Below, in pieces: positions 1-64,000 of a DNA stretch of 64,000 bases. Numbering within the stretch: the stretch's first letter is position 1; each line of letters opens with the position of its first letter. Origin of the DNA: Actinomadura coerulea. GTDB lineage: Bacteria; Actinomycetota; Actinomycetes; Streptosporangiales; Streptosporangiaceae. The stretch spans positions 186,001 through 250,000 of the forward strand of contig NZ_JACHMQ010000001.1 in NCBI RefSeq assembly GCF_014208105.1. Direction: 5' to 3'. Under the pieces are notes generated by a model. It saw nothing but the letters and a program-made list of their open reading frames with translations, did not search any database and was not told the DNA's origin. The position numbers were made by a program, and so were the translations under genes.

Positions 1-1181
1 CAGCCGGTGAGGTCCCACAGCTGATGGGACGGCAGCCGCCGCAGCCGGACGCTCGCGGCGGCCGGGTCCCAGAACACCTCGTCGCTCTCCAGTTCCAGCG
101 ACTGCGCGGCCGTCAGCACCGCGCACAGCAGCTCGTCGCGCGTCCGGACGGCCATGAGCGGGCCGATCTGCACGACGGCGCCCGAGCACTCCGCCAGGGT
201 CCGCAGGAGCGACTTGAGGGCCGCCTCGTCCTCGGGGCCGCGCGCCGGTTCCACTCCCGCGGGGACGCCCGGCTCCACCCGCGCGAGGCCCCGCCTGGCC
301 TCGCCGCCGGACACGCCGTTGCCGGGCCGGGCGCCGGCGCCCGCGGAGATGAGCAGGGCGCTGAAGACGCCCGCCAGGTCCTCGCTGGCGTGCCCGCCCA
401 GGAAGTAGCGGCGGCGCTCCGGTGAGCCGGGGGAGCCGTTGGCGCCCTCGGCCGTGCGGAACCGGACGGCCAGCCGGCTGGCGCGCACGCACCGCTCGTA
501 CATGTCGCCGAGGATGTCCTCGAGCTCCTCGTCGCGCGTCCACAGGCGCCCGGTCGCGGTGACGGCGTCGCCGTGGGCGCGGGGGCGTCCGGTGAGCGCC
601 GCCGTGACGGTGTCGTCGAGCTCGCCCTCGGTGAACCGCAGCAGCTCGGCGACGACGTCCTCGACGTCCTCCAGGGTGCGGGTGAGGGCGCGCTGCAGTT
701 CCAGGATCTCCTCGCCGCCGCGCTCCAGGTCCGCGAGCCGGCCGAGCGCCGCGTCGACCTTGCCCTCGACGGCCTCGCCGCCCGCGCCGGTGGCCGCCCG
801 CACCGACGTCTCGACCTCGCCGAGCTTGCGGCGCAGCGCGGCCAGGGTGATGCGCTGCTGCTCCAGCTCGTGCAGCCTGCCCGCCTGGGTCCGCAGGTAG
901 TCGTCCGCCTGGTGGACGAGGCCCGCGAGCTCCTCCACCTGCCCGGTGTTCTGCCGGAGCCGGGAGTCCAGCGCGGGCAGCACGTCCTGCTTGACGCGCG
1001 ACAGCTCCGCGGTGAGCTGCTCGCCGACGGTCACCAGCACGTTGTTCTGCTTGGTGACCTGGTCGTTCAGTTCGTCGATCCGGCGGGTGAAGGCATGGGC
1101 CTGGTCCCGGCTCTGCTTGCCCGCGTACAGTTCGAGCGCCCCCACCACGACGCACATCACCACCAGGATGACCGTCGTCAT
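1..1181 (-). CDS. Membrane-anchored coiled-coil protein, 3' end cut by window edge
   Basis: I do not recognise a family. The frame is open from an ATG at 1181 to the left window edge (about 393 residues, no stop seen), so the C-terminus is missing. The start is preceded by a GAGGAG-type ribosome site 4-5 nt away. Residues 3-19 (TVILVVMCVVVGALELY) form one membrane segment. Residues about 25-190 are rich in Leu, Glu, Arg and Gln heptads and should form a coiled coil. The remainder is a globular region ending near LWDLTG. It lies 175 bp downstream of the PknG-type operon on the same strand, but the gap means it may have its own promoter. A structural or scaffold role at the membrane is only a guess. 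Confidence 0.75.
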   Translation of the reverse strand, partial: MTTVILVVMCVVVGALELYAGKQSRDQAHAFTRRIDELNDQVTKQNNVLVTVGEQLTAELSRVKQDVLPALDSRLRQNTGQVEELAGLVHQADDYLRTQAGRLHELEQQRITLAALRRKLGEVETSVRAATGAGGEAVEGKVDAALGRLADLERGGEEILELQRALTRTLEDVEDVVAELLRFTEGELDDTVTAALTGRPRAHGDAVTATGRLWTRDEELEDILGDMYERCVRASRLAVRFRTAEGANGSPGSPERRRYFLGGHASEDLAGVFSALLISAGAGARPGNGVSGGEARRGLARVEPGVPAGVEPARGPEDEAALKSLLRTLAECSGAVVQIGPLMAVRTRDELLCAVLTAAQSLELESDEVFWDPAAASVRLRRLPSHQLWDLTG

Positions 1182-1355
1182 TGCACTCCTCGGGCGTGAC
1201 GGTGATTACCGGAACGGCTTTTGATCGCGACCATAACTTACGATCACGCGCGCCGACCGGAACTTACGTAACCGACTGATCTCCATGACCGGCCGGTCTC
1301 ACCTGTCCTTCCCGTGCCATTCCGTAACGCCTTCCGTGCGCTTGGTGACGGATTC
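1182..1355. other. Intergenic gap with AACTTACG direct repeat
   Basis: This short gap separates the GlnH-like gene from the coiled-coil gene and presumably holds the promoter of the latter. The octamer AACTTACG occurs at 1235-1242 and 1261-1268, 26 bp apart. No terminator hairpin of convincing strength was found. Confidence 0.3.
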
Positions 1356-2195
1356 TCAGACGCAGCCCTCGAATTGGGGGACGGTGGTGGTGGCCTTCAG
1401 CCCGGCGGGGCGGAACCACTTGTCCAGCAGCCGCGGCGCGGTGCCGTCCTGGTACATCCGCGTGATCGCCTTGTTGACCGCCTCGCAGCCGTCGACGTCG
1501 CCCTTCCTGATGCCGACGCCGTAGGGCTCGTCGGTGAACGGGGCGTTGACGAGCGTGAGGCCGCCCCGGGACGCCTTCGCCGCGAGGCCCGCGAGGATCA
1601 GGTCGTCGGTCGAGACCGCGTCCAGCCGCCCCCCGGTGAGGCCGGTGAGGCAGTCGGCGTAGCCGCTCGTCTCGACCGGCAGCGCGGCGACGCCCTGCTC
1701 GTCGTGGACGCGCGGGAACGACACCGACCCGGGCACGCGGCAGAGCCGCCGCCCTTTCAGGTCGTCGATGTTCCGGATGGAGCGGGCCTCGGACCTGCGG
1801 ACGAGAATGTCCTGGTGGGCCACATAGTAGGGACCCGCGAACGACACCTTCACCTTGCGTTCCGGCGTGATGGAATAGCTGGCCACCACGAGGTCGACGT
1901 CGCCGTCCTGGAGCATTTTCTCGCGGGTCGCCGACGTCACCCGCCGGAACGTCACGCCGGCGGCGGGCACGCGCATCCGCCGGGCGATCTCTTTCGCGAC
2001 GTCGATGTCGAATCCGGTGAACGAGCCGTCGTCCCGGCGTTCGCCGAGTCCCGGCTGGTCGCCGTTCACGCCGATGACGAGCGCGTCCTTTCCGGCGACG
2101 GAGTCCTCACGGGCGTCGGCGATCCCGCACGCCGTTCCCGCGCCGAGGACGGCCGCCGCGGCGAGCACCGCCGCCGCGAGGCGCCGCGCCCTCAC
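1356..2195 (-). CDS. glnH: GlnH-like amino-acid-binding lipoprotein
   Basis: Extracytoplasmic solute-binding protein of the SBP_bac_3 (glutamate/aspartate) type, 279 residues. A hydrophobic signal with GTAC around Cys23 indicates a lipoprotein. The mature part shows the family landmarks LVIGVNGDQPG, FTGFDIDVAKEIA, DLVVASYSITPER and VGIRKGD. In M. tuberculosis the equivalent GlnH binds Asp/Glu and signals through the membrane protein GlnX to kinase PknG; the same three genes occur here. I place the start at the GTG of 2195 because it forms a GTGA overlap with the preceding glnX-like stop, as at other junctions of this operon; an upstream in-frame GTG at 2204 is possible. No permease or ATPase genes lie nearby, supporting a sensory rather than transport role. 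Confidence 0.85.
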   Translation of the reverse strand: MRARRLAAAVLAAAAVLGAGTACGIADAREDSVAGKDALVIGVNGDQPGLGERRDDGSFTGFDIDVAKEIARRMRVPAAGVTFRRVTSATREKMLQDGDVDLVVASYSITPERKVKVSFAGPYYVAHQDILVRRSEARSIRNIDDLKGRRLCRVPGSVSFPRVHDEQGVAALPVETSGYADCLTGLTGGRLDAVSTDDLILAGLAAKASRGGLTLVNAPFTDEPYGVGIRKGDVDGCEAVNKAITRMYQDGTAPRLLDKWFRPAGLKATTTVPQFEGCV

Positions 2196-3703
2196 TTCGA
2201 CCACCGGTACTCGGCGAGGCGGGGGCGCACCCCGGCCAGGACGAGCGCGGCGATGACGGCGCCCGCGGCGGGCAGCACCGCGTACCAGCCGCTCGTGCCG
2301 CCGTCCCCGTCCTTCACGGCTTCGTCGAAGGCCTTCCGGTGGATGGCGACCAGCTCCTGCAGGGAGCGGTCGTACCGGGTGAAGTCGGCGGCGGCCGCGC
2401 CGCGGGCGGCGACCGCCTCGCCGCGCTGTCCCCGGTCGACGAGGTCGCGCATCCGGCGGTCGTTGGCCTGGACCTTCCGGTAGTCGGCGAGAACCCTGTT
2501 CATCGCGTCCGTGAGCTGCGCCTTCTGCCGGGCCGACTGGACCGGCCGGTCGGCCTCGGTGCCGAGGAAACCGAGGAACTTCGCGCGGCCGGGCTCGAAG
2601 GACAGGTCCTTCTGGACGGCCGCGTTGTACTGGGTCAGGTTCCCGGCCTTCAGGTAAAGGACGGTCTGGGACTTGCTCAGGTAGACCTGCTCGTAGGCGT
2701 CGGCCCGCCCGGGGTCGAGCAGGAACCGGGTCTCGTCGGCGTTCGCGCTGTTGCTGATGGCCCGCGTCCGCGAGAGCCCGAGGATCGAGTCGAAGCCCTC
2801 TTCCTTGGCCTGGCGCAGATGGTTCGCCTGGCCGGTGAGCATGAGGGACCCGGCCGCGACCAGGACGAGGGTGCCGAGCGTCGCCAGCGCGAGCGGGACG
2901 TTCAGCAGCCGCCGGAACCGCCGGGCCAGGAAGAGCTGGAACCCGGCCAGGACGGCCAGGAGCGCCAGGCCCGTGGCGAGGACGCCCGTGCGGCCCAGGA
3001 GGACCGCCGAGCGCTTGTCCTCGTAGGTGTGCCGGACGAGGGTGCCGTTGTCGAGCGTCAGGTTGTAGGCCTTCGGCAGCAGGTCCAGCTTCATCAGGTC
3101 GGTCGCCTGCCGGTAGAGGTCGACGACCTTCTGCGACGGCGGGCCGGACGCGTGCGGGGACTGCCGGTCCAGCAGCAGGGCCTGCCCGGCGAGGCGCTCG
3201 TAGCGGGCCAGCGCGTCCAGCAGGTCCCGGGCCGTGTTGTTCTCGGTCGTCTCGTCGGCGAGCTTCGCGGCCTTCAGCAGCGCGTCTCCGGCCTTGCGCC
3301 GGTCCTGGTCGTAGCGGGCGAGCGCCTGCTCGCGCCCGCCGCCCGCCGCGTCGCCGATCAGCAGCGCGTCGGCGAGCTGCGCGTCCATGTCGGAGAGCTG
3401 GAAGTACAGGTCGCCGGTGGCGACGACCTGCGGGCCCGCGTCGTGCCCGATGACCCGCACCCCCTCGCGGGCGTTCGCGATCGCCGCCCAGCCGACGCCG
3501 AGCAGCGCCACCAGCAGCACGAGCGACAGCGCGGTCAGCGTCCGGACACGGGCCGCGACGGTGCGGGGGAGCAGCCGCGCGAGACCGGACGGCCTCCCGC
3601 CGCCCGCCCCGGGCCGCGTGTCGCCGCCGCTCCGGGCGGGCGGCGACGGCTGCGCGGCGGGCGCCGGCCGCCCCGCCGGCGGGGACTGCTGGACGGCCGT
3701 CAT
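2192..3703 (-). CDS. glnX: GlnX-like four-helix transmembrane sensor
   Basis: A 503-residue membrane protein with a Pro/Ala-rich cytoplasmic N-terminus (1-50). Transmembrane helices lie near 55-76, 233-259, 268-290 and 473-492. Two long helical extracytoplasmic loops (about 80-230 and 292-470) resemble tandem four-helix-bundle sensor modules. This is the layout of mycobacterial GlnX, which couples GlnH to PknG. There is no kinase, HAMP-histidine kinase or methyl-accepting domain, so output must pass to another protein, presumably the PknG-type kinase of this operon. The ATG at 3703 overlaps the FHA gene stop by ATGA. The identification rests on position and topology rather than on strong sequence identity. 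Confidence 0.75.
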   Translation of the reverse strand: MTAVQQSPPAGRPAPAAQPSPPARSGGDTRPGAGGGRPSGLARLLPRTVAARVRTLTALSLVLLVALLGVGWAAIANAREGVRVIGHDAGPQVVATGDLYFQLSDMDAQLADALLIGDAAGGGREQALARYDQDRRKAGDALLKAAKLADETTENNTARDLLDALARYERLAGQALLLDRQSPHASGPPSQKVVDLYRQATDLMKLDLLPKAYNLTLDNGTLVRHTYEDKRSAVLLGRTGVLATGLALLAVLAGFQLFLARRFRRLLNVPLALATLGTLVLVAAGSLMLTGQANHLRQAKEEGFDSILGLSRTRAISNSANADETRFLLDPGRADAYEQVYLSKSQTVLYLKAGNLTQYNAAVQKDLSFEPGRAKFLGFLGTEADRPVQSARQKAQLTDAMNRVLADYRKVQANDRRMRDLVDRGQRGEAVAARGAAAADFTRYDRSLQELVAIHRKAFDEAVKDGDGGTSGWYAVLPAAGAVIAALVLAGVRPRLAEYRWSK

Positions 3704-4572
3704 GTCGCCTCGCCTCGTGTGAGCGTGATGGTGGTCCAGGCGCCCACGTGGATCCGGTCGCCCTCGGAGACCGGGACCTCCACGTTGTAGGGAATGGGGT
3801 CGGTGGAGCCGTTGACGCAGGTGCGGTTGGTCGAGCCGGGGTCGACCAGCGTCCAGGTGCCGTCGGGCTTCGCCAGCAGGACCGCGTGGACGTGGGAGAC
3901 GCCGGGGTCCTCGGGCGGCTCGCGCAGGTCGATCTCGGGCGGGGACGGCTGCGAGGAGCTGCGCCGCCCGATGCGGACCTGCTCCCCGGCGAGGGGGATC
4001 CGCCGTTCGGGCGCGTACGGGGGGAACGCCAGCGACGCCGAGTCGGGGCCTTCTTCGGCGATGACCGTGTTGTAGTACTCGCGGTCGGCGCGCACGACCG
4101 CCGTCCACACCGCCGCGGGCACCGGCGGCGCGGGAACGGGCGGCGCCGGGACCGGGGGAGCCGGGACCGGGGGAGCGGGAACGGGCGGCGCCGGCACCGG
4201 CGGGGCCGGAACGGGGGGCGCGGGGACGGGGGGTGCGGGCGGACGCCGCGGATCGGACGGCCCGCGCCGTGCCGTGCCCGGCCCGGACGGGACGGGCACC
4301 GGGGGCTCGGGTTCCGGCGCGGCCACGGGCGACGGCGACGGCGTCGGCGTCGGCGTCGGCCTGCCGCCGCCGATGGCGAAGTCGTAGCCGCACGCCTCGC
4401 AGAAGCGGTCGGTGCCGGGCGTCCCGCAGTCGGGGCACGAAGCCCCGCCCGGGGACGGCCGCGGGCCGGACGGCGGGGGTGCCGCGCCGGTGGTGGCGCC
4501 CTCGATGCGCTCGCCGCAGACGTCGCAGTAGTCCTGCGCCTGCGAGGTGTGTCCGCTAGGGCAACTCGCCAT
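3700..4572 (-). CDS. Zinc-ribbon FHA-domain protein (phosphothreonine reader)
   Basis: This 290-residue protein has three parts. Two zinc ribbons come first (C4/C16/C19 and C46/C49/C58/C61, e.g. YCDVCG and FCEACG). Next is a Pro-rich linker with about eight APPVP repeats (112-153). A C-terminal FHA domain (about 195-285) follows, with the loop landmarks IGRRSSS, SHVHAVLL and GSTNRTCVNG. FHA domains bind phosphothreonine peptides, so this is the likely reader of PknG phosphorylation, analogous in role to GarA, although the GarA ETTS phosphorylation motif is not visible. The ATG at 4572 lies 2 bp after the vWA stop, and the 3' end overlaps glnX by 4 nt. Cytoplasmic. Confidence 0.85.
   Translation of the reverse strand: MASCPSGHTSQAQDYCDVCGERIEGATTGAAPPPSGPRPSPGGASCPDCGTPGTDRFCEACGYDFAIGGGRPTPTPTPSPSPVAAPEPEPPVPVPSGPGTARRGPSDPRRPPAPPVPAPPVPAPPVPAPPVPAPPVPAPPVPAPPVPAPPVPAAVWTAVVRADREYYNTVIAEEGPDSASLAFPPYAPERRIPLAGEQVRIGRRSSSQPSPPEIDLREPPEDPGVSHVHAVLLAKPDGTWTLVDPGSTNRTCVNGSTDPIPYNVEVPVSEGDRIHVGAWTTITLTRGEAT
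4115..4240 (-). repeat. 15-bp in-frame repeat encoding APPVP units
   Basis: Eight degenerate 15-bp units of the type GGCGCGGGAACGGGC (plus strand) encode consecutive APPVP pentapeptides linking the zinc ribbons to the FHA domain. The unit count may vary between strains by slippage, changing linker length without shifting frame. Confidence 0.8.
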
Positions 4573-4574
4573 GC

Positions 4575-5915
4575 TCAGCCCTCGCCCCTCCTGGTGGTCA
4601 CCGTCTCGTCCTTGCGGGTCCGGACCGTCTTGCTGGAGCGCGTGTCGAGCTCCATCTCGTCGGCCTTGGCGACGTCGCGCTTCAGCCGGACCGTACCGGC
4701 CGCCTCGTCCACGACGTCCACCACCTTGCGGAGCATCGCGGTGATCTCCTCGTTGCCCGCCTCGCCCGCGAGCACCACGGCCCGGCCGAGCCGTGCCGTC
4801 GCGGTGTCGAGGTCGCCGTCCTTGCGGGCCTGCAGGCCCTCCTGGATCGCCGCGGCCAGCTCCGCCTGCCCGGTGTAGCCGGCCACCCGCGGGTTGATGC
4901 GGGTGGACTCCGCCTCGTCGTCGGTCCACTGGGCGAGGACGTTCGCGGTCGCGACGACGCGCGCCTCCTCGCCCGGCGGGCCCGGCACCACGAGCTTCAC
5001 CCACGCGGCGCGCAGCTCCTTGCCGATCTCGCCCGGCGGCACCTCCACGCAGATGTGGTAGTCGCGGCTCTCGGCGCCCCACGCGCCGAGCGGGTAGTCG
5101 CCGGCCTGCGGCGCCGACTCCGCGCGCTTGCCGGTGAGGTCCTCCACCGACGGGGAGACCTGCTTGACGAACCGCAGCCGGGCCGTCTGCGGGGTCCACA
5201 CGCGCAGGGCGACGTCGGCGACGGACTTGCCCATCGCCGCCTCCGTCATGGCGCGGAAGTCCTCGACCAGCCCGGCCGGGTCGGCCACCATGCCGACGCT
5301 GCCGAGCAGGGCGGAGGCGACCTTGCGCAGCTCGGCGACCTCCCAGTCGGTGCCGACGCCGCGGCAGTCGCAGACGAAGCGCCCGCCGCAGCGGGCCAGG
5401 GCCGCGTCGAGCTCCTCCGCCGTCTCGTGCTGGTTCTTGCCGTCGGTCAGCAGGATCGCGTGCCGGATGCCGTCGCGGCCGCCGAAGAGGTCGTCGGCCA
5501 GCCGCAGCCAGGACCCGATCGCGGTGCCGCCGGCCGCCGTCAGCCGGCTCAGCGCGTGCTTGGCCTCCGCGCGGGTCTCCGGGGTGGCGGGGACCGTCCC
5601 CTGGTGGCGGGGGAAGACCATCTTGGCGGTGTTGGAGCCGGAGACGACGGCGAACTCCACGCCGTCGCGCAGCGTGTCGACCGCGACCTGCGCGGCCGCG
5701 ATCGCCGCGCGCAGCTTGGTGTCGGGGTAGGACATCGAGCCGGAGGTGTCGATGATGACGACCTCGGACGCCCGGGTCGAGTACGCGACGGGGGCGCCCT
5801 CGCCCTCGCCCTCGCCCGCGCTCGCCTCGACGGACACGATGGCGTGCACCTCGCGGCCGCCCTCGGGCAGGAACTTGTTCTGGTCGATGGAGATGGTGAA
5901 CTGCGGCTCACTCAT
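4575..5915 (-). CDS. von Willebrand factor A domain protein
   Basis: A 446-residue cytoplasmic protein. Its vWA domain (about 50-230) has an intact MIDAS: DTSGS at 56-60, the Thr loop in AAGGTAIG and the Asp loop in LLTDGKNQ. A beta-rich segment follows, then a Lys/Arg/Glu-rich helical tail ending in several Thr-Arg clusters (KTVRTRKDETVTTRR). The tail threonines are plausible kinase targets, but that is inference. MIDAS domains bind protein partners through a divalent metal, so a scaffold or metal-dependent adaptor role fits. A GGAGGAG ribosome site precedes the ATG, which also overlaps the PP2C stop by ATGA. Confidence 0.85.
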   Translation of the reverse strand: MSEPQFTISIDQNKFLPEGGREVHAIVSVEASAGEGEGEGAPVAYSTRASEVVIIDTSGSMSYPDTKLRAAIAAAQVAVDTLRDGVEFAVVSGSNTAKMVFPRHQGTVPATPETRAEAKHALSRLTAAGGTAIGSWLRLADDLFGGRDGIRHAILLTDGKNQHETAEELDAALARCGGRFVCDCRGVGTDWEVAELRKVASALLGSVGMVADPAGLVEDFRAMTEAAMGKSVADVALRVWTPQTARLRFVKQVSPSVEDLTGKRAESAPQAGDYPLGAWGAESRDYHICVEVPPGEIGKELRAAWVKLVVPGPPGEEARVVATANVLAQWTDDEAESTRINPRVAGYTGQAELAAAIQEGLQARKDGDLDTATARLGRAVVLAGEAGNEEITAMLRKVVDVVDEAAGTVRLKRDVAKADEMELDTRSSKTVRTRKDETVTTRRGEG

Positions 5916-7201
5916 CGGGGCTCCTCCGTGCTCTGGGGGATGCTCTCGTGGACGCGGCCGCCGGAACCGCCGGGGAAGGGGACCGGGATCACGGCGACCG
6001 TGATGTTGTCGCGGCCGCCGGCCTCCAGCGCGCGGCTCACCAGCGTCCGCGCGGCGCCGAGCGGGTCGGCCGCCGGCCCCGGCGACCCGCCGCCGGGGCC
6101 GGCCAGCAGGGCCGCCAGGTCGGCGGCGGCCGGGAAGTAGTTCCACAGCCCGTCGCTGCACACCAGCAGCGTGCCGGGGCCGCCGGGCCGGAACGTCGCC
6201 ACGTGCGGGCTGACCTGCCCGGCGTCGGCGCCCAGCCACGCGGTGATGACGTGCGCGTTCGGGTGCGCCTCCGCCTCCGCCTCGGTCAGCGAGCCCTCGG
6301 CGACCATGAACGCGGCCCACGAGTCGTCCTCGGTGAGCCGGCGGGACGCGGCGAGCTCGGCCATGTCGCCGGTGCTGACCTCGGCCGCGTCCAGCTCGTC
6401 GGGCGCGGGCCCCGCCCCGGCGTCCTCGCCGGAGCCGTCGGCGGCCAGCCAGTAGGCGCGGCTGTCCCCGATCCAGCCGACGGTGACCGCCGGGCCGCGC
6501 GTCACCGCGGACACGTAGGTGCACGACGGCGCGTCGGACGGCGAGGTGGCGAGCGCGGCGACGGCGGCGGCCGCGCGCAGCGCCGCGTGCCGGGTGGCGT
6601 CCTCGGCGTCCTCCCCGGCGTCGAGCCGCGCCACCAGCTCGGCGAGGCCGGTGTCGGCCGCGGCGCGGGAGGCCTCGTCGGGACGCTGCGAGGAGCCGAC
6701 GCCGTCGGACACGACGGCCGCGACGCCGGACAGGTGCGCGGCGAGGGCCAGCGCGTCCTCGTTGCGGCTGTAGCGGCGGCCGCGGTCGCTCGCGCCCGCC
6801 GCGACGACCGGGCGGGTGCCGTTGCCGCCGGACCCGGCCGGCAGCTCGATCTCGACGTGGTCGCGTTCGGCGGGCTGGCGCAGGCCGCACGTCTCGCAGT
6901 AGCCGTCGGCGTCGATCGCCGTCCCGCCGCATCCGGGGCACGGGCCCGCCCCGCCCGCCCGGCGGGCGGAGGGCGCGGACTCCTGCCTGACCGTGGCGCC
7001 GTCGCGCCCGGCGGCCGCGGCGGGCGGGCCGTCGGCGAGCCGGTGCCCGCACTCCTCGCAGAAGATCTCCTCGGCGAACACCACGGCGCCGCAGGCGGGG
7101 CAGGACAGCTCGGCCGCCTTCCCCTGGTCCGTCCCGGCGGTGCCGGTTCCGGGTTCGTCGGTCCCGGTGGTGTCGCCGGCTCGGGTGTGGTCGTCGGTCA
7201 C
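5912..7201 (-). CDS. Zinc-ribbon PP2C-type protein phosphatase
   Basis: A 429-residue soluble Ser/Thr phosphatase. Two zinc ribbons (about 34-52, CPAC...CEECG; 88-106, CPGC...CETCG) precede a PP2C domain (about 130-420). All metal and phosphate motifs are present: SDRGRRYSRNEDAL, VVSDGVGSS, VGWIGDSRAYWL, LLVCSDGLWNY and GGRDNITV. It is the natural antagonist of the adjacent PknG-type kinase. The GTG start at 7201 overlaps the kinase stop (GTGA). An in-frame ATG at 7252 would lie inside the kinase gene and give an unlikely Arg-rich extension. No transmembrane helix, unlike mycobacterial PstP. Confidence 0.9.
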   Translation of the reverse strand: MTDDHTRAGDTTGTDEPGTGTAGTDQGKAAELSCPACGAVVFAEEIFCEECGHRLADGPPAAAAGRDGATVRQESAPSARRAGGAGPCPGCGGTAIDADGYCETCGLRQPAERDHVEIELPAGSGGNGTRPVVAAGASDRGRRYSRNEDALALAAHLSGVAAVVSDGVGSSQRPDEASRAAADTGLAELVARLDAGEDAEDATRHAALRAAAAVAALATSPSDAPSCTYVSAVTRGPAVTVGWIGDSRAYWLAADGSGEDAGAGPAPDELDAAEVSTGDMAELAASRRLTEDDSWAAFMVAEGSLTEAEAEAHPNAHVITAWLGADAGQVSPHVATFRPGGPGTLLVCSDGLWNYFPAAADLAALLAGPGGGSPGPAADPLGAARTLVSRALEAGGRDNITVAVIPVPFPGGSGGRVHESIPQSTEEPR

Positions 7202-9615
7202 AGCAGCGTCCTCGGGCGTACGGCGTTGGCGGAGTCGACGAGCCGGCGGCACTCGTCCCTGTCACGGGTGCGGCGTGCCAGCTCCCGGTATGTCCCTTCC
7301 AGCAGCCGGCGCACCGGGGCCTCGGCGAGCGCGGCGCCGAACAGGGAGCCGCCCTGCGCCCCGGCCGCCGTGCCGGAACCCGCCAGGATCCAGCCGAGCG
7401 CGGCCTCCAGCACCTCGGCGGCGAGCCTGTCGCGGCGCTCGGCGTCCAGGTCGAGGGCGGCGAGCCGGTGGCCCGCCGCGACCAGCTCGCCCGCCGTCAG
7501 CTCGGCGGGTGGACGGCCGCGCACCGCCGTCACGACGGCGGCGACCTGCGCGGGCACGTACCGGATGGAGATCTTCGGTACCGAGTCGAGCGCGGCGACG
7601 GCGGCGCGCCGGTCGCCCGCCGCCAGATGCACGCGGGCGAGGCCGAAGGCGGCGTTGATGTAGCTCTGGTCGGTGCGCCACACCGTCTCGTACAGGCGGA
7701 CCGCGTCGTGCGGCGCCGACCGCTCGCGGCAGTAGGCGAGGGCCAGCTTGGGGGCCGCCTCGCCGGGCAGCAGCCCGTACAGCCGGTCGAACAGCGGCGC
7801 GGCCTCGTCCACCCGGCCCCGCGCGAGCAGCCCGACCGCGCGGTACCAGCCGACCCGCCAGTCGGAGGGTCGCTCCGCGGCCAGCGTGTCGAGCAGCTCG
7901 TCGGCCTCGCCGGCCGCGCCCAGCTCGATCTTGGCGCGGGCGAGAGCCAGCCTGACCTCGGGCGTGCGGTCGGGCGCGTTCGCCGCCGCCTCGGCGGCTT
8001 GCGCGGGCTCCAGCGCGCCGAGCCCGGACACGAACGCGGCCGCGGGGTCGGCGCCGTCCACCAGCGGGACCGGCAGCGCCGCCGCGGCGACCGGCGGCGG
8101 GACGGGCGGCAGCGCCGCCTCCTCCCGCGCCTCGCCCGCCATCCGCGCCGTGAACCGCTCCGGGCCGAACAGCCCGGACGGCGCGGGGCGCGGGACGCCG
8201 TCCTCGGCCGCCAGCACCTCGCGCAGCACGCCGGTGAGCTGCTCGGCCATCTCCGCCGCGTCCTGGAAGCGCGCGGTCGGCTCCCTGTGCGTCGCGCGGC
8301 GCAGCAGCCGGTCGTAGGACTCGAACCGCCGCAGGACGGGGATCTCCTCGCGCGGCGGCAGGGAGTCGGCGTACCGGCGGGTGTAGCCCTTGAACGGGAA
8401 GCTCAGCACGGCGAGCGCCCGGCCGACCGTGTAGAGGTCGGAGGACACCGAGGGACCTGCGTCGGCGATCTCCGGGGCCTGGTAGCCGACCGTGCCGTAG
8501 ATCGCGCCGTCCGGGTCGTCGAGCCGCCGCACCCCGCCGAGGTCGATCAGCCTGAGCTGCTCCTCGGACTGGATCACGTTGTCCGGCTTGAAGTCGCAGT
8601 AGACGAGGCCCTGGGCGTGCAGGTACTCGAACGCCCGCAGCACCTCCAGCCCGTAGGCGATGGCCTGCGCGAGCGGCAGGTGCTTGCCGCCGGTCGGGAG
8701 CGGCTGCCGCAGCAGGATGTCCTTGAGGGACTCCCCGCCCACGTACTCCATGACGATGTAGCCGTCGCCGCCGTGTTGGACGAAGTTGTAGATCTTGACG
8801 ATGTTGGGGTGCTCGACCTCCGCGAGGAACGCGCGCTCGGCCGCCGCCGCGGCCATCGCGTCGGCGTCGCCGCTGTCGAGCAGGCCCTTCAGGACGACCC
8901 AGCGGTCGCTGACGTTCTTGTCCTGGGCCAGGTAGATCCAGCCGAGCCCGCCGTGGGCGAGGCAGCCCAGCACGCTGTACTGGCCGCCGACGAGGTCGCC
9001 CGGGCCGAGCTTGGGGGTGAAGGAGAACCGGGCGCCGCACTTGGGGCAGAAGCCCTCCGTGCGGCCCGGCCGGTCGCCGCGCCCGCGGCCGACGGGCTCG
9101 CCGCAGCCGCTGCAGTACCGCTTGGCCTCCGCGACCTGCGGGTCGCTCATCACCGCGCTGGACGGGTCCCGGTAGGGAACGCGCGGCACCTCGACGAGCC
9201 CGGCGCCGAGCATGCCGCGGCGGCCGGAGGAGCGTGCCGACCCGGTGCGGGTGCTTCCCGTCCGGGTGCTGCCGGTCGCCGTGCTGCCCGATGTGCCCGC
9301 GGTCCCCGACGTGCCCGCGGTCCCCGACGTGCCCGCGGCCCCCGAGGTGCCCGCGCCGCCGGACGCGCCCGCGGCGGCCTGGACACGGGCGGTGTAGGCG
9401 GGCGGTGAGCCGCACACGTCGCAGTAGCCGTCCATGATCGTGCCGGCGCAGCCGGCCTGGTGGCACTGGTCGGGCCGCTCGGCGGGCGGGCGCGGGGCCG
9501 GAACGCTCGGCGCGGCGGCCGGCGCGGGCGCGGCGACCGCCGGTGGATTGCCGCAGACGTCGCAGTAGCCGTCCGCGATCGTCCCGCCGCAGCCCGGCTG
9601 CGCGCACTGGCTCAT
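7198..9615 (-). CDS. pknG: PknG-type serine/threonine protein kinase
   Basis: An 805-residue soluble kinase closely matching the M. tuberculosis PknG architecture. The order is: two extra N-terminal C-x4-C...C-x2-C ribbons (4-21, 51-68), a Gly/Ser/Thr repeat linker (88-130), the PknG rubredoxin-like CSGCG...CPKCG (168-193), the kinase domain (about 213-470) and a TPR-like C-terminus (540-805) ending NAVRPRTLL. Kinase landmarks include the glycine loop HGGLGWIYLA, Lys243, catalytic Asp341 in YCDFKPDN, DLG (not DFG) at 358-360, and YQAPE. The DLG and the Cys before the catalytic Asp follow PknG-type divergence. It has no membrane helix. In mycobacteria PknG responds to GlnH/GlnX and controls 2-oxoglutarate metabolism through GarA. 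The ATG at 9615 overlaps the upstream gene (ATGA). Confidence 0.95.
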   Translation of the reverse strand: MSQCAQPGCGGTIADGYCDVCGNPPAVAAPAPAAAPSVPAPRPPAERPDQCHQAGCAGTIMDGYCDVCGSPPAYTARVQAAAGASGGAGTSGAAGTSGTAGTSGTAGTSGSTATGSTRTGSTRTGSARSSGRRGMLGAGLVEVPRVPYRDPSSAVMSDPQVAEAKRYCSGCGEPVGRGRGDRPGRTEGFCPKCGARFSFTPKLGPGDLVGGQYSVLGCLAHGGLGWIYLAQDKNVSDRWVVLKGLLDSGDADAMAAAAAERAFLAEVEHPNIVKIYNFVQHGGDGYIVMEYVGGESLKDILLRQPLPTGGKHLPLAQAIAYGLEVLRAFEYLHAQGLVYCDFKPDNVIQSEEQLRLIDLGGVRRLDDPDGAIYGTVGYQAPEIADAGPSVSSDLYTVGRALAVLSFPFKGYTRRYADSLPPREEIPVLRRFESYDRLLRRATHREPTARFQDAAEMAEQLTGVLREVLAAEDGVPRPAPSGLFGPERFTARMAGEAREEAALPPVPPPVAAAALPVPLVDGADPAAAFVSGLGALEPAQAAEAAANAPDRTPEVRLALARAKIELGAAGEADELLDTLAAERPSDWRVGWYRAVGLLARGRVDEAAPLFDRLYGLLPGEAAPKLALAYCRERSAPHDAVRLYETVWRTDQSYINAAFGLARVHLAAGDRRAAVAALDSVPKISIRYVPAQVAAVVTAVRGRPPAELTAGELVAAGHRLAALDLDAERRDRLAAEVLEAALGWILAGSGTAAGAQGGSLFGAALAEAPVRRLLEGTYRELARRTRDRDECRRLVDSANAVRPRTLL
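9238..9350 (-). repeat. In-frame Gly-Thr-Ser repeat in pknG linker
   Basis: Tandem 18-bp units of the type GTGCCCGCGGTCCCCGAC on the plus strand encode GTSGTA-like repeats, followed by a GSTRT duplication. Together they form a flexible linker between the N-terminal ribbons and the rubredoxin-kinase core, and are likely prone to copy-number change. Confidence 0.7.
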
Positions 9616-10862
9616 CGATCCGCTCCCTTCGTCCGCGAGGTGACGGCCCGCTGGTACGCGGTCAGGGCCACGGTGGCCTTCCGCAGATCGCAGGGGGAGG
9701 TCCACAGCAGCTCGCGTGCCTGCTGGTAGGACCGGGCCAGTTCTGCGTCCTCGGCATGGCCGAGCCGCGAGGCCTTCACCCGGTAGGCCCGCAGGCGGCC
9801 GCGCAGTTCCTCGCGCCGGTCCAGCAGGCCCCGGATCAGGCCGGTGGTCTCGTGTGCCCGCTCCAGCGCCGCGCCGGCGGCGCGTTCCAGGTCGGCGACG
9901 CGCTGCGCGGTCTCGCGCCAGCCGCCGCCCCGCGCGGCCGCGCCCGGCCGGGGCCGGGTGACGGCGGCCAGGCGGTCGGCGAGGGCGGCGGAGGAGCCGG
10001 GCAGGTCCGGCAGCGCGGGCGCGGCGATCTTGACGAGGACCTCGTCCCGGACGGCGCGCGCCTCCGCCTCGGCCTCGCGCAGCAGGTCCAGGACGGCGGC
10101 GACGCCGCGGATCCGGGCGGCGAACCCCTCGCGCAGCCGCTCCGCCTCCTCCAGGCCGCGGCGCACCTCGGCGAGGCCGGAGCGGATCGCGTCCAGCCGC
10201 ACGGTGTCGGCGTGGCCGTCGCGCGCCAGCGCGAGCGGGTCGGCGCGCACGGTCGCGGCGACGGTCTCCAGCTCGTCGCGGAGCCGCTCGAAGGCCGGGT
10301 CCGCGCCGCCGGCGGACTCCAGCAGCTCCTCGGCCGCCCGCCGCTCGGCCTCGACCTCGGCCAGCCGCGACAGCAGCGTCGACCAGACCGCGTCGAGCGC
10401 GGCGACGGCCCGCGCGACCTCTTCGTAGAGCGGCGTCATCCGGTCGACCGCCGCCCGCGGCGTCAGCCTCTCGCCGGACGGGACGGCCAGCAGCGTCCGC
10501 CGCTCCAGCGGCACCTCCGCCGCGGGCAGCTCCACCGACGGCCCCTCCAGGAGGCGGGTGAGCTCGGCGAGCTGCGCCTGGCCGGGCCTGCCGTGGCGGG
10601 CCCGCAGCTCCTCGGCGGACGACAGGACGCGCCCGTGCAGGTCGAACAGCAGCCACAGGGACGCCGTCCGCGACCGCACGTCGGACTGCACGCGCAGCGT
10701 CGCGCCCCGCAGCGCCGCGCCCTCCAGCAGCTGGTACCCCTGGTGGGCCTCCAGCTCCAGCAGGGCCGCGCCGATCCGCTCCCTCTCGTCCCGGAGGCGC
10801 GCGAGCGCCCGGTCCGCCTCGTCTCGGCTCATCGGGGGCCGGTCCAGGCGCGGCTCACTCAA
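9612..10862 (-). CDS. Coiled-coil protein heading the PknG operon
   Basis: A 416-residue Ala/Arg/Glu/Leu-rich protein of unknown function. It is nearly all helical, with long heptad stretches at about 10-45, 150-290 and 330-400, and has no signal peptide or membrane segment. It is the first gene of the operon and overlaps pknG by ATGA, so it is probably made with the kinase and could be an adaptor or substrate. The start is uncertain: a TTG at 10862 gives the full length, and an ATG at 10832 would remove ten residues. Neither has a strong ribosome site. I do not recognise homologues. Confidence 0.75.
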   Translation of the reverse strand: MSEPRLDRPPMSRDEADRALARLRDERERIGAALLELEAHQGYQLLEGAALRGATLRVQSDVRSRTASLWLLFDLHGRVLSSAEELRARHGRPGQAQLAELTRLLEGPSVELPAAEVPLERRTLLAVPSGERLTPRAAVDRMTPLYEEVARAVAALDAVWSTLLSRLAEVEAERRAAEELLESAGGADPAFERLRDELETVAATVRADPLALARDGHADTVRLDAIRSGLAEVRRGLEEAERLREGFAARIRGVAAVLDLLREAEAEARAVRDEVLVKIAAPALPDLPGSSAALADRLAAVTRPRPGAAARGGGWRETAQRVADLERAAGAALERAHETTGLIRGLLDRREELRGRLRAYRVKASRLGHAEDAELARSYQQARELLWTSPCDLRKATVALTAYQRAVTSRTKGADR

Positions 10863-11061
10863 CGCTGATCCACGTCTTGGCCCATGTTCGCCCCTGATTC
10901 CCCCGAATAGGCACGTTTCCTGGGCCAGTTTTCACCATCCGAGGCCGCCTTCTCAAGCGCGGAGCCGATCACCGCGCCGGACGGGCCCCGGCCGCACCGC
11001 GACGCCCGCCGCTTCCCGGGCGGGCCTGCAAAATGTCAGTGTTCGAACGTATGATCGAACC
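10863..11061. promoter_or_regulatory. Divergent promoter region, PknG operon / WYL gene
   Basis: A 199-bp spacer between the minus-strand signalling operon and the plus-strand WYL gene, so it must hold both promoters. I could not assign -10/-35 elements. The right end contains the SOS-like box described separately. Confidence 0.5.
11041..11060. promoter_or_regulatory. SOS/LexA-like palindrome before WYL gene
   Basis: GTTCGA-N8-TCGAAC is a perfect inverted repeat ending one base before the ATG. Read as TCGAAC-GTAT-GATCGA (11043-11058) it matches the actinobacterial LexA consensus TCGAAC-N4-GTTCGA at 11 of 12 positions. Its position over the expected ribosome site suggests that a repressor bound here would block a leaderless or very short-leader transcript. 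No binding evidence. Confidence 0.5.
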
Positions 11062-11562
11062 ATGGCGAACGTTGCGACGCACCCCCAGACCGCGCCCACC
11101 GCGCCGGCCGCGCTCACGGCGGCGGAGATCGCCGCCCTCGCGCTCTCGCTCGCGCACCTCGGCACCGGCCCGCAGGCCACCACCGCGCGCCGCGCCCTGC
11201 ACACCCTCCTCGACGCCGCCCCGCACGACGACGTGGTCACCACCACCCTCGCCACCCTCACCACGCCCCTGGACACCTCCACCTCCGACCGCGCCCGCGT
11301 GGTCGCCGCCGCCATCACCGAGCACCGCGTCGTCCGGCTCTGCTACGGCGACGCCGGCGCCAACGTCACGATCCGCGAGGTCGAGCCGGTCACCTGCCTC
11401 GTGCACCGCGACCACTGGTACCTCGTCGGCTGGTGCCGCATGCGCCGCGGCGTGCGCGCCTTCCGCTTCGACCGCATTCTCGCGGTCGAGTCCACCGGCC
11501 TGCTCGCCCGGCACCGGCGCGCCGACCGCTACCTGCCCTTCCAGCGCCGCCGCGCGGACTGA
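11062..11562 (+). CDS. WYL-domain protein lacking a DNA-binding domain
   Basis: A 166-residue protein. Residues about 14-60 correspond to the linker helices that follow the HTH in YafY/PafBC-type regulators (LTAAEIAALALSLAHL...RRALHTLLDA). Residues 80-160 form a WYL domain with HWYLVGWC and FRFDRI. The N-terminal winged HTH normal for the family is absent, so it may act as a ligand- or nucleic-acid-sensing partner rather than bind DNA alone. No Shine-Dalgarno is visible; a SOS-like palindrome abuts the start. WYL regulators in actinobacteria (PafBC) are tied to the DNA-damage response. Confidence 0.8.
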   Translation: MANVATHPQTAPTAPAALTAAEIAALALSLAHLGTGPQATTARRALHTLLDAAPHDDVVTTTLATLTTPLDTSTSDRARVVAAAITEHRVVRLCYGDAGANVTIREVEPVTCLVHRDHWYLVGWCRMRRGVRAFRFDRILAVESTGLLARHRRADRYLPFQRRRAD

Positions 11563-11625
11563 CCGCCCGCCGCCGGGGCCGCGCCGCCGCGGTCCCGGCG
11601 GCGGACCCGCGGGCGGTCACGGCCA

Positions 11626-11671
11626 GCGGGCGGCCACGGTCCGTTCCCGCGGGCGGCCACGGTCCGTTCCC
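11626..11671. repeat. Perfect 23-bp tandem duplication
   Basis: The 23-bp unit starting GCGGGCGGCCACGG and ending CCGTTCCC is present twice in direct, perfect tandem in the spacer between the convergent WYL and YbdK-like genes. Confidence 0.85.
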
Positions 11672-11679
11672 GGACCGTG
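11658..11679. terminator. Small hairpin between convergent genes
   Basis: CACGGTCC-GTTCCC-GGACCGTG forms a perfect 8-bp stem with a 6-nt loop, overlapping the second tandem repeat unit. There is no T-tract; it could act as a weak bidirectional terminator. Confidence 0.35.
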
Positions 11680-11700
11680 ACGCTCAGGTCGAACGGCCGG

Positions 11701-12831
11701 TCAGACGGCCATCGTCCGCTGCACGGCGGCGGTGACCACGGTCCTCAGGTCGCCGGCCCGGGAGTAGGCGGCGCGCTGGAACCGGGCTCCGTTCCCGCGT
11801 TCCAGCACGCCGCCGAGGAGCTTGGCGACGGTGTCGAGGTCGCCCGCGCGGTCCAGCGCGGGGGACAGGTGCCCGACGAGCGCGGCCACCACCTCGCGGG
11901 CGGGGGCGACCGTGTGGGTGCGCGGGTGCACGAGTTCGCCGCGCAGGCCCGAGCGCCCGGCCCGCCACATGGCCAGGCGCATCAGGTCCGTGCGCACCGG
12001 GTCGGGCGGCTCTCCGCGCCGCCACGCGTCCGCGGCGGTGTCGACCAGCCCCCGCACGAGCGCGCCCATCAGCACGGCGTCGTCGGCGTCCAGGCACACG
12101 TCCGGGACGCGGATCTCGACCGTCGGGTAGTGCCGCGACAGCCGGGCGTCGAAATAGATCATGCCCTCGTCCACCAGGACGCCGGTGGCGAGCAGTGCCT
12201 CCACCGCCGTCCGGTACGCGTTCGCCGACCCGAACAGCTCGGTCGGGCCGCTGGAGGGCCAGCGGCCCCAGACCTGATGCCGCCAGCTGTCGGAGCCCGT
12301 GTCGGTGCCCTGCCAGAACGGGGAGTTCGCGCTGAGGGCGAGCAGCGGGGGCAGCCACGGGCGGATCCGGTCGAGGACCGCGACACCCTCCTCTGGGGAG
12401 TTGATTCCGACGTGCACGTGGCAGCCGCAGGTGAGCTGCTCGTCGGCGGTGGGCCCGAAGGCGTCGGCCATCCGCAGGTAGCGGTGCGACGGGGTGAGCG
12501 AGGGGCGGACGCTGACCGGAGAGGTCGCCAGCGCCGCGACGGCGGCGCCCACCCCGGCCGCCGACTGGCCCGCCGCCACCCGCGCCGACCGGACGTGGTC
12601 GGACAGCTCGTCCAGCGAGCCGCAGACCGGGGTGGCCGTCTCCAGCTGCTCTCGCTGGAGCTCGGTCTCCAGCGCCTTGGAGCGCCGCCCGTCGGTCAGG
12701 AACAGCTCGTCGTGGCGCCGGGCGTAGTGGATCACGGAGCCGGACAGGGCCTGGGGCGCGCCCGTCTCCGGGTCGACCAGGAGCAGCTCCTCCTCCACGC
12801 CGAACGTGCGCGCACCCGCGCGAAGTGTCAC
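11701..12831 (-). CDS. YbdK-type carboxylate-amine ligase
   Basis: A 376-residue member of the glutamate-cysteine ligase type 2 (YbdK) family, ATP-grasp-like enzymes that join an amino acid gamma-carboxyl to an amine; the physiological substrate is unknown. Landmarks are FGVEEELLLVD near the N-terminus, CGCHVHVGI (metal and substrate site) and YFDARLSRHYPTVEIRVPD. Length is typical for the family. I choose the GTG at 12831 because GGAAGGA lies 7 nt upstream; an in-frame GTG at 12855 is less well placed. It is convergent with the WYL gene and divergent from the reductase at 12950. Confidence 0.88.
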   Translation of the reverse strand: MTLRAGARTFGVEEELLLVDPETGAPQALSGSVIHYARRHDELFLTDGRRSKALETELQREQLETATPVCGSLDELSDHVRSARVAAGQSAAGVGAAVAALATSPVSVRPSLTPSHRYLRMADAFGPTADEQLTCGCHVHVGINSPEEGVAVLDRIRPWLPPLLALSANSPFWQGTDTGSDSWRHQVWGRWPSSGPTELFGSANAYRTAVEALLATGVLVDEGMIYFDARLSRHYPTVEIRVPDVCLDADDAVLMGALVRGLVDTAADAWRRGEPPDPVRTDLMRLAMWRAGRSGLRGELVHPRTHTVAPAREVVAALVGHLSPALDRAGDLDTVAKLLGGVLERGNGARFQRAAYSRAGDLRTVVTAAVQRTMAV

Positions 12832-12917
12832 CAGACATTCCTTCCCGGCCAGCACGGATGTACGTCCCGGGAGGGTCTCGTTCTGGTCCCGCGGGCATGC
12901 CTATGATGCGCCCCGCG

Positions 12918-12937
12918 CTGACCGAGCGCCTGGTCAG
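12918..12937. promoter_or_regulatory. Inverted repeat CTGACC-N8-GGTCAG
   Basis: A perfect 6-bp-arm inverted repeat with centre GAGCGCCT, 13 bp before the reductase ATG. It resembles the ACCNAGCGCTTGGT-type operators used by TetR regulators of lipid-catabolic genes in actinobacteria. Confidence 0.5.
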
Positions 12938-12949
12938 AAGGGTGGTGGT

Positions 12950-13966
12950 ATGTCCTATCTCGTCGGGCAGTGGGGGACCGGACCGGTGGGCAGGTCCTCG
13001 CTCGGGGCGCTGCTCGGGCACCCGGACCTCGAACTCGCCGGGGTCGTCACCGCCGCCCCCGGGCACGCCGGCGCCGACGCGGCCGAGCTGGCCGGAAGCG
13101 GCCGCCCGGCCGGGATCCGCGCCACCGAGGACCCGGCGCCGCTCCTGGCCAGGCGGCCCCATGTCGTCTGCCACACGGCCTCCCTCGCCCGGGACGCGGC
13201 GGGAGAGCTGTGCCGCATCCTGGAAACGGGCACCGGCGTGGTCTCGGACGTCCTGCCCTCACTGGTCCACCCGCCCTCCGCCGACCGCGCCCTCGTCCGC
13301 CGGCTCCGGTCCGCGTGCGCGACCGGCGGCGCCGCCTGCCTCACCCTCGGGCCCAGCCCGGTGAACGACGTGCTCCCGCTGCTGCTGAGCGGCGGCTGCC
13401 TGCGCGTGCACGGCATCAGGATCACCCGGTTCACCTGCCGGGACGACCCCGAGGCCGGTGCCCGGCTCGGCTTCGGCGGCCCCATCGGGCACCGTCCGCG
13501 GATCGTCCGGCCGGGCGGGCCGGGGCGGGCGTGGGGCCCGGTCGTGCGCCTCCTCGCCGAGCACCTGGCCGTTCCGCTGGACGAGGTGTCCGAGACCTAC
13601 GAACTGTGCCCGGCGCCCGAGGACATCGGCCGCGTCGCCAAGGGGACCCTCGCCGGACTGCGGTTCCAGGTGTCGGGGGTGCTGCGCGGCCGTCCCGTGA
13701 TCACCGTCGGGCACGTCGCCCGGATGCGCGCCGACATCGCCCCCCACTGGCCGGCGCCGCCGCCGGGCGGGACCGGCGGCCACCGCGTCGAGATCGACGG
13801 CGAGCCGCCCTGGCGGATGGACCTCGCGGGGCCCGCCGCCGCCGACCCGGCCGCGTCGATCGCGCTTCGCATGGTCAGCGCCGTCCCCGCCGTGGCGGAG
13901 GCCCCGCCGGGCCTGCACACCCCGCTGACGCTGCCGCCGTTCACCGGCCGGCGCCGTCTGCGCTGA
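12950..13966 (+). CDS. DapB-fold NAD(P)-dependent reductase/dehydrogenase
   Basis: A 338-residue protein with an N-terminal Rossmann motif VGQWGTGPVG (4-13), then AGVVTAAPGHAG. It is similar in outline to the dihydrodipicolinate-reductase-like and 2,4-diaminopentanoate-dehydrogenase-like amine dehydrogenase family of actinobacteria. Members often sit among fatty-acid or steroid catabolic genes, but their substrates are mostly unknown. It is not a lysine-pathway DapB: the length is greater and no lysine genes are near. The ATG at 12950 follows the weak G-rich site AAGGGTGGTGGT. An operator-like inverted repeat sits just upstream. Its 3' end overlaps the convergent hydrolase by 26 bp. Confidence 0.75.
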   Translation: MSYLVGQWGTGPVGRSSLGALLGHPDLELAGVVTAAPGHAGADAAELAGSGRPAGIRATEDPAPLLARRPHVVCHTASLARDAAGELCRILETGTGVVSDVLPSLVHPPSADRALVRRLRSACATGGAACLTLGPSPVNDVLPLLLSGGCLRVHGIRITRFTCRDDPEAGARLGFGGPIGHRPRIVRPGGPGRAWGPVVRLLAEHLAVPLDEVSETYELCPAPEDIGRVAKGTLAGLRFQVSGVLRGRPVITVGHVARMRADIAPHWPAPPPGGTGGHRVEIDGEPPWRMDLAGPAAADPAASIALRMVSAVPAVAEAPPGLHTPLTLPPFTGRRRLR

Positions 13967-14735
13967 GCCATTCGGCGACCAGCGTCCCGGTCTCCTCCGG
14001 CCTATCGACGTAGAGCATGTGGCCGGCGTCGACCTCGCTGATCACCAGGCCGGGCCCGAGCGCGGCGCGCAGGTCCACCACGAACTCGGGGCGGACGAGG
14101 TCGGCCTCCGTCGCGATGACCAGGTGGGTGGGCATGTCGGCGGGCGGCGGCAGGTGGGGGCGGGCCATCTCCGAGTACGCGGTCACCGCGGCCGCCGGTT
14201 CGAACCGCCACCGCAGCCGCCCGTCCGGGCCGTGCTCCAGGTGCTCGGCGACCTCCTCGTCCACGGCGTCCCGCGGAGCCGCCGGCCAGCGCGCCGCCCG
14301 GTCGGCCCGCGCCTCGGCGACGTCGCCGAAGGACTCCGGGACCAGGTGGCCGCGCGCCTCCCGGCCCGCCGCCGCCGGGCCGAGCCCGATGGCCGGGTCC
14401 AGGAGCAGGAGCCGGCGCACCCGCCTCGGCGCCGTCCGCGCCAGATGCAGCGCGATCATCCCGCCGTAGGAGTGCCCGACGAGGTCGGCCCGCTCGACGC
14501 CCTCGGCGTCCATCACCGCCAGGACGTCGGCCACATGCCGCTCGACCGTCCACGGCGGCTCGTGCGTCGACCGCCCGTGGCCGCGCAGGTCGGGCGCGAG
14601 GACGGAGCGGTCCGGCAGGTACCGCTCGGCGGTCCGCCGCCAGCGCGCCCCGTGACCGCAGACCCCGTGGAGCATGACCACCGGCGCTCCGCCCGGATCC
14701 CCGTACCGATGAACATGCAGTACCGCGTCCGCCAT
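13941..14735 (-). CDS. Alpha/beta hydrolase
   Basis: A 264-residue cytoplasmic alpha/beta-hydrolase-1 protein. The oxyanion region is MLHGVCGHG, followed by DLRGHGRS. The nucleophile elbow is GHSYGG (Ser89), the acid is probably in ATEADLVRP, and the catalytic His is in DAGHML. The overall sequence fits hydrolases acting on esters, lactones or C-C bonds; the substrate cannot be told. The ATG at 14735 was chosen because the fold begins immediately after it. Confidence 0.88.
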   Translation of the reverse strand: MADAVLHVHRYGDPGGAPVVMLHGVCGHGARWRRTAERYLPDRSVLAPDLRGHGRSTHEPPWTVERHVADVLAVMDAEGVERADLVGHSYGGMIALHLARTAPRRVRRLLLLDPAIGLGPAAAGREARGHLVPESFGDVAEARADRAARWPAAPRDAVDEEVAEHLEHGPDGRLRWRFEPAAAVTAYSEMARPHLPPPADMPTHLVIATEADLVRPEFVVDLRAALGPGLVISEVDAGHMLYVDRPEETGTLVAEWLSADGAGR

Positions 14736-14795
14736 GGGGCAAAGGGTATGCGCGCGGTGGCCTCCGCGAACGGCCTTCACCGGTCACCGGTCCGG

Positions 14796-16418
14796 TCAGG
14801 AACGTTCCCAGCGGACGGAGGACAGTGCCAGCAGCGCCACGTGGAAGGACACGCACGACTCCACGTCGTCGAGGTCGGCGTCCAGGACCCGTTCGATGCG
14901 GCGGAGGCGCTCGTAGAAGGCGGGGCGGGACAGGTGCGCCTGCTGCGCGGCGACGGCCTTGTTCCGGCCGGATTCGAGGTACAGCTCCAGGATGCGCGTG
15001 AGGTCGCTGCCGCGCTGGGCGTCGTACTCCAGGAGCGGGCCGAGCTCGCGCTCGACGAACGTCTGGACGCGGGCGTCGTCGCGGAGCAGGTGCAGCAGCC
15101 CGCGCAGGCGCAGGTCGGGCAGGCGGTAGTAGAGCCGGGCCCCGGAGCCGCGCGCGGCGACGTCGGCGACCTGCTCGGCCTCCAGGAAGGAGCGGCGGAC
15201 GTCGCGGATCGTCTCCACCACCGATCCGGCGGCCATCACGGTGTCACCGGACTGCTTGCGGATCCGGGTGGCGACCTCGGTGAGCGCGGTCTCCACGTCG
15301 GCGCGGGCGGGCAGGGAGGCCAGCACTCCGACGCGGGCGTGCGGACCGCCCTCGTCCAGGACGCCGACGAGCGCGGCGAGGCGGGCGTCCTTGCAGGCAG
15401 CCGCGGCCGTCTCGGCGAGCTGCGACAGCTCCCCGACGGGCGGGGCGGACCGGGACAGGGCGGGGCCGCGGTGGCGGAGCACGGCGCCGAGCAGCCGGCG
15501 TCCGGACAGCGGGACGCCGAGGGCGCGGGCGCGGGCCGCCGCCTCCTGCGGGTCGGAGTAGGCGTGCGCGAGGATGCGGGCGATGATCGTCCCGTGCGCC
15601 TGCCGCTCGACGCTCTCGGCGTGCCGGTCGAGGAGCCGGCCGAGGGCGAGGGTGGTGGCGGCCCGCTCGATCAGCACGGTCTCGCGCGGGGACGGCGGTG
15701 CGCCGAGGTCGACGATCAGCCGTCCCCAGTCCTCGCCCCGTGCCCCGACCATCGTGACCAGCCAGCCGGACGCCTCGTCGTAGCCGGTGCGGCGGCCGGG
15801 GCGGACGGCCCGCGAGCGGGTCTCCCACGCCGACAGCAGCTCGGCCGGGTCGGCGCCGCCGGCGTCCGCGGCGAGGACCTGGTGGGCGAGGTTCTCCAGC
15901 ACGACCGGGTGCCCGCCGAGCGCCGCGACCTGCCGGACGACCTCGTCGGTCGAGGCGCCCTCGACCGACAGCTGGGTGAAGATCTCGTGCAGCTGCTCGG
16001 AGGCGCGCAGCTCGGCGAACTGCTCCTGGACGATCCGGGCGTGCACCGACTCGGTGATGTCGACGAACGCGGGCTCGTGCGCCAGCACGATCACCGGCAG
16101 GCCGAACTCCTCGGCCGCGGCGATCAGCGCGGGCGGCAGCACGCTGGCGTAGCGCCGGCCGAGCTCGATCATCAGGCCGCTGACGCCGACCTCGGCGAGG
16201 TCGGCGATGTAGGCGCGCAGCCGCTCCGGCTCGTCGGGCAGCGCGATCCCGGTGGTGAGGACGAGCTCGCCGCCGTGCAGCAGGTGCGCGATGTCGGTGA
16301 CCTCGGCGACGTGCACCCAGCGGACCCGGTTGCCGGTGCGGTCGGAGCCTGCGACGACGTGGGGCTGGCCGCGGCGTACCGCGTCGAGCTGGAGGACGTC
16401 GTCGACAGTGGGCAGCAT
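14796..16418 (-). CDS. PucR-family transcriptional regulator
   Basis: A 540-residue regulator with an N-terminal PucR sensory domain (about 1-125: LPTVDDVLQLDAV, VRWVHVAEVTD, GELVLTTG), a central GGDEF-like/CdaR region (150-420) and a C-terminal PucR HTH (about 475-530, SGRNKAVAAQQAHLSRPAFYERL with DLDDVES). PucR/CdaR proteins usually activate neighbouring catabolic genes in response to a metabolite. It is divergent from the aminotransferase-MmsA pair and probably controls it. The start is the ATG at 16418; a GTG one codon upstream is also possible. Confidence 0.92.
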   Translation of the reverse strand: MLPTVDDVLQLDAVRRGQPHVVAGSDRTGNRVRWVHVAEVTDIAHLLHGGELVLTTGIALPDEPERLRAYIADLAEVGVSGLMIELGRRYASVLPPALIAAAEEFGLPVIVLAHEPAFVDITESVHARIVQEQFAELRASEQLHEIFTQLSVEGASTDEVVRQVAALGGHPVVLENLAHQVLAADAGGADPAELLSAWETRSRAVRPGRRTGYDEASGWLVTMVGARGEDWGRLIVDLGAPPSPRETVLIERAATTLALGRLLDRHAESVERQAHGTIIARILAHAYSDPQEAAARARALGVPLSGRRLLGAVLRHRGPALSRSAPPVGELSQLAETAAAACKDARLAALVGVLDEGGPHARVGVLASLPARADVETALTEVATRIRKQSGDTVMAAGSVVETIRDVRRSFLEAEQVADVAARGSGARLYYRLPDLRLRGLLHLLRDDARVQTFVERELGPLLEYDAQRGSDLTRILELYLESGRNKAVAAQQAHLSRPAFYERLRRIERVLDADLDDVESCVSFHVALLALSSVRWERS

Positions 16419-16435
16419 CACGGCGATGATATCCG

Positions 16436-16520
16436 TACAGGGTGTCAGCAGCGATGATCCGGTCGTTACAGGTTGTCAGCCGCCAGCAGACCGTTAAGCG
16501 GAGGCGCCCGGTCCTGACAC
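16436..16520. promoter_or_regulatory. Direct-repeat operator for the PucR/aminotransferase divergon
   Basis: TACAGGGTGTCAGC (16436-16449) and TACAGGTTGTCAGC (16467-16480) differ at one base and are 31 bp apart, close to three helical turns. An inverted related half-site CTGACAC occurs at 16514-16520. They sit between divergent starts and are good candidates for PucR binding. Confidence 0.6.
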
Positions 16521-16563
16521 TCTGCGGGTGGTCGCGGCCGCCCGTCGGAACGAGACTTGTGTC

Positions 16564-17903
16564 ATGTCGGAACACGCGAACCTGCTCCGGCGCCACCGGG
16601 CGGTCATGCCGTCCTGGATGGCGCTCAACTACCGGGACCCCATCGAGATCGTGGGAGGCAAGGGCAACCGCGTGACCGACGCGGGGGGCAACTCCTACCT
16701 CGACTTCTTCATCGGCATCCTGACGAACATGCTCGGGTACGACGTGCCCGAGGTCCGGGACGCGGTGGAGCGGCAGATCGCCACCGGCGTCGTGCACACC
16801 TCCACGGCGTACCTGCTGCGCGGGCAGGTGGAGCTGGCCGAGAAGATCGCCCGGCTGTCGGGCATCCCGGACGCCAAGGTGTTCTTCACCAACTCCGGGA
16901 CGGAGGCCAACGAGACCGCGCTGCTGCTGGCCGCGTACGCGCGGCGCAGCGACCAGGTCCTCGCGATGCGGCAGAGCTACCACGGCCGGTCGTTCGCCGC
17001 GACGGGCGTCACGGGGAACCGCGGCTGGACGAACCTGTCGTACTCCCCGCTGGACGTCCACTTCCTGCACGGCGCCGACCGCCGGCTCCCGCAGTTCGCC
17101 GGGATGTCGGACGAGCGGTACATCGACGTGTGCACGCAGGACCTGCGGCACGTGCTCGCCACGGCGACCGGCGGCGACGTCGCCGCGCTCATCGCCGAGC
17201 CGATCCAGGGCGTCGGCGGCTTCACGATGCCGCCGGACGGCCTGTTCGCCGCCTACAAGCGCGTCCTCGACGAGTTCGGCATCCTGTTCATCTCCGACGA
17301 GGTGCAGACCGGCTGGGGGCGGACGGGGCAGGGCTTCTGGGGGATCGACAGCCACGGCGTCACCCCGGACGTGATCACGTTCGCGAAGGGGCTCGGGAAC
17401 GGCTTCGCGGTCGGCGGCGTCGTGGCGCGCGGCGACCTGATGGACGGCCTCCACGCGGTCGGGATCTCCACCTTCGGCGGCAACCCGGTCTCGATGGCCG
17501 CCGCCAACGCCACGCTCGACTACGTCCTCGACCACGACCTGCGGTCCAACGCCGCCCGGCAGGGCGCGGCGATCATCGGGGGGCTGTCGGCGGCGGCGAC
17601 CCGGTTCCCGATCGTCGCGGACGTGCGGGGCAAGGGGCTGATGTTCGCGGTCGAGCTGGCCGACCCGCACACGGGCGAGCCGAGCCCGCCGCTCGCCGCC
17701 GCGCTGATGGAGGCCGCCCGCGAGCGGGGGCTGCTGGTCGGCAAGGGCGGCCTGTACGGCAACGTGGTGCGCATGGCGCCGCCGCTGACCCTCACCGGCG
17801 ACGAGGCCGCGGAGGGCCTCGGCATCCTGATCGCTTCGCTGGAGGCCGTGAACGAGACCGCGGTCGCCGGAGGGCGCGGGCCGTCCGCTCGCGGGGAGGA
17901 CTC

Positions 17904-17907
<4 letters not shown>
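16564..17907 (+). CDS. Class III PLP-dependent aminotransferase (omega/beta-amino acid type)
   Basis: A 447-residue class III aminotransferase. Landmarks are NSGTEANETALLLA (cofactor site), YHGRSFAATG, AEPIQGVGGF, FISDEVQTGWGRTG and the Schiff-base lysine in ITFAKGLGNG. Length and motifs match the AGXT2/GABT subgroup, which converts beta-alanine, 3-aminoisobutyrate, GABA or related amino acids to semialdehydes. Coupling to an MmsA-type dehydrogenase by ATGA overlap suggests the product semialdehyde is malonate- or methylmalonate-semialdehyde, as in pyrimidine or beta-amino acid breakdown. The ATG at 16564 is favoured; a GTG at 16528 is in frame. Confidence 0.9.
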
Positions 17908-19403
<1,496 letters not shown>

Positions 19404-19628
19404 GGACCCCGCGATAATTACCTACCGGGCGCGATTTCGAGTTGTCAATTTCCGTCCGCCGCGGCCGGATGAATAATGGCACCACCCCATTGACTGGATC
19501 TGTGTCCGGCGACACAATCTGACTGTCTACCTTAATTGATGCGAATTCAAAAGTCAGGGTCGGCAGTAGGAAACCCGTGGTCGTCAGGCCGCGGGCCGGT
19601 GGAGCCGGATGTGCAGGAGAGCCGCGCT
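19404..19628. promoter_or_regulatory. Locally AT-richer spacer
   Basis: This 225-bp gap after mmsA is clearly lower in GC than its surroundings (runs such as GATAATTACC and TACCTTAATTGATG). It presumably holds the promoter of the small gene at 19629. No hairpin or operator stands out. Confidence 0.35.
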
Positions 19629-19994
19629 ATGACCGCAGGCGACCACGCCGCCGAAGTGGACGCGCTCGGAAGGCGATTCCCGGGCTGGACCATTTGGTTC
19701 GGCCTGTTCACCGGCCATTGGTGGGCGCTGCCGCCCAAGGACCGCGACGTCGGGGACCTCCTCGAGGCCGACACTCCGCAGCGGCTCATCGCGCGGATCG
19801 AGGTGGTCTCGGGCTCCCCGCCGGCCTGGCGGCCGGCGGGCGGGCCGGCGCCCCCCGGCGGCCCCTTCCGGCCGCCCGGCGACATCCGGCAGGACGTGCG
19901 GCGTCCCTCGAACCTCCTCCGTCTCGAGGGCGTCACACCGCCGCCGTCCGGCCGGGTACCGGTGATCGCGTGGCCGGGCGGCACCGCAGGGTGA
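19629..19994 (+). CDS. Small WWAxxP-motif protein, paralogue of the gene at 57571
   Basis: A 121-residue protein of unknown function. Its N-terminal 50 residues contain RRFPGWTIWFGLFTGHWWAL...LLEADTPQRLIARI. This lines up with the 76-residue protein at 57571-57801 (EQFPGVRVWYGEATGSWWAM...LLEAPSSQQLREEI), defining a small domain: FPG-x3-W-x-G-x2-TG-x-WWA-x2-P...LLEA...L-x3-I. The C-terminal half is Pro/Gly-rich and probably disordered. GGAGAG lies 8 nt before the ATG. No membrane segment is evident. The domain recalls small actinobacterial proteins that often accompany DNA-binding regulators, but that is recollection only. Confidence 0.7.
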   Translation: MTAGDHAAEVDALGRRFPGWTIWFGLFTGHWWALPPKDRDVGDLLEADTPQRLIARIEVVSGSPPAWRPAGGPAPPGGPFRPPGDIRQDVRRPSNLLRLEGVTPPPSGRVPVIAWPGGTAG

Positions 19995-20460
19995 TCCGCC
20001 GTTCCCCACCCCCGCCACGCGCACCGGTGCCGCCGAGGCCCCGGACGGGACGCGAGCCCGCGCCATATCCTCTCCAGCAACCTCCGTTTATGGCGCGGAC
20101 GCCAGCACCCACCGTCCTTCCGGGGCCCGGCGGCCTCCCCTTCCAGCGGTCCGGCCGAAATCCGCCGCAAAGAGCGCGGCAATGGTCATGAATCTGTCAC
20201 CCGCGGGAAAGCCCACCGGGAAACAGCCGAGTCGCGATCTTCGGTAATTCCGGCCGGAGCGCCAGCGGTGCGGAGGGAAAGTCCCGTGAGACCGGCGATC
20301 ACATCGTCCGCGTCCGCCGCGACCCGCGCAATGGCCGCCGGAGGCTTCCGGCGCCGTCGTCCGCGGGCGGGGTCCGTGCGTCCTTCCGCCGCGGAGACGC
20401 TACGCTGCGCCGACGGGCCCGTTCGCGAGGGGGAGGGCCCTGGCACGGATCGGGAGCGAC
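19995..20460. other. 466-bp gap without a convincing gene
   Basis: Open frames exist on both strands, but none has a ribosome site and recognisable composition. The stretch GCGGAGGGAAAGTCCCGTG at 20273 faintly recalls RNase P or cobalamin-riboswitch cores, but the flanking helices are missing. The right end must hold the promoter of the lipoprotein gene at 20461. Confidence 0.4.
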
Positions 20461-21666
20461 ATGCGGCGCAGGGCCACGGCACGGGTCAAGGCGGCGGCGG
20501 CCCTGGCGGCGGCCGCGGCACTCGGCGCCGCGGGGCTCGGCGCGTGCAGCGGCGGGGACGACAAGCCCGTGGGCGTCGCCAAGGTGGTGAGCACCCTCGG
20601 CCCCGGCGAGGGCGCGCTGAACCTCCTGACGCTGCCCGGCTCGGTGGAGAGCGGCGGCACCGACCCGCGCGTGGACTGGGTCACGCCCTTCCAGGAGCGC
20701 ACCGGCTGCAAGATCGGCCTGAAGGTCGTCAAGACGCCCGAGGAGATGGCCGACCTCATGCGCGACCGGGGCCGCCGCTACGACGGCGTCGCCGCGCCGC
20801 CGGAGGTCGCCGGGCGGCTGGTCGAGGAGAACCAGGCCGTCCCGATCAACCCCGACCTCGTGGACGGCTACAAGAAGCTCGAACCGAGGCTGCGCAAGCT
20901 CCTCGAACGCGACGGCAAGCACTACGGCCTGCCGTACGTGTGGGGCTCCAACCTGCTGATGTACGACACCCGGGCCGTCCCGCCGCCGGCGGGCTGGGCC
21001 GCGCTGTTCGACCCCGCCCAGGCCCGCCGCTACTCGGGGAAGATCGTCATGCGGGACAGCCCGCTCGCGATCGCCGAGGCCGCGCTCTACCTCAAGGGCA
21101 GGCAGCGCAAGCTGAAGATCCGCGACCCCTACTCGCTGACGCCGGCGCAGCTCGCCGCCGCCGGGCGGGTCCTGACCCGGCAGCGCCCGTACGTGGGGGA
21201 GTACTGGGACCTTCCGGCCGACGCCGTCAGCGCGTTCGCCGGGGGCCGGGCCGTGCTCGGCCAAGCCTGGCCCTACCACGCGGACGTGCTGAACCGCGCG
21301 TCGCGGCCCGTCCAGGGCGTCATCCCGTCCGAGGGCGCGACCGGGTGGATGGACGCGTGGATGATCGGTGCCCGCGTCCAGCATCCCAACTGCATGTACC
21401 AGTGGCTCCAGTGGACGGCCTCGCCCGACGTCCAGCAGCAGGTCGCCGAGTGGACGGGGGTCGCCCCCGCCAACCCGCAGGCGTGCTCGGGCGACCGCCT
21501 CAAGTCCGGCTTCTGCGCCGCCTACCACGTCGGCGACCGCGGCTACCTCGACAAGATCGTGTTCGCGCACGCGCCCTCGAAGACGTGCGGCGGCGAGTCG
21601 GGCAAGAAGGACTGCACCGACTACGCGGAGTGGACGCGCACCTGGATCCAGGCCACCAAGGCCTGA
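20461..21666 (+). CDS. Orphan polyamine-type ABC substrate-binding lipoprotein
   Basis: A 401-residue PotD/spermidine-type solute-binding protein. The signal with GLGAC makes Cys29 the lipidated residue. The mature protein has LNLLTLPGSV, VDWVTPFQERTGCK, HYGLPYVWGSNLLMYDTR, FAGGRAVLGQAWPYH and WMDAWMIGARVQHPN. It contains several Cys that could form disulfides (TCGGESGKKDC). No permease or ATPase genes adjoin, so it must either serve a transporter encoded elsewhere or act as a sensor. The ATG follows GGGAGCGAC. Confidence 0.88.
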   Translation: MRRRATARVKAAAALAAAAALGAAGLGACSGGDDKPVGVAKVVSTLGPGEGALNLLTLPGSVESGGTDPRVDWVTPFQERTGCKIGLKVVKTPEEMADLMRDRGRRYDGVAAPPEVAGRLVEENQAVPINPDLVDGYKKLEPRLRKLLERDGKHYGLPYVWGSNLLMYDTRAVPPPAGWAALFDPAQARRYSGKIVMRDSPLAIAEAALYLKGRQRKLKIRDPYSLTPAQLAAAGRVLTRQRPYVGEYWDLPADAVSAFAGGRAVLGQAWPYHADVLNRASRPVQGVIPSEGATGWMDAWMIGARVQHPNCMYQWLQWTASPDVQQQVAEWTGVAPANPQACSGDRLKSGFCAAYHVGDRGYLDKIVFAHAPSKTCGGESGKKDCTDYAEWTRTWIQATKA

Positions 21667-21756
21667 GGTCGCGCGAGAGTCTCTCCGGCGCGCCCGACCG
21701 CCCCCAGCCGGGCGCACCTCACGGGTGTTCCTGGGCTTCCCCCCGAAATGCCCAGG

Positions 21757-22056
21757 TCACCCTCTCCCTGGAGAGACCTCCATGACGGCGGCCCTTGCCG
21801 CCCTCCGCGCCGGCGGCGGCTCCCCGACCGCCGGTCCGGCGCCCGTGAGCGGCTCCCGGGGGCCCCGCCGTGCGCGGGGTACCGGCGGGGCGGGTGCGCA
21901 GTCGCCGCACGCGAACACCCCGGACGAGTCCGGCAGGCGGCCGACGCGGACGCGCGGCCGGGGCCATCTCCTGCGGCAGACGACGCACGCGTCGCCCAGG
22001 CGCTGGGCCGTGCTCAACCCCTGCGGGTCGACGACCGGCTCGCCCGTCTGGCCCAT
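21757..22056 (-). CDS. Small Cys-rich (putative zinc-binding) protein
   Basis: A 99-residue protein with CVVCRRRWPRPRVRVGRLPD...GVFACGDCAP at about 24-54, two CxxC knuckles likely to bind one zinc. The remainder is Pro/Arg/Ala-rich. The combination CxxC-x3-WPRP...CxxC recalls small actinobacterial hypothetical proteins of unknown role. The ATG at 22056 follows a GGGGGATGGAG stretch. It stands alone between the lipoprotein and the histidine kinase, convergent to the former. Confidence 0.6.
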   Translation of the reverse strand: MGQTGEPVVDPQGLSTAQRLGDACVVCRRRWPRPRVRVGRLPDSSGVFACGDCAPAPPVPRARRGPREPLTGAGPAVGEPPPARRAARAAVMEVSPGRG

Positions 22057-22306
22057 GTCTCCATCCCCCCGGTGGGAGTCGCCTTCACGTCCTCCTTTAT
22101 AGGCGGGGAAGAGTGTTGTTGCCGCTACGGAAGGTGAAAAGGGCGGCAAAGCCTCACGTGTCGCCCCGAGACTCGGGAGCGGTCGGGATATGCCCGGCGG
22201 CGGGGGCTCGGGGGCCGACCGGGCCGGCGCCGCCGCGAACCAGGTTATGCGGTGCCCGGTCGGGCGCTTTGCTCTCTTTTGAGGGGTACTTACGTACAAA
22301 GGAAGC

Positions 22307-23356
22307 ATGTCGGTCAGGAACGTCGATGATCGGCGAGTCCGGCCGCGCAGGCCCCGCCTCCCGCGGGCGCGCGTGACGTCGCCGACGGACACCGCGTTCG
22401 GCTGCCTGATGGTGACCGCGGTGGGCGCGGCGGCCGCCGTCCTCTACGCGCTCGCCGGTGTGGGCCGCCCCGGCGTGCTCGCGGCCGTGATGGCCGCCCT
22501 CGCGGGGGTGGCCGTCGCGTCGGTCCGCTGGGGGATGGCGCACTCCGCGCGCGGGTCGCTCCGGCCGGTGGAACGCCTCCGGCGGGAGCTGGACAGGCTG
22601 ACCGAGGACGACGGCGGAGGCCGCGTCGCCGTCCCGGCCTCGGGCGGCGAGGCGGAGCGGCTGGCCGAGCGCGTGAACGAGCTGCTCGCCCAGCTGGAGA
22701 GCGCGGCGCTGCAGCGGCGCGCGTTCATCTCCGACGCCTCGCACGAGCTGCGCACGCCGATCACCGGGCTGCGCACCCGCATCGAGCTGGCCCTCGCCGC
22801 CCCCGAGGACGGGGACGCCGTGGAAACCCTGCGCCACTCGCTGGCCGACATCGACCGGCTGCACCGGATCGTCGAGGACCTGCTCGTCCTCGCCCGCCTC
22901 GACTCCGGCGACATCCCCCTCCGGGAGCCCATCGACCTCGGGGCGCTGGTGGAGGCGGAGGCCGGGCTGCGCAGCCCGCCCGTCCCGATGACGGTGAAGG
23001 CCGAGCCGGGCCTCATCGTCGGCGGCAGCCGGAAGCGCCTCGGCCGCGCGGTGCGCAACCTGCTCGCCAACGCCGAGCGCTACGCCGCCGCGCGGATCGA
23101 GGTCGAGGTGCGCGCGGACGGCGACGGGGCCGTCGTCGAGGTGCACGACGACGGCCCCGGAATCCCGTTCGCCGACCGGGACCGCGTCTTCGAGCGGTTC
23201 GCCCGGCTGGACCCGGCCCGCAGCCGCGAGAAGGGCGGCAGCGGGCTCGGCCTGCCGATCGCGCGGGAGATCGCCCTCTCCCACGGCGGGACCGTGCAGG
23301 TCGCCGACGGGACCTACGGCGCCCGCCTCGTGCTCCGGCTCCCGCTCGCCCGCTGA
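22307..23356 (+). CDS. Orphan sensor histidine kinase
   Basis: A 349-residue membrane kinase. It has an Arg-rich N-terminus, two transmembrane helices (about 31-50, 54-74) with almost no periplasmic loop, a HAMP-like linker (84-135), a HisKA dimerisation domain with phospho-accepting His146 in SDASHELRTPITGLRT, and a HATPase domain (NLLANAERYA, DDGPGIP, GGSGLGLPIA). No response regulator is adjacent on either side, so its partner is elsewhere. The lack of an external loop suggests it senses membrane or intracellular signals. AAGGAAGC precedes the ATG. Confidence 0.92.
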   Translation: MSVRNVDDRRVRPRRPRLPRARVTSPTDTAFGCLMVTAVGAAAAVLYALAGVGRPGVLAAVMAALAGVAVASVRWGMAHSARGSLRPVERLRRELDRLTEDDGGGRVAVPASGGEAERLAERVNELLAQLESAALQRRAFISDASHELRTPITGLRTRIELALAAPEDGDAVETLRHSLADIDRLHRIVEDLLVLARLDSGDIPLREPIDLGALVEAEAGLRSPPVPMTVKAEPGLIVGGSRKRLGRAVRNLLANAERYAAARIEVEVRADGDGAVVEVHDDGPGIPFADRDRVFERFARLDPARSREKGGSGLGLPIAREIALSHGGTVQVADGTYGARLVLRLPLAR

Positions 23357-23357
23357 C

Positions 23358-24206
23358 TCAGCGGAACGCCCGGACGTTCTCCTCGGCCCACTGCGCGAAG
23401 GAACGGGCCGGGCGCCCGAGCACCTTCTCCACGTCGGGGCTGACGCTGCGCTCGGCCTCGGTCGGCTCGCCGAGGATGTCGAGGGTCCCGTCGACGACCG
23501 GCGCGGGCATGAACGCCGCCATCTGCGCTCGCGCCTCCTCCCGGGTCTGCTCGGCGAACGCGACCGGCTCGCCGAGCGCGTCGCCGATCGTCCGCGCCCG
23601 TTCCCGCGGCGTGAGCGGGGCGGGCCCGGTGAGCTCGTAGATCCGGTTCTCATGCCCGCTCTCCAGCAGGGCCGCGGCCGCGACATCGGCGATGTCGGAC
23701 GGGTGGACGAACGGCAGGGCGACGTCGGCGAACGGCGCGGCGGCCGCCCGGTGGGCGCGGACCGGCTCCGCCCACGCGAACGCGTTGCTGTCGAAGCCGC
23801 CGGGCCGCAGGATCGTCCAGTCCAGCCCCGACTCCCGGACGGCGTCCTCGAACGCCCTGAGGTGGCTGTGGCCGTGCGCCGTCGGGCGCGTGCCGGCGCC
23901 CTGCGAGGACATCAGCACGACCCGCTCCACACCGGCGGACTTCACCACGTCCAGCACGGCGTGCGGGTCCAGGTCCTCGGGCGTGCCGAGCAGGTGCCCG
24001 GCGAGGAGCAGGAAGAGCGCGTCCGCCCCGTCCAGGGCGGGCCGGAGGGTCTCCGGCTCGGCGAGGTCGGCCGCGCGGTGCACGACGCCCGCGGGCAGGT
24101 CGCCGGGGTCGTTGCGCGACACCGCCGTCACCCGCTCGCCCGCCTCGGTCAGCGCCCGCACCAGCGGACGCCCGACGTTCCCCGTGGCACCCATGACAAC
24201 GATCAT
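23358..24206 (-). CDS. NmrA/NAD(P)H-binding reductase-like protein
   Basis: A 282-residue atypical short-chain dehydrogenase of the NmrA/quinone-reductase-like group. The N-terminal MIVVMGATGNVGRPLV is the GxxGxxG dinucleotide loop, followed by VERVVLMSSQGAG, LDWTILRPGGFDSNA and a C-terminal substrate cap. Such proteins act as redox sensors or reductases. It is divergent from an HxlR regulator, a common pairing for redox or quinone stress. The ATG at 24206 has GGGAG 8 nt upstream. Confidence 0.88.
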   Translation of the reverse strand: MIVVMGATGNVGRPLVRALTEAGERVTAVSRNDPGDLPAGVVHRAADLAEPETLRPALDGADALFLLLAGHLLGTPEDLDPHAVLDVVKSAGVERVVLMSSQGAGTRPTAHGHSHLRAFEDAVRESGLDWTILRPGGFDSNAFAWAEPVRAHRAAAAPFADVALPFVHPSDIADVAAAALLESGHENRIYELTGPAPLTPRERARTIGDALGEPVAFAEQTREEARAQMAAFMPAPVVDGTLDILGEPTEAERSVSPDVEKVLGRPARSFAQWAEENVRAFR

Positions 24207-24293
24207 TGCTTTTCTCCCTCTGAGCTGCATTGACACTGCCGGGGGCGGTGCCGTCGCGGTGCGACACGAGGAAAGCTAGCATCCGAGATATAG

Positions 24294-24303
24294 TAGGTAC
24301 CTA
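24294..24303. promoter_or_regulatory. Palindrome TAGGTACCTA, candidate HxlR operator
   Basis: A perfect 10-bp palindrome within the short divergent spacer between the NmrA-like and HxlR genes, 30 bp before the HxlR start. HxlR-type regulators commonly bind GTAGGTAC-like repeats. Confidence 0.5.
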
Positions 24304-24332
24304 GAAGAAAGTGACTACCCCGGGAGGCCGTG

Positions 24333-24713
24333 ATGGTGAACGCCAGGACCCAGGAGGCGCTCGACCCCGAGCTGGCCTGCCCGATCGCCCCGGTGGTCGA
24401 CCTCGTGTTCAGCCGCTGGACGACCCCGATCCTCTGGACGCTGCACGAGTACGGGCGGCAGCGGTTCGTGGAGCTGCAGCGCCGCATCGCCACGATCACC
24501 CCGAAGGTGCTGACCCAGCGCCTGCGGCAGATGGAGCGCGACGGGCTCGTGGTCCGCACCTACCACCCGGAGGTGCCGCCGCGCGTCGAGTACGAGATCA
24601 GCGAGCTGGGCCGCAGCCTCGCGCCGCTGTTCGCGGCGCTCGCGGAGTGGTCCGCCGAGAACCTGGAGAAGGTCGAGCGGGCGCGGAGCGCCTACGACGG
24701 CGGCGAGGGCTGA
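24333..24713 (+). CDS. HxlR-family transcriptional regulator
   Basis: A 126-residue winged-helix protein: [34 protein letters not shown] is typical for HxlR, then [31 protein letters not shown] (recognition helix and wing). The Cys near residue 15 is the position used for redox sensing in YodB/HypR-type members. It probably represses itself and the divergent NmrA-like gene through the palindrome between them. An in-frame GTG immediately precedes the ATG. Confidence 0.93.
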
Positions 24714-24799
24714 GGCGGGAGCCGGGACGGCGGCGAGGGCCGGGACGTACGGGCGTCCGCGCGATCCCGGGGCCGCCGATGCCCGACAATGGAGGCGTG

Positions 24800-26017
24800 A
24801 TGTCTCCTTCAGGCCCCGACGCGGCCGCCCGCGAGCTGGTCGTCCTCGGCTCCACCGGTTCCATCGGCACCCAGGCGCTGGACGTGGTCCGCCGCAACCC
24901 CGGCCGGTTCCGGGTGACGGGGCTGGCGGCCGGCGGCGGGCGGGTCGACCTGCTGGCCGAGCAGGCGCTGGAGTTCCGCCCCGAGGTCGTCGCGGTGGCC
25001 AGGGCCTCCGCCGCCCAGGAACTCCAGCTCGCCTTCTACGCCGAGGCCAAGCGGCGCGGCTACTCCTCCGGGGACTACCCCATCCCCAAGATCGTGGCAG
25101 GTCCCGAGGCGGTCGCCGAGGTCGCCGCCTGGCCGTGCGAGGTGGTGCTCAACGGGGTGACCGGCGCCCTCGGCCTCGCCTCGACGCTGGCCGCGCTGGA
25201 CGCGGGGCGCACCCTCGCCCTCGCCAACAAGGAGTCGCTCATCGTCGGCGGCCCCCTCGTCAAGGAGCGGGCGCGCCCGGGGCAGATCGTCCCCGTCGAC
25301 TCCGAGCACTCGGCGCTCGCCCAGTGCCTGCGCGGCGGGCGGGCCGAGGAGGTGCGGCGGCTCGTGCTCACCGCGAGCGGCGGGCCCTTCCGGGGGCGCG
25401 CCCGCGACGAGCTGACCGGGGTCACCCCGGAGCAGGCGCTGAACCACCCGACCTGGGACATGGGCCCGGTCGTCACGATCAACTCCGCGACCCTCGTCAA
25501 CAAGGGCCTGGAGGTCATCGAGGCGCACCTGCTCTTCGACGTCCCGATGGACCGCATCGAGGTCATGGTGCACCCGCAGTCGGTCATCCACTCGATGGTC
25601 GAGTTCACCGACGGCTCCACGCTGGCGCAGGCGAGCCCGCCCGACATGCGCCTGCCGATCGCGCTCGGCATCGACTGGCCCGACCGGGTGCCGGACGCCG
25701 CGCCCGGCGTCGACTGGACCAGGGCGCACACCTGGGAGCTGTTCCCCCTGGACGACGAGGCCTTCCCCGCCGTCGCGCTGGCGCGCCGCGCCGGCGAGCT
25801 GGGCGGGACGGTCCCCGCCGTCTACAACGCCGCCAACGAGGAATGCGTGGACGCGTTCCGCGCGGAACGGCTCCCGTTCCTCGGGATAGTCGACACTGTC
25901 GCGCGGGTAGTGGAGGAGCACGGTTCGGGCACCGCCGGAGACCTGACGCTCGACGACGTCCTCGCGGCGGACACCTGGGCGCGGGCCAGGGCCAGGGAAC
26001 TGACCGCGACCGTCTGA
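24800..26017 (+). CDS. dxr: 1-deoxy-D-xylulose 5-phosphate reductoisomerase
   Basis: A 405-residue second enzyme of the MEP isoprenoid pathway, converting DXP to 2-C-methyl-D-erythritol 4-phosphate with NADPH. The NADPH loop is [11 protein letters not shown] (about 15-25). Catalytic and metal residues are in [11 protein letters not shown] and [20 protein letters not shown], and the flexible loop is in [12 protein letters not shown]. The C-terminal domain carries [11 protein letters not shown]. Length is normal. GGAGG lies 4 nt before the ATG. It heads the conserved dxr-rip-ispG block. Confidence 0.97.
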
Positions 26018-26057
26018 TCCGGGGGCCCGCCCCGGGCGGAACCTCGGAGGGGACCCG

Positions 26058-27254
26058 ATGGCCTTCTTCCTCGGCGCGGTGGCGTTCGTGGTGGCGCTAC
26101 TGGTCTCGGTGATGCTCCATGAGGGCGGGCACCTCCTCACCGCCAAGCGGTTCGGAATGAAGGCCACGCAGTACTTCGTGGGTTTCGGTCCGACCCTGTG
26201 GTCCACCCGCCGGGGCGAGACGGAGTACGGCGTGAAGGCGATCCCGCTGGGCGGCTTCGTCAAGATCGTCGGCTACACGCCGCTGGAGGAGATCCCCGCC
26301 GCGGACCGTCCGCGCGCCTTCTACCGGCAGCCCGCCGGCCGGCGCGCGGTCGTCATCACGGCCGGGGTCGTCGCCAACCTCGTGTTCGCGTTCCTGCTGC
26401 TCATGGTGATGGCCATGACGATCGGCGTGCGGGAGCCCGGCACGGTGACCAGCACGGTCGAGTCGGTCACGACGTGCGTGCCCGCCTCGCTGTCCAGCGG
26501 CTGCGGCGGGAACCGGCCGCCTTCCCCCGCCGCCCGGTCCGGGCTGCGCGCCGGTGACCGCGTCGTCTCGTTCGACGGCACCGCGGTCTCCGACTGGCAG
26601 GGGCTCACCAGGGCGATCGACGCGGCCGAGCCGGGCCGGACGGTGACGGTCGTGGTCGTGCGGCCGGGCGCGCCGAGGCCGGTGACGCTGCCGATCACGC
26701 TCGCGGACGTGGACGGGCGGGCGTTCGTCGGCATGTCGGCCAAGGTCGCCGGCGCCGGGTACGAGCGGACCGGGCCGCTCAACGCGGCGGTGTTCGGCGC
26801 GGAGGGCATCGGCCGCACCGTCGCCGGCATCGGGCGGGCCGCCGCGGACCTGCCCTCCGCCGTCCCGAGGCTGTTCTCGCCCGAGCGGGGGAGCACGCCC
26901 GGCGGACAGGTCGGCAGCGTGGTCGGCGCCACCGAGGTGTCCGGGCAGATCTTCTCCGCCCAGAGCTCCGCCCGCGACAAGCTCGCCCTCTACCTGTCGC
27001 TCGTCGTCTCGGTGAACATCTTCCTCGGCGTGCTCAACGTCCTGCCCCTCCTCCCGCTGGACGGCGGGCACCTCGCGGTCGTCGCCTACGAGCGGGCGCG
27101 GGCCGGCGTCAACCGGATCAGGGGACGGCCGGATCCGGGCACCGTGGACATGACCCGGCTCATGCCCTTGACATACCTGGCCGTCCTGGTGCTGGTGGGA
27201 TTCGGCGTGCTGCTGATTCTCGCGGACGTGCTCAACCCCCTCCGACTGCCGTAA
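26058..27254 (+). CDS. rip1: Site-2 intramembrane zinc metalloprotease (Rip1/RseP family)
   Basis: A 398-residue membrane protease of the M50 family that cleaves anti-sigma factors or other single-span proteins inside the membrane. The zinc site HEGGH is at 21-25 in the first helix; a PDZ domain (about 140-225) contains SGLRAGDRVVSFDG. The second catalytic motif LPLLPLDGGH and a C-terminal helix follow. In M. tuberculosis the gene between dxr and ispG is rip1, the same position as here. It is therefore probably the envelope-stress site-2 protease of this organism. Confidence 0.95.
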   Translation: MAFFLGAVAFVVALLVSVMLHEGGHLLTAKRFGMKATQYFVGFGPTLWSTRRGETEYGVKAIPLGGFVKIVGYTPLEEIPAADRPRAFYRQPAGRRAVVITAGVVANLVFAFLLLMVMAMTIGVREPGTVTSTVESVTTCVPASLSSGCGGNRPPSPAARSGLRAGDRVVSFDGTAVSDWQGLTRAIDAAEPGRTVTVVVVRPGAPRPVTLPITLADVDGRAFVGMSAKVAGAGYERTGPLNAAVFGAEGIGRTVAGIGRAAADLPSAVPRLFSPERGSTPGGQVGSVVGATEVSGQIFSAQSSARDKLALYLSLVVSVNIFLGVLNVLPLLPLDGGHLAVVAYERARAGVNRIRGRPDPGTVDMTRLMPLTYLAVLVLVGFGVLLILADVLNPLRLP

Positions 27255-27371
27255 TGACGTGAAACGTTTACCGAGTGTGCTCAAATGGTCACACTGGTCG
27301 AAGCCGGGTGCCGTCAACTCAGCCGCGCGGAGCACCTAGGCTTTGTACGGGGCCGAAAATTGAGGAGAGGG

Positions 27372-28565
27372 ATGAGCGTTTCACTGGGTATACCGAGCGT
27401 TCGCGGCGAAGGCGACGGGCAGGGGGCGCCGGAACCGATCGCGCCCCGCCGCAGATCCCGGCAGATCATGGTCGGCGACGTCCCGGTGGGCGGCGACGCC
27501 CCCGTGTCGGTGCAGTCGATGACCACGACCCTCACCGCCGACGTGAACGCCACGCTCCAGCAGATCGCGGAACTGACCGCGTCCGGATGCCAGATCGTCC
27601 GCGTCGCGGTGCCGTCGCAGGACGACGCCGAGGCGCTGCCGGCGATCGCGCGCAAGTCGCCGATCCCCGTCATCGCCGACATCCACTTCCAGCCCAAGTA
27701 CGTGTTCGCGGCGATCGACGCCGGGTGCGCGGCCGTCCGCGTCAACCCGGGCAACATCAAGAAGTTCGACGACCGGGTCGGCGAGATCGCCCGCGCCGCC
27801 AAGGACGCGGGCGTCCCGATCCGCATCGGGGTGAACGCCGGCTCGCTGGACAAGCGCCTGCTGGAGAAGTACGGCAGGGCCACCCCCGACGCGCTGGTCG
27901 AGTCGGCGCTGTGGGAGTGCTCGCTGTTCGAGGAGCACGACTTCCGCGACATCAAGATCTCGGTCAAGCACAACGACCCGGTCGTGATGATCGAGGCGTA
28001 CCGGAAGCTGGCGGCGGCCTGCGACTACCCGCTGCACCTCGGCGTGACCGAGGCGGGCCCGGCGTTCCAGGGCACGATCAAGTCGGCCGTCGCGTTCGGC
28101 GCGCTGCTGGCGGAGGGCATCGGCGACACGATCCGCGTCTCGCTGTCGGCGCCGCCGGTCGAGGAGGTCAAGGTCGGCACGGCGATCCTGGAGTCGCTCG
28201 GGCTGCGTACGCGCGGCCTGGAGATCGTCTCCTGCCCCTCCTGCGGTCGCGCGCAGGTGGACGTGTACTCGCTGGCCGAGCAGGTCACCGCCGGGCTGAA
28301 GGACTTCCCGGTCCCCCTGCGCGTCGCCGTGATGGGCTGCGTGGTGAACGGTCCCGGCGAGGCCCGCGAGGCCGACCTCGGCGTCGCCTCGGGCAACGGC
28401 AAGGGCCAGATCTTCGTCAAGGGGCAGGTCGTCAAGACCGTCCCGGAGGCGCAGATCGTCGAGACCCTGATCGAGGAGGCGATGCGCATCGCCGACGAGA
28501 TGGGCATCGAGATCGGCGAGGACGGCACGGTCTCCGGACCGGGCGCCGACGTGGTGGTCGGCTGA
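27372..28565 (+). CDS. ispG: 4-hydroxy-3-methylbut-2-enyl diphosphate synthase
   Basis: A 397-residue iron-sulfur enzyme making HMBPP in the MEP pathway. It has an N-terminal TIM barrel ([30 protein letters not shown]) and a C-terminal [4Fe-4S] domain with ligands in SCPSCGR and [14 protein letters not shown]. Length is typical of the two-domain bacterial form. GAGGAGAGGG precedes the ATG. It is followed by a strong intrinsic terminator, which ends the dxr-rip-ispG unit. Confidence 0.97.
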
Positions 28566-28621
28566 CCGCCGCGTCCGGGCCGGCGCCCGCGCTCCGGCCG
28601 GCGCCGTAACGGGGCTTTCAG

Positions 28622-28651
28622 GGCCCCGGGTCTGACGACCCGGGGCCTTTT
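28622..28651 (+). terminator. Intrinsic terminator after ispG
   Basis: GGCCCCGGGTC-TGAC-GACCCGGGGCC is a perfect 11-bp stem with a 4-nt loop, followed directly by TTTT. Confidence 0.92.
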
Positions 28652-28815
28652 CGTATGCCCGGAACCCGCCCCGGAGCTGGGCATCCGCGACCGGAACGTC
28701 TGGAGTTATCACAGAGTTCCGCTGATCTTGTCACGATTCCGCATCCACTCTGATGGCCCTCTGTCGGGCGGTGCGCCCGAACCGCCACAATCTTCACTCA
28801 TTTACCCGTATGTCT

Positions 28816-28830
28816 GACTCAATCGGAGTC
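28816..28830. promoter_or_regulatory. Inverted repeat GACTC-N5-GAGTC
   Basis: Short inverted repeat 18 bp before the GTG of the first secreted hydrolase; a possible operator, but the arms are only 5 bp. Confidence 0.25.
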
Positions 28831-28848
28831 GGCACGATAGGGGGATAT

Positions 28849-30510
28849 GTGAAGAGGATCGTTGTCGTGGCCGCGGTGGCCGGGCTCGGTCTCACCGGCC
28901 TCGGCGCCACAAGCGCACAGGCCGCGAGCCCCTCCGCCGGAACGGCCGGAGGGTTCAACCCCTCGGCGGCCGAGTGGCACGCCTGCCCCGCGGACTTCGT
29001 CCAGACGGTGCACAACCTGTACGACGGGCTGTACCCCGTCTCCAAGATCGTCCAGTGCGCCGAGCTGTCGGTGCCGATGGACTACGCCAAGCCGCAGGGC
29101 AAGAAGATCACGATCCAGCTCACCAGGACGCCGCACACCGGCTCCGGTGCGGCCAAGGGCGACATCGTGGTCAACCCCGGCGGGCCGGGCGGCGGCGGCG
29201 CGCTGTTCGGGCCGCGGGTGTTCGCGCAGAACTCCGCCCCGATGCGCGAGGCCTACAACGTCATCGGCTTCGACCCGCGCGGCGTCGGCATGAGCGTCCC
29301 GGCCCTGAGCTGCGACCCGAACTACACCAACGCCCCGCGTCCGGACTACGGCACCGGCGACCGCAAGTCGGTCGCCACGTGGCTGAAGCTGTCCAAGGGC
29401 TACGCCGAGGCGTGCGGCAAGGCCGACAAGACCGGGCTGCTCAACCACATCAAGACGATCGACTCGGTCAACGACGTGGAGTCGATCCGGCGGGCGCTCG
29501 GCAACAAGAAGCTCGACTACTACGGCGCCTCCTACGGCACCTACCTCGGCTCCACCTACGCCACCGTCTACCCCAAGAACGTCGGGAAGATGGTGCTGGA
29601 CGGCAACGTCGGCCCGTCCGACGCCTGGTACGAGGCCAACCTCAACCAGGACGCCCAGTTCGACATCAACATCGACTACTACTTCGGCTGGGTGGCCAAG
29701 TACGACTCGGTGTACCACCTCGGCACCACGCAGAAGCAGGTCCGGAGCTTCTTCTACGACCTGCGCGCGAAGCTCAAGAACAAGCCGGTCTACTACGCCG
29801 ACCCCGACAGCGGGCAGACGCTCGCCGTCGGACCGGACGAGCTGACCGACGTGATCCTGAACGCCGGGTACCGGCGCAGCCAGGCCATCTGGCACGGGTA
29901 CGCGGCCGCGCTGTCGGCCTTCAAGTCGGGCGATGTCGCCACGTTCGCGCAGACCTACGGTGCGCCGACGACCGGCGGCTCCGACGACAACGGGTACGCC
30001 GTCTACCTCGGCGTGCAGTGCACCGACGTCCAGTGGCCGCTGAGCTGGAACAAGTGGCAGCGCGACAACGAGCGGGTCAATAGGAAGCACCCGTTCGAGA
30101 CCTGGGCCAACGCCTGGTACAACGCCCCGTGCCTGTACTGGCCCGCCAAGGCCGGCAAGCCGGTGAACATCGGCCACACCCGCGACCTGCCGCGCAACAT
30201 CCTCATGTTCCAGTCGACCGCGGACGCGGCCACGCCGTACGCGGGCGCGCTGGAGATGCACCGCCGGCTCAAGGGCTCGCGCCTGGTCGTCCAGGACGGC
30301 GACCGCACGCACTGCATCGTGCACCGCGGCTCCGCCCAGGTGGACGCCTACTTCGACGCCTACTTCCTGCGGGGAGAGCGTCCGGAGCAGAGCACCGTCC
30401 ACGTCCCGCAGCTCGGTGACCCGAAGCCGCCGTCCACGGCGACCGCCAGGACGCTGAGCGGCACGGGCTCGCTGAAGGCCGCGCAGCTGCAGGCCGACGT
30501 CATCCGCTGA
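28849..30510 (+). CDS. Secreted alpha/beta-hydrolase, TAP-type peptidase (copy 1)
   Basis: A 553-residue exported hydrolase of the Streptomyces tripeptidyl-aminopeptidase (TAP/SlpD-like) family. It has a Sec signal with an AQAA site near residue 24, an alpha/beta-hydrolase domain with oxyanion stretch NPGGPGGGG, and nucleophile Ser in YGASYGTYLG. A TAP C-terminal domain has the acid in TADAATPYAG and the His in DRTHCIVHRG. It should cleave short peptides from protein N-termini outside the cell. I place the start at GTG 28849, where copies 1 and 2 align (GTG AAR AGG ATC GTT) and GGGG precedes. It is followed by a hairpin terminator. Confidence 0.88.
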   Translation: MKRIVVVAAVAGLGLTGLGATSAQAASPSAGTAGGFNPSAAEWHACPADFVQTVHNLYDGLYPVSKIVQCAELSVPMDYAKPQGKKITIQLTRTPHTGSGAAKGDIVVNPGGPGGGGALFGPRVFAQNSAPMREAYNVIGFDPRGVGMSVPALSCDPNYTNAPRPDYGTGDRKSVATWLKLSKGYAEACGKADKTGLLNHIKTIDSVNDVESIRRALGNKKLDYYGASYGTYLGSTYATVYPKNVGKMVLDGNVGPSDAWYEANLNQDAQFDINIDYYFGWVAKYDSVYHLGTTQKQVRSFFYDLRAKLKNKPVYYADPDSGQTLAVGPDELTDVILNAGYRRSQAIWHGYAAALSAFKSGDVATFAQTYGAPTTGGSDDNGYAVYLGVQCTDVQWPLSWNKWQRDNERVNRKHPFETWANAWYNAPCLYWPAKAGKPVNIGHTRDLPRNILMFQSTADAATPYAGALEMHRRLKGSRLVVQDGDRTHCIVHRGSAQVDAYFDAYFLRGERPEQSTVHVPQLGDPKPPSTATARTLSGTGSLKAAQLQADVIR

Positions 30511-30532
30511 CGCCGGTCACCGCCCACGCGGT

Positions 30533-30564
30533 CCGGACCCCGGGGAGCGGTCCCCGGGGTCCGG
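30533..30564 (+). terminator. Long hairpin after first TAP-type gene
   Basis: CCGGACCCCGGGGA-GCGG-TCCCCGGGGTCCGG is a perfect 14-bp stem with a tetraloop. It lacks a T-tract, as is common for actinobacterial terminators. Confidence 0.8.
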
Positions 30565-30675
30565 CACCCGCCGGCACGCGGCCGGCGGCACACAGGTAGT
30601 ACGCAACAGCCACGCATCGGCGACACCCCCCTCCGGCATGGCGCCGGCCCGGAGTCGCCGATCTGAGGGGGTCAA

Positions 30676-32277
30676 GTGAAAAGGATCGTTCTCGTCGCGA
30701 CCGCTGCGGTCGTGGCGGCGGGCGGCGCAGGGTTCGCCGTCTCCGCGAGCGCGGACACCGGGGGCTCCGGTGCCGCCGCGGTCGCGGCCAAGGGCATCGA
30801 CTGGGGCAAGTGCGAGGTCAGCGGCCCTAGCGACCCGATGAACAAGGCCGAGTGCGCCCAGGTCGAGGTGCCCCTCGACTACGGCCGGCCCAACGGCCGC
30901 AAGATCTCCATCGCGGTGTCGCGCTTCCGGCACACCGACGAGAAGAACTACCAGGGGACCCTGTTCGTGAACCCCGGCGGCCCGGGCGGCAGCGGCCTCC
31001 AGTACGCGCCCGCCCTCGCCCGCTGGATCGGCGGCACCGGCCACGCCGACGTCGCCGCCAAGTACGACATCATCGGCTTCGACCCGCGCGGCGTCGGCTC
31101 CAGCAAGCCGGCGCTGAGCTGCGACCCGAACTTCTCCGACCCGATCCGGCCGGACTACGTCCCCTCCTCCGCCAAGGAGGAGAAGGCCTGGATCGCCAAG
31201 TCGAGGAAGTACGCGCAGGACTGCGCGAAGAAGTTCGGCTGGCTGCTGCCGCACATGCGCACCACCGACGCCGCGCGCGACGTCGACGCGATCCGCGCCG
31301 CCCTCGGCCAGGACAAGATCAGCTGGTACGGCTTCTCGTACGGCACCTACTTCGGCGCCACCTACGCCACGCTCTTCCCCAAGCGCGTGAAGCGGATGGT
31401 GCTGGACGGCAACGTCAACCCGAAGACGGTCTGGTACGACGCCCAGCTCGAGCAGGACAAGGCCTTCGAGCACAACATGAAGGCCTGGTGGGCCTGGATC
31501 GCCAAGTACGACTCGCTCTACCACCTCGGCAAGAGCGAGAAGGCCGTCGAGGCCAAGTACTACGCCGTCCGCGCGGCCGCGAAGAAGGCGCCGATCGGCG
31601 GCCAGATGGGCCCGGACGAGCTGGACGACACCGTGCTGTCCGCCGGCTACAACACCGGCTACTACATCCCGTTCGCGCAGGCGCTCTCGGCGTGGGTCAA
31701 CGACAAGGACGCCTCCGGGCTCCTCGACTGGATGAGCCCCGGCGGCGACGACAACGGCTTCGCCGTCTACAACGCCGTCCAGGCCGCCGACGCCCGCTGG
31801 CCGCGCAACTGGCGCAAGTGGCACCACGACGCCGCGAAGCTCTACCGGCAGGGCTACAGGTTCAACACCTGGAGCAACGTCTGGTTCAACGCCCCGGTCG
31901 CCTTCTGGCCGTTCCAGGGCGGGCCGGAGTTCAAGCTGAAGGGCGCCAAGGGCCTGGCGGGCATGCTGCTCGTCCAGTCCACCCAGGACGCGGCGACCCC
32001 GGTCGCGGGCGGTGTGGAGATGCACAAGGTCTTCCCGTCCTCGCGCCTGGTGTTCGAGGTCGGCGGCAAGACCCACGCCAACACGCTCAACGGCAACGCC
32101 TGCCTGGACGACAAGGTCGCGGCGTACCTCGACACCGGGGCGCTGCCGCAGAGCCACCGGGGCCCGGACGCCTACTGCAAGGCCGTCCCGGCGCTGAACG
32201 ACCCGGACCCGACGGCCATGACCGCGAAGGCCGCGCGCGCCTCCGCGGGCAAGGACCTCCCGGTCGGACGCCCGTAG
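30676..32277 (+). CDS. Secreted alpha/beta-hydrolase, TAP-type peptidase (copy 2)
   Basis: A 533-residue paralogue of the preceding gene. It has a Sec signal (first 25 residues, cleavage near SASADT), NPGGPGGSG, nucleophile Ser in YGFSYGTYFG, acid in TQDAATPVAG and His in GKTHANTLNG. The same DPRGVG, CDPNFSDPIRPDY and WYDAQLEQD segments are conserved with copy 1, showing tandem duplication and divergence. The GTG start follows GAGGGGG. It is Lys-richer than the rest of the window. Confidence 0.88.
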   Translation: MKRIVLVATAAVVAAGGAGFAVSASADTGGSGAAAVAAKGIDWGKCEVSGPSDPMNKAECAQVEVPLDYGRPNGRKISIAVSRFRHTDEKNYQGTLFVNPGGPGGSGLQYAPALARWIGGTGHADVAAKYDIIGFDPRGVGSSKPALSCDPNFSDPIRPDYVPSSAKEEKAWIAKSRKYAQDCAKKFGWLLPHMRTTDAARDVDAIRAALGQDKISWYGFSYGTYFGATYATLFPKRVKRMVLDGNVNPKTVWYDAQLEQDKAFEHNMKAWWAWIAKYDSLYHLGKSEKAVEAKYYAVRAAAKKAPIGGQMGPDELDDTVLSAGYNTGYYIPFAQALSAWVNDKDASGLLDWMSPGGDDNGFAVYNAVQAADARWPRNWRKWHHDAAKLYRQGYRFNTWSNVWFNAPVAFWPFQGGPEFKLKGAKGLAGMLLVQSTQDAATPVAGGVEMHKVFPSSRLVFEVGGKTHANTLNGNACLDDKVAAYLDTGALPQSHRGPDAYCKAVPALNDPDPTAMTAKAARASAGKDLPVGRP

Positions 32278-32473
32278 CGGTCGGCAGTACGGCCATCGGA
32301 TAGTACGCACGCGCGTTCCGCGGTGTGTCCGGCTCGTCCCCGCGGGGGCGGGGTGGGCGCACCGCGGCTCGCTTTGCCGGCGGTTGGTTTCCGGAGGTGG
32401 TCCCGTTTAGGGCTGGAATCGCGCGATCCTCGGGGTGCGCGGTTTCCGGTCGTCCCGCCGGTAGAAAGCGAAC

Positions 32474-34063
32474 GTGCTGAACGACGCTGGAAAGAGGGCC
32501 GCCGCCGGGACGGCGGCCGCCGCGGTCACGCTCGCCGTCGCCGGGGCCGCCGCGCTGGGGACGCCCGCGGACGCCGCCCCCGCCCCCCATCCGAACCCGA
32601 GGCCCGCCGGCCTCGCGTGGAGGTCCTGCCCCGCCAAGGACCCGGTGGAGGGCACCCGGCTCAAGGGCCTGCAGTGCGCGACCCTCCGGGTCCCGCTCGA
32701 CTACGCGGCGCCGACCGGCAGGCAGATCACCCTCGAACTCAGCCGCGCCCGGCACACCGCCTCCAGGTCCAAGGGCGTGGTGCTGCTCAACCGGGGCGGC
32801 CCCGGCGCGCACGGGCGCGACCTGTCCGCGTTCTTCGCGGAGTCGCTGCCGAAGCGGGTCGCCGCGTCCTACGACTGGATCGGCTTCGACCCGCGCGGCG
32901 TGGGCGCCAGCAGGCCCGAGCTGATCTGCGACCCCGGCTACCAGAGCCCTGGCCGCGCCCGTCCCGACACCATCCCCGCGAGTGCGGCGGAGGAGGAGGC
33001 GTGGAAGACCAGGGCGCGGAAGTACGCCGGCGACTGCGCCCGCCGGTACGGCGCGATCCTCCCGCACATGGGCACCGCCGACTGGGCCCGCGACATGGAC
33101 GCCGTGCGCGCCGCCCTCGGCCAGCAGCAGATCAGCTACTTCGGCTACTCGTACGGGACGTACCTCGGCGCGGTGTACGCCACGATGTACCCGCAGCGGG
33201 TCCGCCGCATGGTGCTCGACAGCGTCGTCCGGCCCAGCGGGGTCTGGTACGGCGACAACCTCGACCAGAACGTCGCCTTCGAGAAGCGCATCCACGCGTA
33301 CTTCGCCTGGATCGCCCGCCATCACAAGACCTACCGGCTCGGCGACTCCGGACGGAAGGTGGCCGCCGCGTACGCCAGGGTGCGCGCCGCGCTCAAGGCC
33401 AAGCCGATCGACGGGCGGATCGGGCCCTCCGAACTCGACGAGGCGTTCCTCGCCGACGGGTACGGCGACTACACCTGGGCCGGGCACGCGAGGGCCCTGT
33501 CGGCCTACGCCGTCCGGCGCGACCCGGGCCCGCTGCGCAAGGTGTGGCAGCCGCCGTCACGGCTCGACCAGAACAACTACACGGTCTACAACGCCGTCCA
33601 GTGCCGGGACGCGGCCTGGCCGCGCGACTGGCGGCGCTGGCACGCCGACAGCGAGCGCCTCTACCGTCGCGGCTACCGTTTCGAGACCTGGGGCAACACC
33701 TGGTACAACGCGCCCTGCGCCTTCTGGGGGGTTCCGGGCGGCCCGCCGCCGAGGGTCGGGGGCGGCTCCGCGCTTCCGCCGATCCTGATGGTCCAGGCCA
33801 CCGGGGACGCCGCGACCCCGTATCCGGGCGCGCTGGAGATGCACCGCCGGTTCCCGACGTCCAGGCTGCTCGTCCAGGCGGGCGGGCACAACCACGGCGT
33901 CTCCCTGTCCGGAGACAGGTGCGTCGACGGGGCCGTCGCCGCCTATCTCGGCGGCGGGAGCCTGCCCGCGAACCGGCCGGGGCCGGATCAGAAGTGCGCG
34001 GCCGGGCGCGAACCGGTCGGGTCCAAGGCGGGGAGGGCGGAGCAGGCGGCCGCGCAGCGGTGA
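32474..34063 (+). CDS. Secreted alpha/beta-hydrolase, TAP-type peptidase (copy 3)
   Basis: A 529-residue third paralogue, with GTG start and signal sequence ending ADAAPAP near residue 38. It has LNRGGPGAHG (an Arg replaces the Pro of the NPGGPG oxyanion motif in copies 1 and 2), nucleophile Ser in FGYSYGTYLG, acid in TGDAATPYPG and His in GGHNHGVSLSG. It is more Arg-rich than its neighbours. The changed oxyanion motif may shift specificity. The gap before it (196 bp) allows its own promoter. Confidence 0.85.
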   Translation: MLNDAGKRAAAGTAAAAVTLAVAGAAALGTPADAAPAPHPNPRPAGLAWRSCPAKDPVEGTRLKGLQCATLRVPLDYAAPTGRQITLELSRARHTASRSKGVVLLNRGGPGAHGRDLSAFFAESLPKRVAASYDWIGFDPRGVGASRPELICDPGYQSPGRARPDTIPASAAEEEAWKTRARKYAGDCARRYGAILPHMGTADWARDMDAVRAALGQQQISYFGYSYGTYLGAVYATMYPQRVRRMVLDSVVRPSGVWYGDNLDQNVAFEKRIHAYFAWIARHHKTYRLGDSGRKVAAAYARVRAALKAKPIDGRIGPSELDEAFLADGYGDYTWAGHARALSAYAVRRDPGPLRKVWQPPSRLDQNNYTVYNAVQCRDAAWPRDWRRWHADSERLYRRGYRFETWGNTWYNAPCAFWGVPGGPPPRVGGGSALPPILMVQATGDAATPYPGALEMHRRFPTSRLLVQAGGHNHGVSLSGDRCVDGAVAAYLGGGSLPANRPGPDQKCAAGREPVGSKAGRAEQAAAQR

Positions 34064-34172
34064 CCCCTCCCCGGACGGCGCCGTGATGGAGGCCGCGGAG
34101 GTGTGCGGCCGTCGGACGGCATAGGCTTGGCCGCGTGGAGCTATCAGTGGTGAGGGCCGGGGGCCGGTAGCC

Positions 34173-35021
34173 GTGCGGATGCTGGGCTCGATGCCGGTGC
34201 GCGTGCTGGACGACCGGTACCGCGCGGAGGCCCTCGCGATCCTGGACGCCGACCCGGTGTCCAACGTGTTCGTGAGCTCCCGCGTGCACGCCGCGGGACT
34301 CGACCCGCGCCGCCTCGGCGCCCAGATGTGGGGCTACCTCCGCGACGGCAGGCTCGTCTCGCTGTGCTACTCGGGCGCCAACCTCATCCCGGTCGCGGCC
34401 GGGCCGGAGGCCGTCCGGGCGTTCGCCGAGCGGGCCCAGGCGCAGGGACGGCGCTGCTCGTCCATCGTGGGGCCCGTCGGCGCGGTCGGAGAGCTGTGGG
34501 AGATCCTGGCGCCCTACTGGGGGCCGGCCCGCGCCGTGCGCGCCGCACAGCCGGTGATGGCGACCTCGGCGGTCCCCGACGTGCCCGCCGACCCCGGTGT
34601 GCGGCGGGTCCGGATGGAGGAGTTCGACATCCTCTACCCGGCATGCGTGGCAATGTTCACCGAAGAGGTCGGGGTGTCGCCCAACGCCGGCGACGGGGGC
34701 GTGCTCTACCGGGCCCGCGTCGCCGAGCTGATCCGCGACGGCCGCGCCTTCGCCCGCATCGAGGACGGCCGCGTCATGTTCAAGGCCGAGGTCGGCGCCG
34801 TCACCCCGCGCGCCTGCCAGGTGCAGGGCGTGTGGGTGCCCCCCGACCTGCGGGGGCAGGGCCGGTCGGAGACGGGGATGTCCGCGGTGGTGCGCGAGGC
34901 GCTGCACGGCATCGCGCCGACCGTCTCGCTGTACGTCAACGACTACAACACCCGTGCGCGTGCGGCGTACCGCCGGGTCGGGTTCACCGAACTCGGCTCC
35001 TTCATGTCAATCCTGTTCTGA
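34173..35021 (+). CDS. GNAT acetyltransferase with DUF4081-like N-terminus
   Basis: A 282-residue protein. The N-terminal half (1-135) resembles the DUF4081 domain, and the C-terminal half is a GNAT fold with acetyl-CoA loop VPPDLRGQGRSETGM and terminal YVNDYNTRARAAYRRVGF. In M. tuberculosis the gene immediately after ispG (Rv2867c) has this architecture, so this is its probable orthologue, here displaced by the three peptidase genes. Substrate unknown. The GTG at 34173 is chosen; an ATG two codons downstream is an alternative. Confidence 0.85.
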   Translation: MRMLGSMPVRVLDDRYRAEALAILDADPVSNVFVSSRVHAAGLDPRRLGAQMWGYLRDGRLVSLCYSGANLIPVAAGPEAVRAFAERAQAQGRRCSSIVGPVGAVGELWEILAPYWGPARAVRAAQPVMATSAVPDVPADPGVRRVRMEEFDILYPACVAMFTEEVGVSPNAGDGGVLYRARVAELIRDGRAFARIEDGRVMFKAEVGAVTPRACQVQGVWVPPDLRGQGRSETGMSAVVREALHGIAPTVSLYVNDYNTRARAAYRRVGFTELGSFMSILF

Positions 35022-35069
35022 TTGTCATTGCGTGCCCGATCTGCCCCGGTACCTGAATGGATCTTCCGG

Positions 35070-35087
35070 GGCGGGTACCATCCCGCC
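35070..35087 (+). promoter_or_regulatory. Hairpin abutting the HTH gene start
   Basis: GGCGGG-TACCAT-CCCGCC forms a 6-bp stem ending immediately before the GTG at 35088, where a ribosome site should lie. It could occlude translation, or it may mean that the real start is elsewhere. Confidence 0.3.
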
Positions 35088-36014
35088 GTGGAGTTCGCCG
35101 GGGCGTTGCGGCAGGCGATCCAGGCGAGCGGGCTGACCCTGGAGCGGATCCGCCACCGGCTCGGCCGGCGCGGGCTCACGGTCAGCGTGGCCACCCTGAG
35201 CTACTGGCAGCGGGGCCGCAGCCGGCCGCGCTCGCGTGCCGTGGTCGTCGCGCTGGAGGAGATCCTGCGGGTGCCGTCCGGCACCCTCATCGAGCTGCTG
35301 GAGGACCCCGCGGCGAACGCCGCGCCCCTTCAGGGGGCGGTCGCGCGCGCCGGCGCCGCCGGCCGGCCGGACGGGACGGAGCGGGCCCGCGGCGTCCGCG
35401 ACCTGTGGCCGGACGCCGAGGCCTACGCCTGCCTCGTCGGGCAGCTCGACCGCTCGGGCGACCACCGGCTCGAACGGCTCAGCGTCCACGACGTCTACCG
35501 GCTGGACGAGGCGCGCCGGTCCTGGACGCTGTCGGTGCGCACCGTCCTGCGGGCGGCCGGCGACGACATCGACCGCGTGGTCTGCGTCCACCAGACGGGC
35601 GACGGCGCCCTCCCCGGCGTGGCGGACGGCGACGCGGCCGGGCTGCTGGACGTGCGGTACTGCCGCCCCGGCAGGATCCGCGCGGAGGGCGGGCTGGTGG
35701 CCTTCGAGCTGGTCTTCGACAGGGTGCTGGCGACGGGGGACACCGCGGTCGTCGAGTACGAGCTGGGCCCTGCCGGGCTGCCCGCGGCCGACAGCTACGA
35801 CCGGCGCTTCTCCCACCCCGTCCACGACTACGTGGCGCTCGTCCGGTTCGACGGCGACCGGCTGCCCGCCCGCTGCTACGGCTTCACGGCCGAGAGCTCC
35901 ACGTCCCCGCGCCGGCGGCTCGGCGAGTTGTGGATCGGCACGTCGGGGAGCGCGAACCTCGCGGCCGGAACCGTCCGGCGCGGGATAGTGGGCATCGAGT
36001 GGGAATGGCATTAG
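35088..36014 (+). CDS. XRE-like HTH regulator with unknown C-terminal domain (copy A)
   Basis: A 308-residue protein. Residues about 5-75 form a Cro/XRE-like helix-turn-helix (LRQAIQASGLTLERIRHRL...SVATLSYWQRGRSRP), with a longer-than-usual loop between helices 2 and 3. The remaining 200 residues are a beta-rich domain not recognised, beginning LSVHDVYRLDEA and ending GIVGIEWEWH. It is paralogous to the gene at 36691, with a remnant of a secreted propeptide between them. The C-terminal domain may bind a ligand. The start is uncertain. Confidence 0.78.
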   Translation: MEFAGALRQAIQASGLTLERIRHRLGRRGLTVSVATLSYWQRGRSRPRSRAVVVALEEILRVPSGTLIELLEDPAANAAPLQGAVARAGAAGRPDGTERARGVRDLWPDAEAYACLVGQLDRSGDHRLERLSVHDVYRLDEARRSWTLSVRTVLRAAGDDIDRVVCVHQTGDGALPGVADGDAAGLLDVRYCRPGRIRAEGGLVAFELVFDRVLATGDTAVVEYELGPAGLPAADSYDRRFSHPVHDYVALVRFDGDRLPARCYGFTAESSTSPRRRLGELWIGTSGSANLAAGTVRRGIVGIEWEWH

Positions 36015-36136
36015 CATCGGAAAAGCAAATCGGGGAGAAATGCCGACGATTCTCATGTTCTCGTCGGGCATTCATTTCGATCTGCTTCGTGACCCGGTCT
36101 TCTCGGGGCCGGGGTAACTCCACGAACGGAGTGCCG

Positions 36137-36417
36137 ATGAAGAAACCCCTGTTCACGGCCGTTGCCGCGGCACTCTGATCGCGGTTTCCGCCGCCCTCGC
36201 CCCAGCCGTGACATTTCGCGCGCCGCTCGTCCTCGCCGTCTCGGGCCAGGGCAGCGCCGGCCAGTACATCGTGACGCTCAAGCCAGGCGTATCGATCGGC
36301 GCCACCGTGTCCAAGCACGGAATCAAGACCATGTACCGCTACGGCGGGGTGCTGAACGGGTTCGCCGCGAGACTCACCTCCAGGAAACTCGCGAAGCTCG
36401 ACAAGCGCGGGCCTTGA
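36137..36417 (+). pseudogene. Frameshifted remnant of secreted I9 inhibitor / subtilase propeptide
   Basis: From the ATG at 36137 (GGAG 5 nt upstream), MKKPLFTAVAAAL starts a Sec signal but hits TGA at 36176. Shifting frame by one base just before that stop restores LIAVSAALAP and then QYIVTLKPGVSIGATV...YGGVLNGFAARLTSRKLAKLDKRGP, a clear Inhibitor_I9 (peptidase S8 propeptide) domain. Loss of a single C in CTCCTG would explain the shift. The sequence stops at 36417 without any catalytic domain, so it was either a stand-alone I9 inhibitor or a truncated subtilase. Confidence 0.75.
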
Positions 36418-36690
36418 CCGGCCTCCGGGCCCGTCCCGCGCCGGCGGGCCCGGAGCGGCGGTCTCCGCCCGCGGCGCGCGCCGCGGGCGGAGACCCGGCC
36501 CGCGGCCGTGATCCGGCGCGACGCGCGGCCGGAAATTGGTACCCGATTCGGCGAAGGCCGGGGCCGACGGTTGTGACACTTTGCCTGTTGGCATCGGGGC
36601 CGCGGAGCCTTACAGTGAGCGCGGAAGTTGCAATTGCGGTAGTCAAGGCCGTTTTGCGGGGGCCGGCCGGAGCCGATCCGGAGGCCGAGC

Positions 36691-37599
36691 ATGCAGAGTG
36701 TCGCAGAGGACGATCTTCTCCAGATCCTCCAGTATGGGCCCTTCAACGTCGCCCTGCACGCCGCCATCCAGGCGCGCGGCCTGAGCCTCGACTCCCTGCG
36801 GCGCCGCCTGGAGGAGCAGGGCATCGCGGTCAGCCTGTCCACGCTGAGCTACTGGCAGCGCGGCCGGACCCGGCCCGAGCGCGCCGACTCCCTGCGCGCC
36901 GTCCGCGGCCTGGAGACCATCCTCGAACTGCCGCGCCACTCCCTGCTGACGCTGCTCAGGCCCACCGCCGACCGTCCCGCCGGGCCCTGGCTGCCGGTCG
37001 AGGAGCTGTGCCCCGAGCCCGGCGTCCGCGACCTGCTGGACGAGATCGGCGACCGCGGCGAGCGGCAGCTCACCGGGCTCAGCCTGCACGACCAGTACCT
37101 CATCGGGCGGCGCCGGGAACTGCGCGAGGTCCGCGTCCGCGCGGTGTTCCAGGCCCAGCAGCGCGGGGTGGACCGCTGGATCGCCGTGTACCACCACCCG
37201 CAGGGCGTGCTGCCCTCGTCCCGCACCGTGCGCGGCTGCCGGTTCGGCCGCGTCCGGATGGACGAGACGAGCGGCCTCATCGCCGCCGAGCTGCTGTTCG
37301 ACCGGGCGCTCGGGCGCGGCGAGACCTACCTGCTGGAGTACGGCTTCGGGTTCGAGGAGACCGGCCCGCCCGTCACCGAGGAGGGGCGCGGGTTCCGCAC
37401 CCCGCAGCACGAGTACCTCATCGAGGTCCGGTTCCATCCGGCGGCGCTGCCCGCCCGCTGCTACCGGACGTGGCGGCCCGACGGGCACACCGCGCTGAAG
37501 GACTCCGCCGACCTGCGGTTGTCCAGCTACCAGAGCGTCCACTTCATCGAGTTCGGGATGGCCGCCGGCTTCCACGGCATCCGCTGGGAGTGGACCTGA
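36691..37599 (+). CDS. XRE-like HTH regulator with unknown C-terminal domain (copy B)
   Basis: A 302-residue paralogue of the gene at 35088. It shares ALHAAIQARGLSLDSLRRRL...SLSTLSYWQRGRTRPERAD at residues 18-70, then a C-terminal domain with LSLHDQYLIGRRRE, RAVFQAQQRGVDRW, EYLIEVRFHPAALPARCY and a terminal GIRWEWT matching the GIEWEWH end of copy A. The HTH is likely to bind DNA; the C-terminal domain is a candidate sensor. GGAGG lies 7 nt before the ATG. Confidence 0.85.
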   Translation: MQSVAEDDLLQILQYGPFNVALHAAIQARGLSLDSLRRRLEEQGIAVSLSTLSYWQRGRTRPERADSLRAVRGLETILELPRHSLLTLLRPTADRPAGPWLPVEELCPEPGVRDLLDEIGDRGERQLTGLSLHDQYLIGRRRELREVRVRAVFQAQQRGVDRWIAVYHHPQGVLPSSRTVRGCRFGRVRMDETSGLIAAELLFDRALGRGETYLLEYGFGFEETGPPVTEEGRGFRTPQHEYLIEVRFHPAALPARCYRTWRPDGHTALKDSADLRLSSYQSVHFIEFGMAAGFHGIRWEWT

Positions 37600-37629
37600 G
37601 GCGGAGCGGACCCGGCCGGCGCCCGGCCG

Positions 37630-38046
37630 CTACCGGACGAGCAGGTCGAGGAGCCGGTCGAGCTCGGCGGCCGGGTCTCCGGTGAGCCCGGCGTGCACCG
37701 GCCCGGGCTGCACGATCGTGCTGCGCGGCGCGGTCAGCCACCGGAACCGCGCGCCCGGGGCTTCCCGGGCGGCCTGGCCCGCGCGCTCGCCGCCGCAGCA
37801 CACCGCGTCCACCGCGGTGAGGGCGGACCGGACGCCCGCCAGGTCGAGCGACGGGTCCAGGGCGAGCAGGCGCCGCTCGTCCAGGTGCGTGCGGCATCCG
37901 AGGTAGTCGAGGGCACGGCAGTACACGACCACGCCGACGTTCATGGACTCGCCCCGCTCGACGCGCGGGACCACGCGCAGCGCGGCGTACTCGAACACGG
38001 TCGGCTCGGCCGCCGTCCTGATGTTGGTCGTCCTGCCGGCGGTCAC
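37630..38046 (-). CDS. DUF3037 protein, partner of the HipA-like kinase
   Basis: A 138-residue protein of the DUF3037 type (FEYAALRVVPRVERGESMNVGVVVYCR near the N-terminus, LDLLVR at the end). Its GTG start at 38046 overlaps the stop of the HipA-like gene (GTGA), so the two are translationally coupled and probably act together. Function unknown. It is convergent with the HTH gene at 37599. Confidence 0.82.
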   Translation of the reverse strand: MTAGRTTNIRTAAEPTVFEYAALRVVPRVERGESMNVGVVVYCRALDYLGCRTHLDERRLLALDPSLDLAGVRSALTAVDAVCCGGERAGQAAREAPGARFRWLTAPRSTIVQPGPVHAGLTGDPAAELDRLLDLLVR

Positions 38047-38870
38047 GAGGCGCCCCCCAGCCAGCCGGGACGGTTCTGGCCGCGCCGGGCGGAGGTGTCC
38101 GGGCGGTGGCCGCTGACGTCGAGGCGGGGCAGCCACTCGCGCGGCTTCCCGGCGCGCGGCACCAGGATGTCGAGGTAGGCGTCGCGGAGCGCCTCCGGGC
38201 CGGCGAAGCCGGGCTCGCCCTCAAGCCAGCGGTCCGGGACGAGGTCGGCGACCTCGCGCAGCAGCCCCTCGGTGATCTTCGGGGCGAGCTCGGCCTCGGC
38301 CTCCTCCAGCCGGGTCGCGTACGGGGTCAGCACGTGGTCGTCCACGTCGTAGGGGCCGGAGAACAGCCGGGCCGCGTTCGCCCACGCGTGGTGGAAGATG
38401 AGGCTCGCGCCGTGGTCGATGAGCCACACGTCGCCGTGCCACACGAGCATGTTGGGGTTGCGCCAGCTGCGGTCGACGTTGCCGATGAACGCGTCGAACC
38501 ACAGCACCCGGGAGGCGAAGCCGGGGTCGGGGCTCCAGCCGAGCGGGTCGAAGCCGAGCGACCCGGGCAGGAAGTCGACGCCGAGGTTCCAGCCGGGGCT
38601 GGCCTTCAGCAGGTCCTGCACGTCGGGGTCGGGCTCGTGCCGCCCGATCGCCGGGTCGAGGTCGATGAGCACCTGCTCGGGCACCCGCAGGCCGAGCCGG
38701 CGCGCCAGCTCACCGGCGACGACCTCGGCGATCAGCGCCTTGCGGCCCTGCCCGGCCCCGTGGAACTTCATGACGTAGGTACCGAGGTCGTCGGCCTCGA
38801 CGACGCCCGGGAGCGATCCGCCCTCGCGGAGCGGCGTCACGTAGCGGATGGCGGTCACATGTGGCAACAC
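38043..38870 (-). CDS. HipA-like protein kinase
   Basis: A 275-residue protein with the HipA/PI3K-like kinase core: YVMKFHGAGQGRKALIAEVVAGELARRL (ATP lysine), GNVDRSWRNPNMLVW (catalytic Asp/Asn region) and WLIDHGASL (metal Asp). It lacks the HipA N-subdomain 1 and no HipB-type HTH antitoxin is adjacent; its partner is instead the coupled DUF3037 gene. Sometimes such proteins are misannotated as aminotransferases. A phosphotransferase is likely; whether it is toxic is unknown. Start GTG 38870 or, four codons later, GTG 38858. Confidence 0.82.
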   Translation of the reverse strand: MLPHVTAIRYVTPLREGGSLPGVVEADDLGTYVMKFHGAGQGRKALIAEVVAGELARRLGLRVPEQVLIDLDPAIGRHEPDPDVQDLLKASPGWNLGVDFLPGSLGFDPLGWSPDPGFASRVLWFDAFIGNVDRSWRNPNMLVWHGDVWLIDHGASLIFHHAWANAARLFSGPYDVDDHVLTPYATRLEEAEAELAPKITEGLLREVADLVPDRWLEGEPGFAGPEALRDAYLDILVPRAGKPREWLPRLDVSGHRPDTSARRGQNRPGWLGGAS

Positions 38871-38915
38871 GTCGCAACGCTATCGGCTGGGGCGGCGGCC
38901 GGGATAATCGATCGC

Positions 38916-39599
38916 ATGGGCGTTGAGCTGCTCGACCTGTCGGTGCCGATCGTCACGGGAATGCCGGTCTACCCGGGCGACCCCGAGGTGGAGGCCGTCC
39001 CGGCCCTCACGGTCGCGAGGGACGGGGTGAACGTGCTGCGGCTGCACCTCGGGTCGCAGACCGGCACGCACGTCGACGCCCCGTTCCACATCGACGACGC
39101 GCTGCCGAAGCTGGACGAGCTGCCGCTGGCGCGCTTCACCGGTCCGGCCGTGGTGATGGACGTCCGAGGCCTGCCGCCACGCTCGCCGATACCGCCGGAC
39201 GCCGTCCCGCCGGGCCTCGCGCCGGGCGACGTCCTGCTCATCGCGACCGACTGGTCGCGGCACTGGGGGACCGAGGCCTACCTGGCCCACCCCTATCCGG
39301 CGCCCGAGACCGCGGAGGCCGTCGTCGCCGCGGGCGTGAGGACGGTGTGCATCGACGCGCTCAGCGTGGACCGGACCCCGCCGCCCGGCTCGGACGACTT
39401 CTCGCTCGCCGCCCACCGCGTCCTCTGCGGCGCCGGGGCGGTGATCGCCGAGAACCTGACCGGACTCGGACGCCTCGCCGACGCCCAGGCCGCGGGGTGC
39501 GCGATCGAGGTCTCCCTCTTCCCGCTGGCCTTGGCGGGCGCGGACGGCGCGCCCGTCCGCGCGGTGGCGCGCATCGACGACCGCGCCGTCCTCGTCTGA
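38916..39599 (+). CDS. Cyclase-family (kynurenine formamidase-like) metalloenzyme
   Basis: A 227-residue member of the cyclase/KynB superfamily. The metal-binding signature is SQTGTHVDAPFHID; other landmarks are LLDLSVPI at the start, LIATDWSRHWG and GVRTVCIDALSVDR. Enzymes of this family hydrolyse formylkynurenine or related amides and lactones. No tryptophan-degradation genes lie nearby, so the substrate is not assigned. The ATG at 38916 has no strong ribosome site. Confidence 0.88.
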   Translation: MGVELLDLSVPIVTGMPVYPGDPEVEAVPALTVARDGVNVLRLHLGSQTGTHVDAPFHIDDALPKLDELPLARFTGPAVVMDVRGLPPRSPIPPDAVPPGLAPGDVLLIATDWSRHWGTEAYLAHPYPAPETAEAVVAAGVRTVCIDALSVDRTPPPGSDDFSLAAHRVLCGAGAVIAENLTGLGRLADAQAAGCAIEVSLFPLALAGADGAPVRAVARIDDRAVLV

Positions 39600-39655
39600 G
39601 CGGGGCGCGCGCCGTGCGGCCCATACTGGAGCACCGCCTACGGGAGGACGTGGAG

Positions 39656-40402
39656 ATGCGGGTGGAATGGGCGACGGACCAGGGCAGCCCGGATCGGCCC
39701 AACGAGGACTTCGTCGCCGCGGCCGCCGGCGCGGTCGTGGTGCTCGACGGGTGCGGGCTGCCGCTCGGCACCGACCTCGGCTGCGTGCACGGGACCGCCT
39801 GGTACGCCCGCTCGCTCGGCACCCGGCTGCTGGCGCGGATGCTGGACGGGCTCGGCCCGCAGGCCGGCCCGCCGGTCGGCCCGCCCGGGGGCGCGCACCG
39901 GCCGGGGGCCCGGCCGCTGGTCGCGCGGCTCGCCGGCGCGATCGCGGACGTGGCGGCCGCGCACCGGGCGACCTGCGACCTGCGGGTCCGGGCGACGCCG
40001 GCGGCGACCGTGCTCGCCCTGCGGCTGCGGGGCGACCTGGTCGACTACCTGGTGCTGGCCGACTCGACCGTCCTGCTGGAGTGCCGCGACGGCCTACGGG
40101 AGATCACCGGCGGGTGGTACTACGCCGCCGCGGACCCGGCCGTGGCCGACGCCGCGATCACCGGCACGGTGCCGGCCGCCGACCTGCGGCGCGCGTTCCT
40201 GCTGACCGACGGCGCGACGCGGCTCGCCGACCTGTTCGGCTTCACCGACTGGGCCGGGCTGGCGGCGCTCGCGGTGGACCCGGGGCCCGCCGGGCTGATC
40301 GAACGGACGCGGGAGGCCGAGCGCACCGACCCCGGGGCCGCCCGGTGGCCGCGGAACAAGGTCCACGACGACGCGACCGCGGCCGTCTGCGACCTCCGCT
40401 GA
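39656..40402 (+). CDS. Divergent PP2C-like phosphatase
   Basis: A 248-residue protein with PP2C-type landmarks: WATDQGSPDRPNEDFVAA at the N-terminus, VVVLDGCG in place of the usual DGMGG, LVLADSTVLL, and FLLTDGATRLAD. The C-terminal DDATAAVCDL matches the DN metal motif with Asp-Asp. Some metal ligands are altered, so activity could differ or be lost. It stands as a single gene with GGGAGG 8 nt before the ATG. Confidence 0.75.
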   Translation: MRVEWATDQGSPDRPNEDFVAAAAGAVVVLDGCGLPLGTDLGCVHGTAWYARSLGTRLLARMLDGLGPQAGPPVGPPGGAHRPGARPLVARLAGAIADVAAAHRATCDLRVRATPAATVLALRLRGDLVDYLVLADSTVLLECRDGLREITGGWYYAAADPAVADAAITGTVPAADLRRAFLLTDGATRLADLFGFTDWAGLAALAVDPGPAGLIERTREAERTDPGAARWPRNKVHDDATAAVCDLR

Positions 40403-40422
40403 CCCCCTGGCGAGCAATCGCT

Positions 40423-40436
40423 TGGTCGTGTAGGTA
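40423..40436. promoter_or_regulatory. CAAGNNCTTG-like box before the LLM oxidoreductase
   Basis: AGCAATCGCTTGGT matches the KstR2-type pattern AnCAAGnnCTTGnT at all but one defined position and lies 31 bp upstream of the ATG at 40468. Confidence 0.4.
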
Positions 40437-40467
40437 GGGTGCGGGGACCGGCGGGAAGGGACGTGGC

Positions 40468-41292
40468 ATGCGCCTCGGCATCACGATGTTCGCGACCGAC
40501 CTGACCATGGCGCCGCACGAACTGGCCCGGGAGGCGGAGGAGCGCGGGTTCGCCTCGCTCTATCTCCCCGAGCACACCCACATCCCCGTCTCCCGCGCCA
40601 CCCCGCCGCCGACGGGCGCCGCGGCCCTGCCCGAGGAGTACTCCCGCACGCTCGACCCGCTCGTCTCGCTCGCCGCGGCGGCCGTGACCACCGAGCGGAT
40701 CGTCCTCGGCACCGGCGTCCTGCTGCCCGCCCAGCGCGAGCCGATCGTCACCGCCAAGGCCGTCGCCACCCTCGAACGGCTGGCCCCCGGCCGGGTCGTG
40801 CTCGGCATCGGCTACGGGTGGAACGCCGAGGAGGGCGCCGACCACGGCGTCCCGTGGAAGCGGCGGCGGGCCGTGGCGCGCGAGCACGTCCTCGCCATGC
40901 GGGCCCTCTGGACGGACGAGGAGGCCTCATTCGACGGGGAGTTCGCGAGCTTCGCGCCGAGCCGCGCATGGCCCAAGCCGTCCCGCCGGATCCCCGTGCT
41001 GCTCGGCGGCGCCCCCGGACCGACGCTGTTCGCGCACATCGCCGAGTACGGGGACGGGTGGATGCCGATCGGCGGCGCGGGCGTCCGCGAGGCCCTGCCC
41101 GCCCTGCGCCGCGCCTGCGAGGACGCGGGACGCGACCCCGTGCCCGTCATCCCCTTCGGGACGCTGCCCACTGCCGGCAAGCTCGACCACTACGCCTCGC
41201 TCGGGATCGAGGAGGTCGTGCTGCGCGTGCCCGCGGGCGACCGCGACGCGGTCCTGCCGGTGCTGGACGGCTATGCCCGCTCCCACCTGTGA
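40468..41292 (+). CDS. LLM-class, probably F420-dependent, oxidoreductase
   Basis: A 274-residue luciferase-like monooxygenase-fold protein of the actinobacterial F420-dependent type: MRLGITMFATDL, LYLPEHTHIPVSR, LGTGVLLPAQREP, GRVVLGIGYGWNAEE, and PVLLGGAPG. Such proteins reduce or oxidise lipids, aldehydes and xenobiotics with F420. Substrate unknown. The ATG follows GGGAAGGG; a lipid-regulon-like box lies in its promoter. Confidence 0.9.
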   Translation: MRLGITMFATDLTMAPHELAREAEERGFASLYLPEHTHIPVSRATPPPTGAAALPEEYSRTLDPLVSLAAAAVTTERIVLGTGVLLPAQREPIVTAKAVATLERLAPGRVVLGIGYGWNAEEGADHGVPWKRRRAVAREHVLAMRALWTDEEASFDGEFASFAPSRAWPKPSRRIPVLLGGAPGPTLFAHIAEYGDGWMPIGGAGVREALPALRRACEDAGRDPVPVIPFGTLPTAGKLDHYASLGIEEVVLRVPAGDRDAVLPVLDGYARSHL

Positions 41293-41312
41293 GCGGGCGG
41301 ACCGCCGTCCCG

Positions 41313-41873
41313 CTAGCGGATCATGCGGTAGCAGAAGAAGGTCGGGAACCGGTAGTACTGGCCCTTGCCGGCCTTCACCGCGCCGAGAATGAGGAACACC
41401 CACCCGCCGATCAGCAGCTCCAGGTAGGGGAGGAGGAACAGGGCGAGGAACGCGGGCGCGTCCAGCAGGATGGCCGGCGGGACGCAGACCGCCGCCACGG
41501 CCACGAGGTGGATCAGCATGGTGAGCTGGTAGTTCATCGACTGCGCCGCGTGGAAGCGGGTGAAGGGCGAGGTGTTCTTCTTCACCAGGTAGATGACCAG
41601 CGGCGGCAGGAAGCCGATCAGGATGTTCCCGACGTAGGCGAAGATCGCCCAGGTCGTCTCCTCGCCGGGGTTCTGCATGCCCGGCCCGTACGGGACGCCG
41701 GGAGGGCCGTAGCCGTAGCGCGGGTCGTACCCACCGCCCGGCGGCGGGCCGTACGGCGGGCCCGGCGGCTGACCCGGCGGCTGGCCGTAGGCGCCGTGGT
41801 ACGGCGGCGGCTGATGGGGCGGGGGCTGGTCGGAAGGCGGCTGGTCGGGGGGCGGCGGGGGCTGGTCCGTCAC
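41313..41873 (-). CDS. DUF4870 (Tic20-like) small membrane protein
   Basis: A 186-residue protein with a Pro/Gly/Tyr-rich N-terminus (1-70, many PPP and YG repeats) and a DUF4870 domain of three or four helices (about 74-180: TWAIFAYVGNILIGFLPPL, FHAAQSMNYQL, FLLPYLELLIGGWVFLILG). Cytoplasmic membrane; function unknown. GTG start at 41873 with GAGGACG upstream. Confidence 0.88.
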   Translation of the reverse strand: MTDQPPPPPDQPPSDQPPPHQPPPYHGAYGQPPGQPPGPPYGPPPGGGYDPRYGYGPPGVPYGPGMQNPGEETTWAIFAYVGNILIGFLPPLVIYLVKKNTSPFTRFHAAQSMNYQLTMLIHLVAVAAVCVPPAILLDAPAFLALFLLPYLELLIGGWVFLILGAVKAGKGQYYRFPTFFCYRMIR

Positions 41874-42064
41874 GTGATCGTCCTCATGTCCTCTTCGGGC
41901 GTCCCTCCGCGGGATGCCGCAGGGACCTGGGGATCCATTGTCGCGCCCCGGGCGAGCGCCGGGCGACCGCTGAGCGGGACCCGCGTCCCTACCGCTCCCC
42001 GACGTCTTTTAGAATTTCGTTCGGCCAATGGGGCGATGGGGGCGAGCCCCGCGAGGAGGCTGGA

Positions 42065-42697
42065 GTGAGCGCGATCCCGATGGAGCGGCCGATGCTGGGG
42101 GACGACGAGGCGACGGCGCTGACGGTCCTGGCCGCACGTGTGCGCGAACTGGCCGAGGCCACCGTCCTCACCGGCGCCGACGCCGCCGAGGCCGCCGCGG
42201 TGGCGGACGAGATCGCGGCGCTGACCGCCCGGCTCACCGCCGAGCGCCGCGGCGCCCCGCCGTTCGTCACGCCCGGCGAGCGCCGCATGGACCGCCAGAT
42301 CGCCAACCCCGTCACCGGGCCGCTGAACCCCTTCGCGCCGCCGATCAGCCTGGAGGTGACCTCGGACGGCGTCGTCCGGGGCGAGTTCACGCTCGGCGCC
42401 GTCTACGAGGGCCCGCCGTCGTACGTGCACGGCGGCGTCTCCGCGATGGTGCTCGACCAGGCGCTCGGCATGGCGGCGGCCGCCACCGGCACGCCCGGCA
42501 TGACCGCCACCCTGGAGACGCGCTACCGGCGCCCCACCCCGCTCGGCGTCCCGCTCCAGGTCGAGGCCAAGGCCAGCCGGGTGGAGGGGCGCAAGGTCCA
42601 CGCGTCGGGGACGATCAGCGCCCCGGACGGGCGGGTCACGGTCGAGGCGACCGGCATGTTCATCATGCCGCAGCGCTTCGTCACGTCGGAGTACTGA
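42065..42697 (+). CDS. PaaI-type hotdog thioesterase
   Basis: A 210-residue protein with an N-terminal helical extension (1-70) and a C-terminal hotdog fold with YVHGGVSAMVLDQALGMAA, the PaaI/acyl-CoA thioesterase signature (HGG...D). It should hydrolyse acyl- or aryl-CoA thioesters. GAGGAGG lies just before the GTG. Its 3' end overlaps the convergent transporter gene by 17 bp. Confidence 0.87.
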   Translation: MSAIPMERPMLGDDEATALTVLAARVRELAEATVLTGADAAEAAAVADEIAALTARLTAERRGAPPFVTPGERRMDRQIANPVTGPLNPFAPPISLEVTSDGVVRGEFTLGAVYEGPPSYVHGGVSAMVLDQALGMAAAATGTPGMTATLETRYRRPTPLGVPLQVEAKASRVEGRKVHASGTISAPDGRVTVEATGMFIMPQRFVTSEY

Positions 42698-44012
42698 CCG
42701 CCGCGCGCTCCTCGGCCGGGGCGGGCAGCAGCGCGAGCGCGCCGAGGGTCACCACCGAGGCCACGATCATGCTGATCGAGATCGCCTGCCAGCCGTAGTC
42801 GTGCAGCAGCCACGTCGCGAGCAGCGGCGCGGGCCCGCCCGCGAACACCGAGGCGAGCTGGTAGCCGATGCCCGCCCCGCCGTACCGCAGCCGCGTCGGG
42901 AACGTCGAGGCGATCAGCGACGCCTGCGGCCCGTACTGCACGGCGTGCGGGATCTGCGCCACCACCACCGCGACGACGACCAGCGCCGCGACCTCGGTGT
43001 TGAGCAGCGCGAAGTACGGGAACGCGAACAGCGCCACGCAGATCGAGCCGGCCGCGTACACCCGCCGCGGTCCGATGCGGTCGCCGAGGTGCCCGGCGGC
43101 CGGGATCGTGACCAGCTCCAGCGCGGCCGCCGCCGTCACCGCGCTCAGCGCGAGCCCCTGCGCCATGCCGAGGTGCTTGTGCACGTAGGTGAGCGCGAAC
43201 GAGGTGAACAGGTAGAACGGCATCTGCTCCGAGCAGCGCAGCAGAGCGCTCAGGACGATCTCCCTGGGGTGCCGCCTGACGACCTCGACGACCGGGATCC
43301 GGGCGACCTCGTCGCGCTTGACCACCTCGGCGAACAGCGGCGTCTCCATCACCCGGATCCGCACCCACAGCCCGATTCCGACGAGGACGAGGCTGAACAG
43401 GAACGGCACGCGCCACGCCCAGTTCCTGAACGCCTCGTCCGCCGACAGCGCGATGGCGGTCATCATGCCGGTGCCGAGGATGAGCCCGATCGGGACGCCG
43501 AGCTGCGGCAGGCTGGCCATGAGCCCCCGCCGCCTCTGGTCGCCCCACTCCATCGACAGCAGCACCGAGCCGCTCCACTCGCCGCCGACCGCGACGCCCT
43601 GCAGGATCCGCAGCAGCACGAGCAGCACGGGCGCGGTCCAGCCGATCGTCCCGGTCCCCGGCAGCACGCCGATCAGCGCGCTCGACACGCCCATCAGCAC
43701 CAGCGTGACGATCAGCGTCGCCTTCCGGCCGAGCCGGTCGCCCCAGTGCCCGAAGATCGCCGCGCCGACCGGACGGGCGGCGAAGCCCACCGCGTACGTC
43801 GCGAACGCCGACAGCGTCCCCGCGTAGTCGCTCGACTCGGGGAAGAAGACGTCCTTGAAGACGATCGCCGCGGCGGTGTTGTAGAGGAAGAAGTCGTACC
43901 ACTCGATGGAGGTGCCGATCACGCTCGCGGCGGCGGCCTTGCGGACCTGCGCGCGGCGCTCCTCGGCGTCCGCGGCGCCTGCGCGTCCGGCCTCTCCGGG
44001 ATCCAGAACCAT
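42681..44012 (-). CDS. MHS-family MFS metabolite:proton symporter
   Basis: A 443-residue, 12-helix major-facilitator protein. IGTSIEWYDFFLYN, FGHWGDRLGRK and LRILQGVAVGGEWSGSVLLSMEW are diagnostic of the metabolite:H+ symporter group (citrate, shikimate, proline/betaine-type). Substrate cannot be assigned from sequence. The ATG at 44012 was chosen over an upstream in-frame start that would add an Arg-rich segment. Confidence 0.92.
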   Translation of the reverse strand: MVLDPGEAGRAGAADAEERRAQVRKAAAASVIGTSIEWYDFFLYNTAAAIVFKDVFFPESSDYAGTLSAFATYAVGFAARPVGAAIFGHWGDRLGRKATLIVTLVLMGVSSALIGVLPGTGTIGWTAPVLLVLLRILQGVAVGGEWSGSVLLSMEWGDQRRRGLMASLPQLGVPIGLILGTGMMTAIALSADEAFRNWAWRVPFLFSLVLVGIGLWVRIRVMETPLFAEVVKRDEVARIPVVEVVRRHPREIVLSALLRCSEQMPFYLFTSFALTYVHKHLGMAQGLALSAVTAAAALELVTIPAAGHLGDRIGPRRVYAAGSICVALFAFPYFALLNTEVAALVVVAVVVAQIPHAVQYGPQASLIASTFPTRLRYGGAGIGYQLASVFAGGPAPLLATWLLHDYGWQAISISMIVASVVTLGALALLPAPAEERAAVSTPT

Positions 44013-44133
44013 GGGAGCCGTTGACCTTTCCGACCGCCCCCGACGGTCCCAGCGATTTGACCCACTGTTTCCCGCTGGGTTCGCAGCCGAAACCGTGGCG
44101 GCGCGAACCGTCGGCAATCGGGCGGTCTCCCGC

Positions 44134-44658
44134 TCAGTACTCGTAGACCTTGACGGTAGGGGCGTGCTCGTACCAGGACGCGATGACCGACGAGGTGTGC
44201 TCGTCGGAGAGGAAGTCGACCCGCAGCCAGCCCTCGGTCTGCGTCACGCGCGTCTCGTAGCCGGGGTTCGGCGTGGCCGACACCAGCCGCACCCGGTTCT
44301 TCTCGATCGACATCGCGGCGCTCCCGCCGCGCGTCGCGTAGCTGCGCACGTGGTCGGTCGGCCCGGCGGACGGGCGTCCGCCGCCGGGCCTGGCGGGCGG
44401 CGCCTTCGGGGCCCGGGACGGCGCCGGTCCCTCGTCCTGCCCGGTCGGCGGGCTCGACCGGGCGGCCGGCGACCCGGTGGCGGCCGGCCCCGGCGGCTCG
44501 GACGGGCTGGAATGGATCACCGGTCCGGCGATCGGCGGCGGGGCCGACCGGTCCGACACCGCGCTGCGCACGACGTCGCGCACGCCGAGCCAGGAGAGCG
44601 CCACCGCGAGCGCGGTCACCCCGGCCCACGGGGCAACATACGACATCGCGCGACGCAT
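44134..44658 (-). CDS. Membrane-anchored protein with Pro-rich stalk
   Basis: A 174-residue protein of unknown function. It has one N-terminal membrane segment or signal anchor (YVAPWAGVTALAVALSWLGV), a 70-residue Pro/Ser/Ala linker and a compact C-terminal domain (VRLVSATPNPGYETRVTQTE...VKVYEY) outside the cell. It is divergent from the response regulator at 44686 with only 27 bp between starts, so their promoters must overlap the coding ends. It could be a target or accessory of that two-component system. Confidence 0.7.
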   Translation of the reverse strand: MRRAMSYVAPWAGVTALAVALSWLGVRDVVRSAVSDRSAPPPIAGPVIHSSPSEPPGPAATGSPAARSSPPTGQDEGPAPSRAPKAPPARPGGGRPSAGPTDHVRSYATRGGSAAMSIEKNRVRLVSATPNPGYETRVTQTEGWLRVDFLSDEHTSSVIASWYEHAPTVKVYEY

Positions 44659-44685
44659 GGGCACATGGTGGCATACGGTTCCGCC

Positions 44686-45366
44686 ATGGCGAGTGTGTTG
44701 GTGGTCGAGGACGACGCGAACGTCCGGACCGCCTTGATCAGGGAGCTGAGCGTCCGGTCGCACGTCGTGCGCAGCGCCCCGACCGCGATGGACGCGCTGC
44801 GCGAGGTCACGCAGTCCCCGCCCGACGTCGTCGTGCTCGACCTCGGGCTGCCCGACCTCGACGGGGCCGAGGTCCTGAAGATGCTGCGCGGCATCTCCGA
44901 CGTACCCGTCATCATCGCGACCGCGCGCGACGACGAGCCCGAGATCGTCCGGTTACTGAACGCCGGCGCCGACGACTACCTCATCAAGCCGTTCTCCATC
45001 GAGCACCTCAGCGCCCGGCTCGCCGCCGTGCTGCGCAGGTCGGCGCGGTCCGGGCCCACCGCGGAGCTCAGCGTGGGCGGGCTGCACATCGACCTCGACC
45101 GCCGGGAGGCGCGGCTGGACGGCGAGCCGCTGGAGCTGACCCGCCGCGAGTTCGACCTGCTGGCCTACCTCGCCGCCCGTCCCGGCCGGGTCGTCGCGCG
45201 GCGCGAACTGCTCGCCGAGGTGTGGCGGCAGGCCTACGGCGACGACCAGACCATCGACGTCCACCTCTCCTGGCTGCGCCGCAAGCTCGGCGAGACCGCC
45301 GCCGCCCCCCGCTACCTGCACACGGTCCGCGGCGTCGGAGTCCGCCTGGCCGACCCCCGCGCATGA
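44686..45366 (+). CDS. OmpR-family response regulator
   Basis: A 226-residue regulator. The receiver domain (1-118) has acidic pocket EDD at 8-10, phospho-acceptor Asp52 in VVVLDLGLPD, and Lys in DYLIKPFS. A winged-helix Trans_reg_C domain (about 130-225) ends YLHTVRGVGVRLADP. It overlaps the histidine kinase gene by ATGA and forms a two-component system with it. Confidence 0.96.
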   Translation: MASVLVVEDDANVRTALIRELSVRSHVVRSAPTAMDALREVTQSPPDVVVLDLGLPDLDGAEVLKMLRGISDVPVIIATARDDEPEIVRLLNAGADDYLIKPFSIEHLSARLAAVLRRSARSGPTAELSVGGLHIDLDRREARLDGEPLELTRREFDLLAYLAARPGRVVARRELLAEVWRQAYGDDQTIDVHLSWLRRKLGETAAAPRYLHTVRGVGVRLADPRA

Positions 45367-46718
45367 GGCGGACGCTCGTCCTGGTGTCGCTCGCGGTCAC
45401 CTCCATGGTCGCGCTGGCCTTCCTGATCCCGCTCGCCCTCACCGTCCGGGAGATCGCCCGCGACCGCGCCCTGACCACCGCCGAGCGGCAGGCCAGCGCG
45501 CTCGGCCCCGTCCTGGTCGTCACCGAGGACCCGGCCGCCCTCGAACGCGCCGTCGCCAGCACCCAGGCGGGCGCCGCCGGCCGGATGACCGTGCACATGC
45601 CGGACGGCGGCCTCGTCCCGAAGAACCCCCGTGAGGACGAGGGGGCGCGTCCCGAGCAGCTCACCGAGGCCGGACGGCGCGGCCGCTCCTACACCGCCCG
45701 CGTGGACGGCGGGTACGCGCTGCTCCAGCCGGTCTCGCTGGACGCGGGCCGCACCGCCGTCGTCGAGGTGTTCCTGCCCGACGAGGACCTGTCGCGCGGG
45801 GTGTGGAAGGCGTGGCTCGTCATGACCACGGTCGCCGCCGCGCTCGTCGCCGGATCCGTCGCCGTCGCCGACCGGCTGGGCGCCCGCATGATCCGCTCCA
45901 CCCGCCGCCTGGCCGAGGCCGCGGGCGCGTTCGGCGACGGGGAGCTGTCGGTGCGGATCGAGCCGGACGGACCGCCCGAGCTGGTCGAGGCGGGGCTGGC
46001 GTTCAACGCGATGGCCGACCACGTCGTCCAACTGCTGGCGGCCGAGCGGGAGATGGCGGCCGACCTGTCGCACCGCCTCCGCACCCCCCTCGCCGCGCTC
46101 CGCCTCAACGCCGAGGCGCTCGGGGACGGGCACGTCGCCGAGCAGACCCGCGAGGCCGTCGACCGGATCGAGCGCGAGGTCGACCAGATCATCCGGACGG
46201 TCCGGCGCCCCACCGGCCGGGGCAACTGCGACGCCTCCAAGGTGCTGCGCGACCGGGTCGCGTTCTGGTCCGTCCTCGCCGAGGACGAGGGGCGCTCCTG
46301 CGAGCTGATCGGCGCCGAGGGCCCGGCGCCGCTGCCGATCCCCGGCACCGAACTGGCCGCCGCCGTGGACGCCCTGCTCGGCAACATCTTCCGGCACACG
46401 GCCGAGGGCACCGGCTTCGTCGTCACCCTCCACCAGGGCCAGGGCGTCACCGGCATCCTCGTCGCCGACGGCGGCCCCGGCATCGCCGACCCGGACGCGG
46501 CGCTGAAGCGGGGCAGCAGCGGCGGCGGCTCCACCGGCCTCGGCCTGGACATCGCCCGCCGCGCCGCCGAGTCGACGGGCGGCTACCTGCGCATCCACCG
46601 CAGCGTCCTCGGCGGGGCGCAGGTGCAGATGTGGTTCCGCACGAGGTGGCTGCCACCGGCCCGCCGCTCCCGCCGCCTCGTCCGGCGCCGCCACTCCCGC
46701 ACCAAGCACGCGGCATAG
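45363..46718 (+). CDS. Sensor histidine kinase paired with upstream regulator
   Basis: A 451-residue membrane kinase with TM1 about 5-28, a 120-residue extracytoplasmic sensor, TM2 about 150-172, then HAMP. The HisKA segment reads DLSHRLRTPLAALRLNAEA, with His followed by Arg rather than Glu. The catalytic domain has GNIFRHTAEGTG, ADGGPGIAD and GGGSTGLGLDIARR. The HR dipeptide is seen in a subset of actinobacterial kinases. A basic C-terminal tail follows. Signal unknown. Confidence 0.94.
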   Translation: MRRTLVLVSLAVTSMVALAFLIPLALTVREIARDRALTTAERQASALGPVLVVTEDPAALERAVASTQAGAAGRMTVHMPDGGLVPKNPREDEGARPEQLTEAGRRGRSYTARVDGGYALLQPVSLDAGRTAVVEVFLPDEDLSRGVWKAWLVMTTVAAALVAGSVAVADRLGARMIRSTRRLAEAAGAFGDGELSVRIEPDGPPELVEAGLAFNAMADHVVQLLAAEREMAADLSHRLRTPLAALRLNAEALGDGHVAEQTREAVDRIEREVDQIIRTVRRPTGRGNCDASKVLRDRVAFWSVLAEDEGRSCELIGAEGPAPLPIPGTELAAAVDALLGNIFRHTAEGTGFVVTLHQGQGVTGILVADGGPGIADPDAALKRGSSGGGSTGLGLDIARRAAESTGGYLRIHRSVLGGAQVQMWFRTRWLPPARRSRRLVRRRHSRTKHAA

Positions 46719-46731
46719 CGCCGTCGGCCTC

Positions 46732-46833
46732 GTGGTCGCCGTCCTCATCGCCGTAGCCGGACTCGTCGCCGGCGGCAACGTCCCCACCGCGCCCACCTCG
46801 TACACGCTTCGGGTGACGGGCCTCGCGCGCTAG
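46732..46833 (+). CDS. Possible 33-residue hydrophobic peptide after the histidine kinase
   Basis: A short frame with almost exclusively G or C in third positions encodes VVAVLIAVAGLVAGG followed by NVPTAPTSYTLRV, one membrane helix and a short tail. The GTG at 46732 is the nearest start after the kinase stop. There is no ribosome site, so it would depend on coupling. Its stop shares CTAG with that of the convergent DinB gene. It may be a real small membrane protein or a former extension of the kinase. Confidence 0.3.
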   Translation: MVAVLIAVAGLVAGGNVPTAPTSYTLRVTGLAR

Positions 46834-47333
46834 CCCTCCTCGCGGACGTGGTCACCGGTCGCGCCGTCGAGCATCTCGCGGATGATGTCCATGTGCCCGG
46901 CGTGCCGTGCCGTCTCCTCGACCATGTGGATCAGGACCCACCGCAGGCTCACGGTGGCGCCGTGCCAGGCGGTGCCGGTGTCCGCGAGCGCCAGCTCCTC
47001 GATGACCTTGTCGGCCGCGGCCCGCGCCCGCCCGTAGAACGCGACGATGCCCTCGATGGTCTCGCCGGGCTCGATCCTGAGGTCGGCCTCCGGGTCGTCG
47101 TCACGGAACGGAAGCGGCTCGGTCCCGCGTCCGAACGTCTCGCAGAACCAGTTGTACTCGACGGCGGCCAGGTGCTTGGTGAGGCCGAGGAGGCTCGTCC
47201 CGGAGGGCGTCATGGGACGTCGCGCCTGCTCCTCGTCCAGGCCGTTCAGTTTCCACACCACCACGTCCCGATGCCGATCGAGAGCGGCTTTCAGGCTTTC
47301 CTTCTCATCACCGGTGTACGGCACTTCTTCCAT
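46830..47333 (-). CDS. DinB-like (DUF664) protein
   Basis: A 167-residue four-helix-bundle protein of the DinB/DUF664 group: DVVVWKLNGLDEEQARRPM, LLGLTKHLAAVEYNWF and HMVEETARHAGHMDIIREMLDG. The His residues probably form the divalent-metal site. Actinobacterial relatives include mycothiol-dependent enzymes and uncharacterised proteins. Function not assigned. Confidence 0.88.
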   Translation of the reverse strand: MEEVPYTGDEKESLKAALDRHRDVVVWKLNGLDEEQARRPMTPSGTSLLGLTKHLAAVEYNWFCETFGRGTEPLPFRDDDPEADLRIEPGETIEGIVAFYGRARAAADKVIEELALADTGTAWHGATVSLRWVLIHMVEETARHAGHMDIIREMLDGATGDHVREEG

Positions 47334-47353
47334 GCGGGGAAGCTACCAACCCG

Positions 47354-47386
47354 ACCGGGCCGGCGCCCGCACGGCGCCGGCCCGGT
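47354..47386 (-). terminator. Perfect hairpin downstream of the SH3b gene
   Basis: ACCGGGCCGGCGCC-CGCAC-GGCGCCGGCCCGGT is a perfect 14-bp stem with a 5-nt loop, just past the stop of the minus-strand SH3b gene. Confidence 0.78.
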
Positions 47387-47396
47387 AGGAGCACGG

Positions 47397-47891
47397 TCAG
47401 CAGTTGGAGTAGTTGACGTACCACTTGCCGCGGACGGCCCCGTCGTCGGCGCCGAGCATGTAGTCGGCGATCCACTGGGTGGCGTTCAGCCGGACCCACA
47501 GATACCCGCCCCTGCGCTGGATGCTGTCCCAGTCGGTCCGGACCTTGGAGCCCTTCGCCAGGACACCGACCTTCGGGTAGCCGACGCCCGGCCCCGTGCG
47601 GACGTTGAGCCCGTCCGCGGGGAGGACGACCCCGTCGCACAGGCGGACGCGCTCCTCGTCCCGGACGAGGAGCCGGTGCATCGCCGCGGCGGCGCCCTCC
47701 GGCCCGACCTCGATGGCGCCCGGCCCGTGCCCCTCCTCTTCCTCCTGTGGAGGACTGGCCTGGACCGCGGCGGACCCGCCCTGGCCCGGTCTTGGCGGCG
47801 GCGCGGCCCCGGCGACCGCCCCGGCGCCCAGCGCGCCGCCGGCCAGCGTCGTGGCGACCAGGACCAGGCCGAGCTTCGTGCCTACGTGCAT
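47397..47891 (-). CDS. Secreted SH3b-like domain protein
   Basis: A 164-residue exported protein with Sec signal (1-29, VAGAAP), an acidic linker with QEEEEGHGPG, and a bacterial SH3 domain (about 85-150: GLNVRTGPGVGYPKVGVLAKGS, GGYLWVRLNATQWIADYML). Such domains bind cell-wall peptides. Cys residues at CDGVV and at the C-terminus (YSNC) may pair in a disulfide. No catalytic domain; role unknown. Confidence 0.85.
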   Translation of the reverse strand: MHVGTKLGLVLVATTLAGGALGAGAVAGAAPPPRPGQGGSAAVQASPPQEEEEGHGPGAIEVGPEGAAAAMHRLLVRDEERVRLCDGVVLPADGLNVRTGPGVGYPKVGVLAKGSKVRTDWDSIQRRGGYLWVRLNATQWIADYMLGADDGAVRGKWYVNYSNC

Positions 47892-48217
47892 CTCTACCCC
47901 CGAGTGAGGTGACGGACTTACAGGCTCATGTTACTCAGAGTCAGGTCAAGAGTGCAGAGGGTTGTGAAGCCATTTTTTCGTGACGCCCGAAAGGGGCAAG
48001 TTCCGCATCCTTGTACTGCCGCCCCGGAATCGCCCCCGGGGCCGGTCCTTCGGCGCACGCCTCCGGCCATCTCGGGCAGCGCGCCGACAGCGCCGAGGTG
48101 GACGGGACGACCAGGAAGGTGATCACCGCCACAGGCGCCACCAAGCCTGCGGCCTTGCCGTCAGAGCAAGATCGCGACCGGCGGCCAGGAAGCAACGAAC
48201 ACCAGGAGTCGATTCTC
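47892..48217. other. 326-bp spacer before the 49-residue gene
   Basis: It contains a run of T (TTTTTTC near 47975). A minus-strand frame encodes a possible hydrophobic segment (AAGLVAPVAVITFLVVPS) with coding-like third positions, but lacks a convincing start. I do not call it as a gene. The promoter of the small gene at 48218 must lie here. Confidence 0.3.
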
Positions 48218-48367
48218 GTGACCGACACGAACAACGACAACGAGACCTGCCCCCCCGACCTCCCGGAGGACGGTGGCGTCTCGGAGAGCTCTCCGACGGT
48301 CCACGTTCAGGTCCCCCAGGGCAACACGCTCCGGACCGACACCGAGGGTGCGCGTCCGACCCACTGA
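48218..48367 (+). CDS. 49-residue peptide of unknown function
   Basis: A GTG preceded by AGGAG (9-nt spacing) opens a 49-codon frame encoding an acidic, Asn/Asp/Thr-rich peptide: MTDTNNDNETCPPDLPEDGG, then a Ser/Thr/Val segment and a His C-terminus, with a single Cys. It is followed 50 bp later by a 15-bp terminator hairpin, supporting a real mono-cistronic transcript. Base composition is less GC-rich than neighbours. A peptide precursor or small regulator is possible, but no modifying enzyme is adjacent. Confidence 0.45.
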   Translation: MTDTNNDNETCPPDLPEDGGVSESSPTVHVQVPQGNTLRTDTEGARPTH

Positions 48368-48417
48368 CGGTTCCATCGAGTCCACCGTCGACCCGATGAC
48401 TCGTACATGAAATAGGT

Positions 48418-48458
48418 CCTGGCGTGGGCAGCACAGAGCTGCCCACGCCAGGATTTTC
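48418..48458 (+). terminator. Strong intrinsic terminator
   Basis: CCTGGCGTGGGCAGC-ACAGA-GCTGCCCACGCCAGG is a perfect 15-bp stem followed by ATTTTCTC. It ends the transcript of the 49-residue gene. Confidence 0.93.
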
Positions 48459-49014
48459 TCGTCCGCAGACCCTCGCCCGGCAACGCTCAGTATGTTTCGC
48501 CGCAGACGTCGAAACGACCACGGATGTGATCGGACGCCTTAGCGCTGCACCCGGGCGCTTCGGCCGCCAAAGGCATCCTTGTACGACCGGCCCCACCCGC
48601 GAGGCGATGCTGCGCAGCCTGTATCTGGCACCGGAGCCATGCTGGCAGACCCAGCAGACCAGCGCCCCCGGAGGGAACACGACCGCGCAGCGGGGCTGTG
48701 CGCGCGTCCCCAGCGGTCCCCCGTAGTTACCTGCTCCTTCACTTACCTGCATGCCCTGCCAACGCCAGTCGGTCCGGTTAGGCGGCGCTCAGCGGCCCCG
48801 GACGGCGCCCGCAGCTTCTTCCCCGGACGGGCCCGGACGGGGCGCGAATAAGGGTGGCTCAGGGGTTCCCTAAGTGAGGCTTAAAGGTGTTCTGCTGGGG
48901 GGTGGGGCGGCCTAGCGTTGGCGGTGTCAGATCGGAAACACGGCGGAGGTGCACAGGCGGAGAGCAGAGCGATCGTCGGCTGAGGTTCCGACTGAGGTTC
49001 CTGATTGAGACAGA
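48459..49014. other. Roughly 560-bp stretch without a recognised gene
   Basis: Frames exist on both strands, but none has both a ribosome site and recognisable composition. The repeated phrase GACTGAGGTTCC occurs near its right end. It may hold gene debris. Confidence 0.4.
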
Positions 49015-49073
49015 CTTCTGGCCCGCACGGCCCCGTAACCCCGCTCTGGGGCCGTGCGGGCCAGAAGCCTTTT
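49015..49073. terminator. 20-bp-stem terminator beside the TetR gene
   Basis: CTTCTGGCCCGCACGGCCCC pairs perfectly with its complement at 49048-49067 across a 13-nt loop, followed by CCTTTT on the plus strand. It lies immediately downstream of the minus-strand TetR stop and probably works in both directions. Confidence 0.85.
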
Positions 49074-49633
49074 CAGGGGCGGGGGAGGGCGCCGAGGAGG
49101 AGCAGGCGGAAGGCGTCGCCGGTGCCGGTGGCGGTGGTGTCGCCGGTGGCGAGGCGGCGGATCGCCAGGCCGTACAGCATGGCGACGATCGCGGGGGCGT
49201 GGTCTTCGGCGTCCGGGATGCCGAGGGCCTTCAGGATGGCGGTGGCCAGGCGGTCGTAGGCCTCGATGGAGCGCGTGGACGTCTCGCGGAGGGCCGGGTC
49301 GCGGGCCGCGTGCAGGTGCAGTTCGAGGTTCGCGATCTGCTCGGGGCCGCGGGCGAACTCGACGACGGCCTTCTCGACCTGGTCGGCGGCCTGGACGGGG
49401 GCCATGCCGGACTCGGCGAGGGACGTGACGTAGGCCGTGATGCGGGCGATCTCCTGCTCGACGAAGGCGTGCAGCGCCTCGCGCAGCAGGTCCTCCTGGC
49501 TGGCGAAGTGGTAGGTCAGGGAGCCGAGCGAGACGCCGGCCGCGCGGGCGACGGCCCGGTTGGTGACGGCGCCGATGCCCTGCTCGCCGATCAGGCGGAG
49601 GGTGGCGTGGAGGATCCGGTCACGGGCGTTCAT
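49073..49633 (-). CDS. TetR-family repressor of the amidase gene
   Basis: A 186-residue TetR regulator. The HTH is at about 5-48 (DRILHATLRLIGEQGIGAVTNRAVARAAGVSLGSLTYHF), followed by a helical ligand domain. It is divergent from an amidase, with a perfect 26-bp palindrome between them that is its obvious operator. The ligand may be the amidase substrate or product. Confidence 0.92.
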   Translation of the reverse strand: MNARDRILHATLRLIGEQGIGAVTNRAVARAAGVSLGSLTYHFASQEDLLREALHAFVEQEIARITAYVTSLAESGMAPVQAADQVEKAVVEFARGPEQIANLELHLHAARDPALRETSTRSIEAYDRLATAILKALGIPDAEDHAPAIVAMLYGLAIRRLATGDTTATGTGDAFRLLLLGALPRP

Positions 49634-49667
49634 CGGTGCACAGTCTTCCCCACAACGGATGCGTTCA

Positions 49668-49693
49668 GTATCGTTCGTTCGAACGAACGATAC
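49668..49693. promoter_or_regulatory. Perfect 26-bp palindromic TetR operator
   Basis: The half-site GTATCGTTCGTTC (49668-49680) is followed directly by its exact reverse complement (49681-49693), with nested CGTTCGAACG symmetry. It lies between the divergent TetR and amidase starts, 16 bp before the amidase GTG. Confidence 0.9.
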
Positions 49694-49708
49694 ATACCGG
49701 GAGGCGGC

Positions 49709-51085
49709 GTGGAGCTGGGGCTGGCCGGGCAGGCGGAGGCGCTGGCGAGGGGAGAGATCTCCTCGAGTGAGCTGGTGGAGGAGAGCCTGGAGGCCATCGG
49801 CCGGCGGGAGTCGCTCGGCGCGTTCCGGGTGGTGCGGGCGGAGGCGGCCGCGCAGGAGGCGCTGCAGGCCGACAAGCGGCTGGCGGAGGGGGAGCGGCTG
49901 CCGCTGCTCGGTGTGCCCGTCGCCATCAAGGACGACACGGACATCGCGGGGGAGACCACGCCGTTCGCGGTGGCGGGGGACCACCGGCCGGTGGCTCGGG
50001 ACGGTGAGGTCGTGCGCAAGCTGCGGGCGGCCGGGGCCGTCATCGTGGGGAAGACGACGACGTGCGAGCTGGGGCTGTGGCCGTTCAGCGAGTCGCGGGA
50101 GTACGGGATCGCGAGGAACCCGTGGAATCCCGGCTACTCGCCGGGCGGGTCGTCGGGCGGGTCGGCGGCGGCGGTGGCGGCGGGCATGGTCCCGGCGGCG
50201 GTCGGGTCCGACGGGGCGGGGTCGATCCGCATCCCGGCGGCGTGGACGGGCCTGGTGGGCATCAAGCCCCAGCGCGGCCGGGTCTCCGGGCATCCGCACA
50301 CCGATCCGTTCAACGGGATCACCGTGTGGGGGCCGCTGGCGCGCACCGTGGGGGACGCGGCCCTGCTGCTCGACGTGCTGACCGGCAGCCACGTGGAGGA
50401 CGTCCACCGGCTCGACCCGCCGATCACTCCGTTCGCCGAGGCGGCGCGGCGGGAGCCGGGGAGGCTGCGGATCGCCGTCTCCTACCGGACGGCCCTCGGG
50501 GTCAGCGGGAGGCTCGACCCGCAGATCAGGGCGGCGGTCGAGCGGCTCGCGCGGAGGTTGACCGACCTCGGGCACAAGGTGTTCCCCGCCGACCCCGACT
50601 ACGGGCCGGCGGCGCTCGGGCTCGTCCCGCGCGGGACGGCCGGGGTCGCCGACTGGCTGGACTCCCTGCCGAACCCGCGGCCCGATCCGAGGACGGAGGC
50701 CGAAGCGCGCCTGGGGAGGGTCCTCGGCAGGCGGCTGCTGCCCGTGGCCAAGCGGCTGGACCCGTATCTGCGGAGGAGGGTCGGGCGCATCTTCCGGTTC
50801 GCCGACGTGGTGATGACGCCCACGACCGCTCAGCCGCCGCTGCGGGTCGGGGCCTTCGACGGGGCCGGCTACCACCGGACGCAGTCGGGCGTCGCCGCCG
50901 CGTGCCCTTACGCGTGGACGTGGAACGTGCTGGGATGGCCCGGAGTGAACGTCCCGGCGGGATTCACGGAGGCCGGGCTGCCCATCGGCGCCCAGTTGCT
51001 CGGGCACGACTCCGACGAGGCGACGCTCATCTCGCTCGCGGCGCAGCTGGAGTCGGTCGAAGGGTGGCCTGAGCGGCGCCCCTAG
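49709..51085 (+). CDS. Amidase-signature family amidase
   Basis: A 458-residue hydrolase with a complete Ser-cisSer-Lys triad: Lys in VAIKDDTDIAG, cis-Ser in YSPGGSSGGSAAAVAAG, and nucleophile Ser in GSDGAGSIRIPAAW. It is shorter than GatA and has no GatB/C neighbour, so it is a stand-alone amidase for small amides rather than tRNA amidotransferase. GGGAGG lies 5 nt before the GTG. Probably repressed by the divergent TetR. Confidence 0.93.
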   Translation: MELGLAGQAEALARGEISSSELVEESLEAIGRRESLGAFRVVRAEAAAQEALQADKRLAEGERLPLLGVPVAIKDDTDIAGETTPFAVAGDHRPVARDGEVVRKLRAAGAVIVGKTTTCELGLWPFSESREYGIARNPWNPGYSPGGSSGGSAAAVAAGMVPAAVGSDGAGSIRIPAAWTGLVGIKPQRGRVSGHPHTDPFNGITVWGPLARTVGDAALLLDVLTGSHVEDVHRLDPPITPFAEAARREPGRLRIAVSYRTALGVSGRLDPQIRAAVERLARRLTDLGHKVFPADPDYGPAALGLVPRGTAGVADWLDSLPNPRPDPRTEAEARLGRVLGRRLLPVAKRLDPYLRRRVGRIFRFADVVMTPTTAQPPLRVGAFDGAGYHRTQSGVAAACPYAWTWNVLGWPGVNVPAGFTEAGLPIGAQLLGHDSDEATLISLAAQLESVEGWPERRP

Positions 51086-51093
51086 GCGCGTGG

Positions 51094-51135
51094 CGGGCCG
51101 CCGGTGCGGGGGTCCGAGCCGGTACCGGCGGCCCG
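51094..51135. terminator. Bidirectional hairpin between amidase and SDR genes
   Basis: CGGGCCGCCGGT (51094-51105) pairs perfectly with ACCGGCGGCCCG (51124-51135), extendable by further pairs with two G-U wobbles, between convergent genes. Confidence 0.7.
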
Positions 51136-51141
51136 TCGCGT

Positions 51142-51903
51142 TCAGTAGCCGGCGCCCGTGAGCATGCCGCCGTCGACGAGGACCTCGCTGCCGGTGCAGT
51201 AGGCCGAGTCGTCCGAGGCGAGGAAGACGACCAGCCCGGTGATCTCCTGCGCCCTGCCCATGCGGCCGAGGGGGAGCGCCTTCATGAACGCGTCGGCGCT
51301 GGCGGCCGTGGCCGAGACGATGTCGTCCTGCATGGTCAGGGGCGTCAGAACCCCGCCGGGGTGGATGGAGTTCACGCGGATGCCGTACTGCCCGAGCTCG
51401 CGGGCGGCGGACTTGGTCAGCCCGCGGACGCCGAACTTGCTGGCGCTGTAGGCGGCGAGGCCGGCGGCGCCGATGAAGCCCTCGGTCGAGGACACGTTGA
51501 CGATGGAGCCGCCGCCCGCCGCGCGCATCGGGGCGGTCACCGTCTTCACCCCGAGCCACTGGCCGACCAGGTTCACCTCGAGGATCTGGCGGAACTCCTC
51601 GACGGCCATGTTCTCGATGGTCTTGTGCCGGAGGATCCCGGCGTTGTTGACCAGGACGTTCAGCGCCCCGAAGGACTCGGTGGCGGTCTGGACGGCCCGC
51701 TGCCAGTCCTCCTCGCGGGAGACGTCCATCCGGACGAAGCGGGCGCCGTCCCCGAGGTCGGCGGCCAGTTTGGCGCCCTCCTCCTCCAGGACGTCGCCGA
51801 ACACCACTCTGGCGCCCTCGTCCAGGAACCGCCGGACGTGCGCCTTGCCCATGCCGCGCGCGCCGCCGGTGATCAGCGCCACCTTGCCGTCAAGCTGCCC
51901 CAT
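51142..51903 (-). CDS. Short-chain dehydrogenase (3-alpha/20-beta-HSD-like)
   Basis: A 253-residue classical SDR with NAD loop TGGARGMGKAH, NNAG at LVNNAGILRH, catalytic Ser in VNVSSTEG, and YSASK. The sequence resembles actinobacterial 3-alpha(20-beta)-hydroxysteroid dehydrogenases, including the C-terminal CTGSEVLVDGGMLTG. GAGGAG precedes the ATG at 51903. A degenerate CGCTTGGT box lies in its promoter, and a TetR gene is directly upstream. Confidence 0.92.
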   Translation of the reverse strand: MGQLDGKVALITGGARGMGKAHVRRFLDEGARVVFGDVLEEEGAKLAADLGDGARFVRMDVSREEDWQRAVQTATESFGALNVLVNNAGILRHKTIENMAVEEFRQILEVNLVGQWLGVKTVTAPMRAAGGGSIVNVSSTEGFIGAAGLAAYSASKFGVRGLTKSAARELGQYGIRVNSIHPGGVLTPLTMQDDIVSATAASADAFMKALPLGRMGRAQEITGLVVFLASDDSAYCTGSEVLVDGGMLTGAGY

Positions 51904-51940
51904 CAACGCTCCTCGTCGCCCGTTGCCTCCCAGCCAACCT

Positions 51941-51956
51941 AGCGAACGCTTGGTCA
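51941..51956. promoter_or_regulatory. Degenerate CGAACGCTTGGT box before SDR gene
   Basis: AGCGAACGCTTGGTCA lies 38 bp before the SDR ATG (minus strand). It keeps the right half CTTGGTCA of the lipid-regulon-type operator and has two mismatches to AnCAAGnnCTTGnT. Confidence 0.35.
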
Positions 51957-51973
51957 ACCGGACAAGGCGCCCC

Positions 51974-52543
51974 CTAACCGGCGCGGAGGCCGCCGAACAG
52001 CAGCGTGAGCATCCGGTCGGTGCAGGCGCCCGGGTCGGGGGTGCGCTCGGACGCGACGCCGATCGCGTTCGCGAGCCGCAGCAGGTCGCCGGGGTCGACC
52101 TCGGCGCGGACCGCGCCGGCCCGCTGCGCCCGGTCCAGCAGCCGGCCGAGCGCGGTGCGGATGGCGCCGGCCGCGGCGCCGAGCCCGGTGCCCGCCCACT
52201 CGGTCCCCATCGCCTCGATGATCACGGTGCAGGTGCCGCGCGGGGTCGACGCGCCCGCCAGGTAGGTGCGCAGCCAGCGGGCGAGCGCGGCCTCCGCGTC
52301 CGGTTCGGCCAGCAGCGCGTCGGCGTGCCCGAGCAGGCCGTCGATCCGCTCGCGCAGGACGGCGTGCAGCAGCGCGTCCCGGGTGGGGAAGTGCCGGTAG
52401 AGCGTTCCCGATCCGACGCCCGCCCGTCTGGCGATCTCGTCGAGGGACGCGCCCGTGCCGTGCTCGGTGAAGGCGGTGCGAGCCGTCGTGACGAGTCGCT
52501 CGTAGTTGCGGCGGGCGTCGGCCCGCATCGGCCGGGTCTCCAT
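51974..52543 (-). CDS. TetR-family regulator
   Basis: A 189-residue regulator. The HTH is at about 10-52 (RLVTTARTAFTEHGTGASLDEIARRAGVGSGTLYRHFPTRD), with a C-terminal ligand domain of the SbtR-like type. It lies 70 bp upstream of the SDR gene on the same strand and may control it. The start at 52543 is chosen; ATG 52528 is also possible. Confidence 0.92.
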   Translation of the reverse strand: METRPMRADARRNYERLVTTARTAFTEHGTGASLDEIARRAGVGSGTLYRHFPTRDALLHAVLRERIDGLLGHADALLAEPDAEAALARWLRTYLAGASTPRGTCTVIIEAMGTEWAGTGLGAAAGAIRTALGRLLDRAQRAGAVRAEVDPGDLLRLANAIGVASERTPDPGACTDRMLTLLFGGLRAG

Positions 52544-52629
52544 GGGCACCGTCCAGCGGTCGCGGGTGGCCTGAAGTGGCCCCCGGCCTGCTTCTTTCGA
52601 CGAGCCTGCCACCTTCCGGGGCGGATGCG

Positions 52630-53325
52630 CTACCCGGAGCGCGCGGCGAGTGCGTCGCGCGACAGCCGGTCTGCGCGGCGCGTCGTCTCCGGGAGCCGGA
52701 ACTCGGGTGTCAGGGCGAGGACGGTGCGGCAGGCGGCGTCGAGGCCGGCGCGGTGGCCGACGGACACGAACACCGGCTTCACGCCGTCGCGGGTCCGCAG
52801 CACCCGTCCGACGGTCTCGCCGCCGTCCAGGAGCGGGCTCGCGTCGCCGCGCCGCGGGCCCGGCGCGTCGTACGTCCCGACGAACGCGGTCTTGCCGACG
52901 CCGACGGACGGCAGGCCGGTCAGCACGCCGAGGTGGCACGCGAGCCCGAAGCGGCGCGGGTGCGCGATCCCGAAGCCGTCGCAGACGAGCAGGTCGGGCG
53001 TGGTCTCCAGGGCGCGGAGCGCGTCGAGCAGCGTGGGCAGCTCCCGGAACGCGAACAGGCCAGGAACGTAGGGGAACGCCGCCGTTCCCACGGCGACCGA
53101 CTCCTCGACGACCTCCAGCGTCGCCGCGTCCAGGACGACCACGGCGGCGGCCAGCCGGTCGCCCGCGCCGCCGCCGTCGCCCGCGTAGGAGACGTCCAGG
53201 CCCGCGACGGTGCGCGGCGCGGCCGGGCCCGCGACGTCGAGTTCGAGCATCGGACGCAGCCGGTCCTGGATCGCCTCGGCCTCCCGCGGAGTGGACGGCC
53301 AGGGATGCAGATCGCGTACGTCCAT
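52630..53325 (-). CDS. nfi: Endonuclease V
   Basis: A 231-residue deoxyinosine-specific DNA repair nuclease. Catalytic acids are in VAGLDVSYAG, PGLFAFRELP and LLVCDGFGIAHPRRFG, with VGVGKTAFVG (DNA-binding wedge region) after. It cleaves the second phosphodiester 3' of hypoxanthine. Length is typical. Confidence 0.95.
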   Translation of the reverse strand: MDVRDLHPWPSTPREAEAIQDRLRPMLELDVAGPAAPRTVAGLDVSYAGDGGGAGDRLAAAVVVLDAATLEVVEESVAVGTAAFPYVPGLFAFRELPTLLDALRALETTPDLLVCDGFGIAHPRRFGLACHLGVLTGLPSVGVGKTAFVGTYDAPGPRRGDASPLLDGGETVGRVLRTRDGVKPVFVSVGHRAGLDAACRTVLALTPEFRLPETTRRADRLSRDALAARSG

Positions 53326-53367
53326 GGGCAGGACGCTACCGCTCTCCCACGACAGCGCCGCGGCCGC

Positions 53368-54552
53368 TCACGACAGGGACGCGTACGCCGCCTGCGTCAG
53401 CCGGTAGGCGCGCAGGTCGCCGGACGCCTGGTCGCCCATCAGGTTCGGCAGGTAGGCGAGCGCGAGCCCGGCCTCGGGGTCGCCGAGCCCGACCGAGCCG
53501 CCCGCGCCGGTGTGGCCGAACGCCGACTCCCGCCCTGCCCTCGGGGTGAAGAAGGTCTGCGAGGGGCGCATGAATCCGAGGCCGAAGGAGCTCCGGACGA
53601 GCAGCGTGCGGTCGGGGCCGCTGACGCGCGGGCGCACGGCCTCGCGCAGCGTGTCCGGGCGCAGGACGCGGCCCGCCGTGAGATCGCGGTAGAACGCGGC
53701 GAGCGCGGGCGCGGTGACCGTCATCCCGGCGGCCGGCCACCCGGCGCGCAGCACGACCGGGTTGTTGTAGCCGCCCTTGCCCGGATGCGGATTGTTGAGC
53801 GACCGGTTCATCATGCTCAGCGGGTCGGTGTAGGCCTCGGCGAGCCGGGTCAGGACGTCCTGCCCGGTGCCGGGGGAGCCGGTGCCGGGCGCGTCGGTCC
53901 CGCCGCCGGTGCGCCGCCCCGCCGACAGCTTCGCGGCCCGCTCGATCACCTCGTCCGGGGCCCCGATCCACAGGTCCAGGCCGCGGGCGAACTCGTCCTT
54001 CACGAACGCGCCGACCGTCCGTCCGCCGGAGTGGCGGCGGACGATCTCACCGGCCAGCCAGCCGTAGGTCAGCGCGTGGTAGCCGTGGCCGTCGCCGGGC
54101 GTCCACTCGGGTTCCTGCGCGGCCAGCTCCGCCGCGCGGGCCGGGGCGTCCGCGGCCTCCTCCGCCGAGACGGGGCGCGCGAACGCGGGCAGGCCCGCCT
54201 GGTGCGACAGCAGATGCGCGGCCGTCGCGCCGTCCTTGCCCGCGGCGCCGAACTCCGGCCACCAGTCCGTGACCGGGCCGTCGACGTCGTAGGCGCCGCG
54301 CTCGGCGAGCAGCAGCGCCGCCGCGGCGGTCACCGCCTTGGTGCAGGAGAACCCGAAGCAGGGCGTGTCGGCCTGCCACGCGCGGCCGGTGCGGCGGTCG
54401 GCGACGCCGCCCCACAGGTCGACGACCTTGCGGTCGCCCGCGTAGACGGCGACGGCGGCGCCCAGCTCGCGTCCCTCGGCGAAGTGCTCCTCGAACGCCT
54501 CGCGGACGCGGGTGAACGCCGGATCGCAGTGGCCCTGCACGATGCTGCTCAT
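53368..54552 (-). CDS. Serine hydrolase of the beta-lactamase/esterase family
   Basis: A 394-residue protein of the class C beta-lactamase/EstB fold: SxxK as FSCTKAV, Tyr motif in HALTYGWLAGEI, and FGHTGAGGS replacing KTG. There is no signal peptide, so it is probably a cytoplasmic esterase rather than a true beta-lactamase. AGAGGA lies before the ATG at 54552. Confidence 0.92.
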   Translation of the reverse strand: MSSIVQGHCDPAFTRVREAFEEHFAEGRELGAAVAVYAGDRKVVDLWGGVADRRTGRAWQADTPCFGFSCTKAVTAAAALLLAERGAYDVDGPVTDWWPEFGAAGKDGATAAHLLSHQAGLPAFARPVSAEEAADAPARAAELAAQEPEWTPGDGHGYHALTYGWLAGEIVRRHSGGRTVGAFVKDEFARGLDLWIGAPDEVIERAAKLSAGRRTGGGTDAPGTGSPGTGQDVLTRLAEAYTDPLSMMNRSLNNPHPGKGGYNNPVVLRAGWPAAGMTVTAPALAAFYRDLTAGRVLRPDTLREAVRPRVSGPDRTLLVRSSFGLGFMRPSQTFFTPRAGRESAFGHTGAGGSVGLGDPEAGLALAYLPNLMGDQASGDLRAYRLTQAAYASLS

Positions 54553-54621
54553 GCGCGATCCTCTCAGGCGGGGACTCCATAGAATCACGTTCTAGGACGT
54601 GCCGCCGCGCCGGGGATCGCC

Positions 54622-56319
54622 TCAGGAGGGGCCCAGGTGGTGGACGGGTTCGGTGATCGGGCCCGCCGCGCGCTGGGCGGGGCGCGTCCGGCCGAACTCC
54701 AGCGTGAGCAGCGCCGCGGCCAGCCACGCGATGTCGAACCAGGACCGGAAGACCACGCTGCGCGGCTTGTAGGACGGCCTGAACTTCTTGTCGAACAGGT
54801 ACAGCGACTCCACGGCGATCCACGGGTCGAGAAGGTGCAGCGCCCGGTAGCCGGCCTTCTCCAGCAGGCCGCGCTCGCCCGCGTCCAGCAGCTCGCGGAA
54901 GGCGGCGAAGTTCAGCGAGACCAGCCCGTGCCCGTGCGCCGCGGCGTACTCGACCATCTCGACGATCAGGCGCTCGTTGACGCCGTTCGGGCCGCCGGGG
55001 GCGCGGCGCATCGCGTCCAGGCTGACGCCCTCGCCGGCGGTGACGTAGCGCTGGAACGCGATGGGCTCCTTGTCCTCGTCGTAGGCGACGGCGACGATCG
55101 CGCCCGGGTGGTAGCCGGTGAGCAGCTCGTCCAGGTTCATGGAGAAGCCGCGTTCGGCCGCGCCGCCGAGGGAGCGCGACGCGACGTCCAGCAGCTTCGC
55201 CCGCAGCACGGGCGTGAGCTCCCGTTCCGGGAGGATCTCGGACGAGACGCCGAAGTTCTCGGTGCGCCTGACGGCCTGCCGGACGTTGCGCATCTTCCGC
55301 CCGGACAGGGTGAACTCGGCGGGGCGGATGACGACCTCGTCGCCGAAGCCGATCGAGCGGCACGGCCCCCAGGCGGGGAGCAGGGCGTCGCTCGCGCCGA
55401 GGACGGCCGGGCGCCAGCCGGTCGTCCGGCACATCGCGAGGAACGCCCGCACGGCGTCGGCGTGCGAGGCGGGGTCGCCGACCGGGTCGCCGCCCGCCAC
55501 CGCCATGCCGAACAGGACCCGGTAGCCGATCGCGGCGCGGCCGTCCGCGCTGAACACGTACGCCTTGTCGCGGCGCAGCGCGAACGGGGCGAGGGTGTCG
55601 GAGCCGGGGTGCAGGACGAGACCCGCGACGCGGACGCGCTCCGCCTCGTCGCCGGGCGGGGGCGCCGGGTCGGGCGCGAGGAGTGTGATCACCAGCACGA
55701 GCAGCCCGGCGGCTCCGGCGAGGCCGAGCACGCCCGGCAGCCAGGACGCCCCGTCCATGGGCGCGCCGGTGGCGCCGAGCCCGCTGGCGACGTCGCCGAC
55801 CGACCGGACCGACAACCCTCCGAAGACCAGCGAGAACAGGGTCGCGGCGGCGAGCAGCAGGGCGCCGGTCCTCACGGCGGTGCGGACGCGCTCGGGGTGC
55901 GGGCGCACGGGGAACCGGCCGCGCTCCAGCCACAGTCCGCCGAGCGCGGCGGCGAGCAGCGGCAGCCGCCACGGCGGGTCGTCGCCGGACAGCACGGCGA
56001 GCAGGCCGAGGAGCGCCAGCGTGACGAGCCCGTACCAGGCGGCGCGGCGGCGCAGCAGTACACCGCGGGCGACCAGGGCGAGCGCGAGGGCCAGCACGAC
56101 GGCGTGCTCCGGCCGCAGCGGGCTGCCGGTGACGAGCTCGGACAGCCGGCCGAGCCAGCCCGGGGAACCCGCGAACGCGGGCACCGCGATCAGGGCCGCG
56201 ACCAGGGCCGCCGTCAGGGCGAGCGGCCAGACGGGCCGGGCGTGGGGCGCCGCACCCGGCCCGCCCCCGGCCGCAGGGCGGGCGGGCCCGCTCCTCCGCA
56301 AAGACTCGTCCGATAGCAC
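54622..56319 (-). CDS. MprF/LysX-like aminoacyl-phosphatidylglycerol synthase
   Basis: A 565-residue membrane protein. The N-terminal 220 residues contain about six helices, fewer than the full MprF flippase. The C-terminal domain (about 245-545) is a DUF2156 GNAT-fold transferase with KAYVFSADGRAAIGYRVLFG, GFGDEVVIRPAEFTLSGRKMRNVRQ, GGPNGVNERLIVEMVEYA and FDKKFRPSY. Such enzymes transfer an amino acid (often Lys) from tRNA to phosphatidylglycerol, or act on other acceptors. The GTG at 56319 has GGAGG upstream. Confidence 0.85.
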   Translation of the reverse strand: MLSDESLRRSGPARPAAGGGPGAAPHARPVWPLALTAALVAALIAVPAFAGSPGWLGRLSELVTGSPLRPEHAVVLALALALVARGVLLRRRAAWYGLVTLALLGLLAVLSGDDPPWRLPLLAAALGGLWLERGRFPVRPHPERVRTAVRTGALLLAAATLFSLVFGGLSVRSVGDVASGLGATGAPMDGASWLPGVLGLAGAAGLLVLVITLLAPDPAPPPGDEAERVRVAGLVLHPGSDTLAPFALRRDKAYVFSADGRAAIGYRVLFGMAVAGGDPVGDPASHADAVRAFLAMCRTTGWRPAVLGASDALLPAWGPCRSIGFGDEVVIRPAEFTLSGRKMRNVRQAVRRTENFGVSSEILPERELTPVLRAKLLDVASRSLGGAAERGFSMNLDELLTGYHPGAIVAVAYDEDKEPIAFQRYVTAGEGVSLDAMRRAPGGPNGVNERLIVEMVEYAAAHGHGLVSLNFAAFRELLDAGERGLLEKAGYRALHLLDPWIAVESLYLFDKKFRPSYKPRSVVFRSWFDIAWLAAALLTLEFGRTRPAQRAAGPITEPVHHLGPS

Positions 56320-56484
56320 GAAGAACACCTCCGCTGAGCCCCCAACCAAGATCTTCCGGAACTCATTCCCGGGTTCGGTCGTTGTTATGGGGCCTTGACC
56401 CAGCGTACGGCCGGACGCGCGGGCCGGGCGCTGCAACCGGGCCATACCCGGCCCGCCGGCCGGGACACCGCTAGCCTCGTGGTG

Positions 56485-56940
56485 ATGAAGAGGCTCCTGC
56501 TCGTCCACCACACGCCCTCGCCGTCCGTCCAGGCGATGGTCGAGGCGGTGCGCGCCGGCGCGTCGACCGACGAGATCCAGGGCGTGGAGGTCGTGTCCCG
56601 CGCGGCGCTGTCCGCCACCGCCGTGGACGTCCTGGAGGCGGACGGCTACCTTCTGGGCTCGCCGGTGAACCTCGGCTACCTGTCCGGGGCGCTGAAGCAC
56701 TTCTTCGACCAGATCTACTACCCCTGCCTGGAGGAGACGGTCCGCCGCCCGTTCGGCGCCTTCCTGCACGGCAACAACGACGCCACCGGCGCCGTGCGGG
56801 CCTTGGACGCCATCACCACAGGGCTGAGGTGGAGGGCCGTCAAGCCGCCCGTGGTGGTGACGGGAGAGCCCGGCAAGGCCGATCTCGAAGCGTGCTGGGA
56901 GCTCGGCGCGATCACGGCGGCGGAGCTCGGAGGCGCCTGA
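56485..56940 (+). CDS. Flavodoxin-fold NADPH-dependent reductase-like protein
   Basis: A 151-residue flavodoxin-like protein: RLLLVHHTPSPSVQAMVEAV (FMN phosphate loop), GYLLGSPVNLGYLSGALKHFFD, and GAFLHGNND. Likely FMN-binding reductase or electron carrier. It is followed 29 bp later by a Dabb protein gene and may form an operon. Confidence 0.82.
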   Translation: MKRLLLVHHTPSPSVQAMVEAVRAGASTDEIQGVEVVSRAALSATAVDVLEADGYLLGSPVNLGYLSGALKHFFDQIYYPCLEETVRRPFGAFLHGNNDATGAVRALDAITTGLRWRAVKPPVVVTGEPGKADLEACWELGAITAAELGGA

Positions 56941-56969
56941 GGCGGGTGCGCCGCCTGTAGCGTGCCGCC

Positions 56970-57269
56970 ATGAGTGGTTTCCGGCACATAGCGCTGTTCA
57001 GATGGACCGAGGGCACGACGACCGGCCAGCAGGACGAGGCCGCGGCGAAGCTGCGCGAGCTGCCCGGCGCGATCCCCGAGATCCGGGAGTACGGCGTGGG
57101 GGTGAACGCGGGGGTGAACCCCGGGGTGTTCGACTTCGCGGTGGTCGCGGACTTCGCGGACCTGGACGCCTACCTCGTCTACCGCGACCATCCGCTCCAC
57201 CGCGCGGCGGTCGACGAGTACCTCACGCCGATCACGGCGGAACGCGCCGCCATCCAGTACGAGCTGTAG
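56970..57269 (+). CDS. Dabb (stress-responsive A/B barrel) protein
   Basis: A 99-residue dimeric alpha/beta-barrel protein: FRHIALFRWTEGTT, LPGAIPEIREYGVGVN, FDFAVVADFADLDAYLVYRDHPLH. Dabb proteins act as small enzymes or stress proteins; no specific role is assigned. Confidence 0.9.
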   Translation: MSGFRHIALFRWTEGTTTGQQDEAAAKLRELPGAIPEIREYGVGVNAGVNPGVFDFAVVADFADLDAYLVYRDHPLHRAAVDEYLTPITAERAAIQYEL

Positions 57270-57570
57270 CGGAACGGTCCCGGAGGGCGGCGCGGCGGCG
57301 CCGCCCCGAGGAGGAAACCGAGCAAGCGCTTGTGCTTGAAGGCTTTTCGGGTTAGTTTCCTCAGAGACGCCCGCTGGGAACGGATCGCGCCCCGTTCCCG
57401 GCGGGCGGCGAAGCAGGTCGCGGCGTTCGAGGGGTCCCGGGCGCTCCCGGGACGGGCCTCACCGGCCGCGCGTGCTCGCGAAGCGCGGGGCTCGCGGAGC
57501 ACAGGACTCACTAAGCGCGGAGCTGAACCGCACGCGGCGGCGTGCGGTGGCCTGCGACGGGCGGAGGGGC
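57270..57570. other. 301-bp convergent spacer with CAAGCGCTTG box and hairpin
   Basis: No gene seen. It contains AGCAAGCGCTTGTG at 57321-57334, a copy of the box found before the KstR2-like gene, and a long hairpin at 57369-57406. Confidence 0.5.
57369..57406. terminator. 15-bp hairpin between convergent genes
   Basis: GCCCGCTGGGAACGG pairs with CCGTTCCCGGCGGGC with one G-U wobble, loop of 8 nt, no T-tract. Confidence 0.5.
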
Positions 57571-57801
57571 TCACCCCCGCGACCGGAAGCTCATGATCTC
57601 CTCGCGGAGCTGCTGCGAGGACGGCGCCTCCAGCAGCCGCGGGCCCTCGCGCAGCGGCACCATGGCCCACCAGGACCCCGTCGCCTCGCCGTACCAGACC
57701 CGCACACCCGGGAACTGCTCCTGAAGGGCGCGCGCGGTGGCGGCGCGCAGGCCGGCGGGCATGGGCTCGTCACGACCGGCGGCCCCCTGCCGAGGCGTCA
57801 T
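57571..57801 (-). CDS. Small WWAxxP-motif protein, paralogue of the gene at 19629
   Basis: A 76-residue protein of unknown function consisting almost only of the motif shared with 19629-19994: EQFPGVRVWYGEATGSWWAM, LLEA, LREEIM. Two tandem Trp residues and conserved Gly/Thr suggest a small beta-hairpin fold. GGGGGAGGG precedes the ATG. It stands alone between convergent Dabb and divergent MMPL genes. Confidence 0.72.
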   Translation of the reverse strand: MTPRQGAAGRDEPMPAGLRAATARALQEQFPGVRVWYGEATGSWWAMVPLREGPRLLEAPSSQQLREEIMSFRSRG

Positions 57802-58060
57802 GCCGCCCTCCCCCGATAGATCTCTCCCTTGACAGCGTCCCCACGGACCAAAACGTCACTCCTACTCCGCAAATCGTGACTAAGCACACTATGGGCCTTC
57901 CAGCCCTCGGACCGTGGGATACCGCGCCGGATGTACTCCGGTGGATGTAGTCGGCTTCCCTGGGTGACACCGTCCGCCGGATGCCCGCGGCCACAACCGG
58001 AGAGGACGCTGGGCGCGCAATGACATCCCTAGTCGCGGCGCGTCCGCGGAGGCGGTATCC
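57802..58060. promoter_or_regulatory. Divergent promoter region for small WWA gene and MMPL transporter
   Basis: A 259-bp spacer, locally AT-richer (near 57845-57895). Both promoters must lie here; no operator is recognised. Confidence 0.4.
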
Positions 58061-60202
58061 ATGAGACTCGCAAGGCTGGCCCGGTTCTGCTACCGGAGAC
58101 GGCGCCTGACACTGGCGGGCTGGATCGTCGGCACGATCGCCGTCATGACGCTCGGCTTCGGCTTCGCCGCCGAGCCCCTCAACGACTTCTCCGGCGGCGG
58201 CTCCGGCTCGGCGAAGGCGTCGGATCTGCTGGAGGAGCACTTCCCCCAGCGCAGCGGCGACTCCATCACGCTGGCGGTGCACGCCGACGGCGGAGTCCGG
58301 GACCCGCGGGTGAAGGCGCGGGTCGAGCAGGCGATCGACAGGCTCGCCAAGACGCCGCACGTCGCGTCGGTGTCGTCCCCGTACGAGACGCCCGGGCAGA
58401 TCTCCGGGGACGGGAGGACCGCGTTCGCCACGGGCGGCCTCGACATCTCGTCCGACGACATGCCGAGGACGGACGTGACCGCGCTCCTGGACGACGTGCG
58501 CGCCGACTCCGGGCCCGTCCGGATACAACTCGGGGGGTCGGCGGTGGACGCCGCCGAGACGCCGGGCGGCGGCCCGTCCGAGGGCATCGGCCTGCTCGCC
58601 GCCATCGTCATCCTGCTCGTCGCGTTCGGGTCGGTGCTGGCGATGGGGCTGCCCATCGTGACCGCGCTGTTCGGCATCGGCACCGGCCTCGCGCTGATCA
58701 TGCTGCTCGGGCACCTGCTGCCCGCGCCCTCCTTCAGCCCCATCATCGCGGCGCTCATCGGGCTCGGCGTCGGCATCGACTACGCGCTGTTCATCGTCAC
58801 CCGCCACCGTGAGGAGATGCACGCGGGCGCCGATCCCGAGGAGGCGGCGGTCACCGCCGTCACCACCGCCGGACGGGCCGTGCTGTTCGCCGGTACCACC
58901 GTCGTGATCGCGCTCATGGGCCTGTTCATCATGCAGCAGAAGCTGCTCAACGGCGTGGCGGTCGCGGCCGGCGTCGCCGTGCTGATGACGATGCTCGCCG
59001 CAGTCACTCTGCTGCCCGCCCTGCTCGGCTTCGCCGGGCACGCCATCGACCGGCTCCGCGTTCCCGGACTCGGCCGGGCCCGCCGCCCGCTCGCCGAGCG
59101 CTGGGCGCGGGTCGTCCAGGCGCACCCGGTCGTCGCCGGGCTGTGCGCGGCCGCCGTCCTGCTGGTCCTCGCCGTCCCCGCGCTGTCGATGCGGCTGAGC
59201 CTGCCGGACTCCAGCACCCAGCCGCACGACCACAGCGGCTACCAGGCCAGCCGGATCATGGCGGAGGGCTTCGGGCCCGGGACCGCCGCGCCGCTGGTCA
59301 TCGTCACCGAGGGCGGCGGCCTCGCCGAGGCGGGACGGATCGCGGACGCGGTCCGCGCGACGCCGGGCGTCGCGGCCGTGCAGCCCCCGCGCCCGAGCCA
59401 GGACGGGAAGGCCGCCATCGTCATGGCGTTCCCGAAGACCGGCCCGCAGGACGAGCGGACGCCGGACCTCGTCCACACGTTGCGCGACGACGTCATCCCC
59501 GGAGCCGTCGCGGGCACGGGAGCCCGCGCCTACGTCGGCGGCCCGAACGCCGCCTCGATCGACTTCGCCGACAGCGTCTCCACCCGGCTGCCGCTGCTGA
59601 TCGCCGTGGTCGTCGGCCTGTCGCTGCTGCTGCTCGTCGGGCTCGTCCGGTCGGTCACGGTGGCGGTGCAGGCCGCCCTGATGAACCTGCTGTCGATCGC
59701 CGCCGCCTACGGGGTGCTGACGGCCGTCGTCCAGTGGGGGTGGGCGGGACGCGCGCTCGGCTTCCCGACGGACATGCCCGTCACCACGTGGGTGCCGCTG
59801 ATGATGTTCCCGATCCTGTTCGGGCTGTCCATGGACTACGAGGTGTTCCTCGTGTCCCGCATCCGCGAGACCTACGAGGAGGGCGTGCCCACCCGCGAGG
59901 CCGTCGCGCTCGGCCTGTCGCGCACCGCCCGCGTGATCAGCGCGGCGGCGGCCATCATGGTGATGGTGTTCCTGTCGGTGCTGCTCGGCGCGGACGTCGC
60001 CGTCAAGCAGATGGGGCTCGGCCTCGGCGTCGCGATCCTGATCGACGCGACCGTCGTGCGGCTGGTGCTCGTCCCGGCGCTGATGGAGCTGTTCGGCGAG
60101 GCGAACTGGTGGCTCCCCGGGCCGCTGCGGCGGCTCCTGCCCTCCCGCCCCGCGCGCGAGGCCGGGGCCGGCAGGGCGAGCCTGCGGGCTAGTGCAGGTT
60201 GA
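58061..60202 (+). CDS. MMPL-family transporter
   Basis: A 713-residue RND/MMPL exporter with 11-12 membrane helices in two similar halves. It has an N-terminal helix (about 18-38), an extracytoplasmic loop with the region SASDLLEEHFPQRSGDS, and signature segments LIGLGVGIDYALFIVTRHREEM and ILFGLSMDYEVFLVSRIRE in the two halves. The conserved Asp-Tyr pairs (DYA, DYE) conduct protons. Actinobacterial members export lipids or drugs. GGAGG before the ATG; a KstR2-like repressor overlaps its 3' end convergently. Confidence 0.94.
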   Translation: MRLARLARFCYRRRRLTLAGWIVGTIAVMTLGFGFAAEPLNDFSGGGSGSAKASDLLEEHFPQRSGDSITLAVHADGGVRDPRVKARVEQAIDRLAKTPHVASVSSPYETPGQISGDGRTAFATGGLDISSDDMPRTDVTALLDDVRADSGPVRIQLGGSAVDAAETPGGGPSEGIGLLAAIVILLVAFGSVLAMGLPIVTALFGIGTGLALIMLLGHLLPAPSFSPIIAALIGLGVGIDYALFIVTRHREEMHAGADPEEAAVTAVTTAGRAVLFAGTTVVIALMGLFIMQQKLLNGVAVAAGVAVLMTMLAAVTLLPALLGFAGHAIDRLRVPGLGRARRPLAERWARVVQAHPVVAGLCAAAVLLVLAVPALSMRLSLPDSSTQPHDHSGYQASRIMAEGFGPGTAAPLVIVTEGGGLAEAGRIADAVRATPGVAAVQPPRPSQDGKAAIVMAFPKTGPQDERTPDLVHTLRDDVIPGAVAGTGARAYVGGPNAASIDFADSVSTRLPLLIAVVVGLSLLLLVGLVRSVTVAVQAALMNLLSIAAAYGVLTAVVQWGWAGRALGFPTDMPVTTWVPLMMFPILFGLSMDYEVFLVSRIRETYEEGVPTREAVALGLSRTARVISAAAAIMVMVFLSVLLGADVAVKQMGLGLGVAILIDATVVRLVLVPALMELFGEANWWLPGPLRRLLPSRPAREAGAGRASLRASAG

Positions 60203-60857
60203 TGCCGTCGAACATCACCTTGAGGTAGTGCTCGGCGAGCCCCTGGGCGTTCAGCCGGCCCCCGGGCCGGAACCAGCGGACGGCCACCCAGACGGTGTCG
60301 CGGATCATCCGGTAGGTCAGCTTCGGGTCGAGGTCGGGACGGAACAGCCCTTCCGCCTGGCCCGCCTGGAGCGTGGTGACCCACATCTTCTCGACCTCGT
60401 CCTCGGACTTGGTCAGGTAGGCGAACCGGTCCATGCCCCGCAGGTAGTTCCAGTCGTTCTGCATGACCGTGATCGCGGCGCGGTGCGGCTCCAGGGTGCC
60501 GAACGCGACCCGGACGAGCCCGGCGATCGTGTCCCGGGGGTTCTCGTTCTCGTCGATCACCGCCTGGTAGGCGGCCATGATCTCGGTGAAGAACCCGGAC
60601 AGGATCTCGTCGACGATCGACTCCTTGGAGTCGAAGTGGTGGTAGAGGCTGCCGGACAGGATGCCCGCCTCGTCGGCGATGTTGCGGACGGTGGTGGCCT
60701 GGAACCCCTTCTCGGCGAACAGCTCGGCCGCGAGCCTGACCAGGTGGGCGCGCCGTTCGGACGCCAGCGCGGGGGCTCCGCGGCCGCGGCGGCGGGGCGC
60801 GTCCTCGCCGGCGCCGCGGGTTCTCGATCGTCCGGACTTGGCGCTCGTGGTCGTCAC
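60189..60857 (-). CDS. KstR2-like TetR-family regulator
   Basis: A 222-residue regulator with a basic N-terminal extension (1-33), an HTH (ATTVRNIADEAGILSGSLYHHFDSKE) and a C-terminal domain with RMIRDTVWVAVRWFRPGG. The HTH and this segment are very close to M. tuberculosis KstR2 (TTVRDIADGAGILSGSLYHHF; RFIRDTTWVSVRWYRPGG). KstR2 controls late steroid-ring degradation genes in response to a CoA thioester. A perfect KstR2-type box lies in its promoter. The GTG start at 60857 is uncertain because the G-rich site is too close. Confidence 0.88.
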   Translation of the reverse strand: MTTTSAKSGRSRTRGAGEDAPRRRGRGAPALASERRAHLVRLAAELFAEKGFQATTVRNIADEAGILSGSLYHHFDSKESIVDEILSGFFTEIMAAYQAVIDENENPRDTIAGLVRVAFGTLEPHRAAITVMQNDWNYLRGMDRFAYLTKSEDEVEKMWVTTLQAGQAEGLFRPDLDPKLTYRMIRDTVWVAVRWFRPGGRLNAQGLAEHYLKVMFDGINLH

Positions 60858-60923
60858 CCTCTCATTATGCCGTGTCGCCCAACCGCTTGCTCGATTCGGC
60901 GGCCGGACCAGCGTACGACGTGC

Positions 60924-60937
60924 AACAAGCGCTTGCT
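60924..60937. promoter_or_regulatory. KstR2-type operator AnCAAGnnCTTGnT
   Basis: AACAAGCGCTTGCT matches the published KstR2 consensus AnCAAGnnCTTGnT at every defined base, in the divergent spacer between the KstR2-like and HAD genes. A half-match, AACCGCTTGCT, occurs about 30 bp nearer the regulator. Confidence 0.75.
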
Positions 60938-60983
60938 ACTGAGGTTTCCCCGGGCCGCCGGCCGCGCCGATTAGGCTCGGGGC

Positions 60984-61571
60984 ATGCCCGATGTGATCGT
61001 GTTCGACCTGTACGGAGTGATCGCCCGCACCCAGACGCCGGAGGCGGTGCGGCGGATCGAGGAGATCGCCGGGACGCCGGGGCCCGCGTTCTGGGACGCC
61101 TACTGGGCCTGCCGCCCCGCCTACGACGCCGGCCAGGAGAGCGCGGCCTACTGGGCGGACGTCGCGGACCGGCTCGGCGCCGCGTTCCCCGACGTCCCCG
61201 CGCTGACCGAGGCCGACCTCGACAGCTGGACCGACGTCGACGACGAGATGGTCGCCCTGGTCGGCGAGCTGGCCGACCAGGGACGCACGCTCGGGCTGCT
61301 CTCCAACATCATCGGCGACCTGGTGCCCCGCTTCGAGGCCCGGCACGGCGCATGGCTCTCCCGCTTCGACGAGCGCGTCTACTCCTGCCGCATCGGCGTC
61401 GCCAAACCCGACCCCCGCGCCTACGAGATCTGCGCCGGGCGCCTCGGCGTCGAGCCCGCGGACGTCCTGTTCTTCGACGACAACGAACGCAACGTCCTCG
61501 CCGCCCGCGAGACCGGCATGCGCGCCGAACTGTTCACCTCCCCGGCCCAGGTCCGCGCCCTCACCGCCTGA
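60984..61571 (+). CDS. HAD-superfamily hydrolase
   Basis: A 195-residue HAD-IA hydrolase: motif I VIVFDLYGVIA (nucleophile Asp; Tyr at the +2 position as in dehalogenase-like members), motif II LLSNI, motif III Lys in GVAKPDPRAYEI, motif IV FFDDNERNV. The Tyr in place of the second Asp argues against a normal phosphatase and for a dehalogenase-like or altered activity. Its stop directly abuts the stop of the convergent gene. Confidence 0.88.
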   Translation: MPDVIVFDLYGVIARTQTPEAVRRIEEIAGTPGPAFWDAYWACRPAYDAGQESAAYWADVADRLGAAFPDVPALTEADLDSWTDVDDEMVALVGELADQGRTLGLLSNIIGDLVPRFEARHGAWLSRFDERVYSCRIGVAKPDPRAYEICAGRLGVEPADVLFFDDNERNVLAARETGMRAELFTSPAQVRALTA

Positions 61572-62642
61572 CTAGGAGGGGGGCGGGAGCTCCCCGCCCG
61601 CCTCGGCCGCCTCGGCGAGGCGCTCGCGGAGGGTGCGCAGGAGTTCGTCGCCCTGCTCGGTCAGGCGGTCGATGGCGGGGAGCGCCAGGTCGTCGCGGAC
61701 GGTGTCGGCCAGGAGCTCGTCGTACTCGTGGGCCTTCCGCGCGATCGACTCCAGGCGGCGCTGGGCGCGGAGCACCTCGTCGGCCGACGTGGCGCGCTCG
61801 GCGTAGCGTTCCAGGGCCTCGACGCGGCGCGTCACCGCCGCGACCGAGGCGTCGAGCTTGTCGCGCAGCGGCCGCAGCGCCGCCTCCACCTCGGGGAGCG
61901 TCTCGGTGCCGGCCATGTCGGCGTGGTCCGCGCGCAGCCGCGACTGCTTCGCCAGGACCTGCGCGATCTCCCACTCCTGGCGCGGCAGCGTGACCGCGTT
62001 GTCCACCGCGTCCAGCAGGCCCTCGCGGTTGACCTGCGAGTCGCGGACGGCGTCGACCGCGGCCTGGACGCGGGCCAGCAGCGCGCGGCCGTCGTCGTCG
62101 AAGTCCTCGGGGACGAGGTAGCGGTCGCGGCGGCGCTCCAGTTCCCGGGCGCGCCGCAGGTCCAGCGAGACCGACGGGGTGCCGAGCGCGACCAGCACCG
62201 CGAGCATGCCGAGGCCGATCAGCCACAGCGAGCCGAGGAGCGGGGAGCCGGCCAGGCCGAGGGCGAGCACCGACAGCGGCGCCAGCCACACCAGCGGCTT
62301 GCGGCGCGCGACGATCGTGTCCAGTTCGGCGCGCAGCGCCGGGTCGGCGACCGGGCGGAGCTCGGCCGGGGCCCCGTCCTCGGGGGAGCGGGGCGGCGCG
62401 ATGCGCCGCCAGGACGTGGAGACGTGGGTCTCGAAGGCGAAGTCGGTCCGCGCGATCTCGATCTCGGTCGGGCCGGCGGGCAGCGGCCACGACCCCACGG
62501 GGTCGCCTCCGCCGGGGCCGGTGAAGCGCACCCACCAGCCGCCCTTGCCGTCCTCGCAGCGGTAGCGGCCGGGAGCGACGTCGATACCGACGAAGAACGT
62601 CCCGATTCCCGGTATGGAATCACTCCATGCGCCACTGGCCAC
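61572..62642 (-). CDS. Membrane protein with N-terminal beta domain and C-terminal coiled coil
   Basis: A 356-residue protein of unknown function. Residues 10-75 contain IGTFFVGIDVAPGRYRCEDGKGGWWVRF, a small beta-sandwich seen in secreted actinobacterial proteins. Two membrane helices lie near 120-165 (LVWLAPLSVLALGLAG, LWLIGLGMLAVLVALG), followed by a 180-residue Arg/Ala/Glu/Leu-rich coiled coil. I choose GTG 62642 because GGGAGG lies 6 nt upstream; a GTG at 62699 is in frame but lacks one. Confidence 0.75.
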   Translation of the reverse strand: MASGAWSDSIPGIGTFFVGIDVAPGRYRCEDGKGGWWVRFTGPGGGDPVGSWPLPAGPTEIEIARTDFAFETHVSTSWRRIAPPRSPEDGAPAELRPVADPALRAELDTIVARRKPLVWLAPLSVLALGLAGSPLLGSLWLIGLGMLAVLVALGTPSVSLDLRRARELERRRDRYLVPEDFDDDGRALLARVQAAVDAVRDSQVNREGLLDAVDNAVTLPRQEWEIAQVLAKQSRLRADHADMAGTETLPEVEAALRPLRDKLDASVAAVTRRVEALERYAERATSADEVLRAQRRLESIARKAHEYDELLADTVRDDLALPAIDRLTEQGDELLRTLRERLAEAAEAGGELPPPS

Positions 62643-62742
62643 CGGCGACCTCCCGTACCTGAACGACGTCCGGGGGACGGCAAGAGTTGCAGTACCCACT
62701 ACCGCTCCCGGGAAGCGGAAGAGGGTTTGGAATACTCCACGG

Positions 62743-63417
62743 GTGCGACCCGACTATGACCCCCTTGACGACCCGCCTTGGGCGATGCAACTGGTGGTAC
62801 GTGCCGAGAAGGCCGACCCGCCCGGTCACGACGCGGTCTGCGAGGCGGCGGCGACGGCGGTCGTCCGGCTGCTGACCGACCCGCGCGCCGCCGAGCCCGA
62901 GGGGGAGTGGCGGGAGGCCGTCCGGGAGTGGGAGTCGCGCCGGATCCGGAAGGTGACGCGGCGGGCCCGCGGCGTGCGCTGGCCCGAGGCCGAGGCGCTG
63001 CCCGGCGTCACGGTCCGGCACGCGGGCGCGCAGGTGCGGGCGTTCCCGCCGGGGCCGGTGTCGGACGTCCCGCCCCAGCTGGCCAAGCTCCAGGTGGCGG
63101 GCCTCGACCTGGCGGAGGCGCCGGAGCCCTCGGCGCCGCCCGGGCCCCCGTACGCGGTGGTCGCCCTCAACCCGGAGGTGACGATCACGACGGGGAAGGC
63201 CGCCGCCCAGTGCGGGCACGCCGCCCAGCTGCTGCTCCGCCAGGGGCGCCGCCGGCACGTGGCGGCGTGGGTCGAGGCGGGCGCCCCCGTCCACCTGGCG
63301 CGGGACGTGCCGTGGGCCCGGTGCGTGAAGGAGGCGGCCGTCGCGGTCAGGGACGGCGGTTTCACCGAGGTCCCGCCCGGCACGATGACCGCGATCGCCT
63401 GGCTGGTCATGAAGTAG
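62743..63417 (+). CDS. Peptidyl-tRNA hydrolase 2-like protein
   Basis: A 224-residue protein. The C-terminal part (about 140-224) resembles Pth2: PYAVVALNPEVTITTGKAAAQCGHAAQLLLRQ (the GK-x-AAQCGHA signature), VKEAAVAVRDGGFTEVPPGTMTAIA. The N-terminal 130 residues start with PWAMQLVVRAEK, which could be an additional Pth2-like strand and an unrelated helical insert. It may hydrolyse peptidyl-tRNA or have a new role. Start GTG 62743. Confidence 0.72.
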   Translation: MRPDYDPLDDPPWAMQLVVRAEKADPPGHDAVCEAAATAVVRLLTDPRAAEPEGEWREAVREWESRRIRKVTRRARGVRWPEAEALPGVTVRHAGAQVRAFPPGPVSDVPPQLAKLQVAGLDLAEAPEPSAPPGPPYAVVALNPEVTITTGKAAAQCGHAAQLLLRQGRRRHVAAWVEAGAPVHLARDVPWARCVKEAAVAVRDGGFTEVPPGTMTAIAWLVMK

Positions 63418-63435
63418 GGCGCGGACGGCCCGTGG

Positions 63436-63469
63436 GCGCGGCGCGCCGGAACGGGCCGGCGCGCCGCGC
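63436..63469. terminator. Bidirectional terminator
   Basis: GCGCGGCGCGCCGG-AACGGG-CCGGCGCGCCGCGC is a perfect 14-bp stem between convergent genes, without a T-tract. Confidence 0.82.
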
Positions 63470-63476
63470 GGGGCGG

Positions 63477-64000
63477 TCAGGGGAGGACGACCGCGACCGG
63501 GGTGATCCCGGCCTTGCGGATCAGGGACGGCAGGCGCCCGGCGAACGGGTGGTGGTCCGCCGGCAGGCCCTCGAGGTTGTCGATCACGTAGTGGGCGACG
63601 CCGCCTGCGCCGCGCCGTGTCCACGTCGCGCCGGCGGACCGCAGCAGGGCCTCGGTCCTCGCGGCGTCCGCGGCCCTGACCGAGACACGGATCGGCGACT
63701 CGTAGGACGGCAGCCGCGCCGCCTCCTGGGCCGCCTTCGCCGTCGCCGCCGCCTGCGGCGCCGCCGCGCGGGCCGGGTCGGGACCGAGGATCGCGTTGTA
63801 GAGCAGCTTGGCCGTCCCGTCGCTGAACGCGCGGAAGTTGGGCTCGGCGGCGAACAGCACGGACCGCCCCTTCCCGAGGGGCTGGTCGACGACCGCCGCG
63901 GTGCCGCCCAGCTCGGCCGCGCCGCGCTCGAACCCGGACACGAACCAGTCCGGCGAATCGACCGGCGGGTAGGACACGGCGACACCGCTGGACGCCTTCA
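63477..64000 (-). CDS. C-terminal part of a probable M14 zinc carboxypeptidase
   Basis: The frame is open from the right window edge to a stop at 63477, so at least 174 residues of the C-terminus are seen and the start is missing. It contains SSGVAVSYPPVDSPDWFVSG, AAVVDQPLGKGRSVLFAAEPNFRAFSDGTAKLLYNAIL and a terminal alpha/beta region (SYESPIRVSVRAADA). These recall the C-terminal accessory domains of secreted actinobacterial M14 peptidases; catalytic zinc residues would lie outside the window. Confidence 0.55.
   Translation of the reverse strand, partial: KASSGVAVSYPPVDSPDWFVSGFERGAAELGGTAAVVDQPLGKGRSVLFAAEPNFRAFSDGTAKLLYNAILGPDPARAAAPQAAATAKAAQEAARLPSYESPIRVSVRAADAARTEALLRSAGATWTRRGAGGVAHYVIDNLEGLPADHHPFAGRLPSLIRKAGITPVAVVLP

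Follow-up and report, generated by a model that had tools for sequence, protein, structure and literature searches.

The kinase PknG has been studied in tuberculosis and in amino-acid producers, and the GlnH-GlnX-PknG-GarA/OdhI pathway to which it belongs is described from Mycobacterium tuberculosis, M. smegmatis, and Corynebacterium glutamicum. The operon of M. tuberculosis, like that of C. glutamicum, contains glnX, glnH, and pknG only (PMC6069109, PMC8546545). In the archaeon Sulfolobus, the ArnA-ArnB pair is the nutrient switch of the archaellum regulatory network; ArnA combines an FHA domain with a zinc finger, ArnB combines a beta-sandwich, a vWA domain, and a helical bundle, and the switch is phosphorylated by a Hanks-type kinase and dephosphorylated by PP2A (PMC6509490, in part; PMC7472852; PMC12852372). 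The phosphosites of ArnB are T371-T375 (PMC12852372).

We analysed a 64,000-nucleotide stretch of Actinomadura coerulea DNA (the window) in which an earlier note had claimed seven tightly linked signalling genes. All seven were found on the minus strand at 1356-10832, encoding a coiled-coil protein, PknG, a PP2C phosphatase, a vWA protein, a zinc-ribbon FHA protein, GlnX, and GlnH, and family tests were positive for six of them. Stop and start codons overlap by 4 bases at five of the six junctions, with 2 bases separating vWA from FHA at the other; we therefore read the seven genes as a single translationally coupled operon. The catalytic and binding residues that were checked are all intact.

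The three members of the described pathway are present with the same families and domain make-up. The PknG-type Ser/Thr kinase (7198..9615; 805 amino acids) matches PknG_rubred (PF16919; 7e-30), Pkinase (PF00069; 1.2e-28), and PknG_TPR (PF16918; 1.8e-88) in Pfam, as well as M. tuberculosis PknG (PDB 2pzi; E 1e-164). Two N-terminal Cys-rich ribbons and a Ser/Thr/Arg-rich segment accompany the rubredoxin (135-203), kinase (217-470), and TPR (480-803) domains shared with the known protein, and the catalytic residues K243, D341, K343, N346, and D358 are invariant in 87 of 87 homologues. The GlnX-family membrane signal protein (2192..3703; 503 amino acids) passes the curated cut-off of NCBIfam NF058618 (285.3 versus 250 bits), but not that of the more restricted equivalog NF041460 (kinase G-activating GlnX), and hydropathy peaks at 58-76, 241-259, 271-289, and 474-492 predict four transmembrane segments. 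The GlnH-like solute-binding lipoprotein (1356..2195) matches SBP_bac_3 (5.5e-31) and M. tuberculosis GlnH (6h1u; E 1.7e-34); its more likely start is the GTG at 2195, which overlaps the GlnX stop, the alternative being at 2204. The lipid-bearing Cys26 is conserved in 76 of 76 homologues, and R94, R116, and D200 in 77 of 77. Of the residues with described ligand roles in M. tuberculosis GlnH (PMC6069109), R147, S164, R169, and D250 are retained in the alignment to 6h1u, with the changes T162S, W232Y, and K161A, and the predicted pocket for an acidic ligand is thus mostly retained.

What sets the locus apart from the described GlnH-GlnX-PknG operons is that PP2C, vWA, FHA, and coiled-coil genes adjoin the trio. 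The first of these genes (5912..7201; GTG start) encodes a PP2C phosphatase of 429 amino acids with an N-terminal double zinc ribbon (PP2C_2, 1.1e-10; DZR, 5.4e-7; Pfam), in which the metal-binding residues D139, D166, D350, and D398 are invariant or nearly so among 75-76 homologues. The FHA protein (3700..4572; 290 amino acids) carries two zinc ribbons, a Pro-rich linker, and a C-terminal FHA domain (Pfam FHA, 3.5e-11; the zinc ribbon match is weak). Across its homologues (alignment A3), ribbon residues C4, H8, C16, C19, C46, C49, and C58 and FHA-domain residues S226, H229, N249, and N254 are invariant, and R203 is present in 68 of 72 sequences.

A reading of this FHA protein as GarA, the known FHA target of the pathway, was rejected: searches with the island FHA protein by phmmer found no GarA at E 0.01, and a true GarA orthologue (E 6e-49) is encoded elsewhere in the genome, unlinked, at G000:C1:1890686. 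The island FHA protein is thus not GarA, and it is not the known target that stands beside the kinase here. The presence of GarA in the genome is itself a likeness to the described pathway. The host protein has STSTIS in place of the ETTS of M. tuberculosis GarA.

The vWA protein (4575..5915; 446 amino acids) matches VWA_2 (2e-13) and VWA_3_C (6e-20) in Pfam. Its fold model (pLDDT 92; all structure predictions were of single chains) comprises a split beta-sandwich, a vWA domain with an intact MIDAS (D56, S58, S60, T131, and D158, invariant in the homologue alignment), a C-terminal helical bundle, and a tail. This conserved tail, LDTRSSKTVRTRK (4611..4649, minus strand), contains Ser427 and Thr430 and is a candidate both for phosphorylation by PknG and for docking of the FHA protein. 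Both residues are present in 106 of 106 loci that carry the FHA gene, and one or the other is altered in five of the eight FHA-less loci, a count not corrected for shared ancestry. An initial regex count had the tail wholly lost without FHA; the column-wise count showed this milder change. Two Actinomadura-group loci without a linked FHA gene (L042 and L044) keep the tail. Further, the protein of a solved structure, PDB 4FX5 (caci_2163 of Catenulispora acidiphila), and the island vWA protein are direct homologues, with 55% identity, Z 52.4, and a shared tail, STKTVR. The likeness of 4FX5 to ArnB/vWA2 was already pointed out in PMC6509490, in passages that give no gene context. The title of the 4FX5 entry gives no function. 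A VWA phosphoprotein from the phosphoproteome of S. rimosus, SRIM_014225 (PMC9600765), could not be mapped to the island vWA family.

The vWA model superimposes on ArnB (8s05_A) with Z 30.2 over 368 residues and an rmsd of 3.8, and on 5a8j with Z 27.6. The match to ArnB ends at model residue 430, equivalent to ArnB residue 378 and near T371-T375. In parallel, the A3 profile of the FHA protein matches ArnA (8s05_C, 5a8i) over ribbon and FHA domain together (profile positions 41/44-227/228; E 3.9e-7 for 41-227); over the FHA domain alone, it fits GarA about as well as ArnA. The two systems have in common a pair of proteins (one zinc-ribbon-FHA, the other beta-sandwich/vWA/helical-bundle), a Hanks-type kinase, a phosphatase, a nutrient signal (represented in the island by amino-acid sensor genes), and Ser/Thr residues near the vWA C terminus that are phosphorylated in ArnB and conserved in the island protein. 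They differ in that PknG is the kinase of the island, whose operon also encodes an amino-acid sensor dedicated to it, in that the island FHA protein has two zinc ribbons where ArnA has one, and in that sequence identity between the full-length vWA protein and ArnB is only 14%. Because the candidate eraser of the operon is PP2C, and not PP2A, we call the island Arn-like and not a member of the Arn system. As judged from the fold model and the profile match, no known system comes closer to the added genes than the ArnA-ArnB pair. This is the most telling of the resemblances, and the earlier note did not draw it.

The remaining gene encodes a coiled-coil, helical protein of 406 amino acids (9612..10832), called as an open reading frame, which is a candidate scaffold. 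Its start is better set at the ATG at 10832, because homologues begin MSRxE; the alternative TTG at 10862 would give 416 amino acids. The protein has no match in Pfam, and its AlphaFold model of long helices (mean pLDDT 93) has no match in the PDB by Foldseek (E above 0.1). The best PDB match, EzrA (Z 12.2), falls under the trust level for helical proteins, which can have a common arrangement.

The arrangement is not peculiar to this strain. Its gene order is kept well outside it, so the first refuting condition of the earlier note does not hold, and we regard the operon as a conserved one of soil actinobacteria. The seven-gene set recurs in tens of genomes; these span many actinobacterial families, probable Streptomyces among them, and extend to a different class (L130). 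A second complete copy is present in the host genome itself. The claim that PP2C, FHA, and vWA are dedicated neighbours of GlnH-GlnX-PknG was borne out by gene content, as was the contrast drawn with M. tuberculosis. The matches listed for 395 genomes of the class include 112 VWA_3_C places, of which 79 are found at a distance of 1.3-5.1 kb from a listed PknG_TPR place, all 79 downstream and on the same strand; the flanks of the loci have no further gene family in common. PP2C-vWA-FHA cassettes also occur without PknG, and we take this to mean that these three form a unit. Several Nocardiopsis loci (L051, L057, L072, and L074) keep FHA and have lost vWA; in these, FHA must pair with something else, perhaps the N terminus of PknG in phosphorylated form. 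Judging by the tree, gene loss is the likely origin of the short mycobacterial operon.

We propose, at roughly even chances, that the operon is an amino-acid-gated phosphorylation switch with the ArnA-ArnB-like pair as its output stage, and we infer every reaction and interaction in it. GlnH would bind an acidic amino acid outside the membrane, and GlnX would relay the signal to the TPR domain of PknG, which would phosphorylate the vWA protein in its C-terminal tail, at or close to Ser427/Thr430. The FHA domain would then bind the phosphorylated tail, so that a loose zinc-ribbon contact would tighten into a complex acting on some target; the PP2C of the operon would take off the phosphate, and the coiled-coil protein would assemble the parts. 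GarA, encoded elsewhere, may be a second PknG substrate.

A rather unlikely alternative, yet one with several findings on its side, is that the operon amounts to the known control of GarA and 2-oxoglutarate dehydrogenase by GlnH-GlnX-PknG, with the extra genes only tuning it: FHA would dock on the autophosphorylated PknG N terminus, PP2C would act on GarA or PknG, and the vWA protein would be an assembly factor. The genome does encode GarA, and its only two PknG genes are both inside islands, which makes an island PknG the obvious candidate among PknG-type kinases to act on GarA; the N terminus of PknG is Ser/Thr/Arg-rich, as in known PknGs, and FHA is retained in loci without vWA. This reading does not account for why the vWA tail is nearly invariant, why ribbon and FHA are combined as in ArnA, or why cassettes without PknG exist, and the STSTIS motif of the host GarA also speaks against it.

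That a stress or defence triad of the TerY-P kind recruited a PknG kinase is improbable. The TerY-P triad has an antiviral role and brings together the same classes, vWA, PP2C, and kinase, that adjoin in the island; it is not known to have a sensor or a zinc-ribbon FHA pair. It is among the defence systems covered in a commentary on Gao et al. (PMC7699616, in part). Against such an origin, the island has an amino-acid sensor, its vWA protein has the three-domain ArnB fold, its distribution looks vertical and not island-like, and the vWA protein has no TerY-type match in the padloc defence library, which may lack a TerY model. The padloc matches themselves fit only generic kinase models, and a defence reading of them was rejected. 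We consider it very improbable that these are merely neighbouring signalling genes without joint function, since, although individual members are lost in some lineages, the reading frames overlap, the set occurs in many families and a different class, and one genome has two complete copies.

We found no paper linking PknG to ArnB-like proteins, or PknG with vWA, PP2C, and FHA, in a search made up mostly of papers outside subscription. SCO4775-4779 of S. coelicolor, considered as a described counterpart and rejected, are five separately transcribed kinase genes, with no FHA or PknG mentioned (PMC4416010).

Returning to the amino-acid-gated switch, we tentatively extend it, while holding the extension somewhat doubtful, to a bacterial equivalent of the archaeal ArnA-ArnB switch that takes its input from an amino-acid sensor and gates metabolic or developmental change across filamentous actinobacteria. 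The full system would be the ancestral actinobacterial PknG pathway, and the GlnH-GlnX-PknG operon of M. tuberculosis and C. glutamicum a remnant with the GarA branch only. On our analysis, the lineages behind the published PknG circuit have probably lost four partner genes, and the full set in probable Streptomyces and in Actinomadura offers direct candidates for the other substrate, the eraser, and the reader of PknG. The comparison ties the bacterial structure 4FX5 to a mechanism known from archaea and suggests a starvation switch of one kind in bacteria and archaea alike; a handful of recombinant proteins would make such cross-domain sharing of an FHA-vWA switch testable. In antibiotic producers, more speculatively, the operon may tie amino-acid supply to metabolic switching.

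The seven linked genes claimed in the earlier note were all present on the minus strand of the window (1356-10832), where they run coiled coil, PknG, PP2C phosphatase, vWA, FHA, GlnX and GlnH. Stop and start codons share 4 bases at all junctions except that between vWA and FHA, where 2 bases intervene; overlaps of this kind are typical of operons with translational coupling. Six of the assignments were confirmed by Pfam and NCBIfam; the coiled-coil gene had no convincing family match in either. The host, whose genome has one 8.19 Mb contig, belongs in or near Actinomadura; the PknG nearest to that of the window is 94% identical. When residue conservation was counted over 72-87 homologues per protein, the kinase Lys/Asp/Asn of PknG, the PP2C metal ligands, the lipid cysteine of GlnH and S226, H229, N249 and N254 of the FHA protein were invariant or nearly so; R203 of the FHA protein was kept in 68 of 72 homologues, and the vWA MIDAS residues were invariant in all 59 counted. 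Four hydrophobic segments were seen in GlnX. In an alignment with M. tuberculosis GlnH, for which the roles of the residues concerned have been described (PMC6069109), the window GlnH retains R147, S164, R169 and D250, with T162 replaced by Ser and W232 by Tyr, and its predicted ligand is an acidic amino acid. We also note that the FHA-protein linker (4120-4250) is a tandem PVPAPP repeat whose length differs widely among relatives, and that PknG, PP2C, the FHA protein and GarA of the host have in common short Cys-rich N-terminal ribbons of the YC(D/E)xCG or FCSNCG type, perhaps a docking element that all four share.

A model of the vWA protein, built from 59 homologues (pLDDT 92), best matched PDB 4FX5 from Catenulispora acidiphila (55% identity, Z 52.4), followed Sulfolobus ArnB (8S05) over 368 residues (Z 30.2, rmsd 3.8) and also matched the ArnB paralogue vWA2/ArnE (5A8J, Z 27.6). 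Because the match to ArnB is this long and the lower-ranked ones (Z 24.5 and less) are mostly lone vWA domains, the modelled protein has the entire three-domain plan of ArnB, beyond the vWA domain alone. The FHA-protein profile covers the ribbon and FHA domain of ArnA jointly (profile positions 41-227, E 3.9e-7), whereas its alignment to GarA is confined to the FHA part; two zinc ribbons precede the FHA domain here, compared with one in ArnA. In Sulfolobus, ArnA uses its zinc finger to contact unphosphorylated ArnB; once the helical bundle of ArnB has been phosphorylated by the kinase ArnC, the FHA domain binds tightly, and PP2A undoes the phosphorylation, with the state of the switch tracking nutrient supply (PMC6509490, PMC7472852, PMC12852372). 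The resemblance of 4FX5 to vWA2 was already pointed out in PMC6509490, in the consulted passages of which neither PknG nor an FHA partner is mentioned, nor the genes around 4FX5.

The vWA protein ends, directly past its last helix, in ADEMxLDTRS(T/S/V)(K/R)TVRxR, and the 4FX5 tail is identical to it in STKTVR. Ser427 and Thr430 were kept in 106/106 loci with an FHA gene, in sequences down to about 50% identity, and one of the two was altered in 5 of the 8 complete proteins without a linked FHA gene. Given few loci and counts that ignore kinship, this contrast is no more than suggestive. The structural alignment to ArnB stops at model residue 430 (ArnB residue 378), near the ArnB phosphosites T371-T375.

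Far from being unique to this strain, the gene set recurred across many families, and one genome carrying it (L130) belongs to another class. All or most of the seven genes were found in Actinomadura, Actinoallomurus, Nocardiopsis, Nocardia, Phytohabitans, Paractinoplanes, Kutzneria, Amycolatopsis and Yinghuangia, and in a further large genus that we take to be Streptomyces, with the sensor genes either last, as in the window, or first. VWA_3_C occurred in 97 of 395 genomes of the host's class, and at least 79 of its 112 places lie 1.3-5.1 kb downstream of PknG_TPR on the same strand among the matches listed; the remaining 33 include contig ends, PknG beyond those matches and cassettes lacking PknG. 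Within the host's own family, the vWA protein was present in 93/181 genomes and 37/68 genera. Around 22 diverse loci, mostly islands, no extra gene family was common to most flanks, antisense shadows aside. A second complete, diverged island lies at approximately C1:6335510-6345000 of the host genome (G000; locus L132); this genome has no third PknG. Many Actinomadura carry both copies. Another actinobacterial genome (G720, L169-L171) encodes PknG four times, once within a full island, and beside two others inspected there was no PP2C, vWA or FHA.

Four loci in Frankia-like genomes, an identity that we infer, hold PP2C-vWA-FHA cassettes without PknG (L139, L140, L141, L145), indicating that these three genes form one unit; at L142, L147 and L152, the upstream kinase has the scores of a PknG-like protein in reduced form, and in L147 its TPR part seems to be missing. 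Nocardiopsis-group islands (L051, L057, L072, L074, L064, L160) have lost vWA and kept FHA, PP2C and the rest, a short vWA remnant persisting in L064 and L160. The L072 contig is labelled Glycomyces fuscus, its PknG branches within Nocardiopsis beside N. alborubida, and the record probably bears a wrong name or is contaminated. Certain divergent loci combine PknG with vWA and the coiled coil and have neither PP2C nor FHA. PknG-vWA loci lacking both are L148, L149, L173, L179, L180 and L181, most with the coiled coil; in L149, L179, L180 and L181 the vWA protein itself terminates in a zinc ribbon, as though this element had moved across from the reader. In an unrooted maximum-likelihood tree of 59 PknG sequences, the short mycobacterial/corynebacterial operon adjoins the full islands of Nocardia (100/100) and other reduced loci are scattered; absence of PP2C, vWA and FHA together takes five changes and forms a single group in no bootstrap tree. 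Because the full set spans many families and another class, repeated loss is the simpler reading; since the tree is unrooted, we infer such loss rather than observe it.

The GlnH-GlnX-PknG core and ArnA-ArnB are already known. Our literature search, mostly outside subscription journals, found no account of their union in one operon, of the operon's breadth or of the mycobacterial form as a reduced one. Our best reading, to which we give an even chance, is a mechanism in which GlnH-GlnX would gate PknG, PknG would phosphorylate the vWA tail, the ribbon-FHA protein would bind the phosphorylated tail and PP2C would reset it, while the coiled-coil protein may hold the components together. The system would work like the Arn switch; because its eraser is PP2C rather than PP2A, and the likeness covers the parts of the switch, we do not file the island as an Arn member. 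The main rival, which we consider possible but rather unlikely, is that the island still chiefly serves the GarA pathway, the added proteins acting as tuners. The host does have a GarA (L002; E 6e-49 to its mycobacterial counterpart), located by itself at C1:1890686; it carries an N-terminal zinc ribbon and has STSTIS where the ETTS phosphorylation motif is expected. A switch at the vWA tail and a role in the GarA pathway may both be true.
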